In this document: positions 1 to 15,729 of the stretch, piece after piece
Layout: each line of letters opens with the position of its first letter
Numbering within the stretch: the first letter of the stretch is position 1
NCBI GenBank assembly: GCA_021815005.1
Contig: JAKAHL010000016.1
Location: forward strand, 1 to 15,729
Direction of reading: 5' to 3'
Length of the DNA: 15,729 nt
DNA from: Chloroflexota bacterium
GTDB taxonomy: Bacteria; Chloroflexota; Limnocylindria; Limnocylindrales; CSP1-4
Position numbers and translations under genes: made by a program
Notes under the pieces: model-generated
Seen by the model: only the letters and a program-made list of their open reading frames with translations
Database searches by the model: none
What the model was told of the DNA's origin: nothing

Positions 1-1
1 C

Positions 2-1659
<1,658 letters not shown>

Positions 1660-1663
<4 letters not shown>

Positions 1664-3207
1664 CCGCCTCCGGGCTCCCGCTCATCACCATCGTCACATT
1701 CCTGCCGCTCGTCGGCGCCATCGCCGTCGCCCTCACCAACAGCGGCAAGCCCGACCAGGCGCGCTACGTCGCGCTGGGGTTCGCGCTGGTCACGTGGGCC
1801 GTCTCGCTCCTCATGCTGGGCGGGTTCGTCACCGCCGGCGGCACCCAGTTCCGCGAGACCTACCAGTGGATCCCGGCCTTCGGGATCAACTACTCGGTGG
1901 GCGCGGACGGGCTGTCCCTGGTGCTGGTGGTGCTGACCACCACGCTGTCGTGGATCAGCATCCTGGCCTCCTTCTCGCCGATCCAGAACCGCGTGAAGGA
2001 GTACATGGTCTCGTTCCTGATCCTCGAGGTCGGCATGACCGGCGTGTTCGTGGCCCAGGACCTGTTCCTGTTCTACATCTTCTGGGAAGTCGTCCTCGTC
2101 CCGATGTACCTGATCATCGGCGTCTGGGGCGGCAGGAACCGCATCTACGCGACGATCAAGTTCGTCCTGTACACGCTGGTCGGCTCGCTGCTGATGCTGG
2201 TCGCGATCCTGGCGACCGCGTTCATCTACCAGTCGGGCCACAACGGGTCGTGGCAGGATGCCTTCGACTTGGGGTCGCTGATCGCGTGGGCGCAGCAGGG
2301 CCACTTCAACGGCTCGTTCGGGATCCTCGCCTTCGGCGCGTTCGCCCTTGCGTTCGCGATCAAGGTCCCGATGTTCCCGTTCCACACCTGGCTGCCCGAC
2401 GCCCACGTCGAGGCCCCCACCGCGGGCTCGGTGATCCTGGCCGGCGTGCTGCTCAAGCTCGGCGGCTACGGGTTCATCCGCTTCGCGCTGCCGCTGTTCC
2501 CCGAGGCCGCCCACTGGTGGGCGCCGCTGATCATCGTGCTGAGCCTGATCGGCATCATCTACGGCGCCATCGTGGCGCTCGTGCAGCCGGACCTCAAGAA
2601 GCTGGTCGCGTACTCGTCGGTCAGCCACATGGGCTTCGTGACGCTGGGCATCTTCGCGTTCCAGCAGCAGGCGCTCCAGGGGGCCATCCTCCAGATGGTC
2701 AACCACGGCCTGATCACCGGCGCCCTGTTCCTGCTCGTGGGCGTGATCTACGAGCGGACCCACGACCGCACCATCGCCAAGATGGGCGGCCTGGGCTCGG
2801 CCACGCCGGTCTACGCGGCGGCGCTCGGGTTCTTCGTCTTCGCCTCGGTGGGCCTGCCGGGTCTGTCCGGGTTCGTGGGCGAGTTCCTAACCCTGCTGGG
2901 CACCTTCGCGGCCATCCCGGCGGCGGCGGTTGTCGCGGCCTTCGTGATGATCTTCGCGGCGGGCTACCTGCTCTGGATGTTCCAGCGCGTGGCCTTCGGC
3001 GAGCTGTCCGAGTTCCTGCGGGGTCTCGGCGACCACCTCACGGACATGAAGCCGGTGGAGGCCATGACGCTGGTGCCGCTGGGCGCCCTCGTCGTCGTGC
3101 TCGGGCTCTTCCCGGGCCTGATCCTCGGGCTGATCTCGGGCTCGGTGAACGCGACGCTCGCGGCGGTCGGACAGGCCGCCCCCATCGCCCTGGGCCTGTG
3201 GCGGTAG
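1660..3207 (+). CDS. nuoM: NADH-quinone oxidoreductase subunit M
   Basis: Second antiporter-like proton-pumping subunit of complex I. It is 515 aa, normal for the family (about 500 aa), with about 14 hydrophobic segments. Diagnostic stretches are WEVVLVPMYLIIGVWGG with its conserved Glu, KVPMFPFHTWLPDAHVEAPT with the functional Lys, and VAYSSVSHMGFV. The start is the ATG at 1660, which overlaps the nuoL stop as ATGA; there is no separate ribosome binding site. The stop TAG at 3205 lies just before the strong AGGAGG that serves nuoN. The position between nuoL and nuoN is the standard complex I order. Confidence 0.97.
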
Positions 3208-3217
3208 GAGGACTCCG

Positions 3218-4690
3218 GTGACTTTCTCCGACACCTCCGCCATGGCGCCGTTCATCGCCGCCGTCCTCGTGTCGGCCGCGGTGATCCTGGTGGACCTGGT
3301 CTGGCCCGGCCGCAAGACCGCAGCCCTGACGGCAACCTTCGCCGGCCTCGCGATCGTGGCCGCCCTGACGGTGGCCGTGGGCCAGTCGGGCACGACCGCG
3401 TTCGGCGGCTCGTACCGCGTCGACGCGTTGACCACCTTCCTCGGCCTGCTGTTCGTTGCCATCGCCGCGCTGACGGCGGCGTTCGCGCCCGACTACCTGG
3501 GCGAGCGCGGGCTGCCGGTCGCGGAATTCAATGCGGTCCTGGTGTTCGCGATGGCCGGCGCGATGCTCATCGCGGGGGCCGCGGACCTCATCGTGCTGTT
3601 CCTCGGCCTGGAGTTGATGGTGCTGCCCGGCTACCTGCTCGCCGGCTACCACAAGACCGACGGGTTCTCCACCGAGGGCGCCATCAAGTACTTCCTGCTG
3701 GGCTCGTTCAGCTCGGCGATCTTCCTGTTCGGGATCGCGTTCATGTTCGGGATGACCGGCACGACGCGGATCGACGCGGTGGCGGCCAACCTGTCCGCGG
3801 TCGTCGCCGGGACCGCGCCGTTCAGCCCCGGCCTCGGGCTGGGCCTGGCGTTCCTGATGACCGGGGTCGCGTTCAAGATCGCGGCGGTGCCGTTCCACTA
3901 CTGGACGCCCGACGCCTACCAGGGCTCGCCGACGCCGGTGACCGGCTACCTGTCGGTCGGGCCGAAGGTGGGCGCGTTCGCGGTGATCATCCGCCTGTTC
4001 GCCGGGGCGCTCCTGCCGATGGCGGCCCAGTGGAACATCGCCGTGATGGTGCTGGCCGCGCTCACCATGACGCTCGGCAACCTCGTGGCGCTGACCCAGG
4101 ACAACGTCAAGCGGACGCTCGCCTACTCCTCGATCGCCCACACCGGCTACATGCTGGTGGGTTTCGCGGCCTTCGCCGCCGGGCAGATCCAGGGTCTTGA
4201 GGGCCTGCTCTACTACGGCGCGGCGTACGCGTTCATGAACCTCGGCGCCTTCGCGGTCATCGGCGCGATCCAGCGCAAGACGGGCGTCACCAGCAACCTG
4301 TCCACGTTCGCCGGCCTCGTGCGACGCGAGCCCGCCCTGGCCTGGCTGATGTTCCTGTTCCTGCTGAGCCTGACGGGCATCCCGCCGACCGCCGGGTTCT
4401 TCGGCAAGTTCTACATCATCACCGCGGCCATCCAGGCGGGCCACACGAATGCGTGGCTGAACGTCCTCGCGGTCCTCGCGGTCCTCAACGCGGCGGCGGC
4501 GGCGTTCTACTACCTGCGGATCGTGGTCTACATGTTCATGCGCGATCCGGACGCGGAGACCTCGGTGGCAACGCACGGACGCCTGGTGTGGACCGGCCTC
4601 GCGGTCACGACGGTGATGACGATCGTGCTCGGGCTGTTCCCGGGTGTGCTGCTGGACGCTGTCGCGACCGCCGCCAAGGCCATCGGCTAG
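3218..4690 (+). CDS. nuoN: NADH-quinone oxidoreductase subunit N
   Basis: Third antiporter-like membrane subunit of complex I, 490 aa (E. coli NuoN is 485 aa). The central signature GVAFKIAAVPFHYWTPDAYQ, with the channel Lys and the HxWxPD-like turn, is clear, as are LELMVLPGYLLAGYH and the late SLTGIPPTAGFFGKF segment. The start is a GTG at 3218, chosen because AGGAGG (3206-3211) lies 6 bases upstream, overlapping the nuoM stop region. It is the last gene of the nuo operon: a hairpin follows immediately and the next gene is on the opposite strand. Confidence 0.97.
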   Translation: MTFSDTSAMAPFIAAVLVSAAVILVDLVWPGRKTAALTATFAGLAIVAALTVAVGQSGTTAFGGSYRVDALTTFLGLLFVAIAALTAAFAPDYLGERGLPVAEFNAVLVFAMAGAMLIAGAADLIVLFLGLELMVLPGYLLAGYHKTDGFSTEGAIKYFLLGSFSSAIFLFGIAFMFGMTGTTRIDAVAANLSAVVAGTAPFSPGLGLGLAFLMTGVAFKIAAVPFHYWTPDAYQGSPTPVTGYLSVGPKVGAFAVIIRLFAGALLPMAAQWNIAVMVLAALTMTLGNLVALTQDNVKRTLAYSSIAHTGYMLVGFAAFAAGQIQGLEGLLYYGAAYAFMNLGAFAVIGAIQRKTGVTSNLSTFAGLVRREPALAWLMFLFLLSLTGIPPTAGFFGKFYIITAAIQAGHTNAWLNVLAVLAVLNAAAAAFYYLRIVVYMFMRDPDAETSVATHGRLVWTGLAVTTVMTIVLGLFPGVLLDAVATAAKAIG

Positions 4691-4692
4691 TT

Positions 4693-4719
4693 GGCGCCGG
4701 TCGCCCGGCGCCCTCTTCC
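4693..4719. terminator. Bidirectional hairpin terminator between nuoN and the thioredoxin gene
   Basis: A perfect 8-bp stem, GGCGCCGG (4693-4700) and CCGGCGCC (4705-4712), with a TCGC loop, followed by the pyrimidine run CTCTTCCT on the plus strand. It fills the 29-base gap between two convergent stop codons (4690 and 4722), the usual place for a shared terminator. The T-tract is weak, so intrinsic termination is likely but not certain. Confidence 0.7.
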
Positions 4720-5391
4720 TCACGGCGTGACGGTCACGCCCGGCAGAATGGTCTTCAGATTGGCCGCCATCTGGTCCGGGCCGATCGAGCCCACGGCGCC
4801 CGCCGCGATAACGCCCTCGCCGGTGAGCCAGAAGTGCGTCGGCAGCGCCAGGGTCCTCCAGGCCGCGGCGGCGGCACCGTCCGCGTCGATACCGACCGGG
4901 AGCGAGACGCCGATCGACTTCAGGTAGCCCGTGACGTCCGCGCCCGGCTCCCTGACGTCGATGAGCACGACCGTCAGGCCGGCCCGGGCGTACCGAGCCT
5001 GGAAGCCCGCCATCTGCGGCAGTTCGGTGCGGCACTCGGGACACCAGGTGGCCATGAAGTTGACCCACACAGGCTTGCCGCGGAGCGACAGCAGGTTGAG
5101 CGTCCCGCCGCCGGCCCGGGCCAGCTTGAGGTCCGGGGCCAGCTGGCCGATGCCGAACGCCTGGGCGGTCGGCGTTGGCGACGGTGTTGGGGATGCCGAC
5201 GGCGAGGCGACCGGCTCCGGGGCGGCGGACGGGCTCGAGGACGCCTGGGGCGTGGCGACGACGATCGGCGAGGGCGCGGGGATCGTGGGGGCCGGTGGCG
5301 GCGGGAGCAGCGCCACGGCGCCGCCCACGGCTAGCCCGCCAACGAGAAGCCCCGCCAGCAAGCCCGTCGCGACGGCCAGTCTGCTGCCCAT
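4720..5391 (-). CDS. Membrane-anchored TlpA/ResA-like thioredoxin-fold protein
   Basis: Extracytoplasmic thiol-disulfide oxidoreductase of the TlpA/ResA/redoxin group, 223 aa. It has an N-terminal signal anchor (about residues 5-29), a Pro/Ser/Ala-rich linker (30-77) and a thioredoxin-like domain (about 80-223). The active site is WCPEC (Cys117, Cys120) within NFMATWCPECRTELPQ, and the cis-Pro loop is LALPTHF (Pro184). Members of this group reduce or exchange disulfides in apocytochromes or other exported proteins; the partner here is unknown. The start is the ATG at 5391, preferred because the -10-like TACGCT lies 8 bases upstream (leaderless arrangement). ATGs at 5415 and 5451 are in-frame alternatives, and none has a Shine-Dalgarno sequence. 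It is divergent from a pair of sortase-like genes whose products share its type of low-complexity linker and contain conserved cysteines. Confidence 0.88.
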   Translation of the reverse strand: MGSRLAVATGLLAGLLVGGLAVGGAVALLPPPPAPTIPAPSPIVVATPQASSSPSAAPEPVASPSASPTPSPTPTAQAFGIGQLAPDLKLARAGGGTLNLLSLRGKPVWVNFMATWCPECRTELPQMAGFQARYARAGLTVVLIDVREPGADVTGYLKSIGVSLPVGIDADGAAAAAWRTLALPTHFWLTGEGVIAAGAVGSIGPDQMAANLKTILPGVTVTP

Positions 5392-5399
5392 GCGCCACG

Positions 5400-5405
5400 A
5401 GCGTA
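5400..5405 (-). promoter_or_regulatory. -10 element (TACGCT) for the thioredoxin gene
   Basis: On the minus strand TACGCT is followed by 8 bases and then the ATG at 5391. This fits a transcript that begins at or just before the start codon. No -35 resembling TTGACA was seen. It is one of four similarly placed TANNNT boxes in the window. Confidence 0.45.
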
Positions 5406-5445
5406 CCAGCACCATCGGGGGACGGTCGTCGGCGCGAGCTGGCGA

Positions 5446-5451
5446 TACCAT
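5446..5451 (+). promoter_or_regulatory. -10 element (TACCAT) for the sortase-like pair
   Basis: TACCAT is followed by 9 bases and the ATG at 5461, with no Shine-Dalgarno in between. This is consistent with leaderless or near-leaderless transcription from the 69-base divergent region. No convincing -35 was found. Confidence 0.45.
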
Positions 5452-5460
5452 GCGGGCGCG

Positions 5461-6177
5461 ATGCGAACCGTCACGCGCCTCCCCCGCCTGACCGCCGCGC
5501 TGGCAGCGGCAGCCATCGCGGTTGCCGGCTGCGGCCCGACGGCACCATCGCCGGCGCCGACGCCCGGCCCGAGCGCCGCCGTGCTCTCGCCCTCCCCGTC
5601 GCCGAGTGCCGCTCCGTTGCCGTCCCCGTCGGCGGTGCCGACCGTCTCGCTGGCGCCCGCACCGTCGGCGACGGCCTCGCCGTCGGCGTCCGGCGACCCC
5701 GCGGTCGCGACGCGCGTGGTGGTGCGGGACCTGGGGATCGACCTCGCGGTCACCAAGTCGCCGCCGGCCAACGTCTACCCCTACTGCAACGTCGCCATGT
5801 ACCTCGGCCCGCCGCTGGGCCAGCCCGGTCAGGCGCGGGCCACCTACCTGTTCGCCCACGCGCGGGTGGGGATGTTCTACCCCATCTACGACCTGACGAT
5901 GCTCAAGCGGACGCCAGGCAAGATGGTCGGCATGCTGGTGGACGTCTACACCAGCGACGCCATGCTCCACGTCTACCGGATCACCAAGGTGCTGCCGCAC
6001 CAGGTCACGCTCGACGCGGCGATCGCCGCCCGCCATGACGAGCTCTGGCTCCAGACCTCCGAGGGGCCGCACGGCACACCCGGCAAGACGCAAGTGGTGG
6101 CGGAACCCGTGTCGACCGCAGCGACAGACGCCGCGGCGGCGAACCCGCCGGTGCACATCGTCCGGTGCGGGGCCTGA
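5461..6177 (+). CDS. Sortase-fold lipoprotein lacking the catalytic cysteine
   Basis: 238 aa. It has a lipoprotein signal ending in the lipobox VAGC (Cys24), a Ser/Pro/Ala-rich linker (25-80) and a domain resembling class E/F sortases (about 82-218). Family features are the FAHAR segment with the expected catalytic His133, and LWLQTS at 195-200, where sortases have TLxTC. Here Ser200 replaces the nucleophilic Cys, and the downstream basic residue is Lys209 instead of Arg. Ordinary transpeptidation is therefore doubtful. Two other cysteines occur: Cys109 in PYCNVAMY and Cys236, two residues before the end; both have counterparts in the next gene. The start is the ATG at 5461, which gives the lipoprotein signal at once and lies just downstream of a -10 box. 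The gene overlaps the next by 13 bases. The fold call is by motif and spacing; function is unknown. Confidence 0.75.
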   Translation: MRTVTRLPRLTAALAAAAIAVAGCGPTAPSPAPTPGPSAAVLSPSPSPSAAPLPSPSAVPTVSLAPAPSATASPSASGDPAVATRVVVRDLGIDLAVTKSPPANVYPYCNVAMYLGPPLGQPGQARATYLFAHARVGMFYPIYDLTMLKRTPGKMVGMLVDVYTSDAMLHVYRITKVLPHQVTLDAAIAARHDELWLQTSEGPHGTPGKTQVVAEPVSTAATDAAAANPPVHIVRCGA

Positions 6178-6905
6178 GTCAGGTGCACGCGGTCCTCGCG
6201 CTCGCCCGCGCGCTGTTCACGAGGCTGATCCCCGCGCTGATCGTGGCGCTGGGTGTGGTCCTCGTGACGGCGGGCCTCCTCTCGTACGCCGACCCCACCG
6301 CGGCGGGCGTCGTGGCCGCGCCGTCGGCGTCCGACACGAGCGGCGTGCCCGAGCCATCGATCGCGCTCGACCTTCCGTCAGCGGCGCCGGCTGGCAGCCC
6401 GGGCGGATCCGCCGGGCCCTCGCCCTCGAGCGGCCCGCCGGTCGCGACACGCATCGTCATCCCCGCCCTGCAGATCGACCTGCCGGTCGTGGCCGGGCCG
6501 TCGGGCTATCCGTACTGCGACGTGGCGATGTACCAGACCGCGGCGCCGTTCGGGCAGCCGGGCCAGGGCAAGCCGGTCTACATCTACGCCCATGCCCGCG
6601 ATGGGATGTTCGGGCCGATCTACAACCTCGTGATCGTGCAGGGGACCCCGAACAGACTGGTGTCCGACCTGGTGATGGTCTACACGAGCGACAACAAGCT
6701 GTACCAGTACGAGATCACCAACGTCTACCCGCACCAGCTGAACATGGACCGGGCAGCTGCGGCCACCACCGAGGAGCTCTGGCTGCAGACGAGCGAGGGG
6801 TACGGTATCCCGCCCAAGACCCAGGTCCTCGCGCTGCCGCTTTCGGTGGGGAACGCCGACCCGAAGGACGCTCACCCGGTCCCGCATCCTCGGGTCTGCT
6901 CGTAG
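6165..6905 (+). CDS. Membrane-anchored sortase-fold protein, paralogue of the preceding gene
   Basis: 246 aa. It has a short Arg-containing N-terminus, one transmembrane anchor (about 21-40), a Ser/Pro/Gly-rich linker (43-92) and a sortase-like domain (about 93-227). It is clearly a tandem paralogue of the gene upstream: PYC[ND]VAMY, GQPGQ, [FY]AHAR.GMF.PIY, VYTSD and ELWLQTSEG are shared. His143 is kept; Ser210 stands where the sortase Cys should be, and Lys218 replaces Arg. Cys118 and the penultimate Cys245 match Cys109 and Cys236 of the partner. This copy uses a membrane helix instead of a lipobox. The start is GTG 6165 (13-base overlap); GTG 6183 is possible and there is no clear ribosome binding site, so translation is probably coupled. 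No LPxTG-type substrate was seen in the window. Confidence 0.75.
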   Translation: MRGLSQVHAVLALARALFTRLIPALIVALGVVLVTAGLLSYADPTAAGVVAAPSASDTSGVPEPSIALDLPSAAPAGSPGGSAGPSPSSGPPVATRIVIPALQIDLPVVAGPSGYPYCDVAMYQTAAPFGQPGQGKPVYIYAHARDGMFGPIYNLVIVQGTPNRLVSDLVMVYTSDNKLYQYEITNVYPHQLNMDRAAAATTEELWLQTSEGYGIPPKTQVLALPLSVGNADPKDAHPVPHPRVCS

Positions 6906-6910
6906 CGATC

Positions 6911-6995
6911 GGCTCGCGGTGTCCGCGGTCCGGCGGCGGCGCGTTCGGCGGCGGCGCGTCCGGCTCGCGGTGTCCGCGGTCCGGCGGCGGCGCGT
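6911..6995. repeat. Short GC-rich tandem repeat (51-bp period, about 1.7 copies)
   Basis: A 34-bp block beginning GGCTCGCGGTGTCCGCGG occurs at 6911-6944 and again, identical, at 6962-6995. The core CGGCGGCGGCGCGT also occurs at 6946-6959, so the block itself contains a 15-bp repeat. It lies directly after the stop of the second sortase-like gene. No coding potential is apparent. Slippage-generated low-complexity DNA is the simplest explanation. Confidence 0.8.
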
Positions 6996-7020
6996 CCGGC
7001 GGCAGGCTGCATGCAAGGTC

Positions 7021-7192
7021 GTTCGAAACTGGCAGAACCACTTGAGCGCGTCGGGTGGCTTCGATGCGCCTCGCGCCGAGGCTCGGAGTCCCGATCCGCC
7101 CACGACCCGGGACCGGCGGCGCGGGAGCTCCCGCGTCGCGCGACACCCGGCCTGTCAGGCGCTCAGGCGAGATGGTTCCGCGAGACTCGAAC
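7021..7192. repeat. Imperfect 20-bp inverted repeat bounding a 172-bp non-coding segment
   Basis: The plus-strand sequence at 7021-7040 (GTTCGA...GAACCA) and the minus-strand sequence of 7173-7192 agree at 16 of 20 positions. Just inside each arm the heptamer TGAGCGC recurs in the same orientation relative to the arm. The arms resemble tRNA 3' ends (GTTCGA then ACCA), but neither has a foldable T stem or acceptor stem. It could be a small non-autonomous element or chance similarity. No target-site duplication was identified. Confidence 0.4.
7120..7135. repeat. 16-bp perfect palindrome
   Basis: CGCGGGAGCTCCCGCG is its own reverse complement. It lies in the non-coding gap between the convergent sortase-like and corA genes, inside the 7021-7192 inverted-repeat segment. 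It may form part of a termination or RNA structure; no T-tract follows. Confidence 0.5.
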
Positions 7193-7214
7193 CGTCCCGT
7201 CGGCCCCTCAGACC

Positions 7215-7258
7215 GAGCACGGCGCGGCGGAGCACGGCGCGGCGGAGCACGGCGCGGC
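7215..7258. repeat. 15-bp tandem repeat, three copies
   Basis: GAGCACGGCGCGGCG occurs at 7215-7229 and 7230-7244, and 14 of its 15 bases recur at 7245-7258. It sits in the convergent gap downstream of corA. Copy-number variation between strains would be expected if it is replication slippage. Confidence 0.8.
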
Positions 7259-7259
7259 T

Positions 7260-7283
7260 CGGGCCCGGCGCGGCTCGGGCCCG
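7260..7283 (-). terminator. Possible terminator hairpin downstream of corA
   Basis: Two copies of the self-complementary CGGGCCCG (7260-7267 and 7276-7283) can pair as an 8-bp GC stem around an 8-base loop, starting 17 bases beyond the corA stop on the minus strand. There is no T-run, so it may act as a Rho-type or mRNA-stabilising structure. The arms come from a 16-bp direct repeat (7256-7271, 7272-7287). Confidence 0.4.
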
Positions 7284-7300
7284 GGCGCAAGACGGGCCGG

Positions 7301-8314
7301 CTAGATCCAGTCAATCCGGTGCAGGACCCAGGCCAGGACGAGCGCCAGACCGAACACCCCGCCCGTGACGAGCCAGAACCCGACGGCCTCGGTCCCCGCG
7401 AACGCGGAGCCGGCCTCGCTCATGCCGAAGATCCCGGCAAAGGCGCCGATCCCGGCCAGAACGGCGGTCACGCCGGTCAGGCGCTTCATGGTCACCGACA
7501 GGTTGTTGTTCACCGTGGACAGGTAGACGTCCAGCGTGCCGGCCACCAGGTCTCGGTCGTTGTCGAGTTCGTCCGTGACCCGGATGAGGTGGTCGTACAC
7601 GTCGCGGAAGTAGATGACGTGGTCGGCCGAGACCAGCGCGAGGTCGCGGTTCGTGAGCTGGTTGAAGATCTCACGGGCCGGCGAGGTGGCGCGGCGCAGG
7701 CTGATGAGCTGTCGCTTGAGGGCGAACAGCCGCTCCAGGGTAATGCGCGTCACCTTGCGAATGACCTCGTCCTGGAGCTCGTCGATCTGGTCCTCGATGG
7801 CGTCCATCACCGGGAACAGCGCGTCCACGAGCCCGTCGGTGATCGAGTACAGCACGTAGTCCGTACCCCGTCCCAGCACGCCCGACGGGTCGCGGCGGAG
7901 TTGATCGAGCTCGAATGGGTCGAAGCCGGCGTCGTGCACGGTCAGCAGCGACCGCCCGCCGAGAACGAGGTCCACCTCCACGGTGTCCACGGCGCCCGCG
8001 TCATACCGCACCGAGAACATCACGATGTGGATCGATCCGTCCACCTCCTCGAACTTCGCGCGCTGGTTGCGCTCGGCGATGTCCTCGGTGACGAGCGGGT
8101 GCAGGTCGAGCAGGGCGGCGATGTCGGTGACGGGCACGCCGTCGGGCGCCGTGACGTCCACCCAGACGACGGCGTCGGGATCACGCAGCACGTTGGCGAG
8201 GTCCTCGCTCCCGCCGATCGCCACGCTGCGTCCGCCCGTCCGCGCGATGCCCCGCACGACGATCGGCGACGGACCGGGGGCGACGCTGGTCGGCGGGAGG
8301 GGCGGCATCGGCAT
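7301..8314 (-). CDS. corA: CorA-family divalent cation channel with GMS instead of GMN
   Basis: 337 aa inner-membrane protein of the CorA superfamily (Mg2+, Co2+ or Zn2+ transport as a homopentamer). It has an N-terminal cytoplasmic domain (about 18-170), a long helical stalk (about 170-280) and two C-terminal transmembrane helices (about 281-297 and 311-332). Diagnostic sequence is DVYLSTVNNNLSVTMKRLTG just before TM1. The selectivity loop, normally GMN, reads FGMSEAG (GMS at 297-299, bases 7418-7426), so the key Asn is Ser. The start is the ATG at 8314, 8 bases after the stop of the MFS gene with no independent promoter, so the two are probably co-transcribed; ATG 8308 is the alternative. 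CorA-family membership is firm. Ion specificity, or whether it transports at all, is open because of the changed filter. Confidence 0.9.
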   Translation of the reverse strand: MPMPPLPPTSVAPGPSPIVVRGIARTGGRSVAIGGSEDLANVLRDPDAVVWVDVTAPDGVPVTDIAALLDLHPLVTEDIAERNQRAKFEEVDGSIHIVMFSVRYDAGAVDTVEVDLVLGGRSLLTVHDAGFDPFELDQLRRDPSGVLGRGTDYVLYSITDGLVDALFPVMDAIEDQIDELQDEVIRKVTRITLERLFALKRQLISLRRATSPAREIFNQLTNRDLALVSADHVIYFRDVYDHLIRVTDELDNDRDLVAGTLDVYLSTVNNNLSVTMKRLTGVTAVLAGIGAFAGIFGMSEAGSAFAGTEAVGFWLVTGGVFGLALVLAWVLHRIDWI

Positions 8315-8322
8315 CTCGGGTG

Positions 8323-9939
8323 CTACGGCCCGGGGGCGGGCGCCCGGTCGGAGGCGAGCATACGCCGACGGCCCCCGAGGAGGAGCGCGGGCACGATGGC
8401 CACGGCGGTGACGGCCGCAGCCAGCAGGAACACGCCCACCATGATCTGCGCCGCCTCGCGGGCCGCCCACGCCTCGAGTGCCGCCACCACCTGGCCGTCC
8501 TTGAGCGGCCGGTCGCGAAGCGCCGCGGGGATGAACTGCTTGTAGGCGTCGGCGGTGGCGTACACCTGGTCGTACAGGTGGTCGATGGTCGTGGAGCCGT
8601 AGGCCGTCAGGATCGCCAGGCCGACCGCCATGCCCGCCATGCGGGCCACCGTCACCACGGAAGCCGCAGCGCCGTACGCCGAGGGGTCCACCGCCTCGGC
8701 TGCGGCAGCCGAGCGCGGGGTCACCGTCAGGCCGAAACCCGCCCCGAACAGCGCAAGGGCGGCCGCGGCGGCGGGGATCCCGGTGCCGGGCGTCCAGCCC
8801 GCCATGGCCACGAGCGCCGCGACCGACGCGGCCAGGCCCACCACCGAGACGAGCCGGAGCCCGAGCGCGCGCAGCGCCCAGCCCGAAGCCAGCGCACCGA
8901 CCGCCGTGGCTGCCGCGAGCGCCCCGAGCGCCACCCGCTGCTGGTCGGGCCCGCCGTACAGCACGCGGTCCACGAACACGGCAGCACCCACGATCGCGGT
9001 TGCCAGCCCGTAGCCCGTGAGCAGCGACACCAGCGCCGCCGACGCGAACGCCGGCCTGCGGAACAGGCGGGGGTCGAGGAACGGGTCGCGGGCCCGGAGG
9101 CCGTGCCAGACGGCCAGCGGCAGTGAGACGACCGCGAGCGCCGCGAGCGCCAGGACCGCAGCGACGGGGTCCAGCCCGCCGGAGCCGGGGCTTGACCAGC
9201 TACCCAGAAGGGTGAGCGCCCCGAGCGTGCCGACCAGGGCCGACGCCACCAGAGCCGCCCCCGCGAGGTCCACGCGGCCGGGGCGCCGGGGCGTGTCCCA
9301 GTCCGCGGACGCGGCCCAGGCGAGCGCGAGGGCCACGACCCCGATCGGCACGTTGACGTAGAAGATCCAGCGCCAGGCCGGCACGAGGAGGGCTGCGACG
9401 GCGCCGTTCGGCGTGATGCCCAGCCGGGCTACGGCGGCGTCCGGGTGCACCGCGTCGAGGACCGCGGCGCCGAGGAAGGGCCCGGCGGCCATGCCCAGGA
9501 ATGTCAGCGCTCCCACCACCCCCAGCGCTCGCGGCCTCGCGTGCCCCCGGTACAGATGCGCCGCCGCCGATGTGGCGAGCGGGATCAGGGCCCCGCCGCC
9601 GACGGCCTGCACCAGACGGGCGGCGATCAGCGCCTCGAGGGTCTGCGCCGAGCCCGCCAGCAGCGAGCCGAGCGTGAACACCACGAGCGCGGCGAGGAAC
9701 GGTCGCCGGTTGCCCCACAGGTCGCCGAGCCGCCCGGCCAGCGGCATCGTCACCACGTAGACCAGCAGGTAGCCGTTGATGACCCACGAGGCCTCGCGGA
9801 GGCGCTGCCAGCCGGCGAGATCGCCGACGATCGCCGGCAGCGCGACCGCGGTGATCATCAGCTCGAGCCCGGCGAGGAACGCCCCGGCCCCCATCACGGC
9901 CAGGAGGACCAGGGCCGCACCGGACGAGCGTCGCTCCAC
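8323..9939 (-). CDS. MFS transporter of the DHA2 (EmrB/QacA) type
   Basis: Proton-coupled drug/metabolite exporter-type major facilitator, 538 aa with about 14 transmembrane segments. Motif A is GRLGDLWGNRR (69-79), motif C is GMAAGPFLG (149-157), and WRWIFYVNVPIG (189-200) is typical of the DHA2 group. Motif D1 reads LELMITAVALP, with Glu where Asp is usual. An extra stretch of about 20 residues separates motif C from WRWIFY. The start is the GTG at 9939, chosen because TACACT lies exactly 6 bases upstream (leaderless) and hydrophobic sequence begins at once. The frame stays open upstream to 10293, but that part is Arg/Pro/Gly-rich with no membrane-protein character. Followed 8 bases later by the corA-like gene. 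Substrate is unknown. Confidence 0.9.
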   Translation of the reverse strand: MERRSSGAALVLLAVMGAGAFLAGLELMITAVALPAIVGDLAGWQRLREASWVINGYLLVYVVTMPLAGRLGDLWGNRRPFLAALVVFTLGSLLAGSAQTLEALIAARLVQAVGGGALIPLATSAAAHLYRGHARPRALGVVGALTFLGMAAGPFLGAAVLDAVHPDAAVARLGITPNGAVAALLVPAWRWIFYVNVPIGVVALALAWAASADWDTPRRPGRVDLAGAALVASALVGTLGALTLLGSWSSPGSGGLDPVAAVLALAALAVVSLPLAVWHGLRARDPFLDPRLFRRPAFASAALVSLLTGYGLATAIVGAAVFVDRVLYGGPDQQRVALGALAAATAVGALASGWALRALGLRLVSVVGLAASVAALVAMAGWTPGTGIPAAAAALALFGAGFGLTVTPRSAAAAEAVDPSAYGAAASVVTVARMAGMAVGLAILTAYGSTTIDHLYDQVYATADAYKQFIPAALRDRPLKDGQVVAALEAWAAREAAQIMVGVFLLAAAVTAVAIVPALLLGGRRRMLASDRAPAPGP

Positions 9940-9945
9940 GCGGGG

Positions 9946-9951
9946 AGTGTA
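9946..9951 (-). promoter_or_regulatory. -10 element (TACACT) for the MFS-corA unit
   Basis: On the minus strand TACACT is separated by 6 bases from the GTG at 9939, the spacing expected if transcription begins on the start codon. There is no TTGACA-like -35. It supports the short start of the MFS gene. Confidence 0.5.
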
Positions 9952-10261
9952 CGGGGCGCGCGGCACGGCGGCGGATCCCGCCGGTGGGCGCGCGGGCGGG
10001 CTGTCGATGACTGCGCGCAGCGGCGCCTCGCGGTCCGCAGCTGCCAACGAGGTGTCGGACGGCGCCGTGTCGGGCCTGCGTCGAACCGCGCCGCTCCCCG
10101 CGCCCGTGTTGCCCCCGGCGTCCCAACCGTGCGCCGGCGGCACGGATCGATCTCCGGGCGCAACGCTCGTACGGGGCCGGGGACGGTTCAGGGCCCGGGC
10201 GCACGATCGGGTGCCTCGGGCCGGGACTGGCGGGCGGGGCCGGGGGTGCCGCGGGCCGGGG
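9952..10261. other. Intergenic region with no recognised gene
   Basis: About 310 bases of GC-rich sequence between the divergent MFS and ArsR genes. The MFS frame happens to be open here, but its translation is low-complexity Arg/Pro/Gly. I see no RNA gene, riboswitch or repeat that I can support. Confidence 0.6.
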
Positions 10262-10290
10262 TTGACACCCGACGCTCGCCCACCTAGGAT
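10262..10290 (+). promoter_or_regulatory. Sigma70 promoter of the arsR-inositol lipid operon
   Basis: A perfect TTGACA (10262-10267), a 17-base spacer and TAGGAT (10285-10290), predicting a transcript start near 10297. It is the only consensus -35/-10 pair noticed in this GC-rich window. It is immediately followed and partly overlapped by the tandem dyads at 10289-10320. Confidence 0.85.
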
Positions 10291-10320
10291 CAACGCTCGT
10301 TGATATCAACCGCGATTGAT
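10289..10320 (+). promoter_or_regulatory. Two tandem operator dyads, ATCAA-N6-TTGAT
   Basis: Two 16-bp inverted repeats lie directly end to end: ATCAA CGCTCG TTGAT (10289-10304) and ATCAA CCGCGA TTGAT (10305-10320). The first shares the last two bases of the -10 box and covers the predicted transcript start. The junction makes the perfect 12-bp palindrome GTTGATATCAAC (10299-10310). Size and symmetry suit a dimeric ArsR-type winged-helix repressor, and the arsR gene follows. Autoregulation is inferred. Confidence 0.75.
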
Positions 10321-10362
10321 TGGACTGCGGTTGCGATCGACTATCGAGGTTTGCGCAAGCCC

Positions 10363-10728
10363 GTGTCACCCTCCCCGGCTCGGATCCGGAGCACCATCGC
10401 CAACGTCGTCGACCAGCCCGACGACCTGCGCGAGCTGCGCCGCGTCTACAAGATCCTGGCGGACGTGAACCGCTTGCGCCTGCTGCGGCAGCTGGCCGAC
10501 GGGCCGGCCACCGTGACGGAGCTGGTCGACCGGGTCGGCCTCTCCCAGCCGCTCGTCTCGTGGCACCTGGCCAAGCTCCGCGAGGCCGGCCTCGTGCGGG
10601 CGCGCCGCGAGGGCCGCGTGACCCTGCATACCATCGTGCCGGAGGCGTTCGAGGCCCTCCGCGTCCGCGAGGCGCGGGCGCTGGGTCTCGCCACCGCCGA
10701 GACACCACCAGGGAGGCAGGAACCGTGA
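10363..10728 (+). CDS. ArsR-family winged-helix transcriptional regulator
   Basis: Small dimeric DNA-binding regulator, 121 aa from the GTG at 10363. The winged helix-turn-helix spans about 27-95: [21 protein letters not shown], then the recognition helix region [28 protein letters not shown] (51-78, given in part), then the [11 protein letters not shown] wing. It has no cysteine and only two histidines, and the CVC box and the usual Asp/His helix-5 metal site are missing. It therefore does not look like a metal or arsenic sensor. The start is uncertain: GTG 10363 has only a distant GAGG, and the frame is open to TTG 10300, which lies 9 bases after the -10 box. Its TGA overlaps the GTG of the next gene (GTGA), so it heads an inositol-lipid operon. 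Autoregulation through the upstream dyads is likely. Confidence 0.88.
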
Positions 10729-11378
10729 GCGGCTCGTTCGTCTCGCCCGAGCTCCGGGCGAGGATCCGGGGGCTGATGACCCCCATCGCGATCGGGCTCG
10801 GCCGGTTGGGCCTGTCCCCGAACGCGCTGACCGTCATCGGCTTCCTGGTCGCCTGTGTCGCGGCGATCGCGGCGGGAGTCGGCGACTGGCTGGTGGCCGG
10901 CCTCCTCGTGATCTTCGGCGGCGTGTTCGACCTGTTCGACGGGGCGCTCGCGCGCGCGACGAACCGCGTCAGCAAGGTCGGCGGCTTCATGGATTCGACC
11001 TTCGACCGCTGGGGCGAGGGCGTCGTGTACGTCGGCATCTCGGCCGGCGGCCTGGCGGCGGGCCTCAATCCGGTGGCGATCCTCTCGTCGGCGGCCATGG
11101 CCTCCGCGTTCATGGTCAGCTACACCCGCGCCAAAGCCGAGAGCCTGGGCTTCGCCCCCGGCACCGGCATGGCGAACGTGGGCCTCGCCCCGCGCGAGGT
11201 CCGCCTCGTGATCCTCACCGTCGGCCTCGTGTGGGCCGGCATCGCCGGCGTCGGCCCGTCGGGAACCGGCGACCTCGTCATCGAGGCGGCCCTCGGCCTG
11301 ATCGCCGTCCTCGCCACCATCACGACCATCCAGCGCATCGTCGCCACGATCCGCCAGGCAGCCGCCTCGGAGGGATAG
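10725..11378 (+). CDS. CDP-alcohol phosphatidyltransferase, probable phosphatidylinositol phosphate synthase
   Basis: Integral membrane enzyme, 217 aa, about six transmembrane helices. The complete catalytic signature D-x2-DG-x2-AR-x8-G-x3-D-x3-D is present: Asp69, Asp72-Gly73, Ala76-Arg77, Gly86, Asp90 and Asp94. The later [11 protein letters not shown] segment resembles the SYxxARAE region of prokaryotic phosphatidylinositol phosphate synthases. The family transfers the phosphatidyl group of CDP-diacylglycerol to an alcohol. The neighbouring inositol-1-phosphate synthase makes inositol-1-phosphate the likely acceptor, giving phosphatidylinositol phosphate. The start is GTG 10725, overlapping the arsR stop by 4 bases and preceded by GGGAGG (10711-10716). 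Phosphatidylglycerophosphate or archaetidyl-type activity is less likely given the operon. Confidence 0.88.
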
Positions 11379-11394
11379 CGGCGCGGGCGCGCCG
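11379..11394. other. Short GC hairpin between the transferase and ino1
   Basis: CGGCGCG (11379-11385) and CGCGCCG (11388-11394) can pair with a tight loop within the 41-base gap. No T-tract follows, so it is more likely a processing or attenuation feature than a terminator, or chance in GC-rich DNA. Confidence 0.3.
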
Positions 11395-11419
11395 AGCACC
11401 CCGAACACGGAGATCGAGC

Positions 11420-12613
11420 ATGACCCCTAGCGAGAGCACGCCCAACGCACCGCGCAAGAAGATCCGGCTGGCCGTCGTCGGCGTCGGCAACTGCGCCAGC
11501 TCCCTCATCCAGGGCCGCTACTACTACGAGCACGCCAAGGCCGAGGACTTCGTGCCGGGCCTGATGCACGTCCAGTTGGGCGACTACCACATCAGCGACA
11601 TCGAGTTCGTGGCCGCGTTCGACGTGGACGTGACCAAGGTCGGCAAGGACCTCTCCGAGGCCATCTACGCCGGCCAGAACAACACGTACCGGTTCATGGA
11701 CGTGCCGCACACCGGCGTGACCGTGGAGCGCGGGATGACCCACGACGGCCTGGGGAAGTACCTGTCCCAGGTCATCCAGCCGGCGCCCGGCCCCACCGCG
11801 GACATCATCGGCATCCTCAAGGACCGCCAGGTGGACGTCCTGGTCTCCTATCTCCCGGTCGGGAGCGAGGAGGCCACCAAGTGGTACGCGGAGCAGGCGC
11901 TCCAGGCCGGCGTCGCATTCGTCAATGCGATCCCGGTGTTCATCGGGCGTGAGCCGTACTGGCAGCGCCGCTTCGCCGCGGCCGGCCTCCCCCTCATCGG
12001 CGACGACATCAAGAGCCAGGTTGGCGCCACCATCACGCACCGCGTGATGACCCGGCTGTTCATGGACCGCGGCGTCCGCCTCGACCGCACCTACCAGCTC
12101 AACTTCGGTGGCAACACGGACTTCATGAACATGCTCGAGCGCGAGCGCCTGGAGTCCAAGAAGATCAGCAAGACCAATGCGGTCACCTCGATGCTCGACT
12201 ACGACATCGACCCCGAGAACATCCACGTCGGCCCGAGCGACTACGTGCCGTGGCTCAAGGACCGCAAGTACTGCCACATCGTCATGGAGGGCACGACGTT
12301 CGGCGACGTGCCGCTCAAGGCCGAGCTCAAGCTCGAGGTCTGGGACAGCCCCAACTCGGCCGGCGTCATCATCGACGCCGTCCGGTGCGCCAAGATCGGC
12401 CTCGATCGCGGCCTGCAGGGTACCCTTGTCGCTCCGTCGAGCTACTTCATGAAGAGCCCGCCGATCCAGATCCATGACGACGTCGCCCACCAGCGCGTCG
12501 AGGCCTTCATCCGCGGTGACGACAACGAGACGCTCGTCGGCACCGAGGAGGCGAAGGGGCCCTCGGCGACGCGGGCGACGGCCACGAGGGCGAAGGCAGC
12601 CGCGAGCGAGTGA
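11420..12613 (+). CDS. ino1: myo-Inositol-1-phosphate synthase
   Basis: NAD-dependent cytoplasmic enzyme converting glucose-6-phosphate to 1L-myo-inositol-1-phosphate, the first committed step of inositol synthesis. It is 397 aa, close to the short actinobacterial/archaeal type (about 360-400). The Rossmann start is [14 protein letters not shown] (19-32). Other core segments are [11 protein letters not shown] (194-204), [12 protein letters not shown] (228-239), [12 protein letters not shown] (246-257), [17 protein letters not shown] (306-322) and the final FMKSPP. The last 20 residues are an Ala/Thr/Arg tail. The start is ATG 11420 with GGAG (11409-11412) 7 bases upstream; the frame is open further up but overlaps the previous gene. 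Its TGA overlaps the next GTG (GTGA). It supplies the head group for the adjacent transferase. Confidence 0.96.
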
Positions 12614-13689
12614 CCGATACGAAGGACAAGAAGCTCGAGGCGCCGCACCGGCGCCTCGAGTCCACCCCGCCGCGCATCGTGGAGAAGGCCGCCGTCATCG
12701 CCTACCGGTTGATGGCCGCGGCCCTCGTCCACCTGCCGACGCGGCTGACGGTGCCCGTCATCGGCAGCGTCAATCAGATCTCGTATCTGGCCTGGCCCAT
12801 GAAGCGCCGCTTCGTGGACGCCAACTTCGGCCGCGTCATGGGGCTGCCGCCGAACCACCCGCGGGTGCGGCGGATGGCGCTGCGCGCGTACCGCGAGTAC
12901 GCGCACTACATGGTGGAGCTCATGCGGCTGCCGGCCCTCCCGGCCGCGGACGTCGCCAAGCTCGTCGAGGGCGACGGCATCGACCGGATCGCCGGGGCCT
13001 GGCTGGCGCACGGCAAGTCGATGATCGTGTGCGCAGGGCACGTGGGCAACAACGAGGCGGTCGCGGCCGGCGTGGCCTGGCGCGGTTTCCCCGCCAATGT
13101 CGTCGCCGACGATTCGGCGTTTCCCGAGATCTTCGAGATCCTGCGCCGGAACCGCGAGGGCTGGGGCGTCCACGTGGTGCCCTGGCGGAACCTGCGCGAG
13201 CTGTTCTCCATCCTGCGCAAGAACCAGATCCTGGCGCTGCTCGTGGACTGGGGCTATCGCGAGGACGGCATCCCCGTGAGGCTGTTCGGCGCATGGACGA
13301 CGCTCCCGGCCGGGCCTGCGGTGCTGGCCGCGAAGACGGGCGCCGCCATCGTGTTCATGGAAGTGCGCCGCACCCCGGACGGTCGGTTCGAGGTCAACGC
13401 GGACGACGCCTTCACCGTGCCCAGCTCGAACCCAGCGGACCTCCAGCGTGCCACGCAGCGGATCGCCGACGCCCTGGAGCGAACCATCGCCCGCGCGCCC
13501 GCCCAGTGGTACAGCTTCAAGCCCATCTGGCCGTCCACACACGAGGAGGAGCTCGCGCTCGAGCGGCGGGCGAGCGAGATGCTGGCGGGCAGGCCTGGCG
13601 TGGCGGCGCCCCCTGCGCCCCCTGCGCCGGCCGCGTCGCCCACGGGGCCGCTCGAGCCGCCCACGGGGCCCGTCGAGCCCCCCGCGTGA
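12610..13689 (+). CDS. LpxL/HtrB/PatA-family lysophospholipid acyltransferase (first copy)
   Basis: Membrane-associated acyltransferase, 359 aa. The catalytic Hx4(D/E) motif is GHVGNNE (His144, Glu149). The second family block is [18 protein letters not shown] (210-227), followed by [16 protein letters not shown] (233-248) and a C-terminal QWYSFKPIW (299-307). In monoderm inositol-lipid operons this family includes PatA, which acylates phosphatidylinositol mannosides; in diderms it makes lipid A. Position after ino1 favours the former. An extra Pro/Ala-rich tail (about 328-359) has a repeated GP[LV]EPP unit and is not part of the family domain. The start is GTG 12610, overlapping the ino1 stop (GTGA), and its own TGA overlaps the next GTG. 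The acyl acceptor is inferred from context only. Confidence 0.88.
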
Positions 13690-14753
13690 GCGCCGACGCC
13701 AGCCGGCCGGGGCCGGACAGGGCCGACCCGGGCGCGTCTCGCGGCTGGAGCTGGCGCGGCTCCGCCATCGTCGCGGGGACGCGGCTGCTGGGCCGCCTGC
13801 CTGAGGCGCCGCTGGTCGCCGCGGCGGAGTCCATCGGCGAGCTGTGGTACCGGACGGCCCCGGCGAAGGCCGCCCAGGCGCGCGCGAACCTGGGGCGCGT
13901 CTGCGAGGGACTCGCGGCCCAGGACCGGGGCTCGGCCCTGGTGCGGCGCGCCGCCACCGACCCCGAAGCGCTCGAGAGGATCGTCCGGCGCGCGTTCCGG
14001 CACGCCGCGCGCTACTACCTGGAGATGGCCCGGGCGGGCTCCGAGACGGCGGCGCAGACCCTCGCCCGGTTGGACATCGAGACGCCCGCCGAGGTGACCG
14101 AGGCCCTGCGGTCCGGCAGGCCGGTGATCCTGACGGGCATGCACTACGGATCGATCGAGGTCCCCGTGGTCGTGGTCAGCGACATGGTGGGCCACCCCGT
14201 CACCGCGCCCATGGAGATCGTCGGTGACCCCGCGATCGCGCGCTGGTTCGAGACGTCGCGGCGGCGCGTGGGGGTGAACGTGGTGGACATGCGGGACGCG
14301 AGGCACGCGCTGCTGGCGGCGATCCGGCGGGGCGAGTCGGTGGGCATGGTCTCTGATCGCGACCTGCTCCACAACGGCATCCCGGTGCCGTTCTTCGGCC
14401 ACCCGGCGCCGCTTGCCGCCGGTCCGGCGCTGCTCGCGGTGGAGACGGGGCTGCCCATCTACGTTTGCTCGGCGCGGCGGGCGGCGCACCTGCGGTACCG
14501 GGGTCGGCTCATCCGCCTGGAGGTGCCCAGCGAGGGGCGACTCCGAGAGCGGGTCACCCGGATCACGACGAGCATGGCGGCCGCCTTCGAGAGGCTGCTC
14601 GCGGACGGGCCGGAGCAGTGGTTCGGGGCGTTCCACCCCATCTGGCCCGACCTGGCCGTGAGCGCGGTGATGGGCGAGGACCACCGGGACCACCGGGACC
14701 ACCAGGACAACAAGGGCGCCACGGTGGCGCCGGCAAAGGACGGTGGCGCATGA
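13686..14753 (+). CDS. LpxL/HtrB/PatA-family lysophospholipid acyltransferase (second copy)
   Basis: 355 aa paralogue of the preceding enzyme. The catalytic motif is MHYGSIE (His153, Glu158); the second block is DRDLLHNGIPVPFFG (224-238), then PAPLAAGPALLAVETGLPI and the terminal EQWFGAFHPIWPDL (310-323). Sequence outside these blocks differs greatly from the first copy, so this is an old duplication or two distinct subfamilies, perhaps acylating different positions of the same lipid. The N-terminal 25 residues are Asp/Arg/Ser-rich. After the domain comes the His/Asp-rich tail EDHRDHRDHQDN, encoded by a 9-bp DNA repeat. The start is GTG 13686, overlapping the previous stop (GTGA); its stop overlaps the PHP gene start (ATGA). 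Confidence 0.88.
   Translation: MSADASRPGPDRADPGASRGWSWRGSAIVAGTRLLGRLPEAPLVAAAESIGELWYRTAPAKAAQARANLGRVCEGLAAQDRGSALVRRAATDPEALERIVRRAFRHAARYYLEMARAGSETAAQTLARLDIETPAEVTEALRSGRPVILTGMHYGSIEVPVVVVSDMVGHPVTAPMEIVGDPAIARWFETSRRRVGVNVVDMRDARHALLAAIRRGESVGMVSDRDLLHNGIPVPFFGHPAPLAAGPALLAVETGLPIYVCSARRAAHLRYRGRLIRLEVPSEGRLRERVTRITTSMAAAFERLLADGPEQWFGAFHPIWPDLAVSAVMGEDHRDHRDHQDNKGATVAPAKDGGA
14679..14714 (+). repeat. 9-bp in-frame tandem repeat encoding a His/Asp-rich tail
   Basis: GACCACCGG at 14679-14687 and 14688-14696, then GACCACCAG and GACAACAAG, encoding DHR-DHR-DHQ-DNK (residues 332-343 of the second acyltransferase). It lies beyond the catalytic domain. Confidence 0.9.
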
Positions 14754-15556
14754 CGGCCGAACCGATGGACCGGCTAGGCCGGGCCGACCTCCACGTCCAC
14801 ACCTGGGCGTCGGACGGGACGGATTCGGTGGTGGACGTGCTCGAGCACGTCGAGGCGGAGGGATTCCTGGACCTCGTGGCCATCACCGACCACGAGCGGA
14901 TCGACGCGGCGCTGGCGGGCCGGGCCTACGCCCGCGACCGCGGCCTGCGGGTGGCGGTCGTCGTGGGCGAGGAGATCACCACGCGCGGCGGCCACCTGCT
15001 CGGGCTGTTCCTGGAGCAGCGGGTTCCCACGTGGAAGAGCCTCGAGTGGTCCATCGAGGCGGTCCACGACCAGGGCGGGATCGCGATCCCCACCCATCCC
15101 TTCGTCCCGACCCACCTGTGCGCGCAGGGCTGGGTGCTGCGCAGGCTGCTCCTGGCTGACAACCCGGCCGTCCGCCCGGACACCATCGAGACGTTCAACC
15201 CCACCGCCCTGGGGAAGTGGGGCCATGCCCGCGCCCAGCGGTTCGCGCGCGAGCACGACCTGGCGTTCGTGGGCAACAGCGACGCGCACATCAAGTCGGC
15301 CGTCGCGTCGGCGTGGACCACCTTCCCGGGTCGGACCGCCGATGACTACCGTGCCGCGATCGCCGCCCGGACCACCCAGGACCACGGCACGTTCCACGGC
15401 AGCGTCGGCCAGGTCGGCGTGTACGGCCGCCAGCTGCGCAAGTACGCCCGGGACATCAGCCAGGAGGCGGCCGGACGGATCCGACGAGACGGCACCGGTC
15501 GCGATCTCGGATACCCCGGGGGGAAAGAGCGCCCGCCGCTGTACCGCGGCGAGTAG
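14750..15556 (+). CDS. PHP-domain metal-dependent phosphoesterase
   Basis: 268 aa soluble protein of the PHP (polymerase and histidinol phosphatase) superfamily, whose members hydrolyse phosphoesters with two or three metal ions. The whole ligand set is visible: HVH (His15, His17), TDH (Asp47, His48), Glu75 in VVGEEIT, His116 in IPTHPF, and DAH (Asp178, His180). It is therefore likely active. The substrate cannot be read from sequence; general annotation would be a TrpH-like nucleotide phosphatase. Its placement between inositol-lipid acyltransferases and a PimA-like enzyme makes a lipid or inositol phosphate plausible. The start is ATG 14750, overlapping the upstream stop (ATGA). A charged, glycine-rich tail follows residue 240. 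Confidence 0.88.
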   Translation: MTAEPMDRLGRADLHVHTWASDGTDSVVDVLEHVEAEGFLDLVAITDHERIDAALAGRAYARDRGLRVAVVVGEEITTRGGHLLGLFLEQRVPTWKSLEWSIEAVHDQGGIAIPTHPFVPTHLCAQGWVLRRLLLADNPAVRPDTIETFNPTALGKWGHARAQRFAREHDLAFVGNSDAHIKSAVASAWTTFPGRTADDYRAAIAARTTQDHGTFHGSVGQVGVYGRQLRKYARDISQEAAGRIRRDGTGRDLGYPGGKERPPLYRGE

Positions 15557-15559
15557 GCT
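15554..15559 (+). promoter_or_regulatory. Possible internal -10 element (TAGGCT) for the glycosyltransferase gene
   Basis: TAGGCT includes the TAG stop of the PHP gene and is 7 bases from the GTG at 15567, a leaderless-type spacing like that of three other genes here. It may add a second transcript to the operon. The overlapping GAGG is too close to the start to be a good ribosome binding site. Confidence 0.35.
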
Positions 15560-15566
15560 TCGAGGG

Positions 15567-15729
15567 GTGAAGATCGGACTGGTCTCGCCGTACGTCTACC
15601 CGCTGCCGGGGGGCGTCACCCAGCATGTTCGGTTCCTCTACGAGAACCTGCGCCTGCGCGGCCACGACGTCCGGATCATCACGTCGTCGCACGGGCTCCA
15701 GCGCTCGTCCGAGGGCGACGTGATCCGCT
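15567..15729 (+). CDS. GT4-family glycosyltransferase, PimA-like (3'-truncated by window edge)
   Basis: Only the first 54 residues are present: MKIGLVSPYVYPLPGGVTQH and so on, then the LRLRGHDVRII strand. The N-terminal Rossmann strand followed by P-x-PGGVxxHV is the mark of GT-B glycosyltransferases of family 4. The match in style to mycobacterial PimA (GDP-mannose to phosphatidylinositol) is good, and the operon of inositol-phosphate, phosphatidyl-transfer and acyl-transfer genes supports it. Sugar and acceptor specificity cannot be confirmed because the donor-binding C-terminal domain lies outside the window. The start is GTG 15567, 10 bases after the PHP stop. Confidence 0.8.
   Translation, partial: MKIGLVSPYVYPLPGGVTQHVRFLYENLRLRGHDVRIITSSHGLQRSSEGDVIR

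Follow-up and report, generated by a model that had tools for sequence, protein, structure and literature searches.

The window analysed here, a stretch of 15,729 bases that constitutes an entire contig, carries at its end an operon that we read as a self-regulated system for making phosphatidylinositol (PI) and a mannosylated, acylated derivative of it, with a PHP-family protein acting as a phosphatase. Taken as a whole, we hold this explanation to be reasonably probable. Its parts differ in strength: a PI-type operon is very probable and a product resembling the PI mannosides (PIMs) likely, and the PHP protein is slightly favored as the candidate phosphatase for phosphatidylinositol phosphate (PIP).

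In the proposed pathway, Ino1 would convert glucose-6-phosphate to inositol-phosphate, which the PIP synthase would join to CDP-diacylglycerol to yield PIP. The PHP protein, as a cytosolic metal-dependent phosphatase, would then strip the ring phosphate from PIP to give PI, to which a PimA-type GT4 glycosyltransferase would add mannose. Finally, two acyltransferases (AT1 and AT2) would acylate the mannosylated product, one probably on the mannose, like PatA, and the other at a different hydroxyl group.

Gene content, order and conservation of the operon

All seven genes lie on the forward strand. The first, arsR (10363-10728, start GTG), codes for an ArsR-family regulator without cysteines (PF01022, 60 bits; NF033788, 80 bits). 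It is followed by the gene for a 217-residue CDP-alcohol phosphatidyltransferase of the PIP synthase type (PIPS; 10725-11378, start GTG; PF01066, 52 bits) and by ino1, coding for an inositol-phosphate synthase of 397 residues (11420-12613, start ATG; PF01658, 125 bits). Next come the genes for two PatA-type acyltransferases, AT1 (12610-13689) and AT2 (13686-14753), both with GTG starts and PF03279 matches of 104 and 106 bits, respectively, and that for a PHP-family metal-dependent phosphoesterase, the candidate PIP phosphatase (14750-15556, start ATG; PF13263, 46 bits). The last is a pimA-type GT4 gene (15567-15729, start GTG), of which 54 codons precede the contig end; since the window is the entire contig, this gene is cut by the assembly, and full-length orthologues were used for it. 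Four junctions (arsR/PIPS, ino1/AT1, AT1/AT2 and AT2/PHP) are 4-base stop/start overlaps, and gaps of 41 and 10 bases separate PIPS from ino1 and PHP from the GT4 gene. Direct reading of the window thus bears out the gene set and the four overlaps given by a first-pass annotation of the sequence, with whose family assignments the Pfam matches agree; its suggestion of an inositol-phospholipid or PIM-like operon gains support from the joint occurrence of Ino1, PIP synthase, PimA and PatA homologues. Its guess of a Chloroflexota source also holds up, in that the named loci with the same order are labeled as Chloroflexi MAGs and a PHP homologue with 69% identity (P0103) belongs to Candidatus Limnocylindrales. 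The host is probably a member of the Limnocylindria within Chloroflexota.

Conservation was assessed in 40 loci of the same class from five families. The order arsR-PIPS-ino1-AT-AT-PHP-PimA is complete in 28 of them and is therefore not due to chance. Ten of the 12 incomplete loci end at a contig edge (L036, L050, L053, L056, L062 and L068-L072); in L042 the PHP is split over two frames with the rest complete, and L049 has ino1 alone.

The operon thus brings together homologues of the mycobacterial PIM pathway enzymes Ino1, PgsA1 (the PIP synthase), PimA and PatA. In mycobacteria, pgsA, patA and pimA are adjacent and ino1 lies elsewhere, whereas the Chloroflexota operon includes ino1, has two PatA-type genes, and adds a PHP protein and an ArsR-type regulator with its operator. 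The operon extends PIM-type genes to a second phylum and bears on the age of these glycolipids. In Bacteroides thetaiotaomicron, the cluster BT_1522-BT_1526 likewise has MIPS (ino1) and PIP synthase along with an enzyme that dephosphorylates PIP. That enzyme, BT_1525, belongs to the PgpA family, whereas the candidate here belongs to the PHP family, and the portions of the report available to us name no PimA or PatA in the cluster (PMC9246714). PI in Chloroflexota is not new, being listed among the major polar lipids of Dictyobacter halimunensis in the accessible part of its description (PMC12453558). Our literature search, with most subscription journals outside its coverage, turned up no paper evidently concerned with PIM genes or mannosides in Chloroflexota. 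Thermomicrobia reportedly contain diol-based phosphoinositol lipids with acylated mannose; if this holds, lipids of this kind have a precedent in the phylum.

Enzymes of the predicted inositol lipid pathway

The transferase scores 142 bits against the archaetidylinositol-phosphate synthase model (NF040950), 118.9 against that of PIP synthase (NF045883) and 23 against pgsA, with the first two below their NCBIfam equivalog cut-offs of 180 and 170 bits. A grouping with PgsA, which the first-pass annotation had named among the outcomes that would undo its reading, is accordingly not seen (142 and 119 bits against 23). The CDP-alcohol motif is present, an arginine and a tyrosine matching R94 and Y133 of Mycobacterium tuberculosis PgsA1 occur in all ten aligned transferases, and the position equivalent by alignment to R137 is either arginine or lysine. 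For M. tuberculosis PgsA1, the sections of the study at hand describe R94 as critical and the R137K variant as having about wild-type activity (PMC6506517). Judging from these site residues, the enzyme probably works like a PIP synthase, even though it would be filed under neither NCBIfam model. The ino1 product gives 490 bits with the M. tuberculosis Ino1 chain 1gr0 and 547.5 bits with TIGR03450, under the equivalog cut-off of 638 bits.

That last model bears the name mycothiol_INO1, and the bifunctional di-inositol-phosphate enzyme scores 55 bits, raising the question of whether Ino1 and the transferase could work toward mycothiol or di-inositol phosphate, both soluble, and toward no lipid at all. 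We regard this as very improbable: CDP-OH_P_transf is the only Pfam domain of the transferase, which hence lacks a cytidylyltransferase portion; a GT4 orthologue reaches 86 bits with the model of the mycothiol enzyme MshA, whose cut-off is 462; and the neighboring genes code for PatA-type acyltransferases.

The first-pass annotation had made its PimA assignment depend on the full-length GT4 protein, and at full length the orthologue from locus L034 is indeed of the PimA type: it matches PimA over residues 1-363 with 203 bits, 126 bits above the next, non-PimA chain in the PDB (77 bits). Four GT4 orthologues scanned against NCBIfam matched no model at its cut-off, and GT4 specificity is not safely readable from sequence, which leaves some room for a sugar other than mannose on PI or for another acceptor. 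Given the clear lead of PimA along 363 residues and the adjacency of the GT4 gene to PIP-synthase-type and PatA-type genes, we consider such a departure unlikely and mannose the probable sugar.

Both acyltransferases fall short of the 209-bit cut-off of the PIM acyltransferase model PRK07920 (AT1, 132.5 bits; AT2, 121.8 bits), and they match PatA structures with 64 and 47 bits, respectively. In AT1, H144 and D167-D168 are present in 34/34 sequences, while AT2 has a conserved histidine and glutamate in 29/29. In PatA, the conserved histidine H126 is partnered by E149; AT1 has aspartate in place of this glutamate. AT2 may offer a lead to the diacyl-PIM acyltransferase, a mycobacterial step for which no gene had been identified as of 2022, according to the part of that source consulted (PMC9490103). 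This candidate and the PHP protein are open to testing in named environmental relatives such as Ktedonobacter and Thermogemmatispora.

The PHP protein and its linkage to PIP synthase

Bacterial PI can form through PIP, and the M. tuberculosis PIP phosphatase was described as yet unidentified in 2019 in the passages available to us (PMC6506517); the operon names the PHP protein as a candidate for this step. The only PIP phosphatase that we found described in the literature searched is BT_1525 of the PgpA family, in a report available in part (PMC9246714). A Pfam search of the PHP protein P0003 detected PHP_C and PHP only, with the PgpA family domain of the BT_1525-type enzyme absent. Residues H17, D22, H48, E75, H82, H116, D178 and H180, which presumably constitute the PHP metal-ligand pattern, are invariant in 13/13 sequences, and H15 of the motif is replaced by glutamine in two of the 13 (L051 and L052). 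The predicted fold and these residues are those of a PHP metal-dependent phosphoesterase. In alignments, the protein shows 19-26% identity to the PHP phosphoesterases TM0559, PsfC and RNase AM, from which it is set apart by its linkage to PIP synthase and by a C-terminal helix (218-240) in the predicted structure.

This linkage was examined in two samples, in both of which the PHP score cut-off was chosen after the scores were seen. Among 80 named loci, same-strand pathway genes lie within 5 kb of 38/40 PHPs scoring at least 224, versus 1/40 of those scoring lower. Across 151 genomes, in each of which the top candidates of a first look (mostly 17) were scored, PIP synthase occurs within 6 kb of 43/51 PHP matches scoring 240 bits or higher versus 0/56 weaker ones; as members of such clusters went into the profiles, the scores partly track kinship. 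In Ktedonobacteria (family f19), a PimA match is found in 9/29 genomes, and an open PIP synthase frame lies beside PHP in 12 of the 20 without one; Ktedonobacter racemifer, for instance, has the order arsR-PHP-PIPS and no PimA match. Thermogemmatispora, in contrast to K. racemifer, has AT-AT-PHP-PimA-PIPS. Three further loci (L140, L142 and L153) have ino1-PHP-PimA-PIPS without acyltransferases. This PHP subfamily is thus tied to PIP synthase and stays with it where PimA is absent.

The same data bear on the main competing explanation, namely that the operon makes PI and PIM-like lipids as proposed while PHP is another kind of phosphoesterase (for example, one with inositol-phosphate or a by-product nucleotide as its substrate, or one with a regulatory role), with a general enzyme encoded elsewhere dephosphorylating PIP. 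We give it a considerable but less than even chance. A strong PHP match is missing in 97/147 Chloroflexota genomes carrying PIP synthase, some of which have an otherwise similar ino1-AT-AT-PimA-PIPS cluster, and another phosphatase must therefore act there. In 20 PIP synthase neighborhoods without a strong PHP, no local replacement phosphatase was recognized by eye among the starts of 13 neighboring proteins; hence, this sample lends no support to the idea that a different local phosphatase has displaced PHP. Moreover, the ktedonobacterial genomes G199, G151 and G433 have, besides the PIPS-linked copy, a second PHP with a lower score (200-212 bits) that lies next to PimA and acyltransferases, an arrangement superfluous for PIP dephosphorylation alone, and some characterized PHP relatives are nucleases (RNase AM and EndoQ). 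Against this, PHP adjoins PIP synthase even at loci lacking PimA and both acyltransferases, lies beside both PIP synthase and PimA at loci without acyltransferases, and shows a sharp linkage boundary at 240 bits; as an inositol-monophosphatase, it would use up the very compound that PIP synthase requires. We retain a modest preference for PHP as the PIP phosphatase.

The PHP_C domain occurs in 8/14 control genomes and is uninformative on function. A PHP tree of 119 rows was computed with class loci thinned to a third and with short sequences and L042, L067, L208, L210 and L211 dropped. A single clade for all cluster PHPs was not obtained; instead, they form two groups of 27 rows (support 100/100) and 54 rows (94/88). 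The former includes five rows for which the short sequence at hand shows no PIP synthase (L213, L218, L227, L230 and L232), although L227 has a broken copy, and the latter includes L164 as well as a six-member clade (L184, L197 and L233-L236) not adjacent to PIP synthase. The cluster label, as set by us, changes 7 times on the tree versus 38.4 in shuffles. A basic C-terminal tail, considered as a mark of cluster PHPs, was set aside, as the alignment ends cut the tails.

The ArsR-type regulator and its candidate operator

Upstream of arsR, direct reading of the forward strand gives a −35 box (TTGACA, 10262-10267) 17 bases before a −10 box (TAGGAT, 10285-10290). Two ATCAA-N6-TTGAT palindromes follow as the halves of a candidate operator: the first (10289-10304) overlaps the −10 box and the second (10305-10320) abuts the first, with TTGATATCAA at the join. 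These are the only two matches in the window, against 0.00 expected. The wider pattern ATMAA-N6-TTKAT precedes arsR in 25/28 sequences of the window's family (the window counted) and also in Ktedonobacteria, after whose sequences were seen the pattern was widened, so that the matches there are no independent prediction. As a control, the rest of these loci was scanned (972,926 bases, of which Ktedonobacteria make up only a small part), and no such site occurs there. The pattern is absent in families f2 (0/6), f3 (0/2), f4 (0/2) and f5 (0/1), a total of 0/11. In L112, L146 and L147, the site falls just downstream of the inferred arsR start. The loci include three pairs with identical PHPs (L145/L226, L155/L214 and L144/L207), two of the pairs coming from the same genomes.

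The window's ArsR has no cysteine and lacks the CxC thiolate metal-binding motif of ArsR metalloregulators. As 39/42 homologues have zero or one cysteine, they too have no such site. The operon ArsR shares with ArsR/SmtB-family repressors the same type of helix-turn-helix and palindromes over the promoter, and differs from them in the missing thiolate site and in its linkage to a lipid operon. Seated on the two adjoining palindromes over the −10 box, the protein would repress, rather than activate, its own operon, and autoregulation at the palindromes appears highly likely from their position and conservation. This links an ArsR-type regulator, with a defined candidate operator, to membrane lipid synthesis.

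More tentatively, and with somewhat less than even confidence in the combination, we propose that PHP founds a new, non-PgpA class of PIP phosphatases, supplying the missing second step of PI synthesis in part of the phylum, that AT2 is dedicated to a further PIM hydroxyl, and that both are controlled by one ArsR-type repressor, whose operator Limnocylindria and Ktedonobacteria have in common.

The operator and the retention of PHP beside PIP synthase without PimA go beyond the reading of the first-pass annotation. A similar −35/−10 arrangement was also noticed by eye, without counting, in the other upstream regions inspected.

Gene content and spread of the lipid operon

The window is one entire contig of 15,729 bases from a draft genome of 2.05 Mb that is 72% complete. 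Seven genes run on the forward strand from position 10363 to the window end, encoding an ArsR-type regulator, a CDP-alcohol phosphatidyltransferase of the phosphatidylinositol-phosphate (PIP) synthase type (PIPS), Ino1, two LpxL/PatA-type acyltransferases (AT1 and AT2), a PHP-family metal-dependent phosphoesterase and a GT4 glycosyltransferase, the last represented by its first 54 codons only. The first-pass annotation read these genes correctly, and the four 4-base overlaps it described at the operon junctions were confirmed on the sequence; its identification of the GT4 enzyme as PimA-type is upheld, and its suggestion of Chloroflexota as the phylum is firm, with agreement from the titles of named relatives' loci (including Chloroflexi, Dehalococcoidia, Thermogemmatispora, Ktedonobacter and Thermoflexus). 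One PHP homologue among the best 120 of 4,500 matches is titled Candidatus Limnocylindrales, and the window probably belongs to the class Limnocylindria. We predict that the operon functions in the manner of the early phosphatidylinositol mannoside (PIM) pathway of mycobacteria, with its own regulator added, the lipid product being likewise a prediction. Since the curated cut-offs were missed in the models tested, it is a variant rather than a plain member of that pathway.

Upstream lie three nuo genes (read as L, M and N), an opposite-strand redoxin gene, a tandem pair of sortase-like genes, corA and a gene for an MFS transporter. The sortase-like genes overlap each other and lie 3' of nuoN (5461-6905), of which the Pfam sortase model matches only the second (33 bits); one or both are kept between the nuo genes and the lipid operon in many fetched relatives.

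A match to ino1 was found in 54 of 61 relatives, in all 27 of the good genomes among them, and in 363 of 399 genomes across the phylum (E 0.001), a few of these matches being weak. Among 40 fetched loci from five families of the class, 28 carry the ordered arrangement arsR-PIPS-ino1-AT-AT-PHP-PimA; ten of the remainder end at a contig edge, one (L042) has its PHP gene split over two frames and one (L049) shows ino1 alone. The genome of L049 (G012, contigs C34 and C94), in which PIPS and PHP are paired on a different contig from the lone ino1, is the one real exception in the set fetched for the window's family. The GT4 gene follows PHP in 14/14 loci read beyond PHP; in eight of these, the next called ORF 3' of the GT4 gene runs the other way. 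In locus L034 a convergent ORF of 1,814 amino acids (500-5944, forward strand) adjoins pimA on the opposite strand; its C-terminal part matches protein-O-mannosyltransferase (PF02366, PF16192), its N-terminal half resembles by eye another membrane glycosyltransferase, and its product could extend mannolipids or mannosylate proteins. Long ORFs occupy the corresponding position in L037, L041, L045, L046 and L055.

Outside the class, in 40 loci hand-picked, not randomly drawn, from the places found by the ino1 phylum scan, PimA is linked to ino1 in 19 (11 as ino1-PimA-PIPS) and PHP is present in three. In six loci from small-genome lines (L095, L097, L103, L105, L108 and L111), ino1-pimA-PIPS is flanked by putative infB/truB and purA, that is, by housekeeping surroundings.

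A probable operator before arsR

Two adjoining ATCAA-N6-TTGAT palindromes (10289-10304 and 10305-10320, forward strand) precede arsR, the first beginning inside the -10 box of a TTGACA-N17-TAGGAT promoter. They are the only such sites in the window, where 0.00 are expected. The pattern occurs at a single place per genome in 12/12 genomes of the genus, on the contig carrying ino1 in 11 and on a different contig in one (G008); all 22 sites in the window and 34 class loci outside family f2 (563,185 bases) lie within 90 bases 5' of arsR. The wider pattern ATMAA-N6-TTKAT stands at arsR in 25/28 sequences of the window's family, 17/17 from Ktedonobacteria (two of them duplicates), 2/2 from Thermogemmatispora and 6/14 others; it was found at arsR in none of 11 sequences from families f2-f5, and the remaining 972,926 bases of these loci contain no copy of it. 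As 39 of 42 ArsR homologues have at most one cysteine, the operon ArsR does not sense metal through a thiolate site; our guess is that its signal is a lipid precursor such as inositol-phosphate.

The PHP protein as a candidate PIP phosphatase

PHP tracks PIPS, not PimA or the acyltransferases. Used to scan named genomes, the PHP alignment yielded at least 80 loci, which are no census: among the matches listed, same-strand pathway genes lie within 5 kb in 38 of 40 loci with profile scores of at least 224 (exceptions L164 and L157), and in one of 40 below that score (L203, where PHP is truncated by the contig end). In an even draw of 151 phylum genomes, with PIPS and PHP searched independently, 43 of 51 PHP matches of at least 240 bits lie within 6 kb of PIPS, as against 0/56 weaker ones; both cut-offs were set after the scores were seen, and the scores in part reflect kinship to the sequences behind the profile. 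The other eight strong matches have no PIPS on the same contig, and one of their genomes (G173) has no PIPS match at all. Three loci (L140, L142 and L153) carry ino1-PHP-PimA-PIPS without acyltransferases. Going with PIPS in this way is the behavior expected of a PIP phosphatase, and PHP is thus a candidate for the missing phosphatase of the operon.

Several observations limit this reading. A strong PHP is missing in 97 of the best 147 of 148 PIPS-positive genomes, some with otherwise similar clusters; no alternative phosphatase adjoining PIPS was recognized among 13 neighboring proteins read by eye. In the tree, the cluster PHPs form two groups rather than one. Three genomes have a second PHP adjoining PimA and acyltransferases, and these second PHPs share a clade with one from Actinoplanes that itself adjoins a PatA-like gene. 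Members of this second PHP clade (L197:10004-11613, L233, L234 and L235, Actinoplanes included) have PatA-like acyltransferase neighbors, often on the opposite strand, with PimA also adjacent in three Ktedonobacteria loci.

The PIP phosphatase step is called unidentified for M. tuberculosis in PMC6506517, and PMC9246714 assigns that of Bacteroides to a PgpA-family protein; in contrast, the operon candidate belongs to another family, PHP. The second PIM acyltransferase of mycobacteria is likewise described as unidentified in PMC9490103, whose authors speculate that a periplasmic enzyme other than PatA is responsible; this counts against AT2 being its equivalent. Phosphatidylinositol is listed among the major polar lipids of the chloroflexotan Dictyobacter halimunensis in PMC12453558, so this lipid is not new in the phylum; we found no report of PIM-type genes in Chloroflexota when searching an open-access library.

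PHP and PIPS in Ktedonobacteria

A Ktedonobacteria family of 29 genomes offers a natural experiment, with PHP in 26 (E <=1e-30) and PimA in nine (E <=1e-60). Among the 20 genomes without PimA, an open PIPS frame adjoins PHP in 12, preceded by arsR in ten of these; four (G076, G158, G173 and G212) have PHP with no PIPS within 1.5 kb on either side, and three (G434, G437 and G439; 83-87% complete) lack a PHP match. In the last, G218, the PIPS copy adjoining PHP has three stops and another copy lies elsewhere. The unit of Ktedonobacter racemifer is arsR-PHP-PIPS, and that of Thermogemmatispora, in which PimA is present, is arsR-AT-AT-PHP-PimA-PIPS. The G218 locus with the broken copy (C1:3214686-3216307) belongs to a genus, g51, in which G212, G158 and G076 also have PIPS elsewhere and not adjoining PHP; it looks as if the PIPS beside PHP has been replaced by another copy in this genus.
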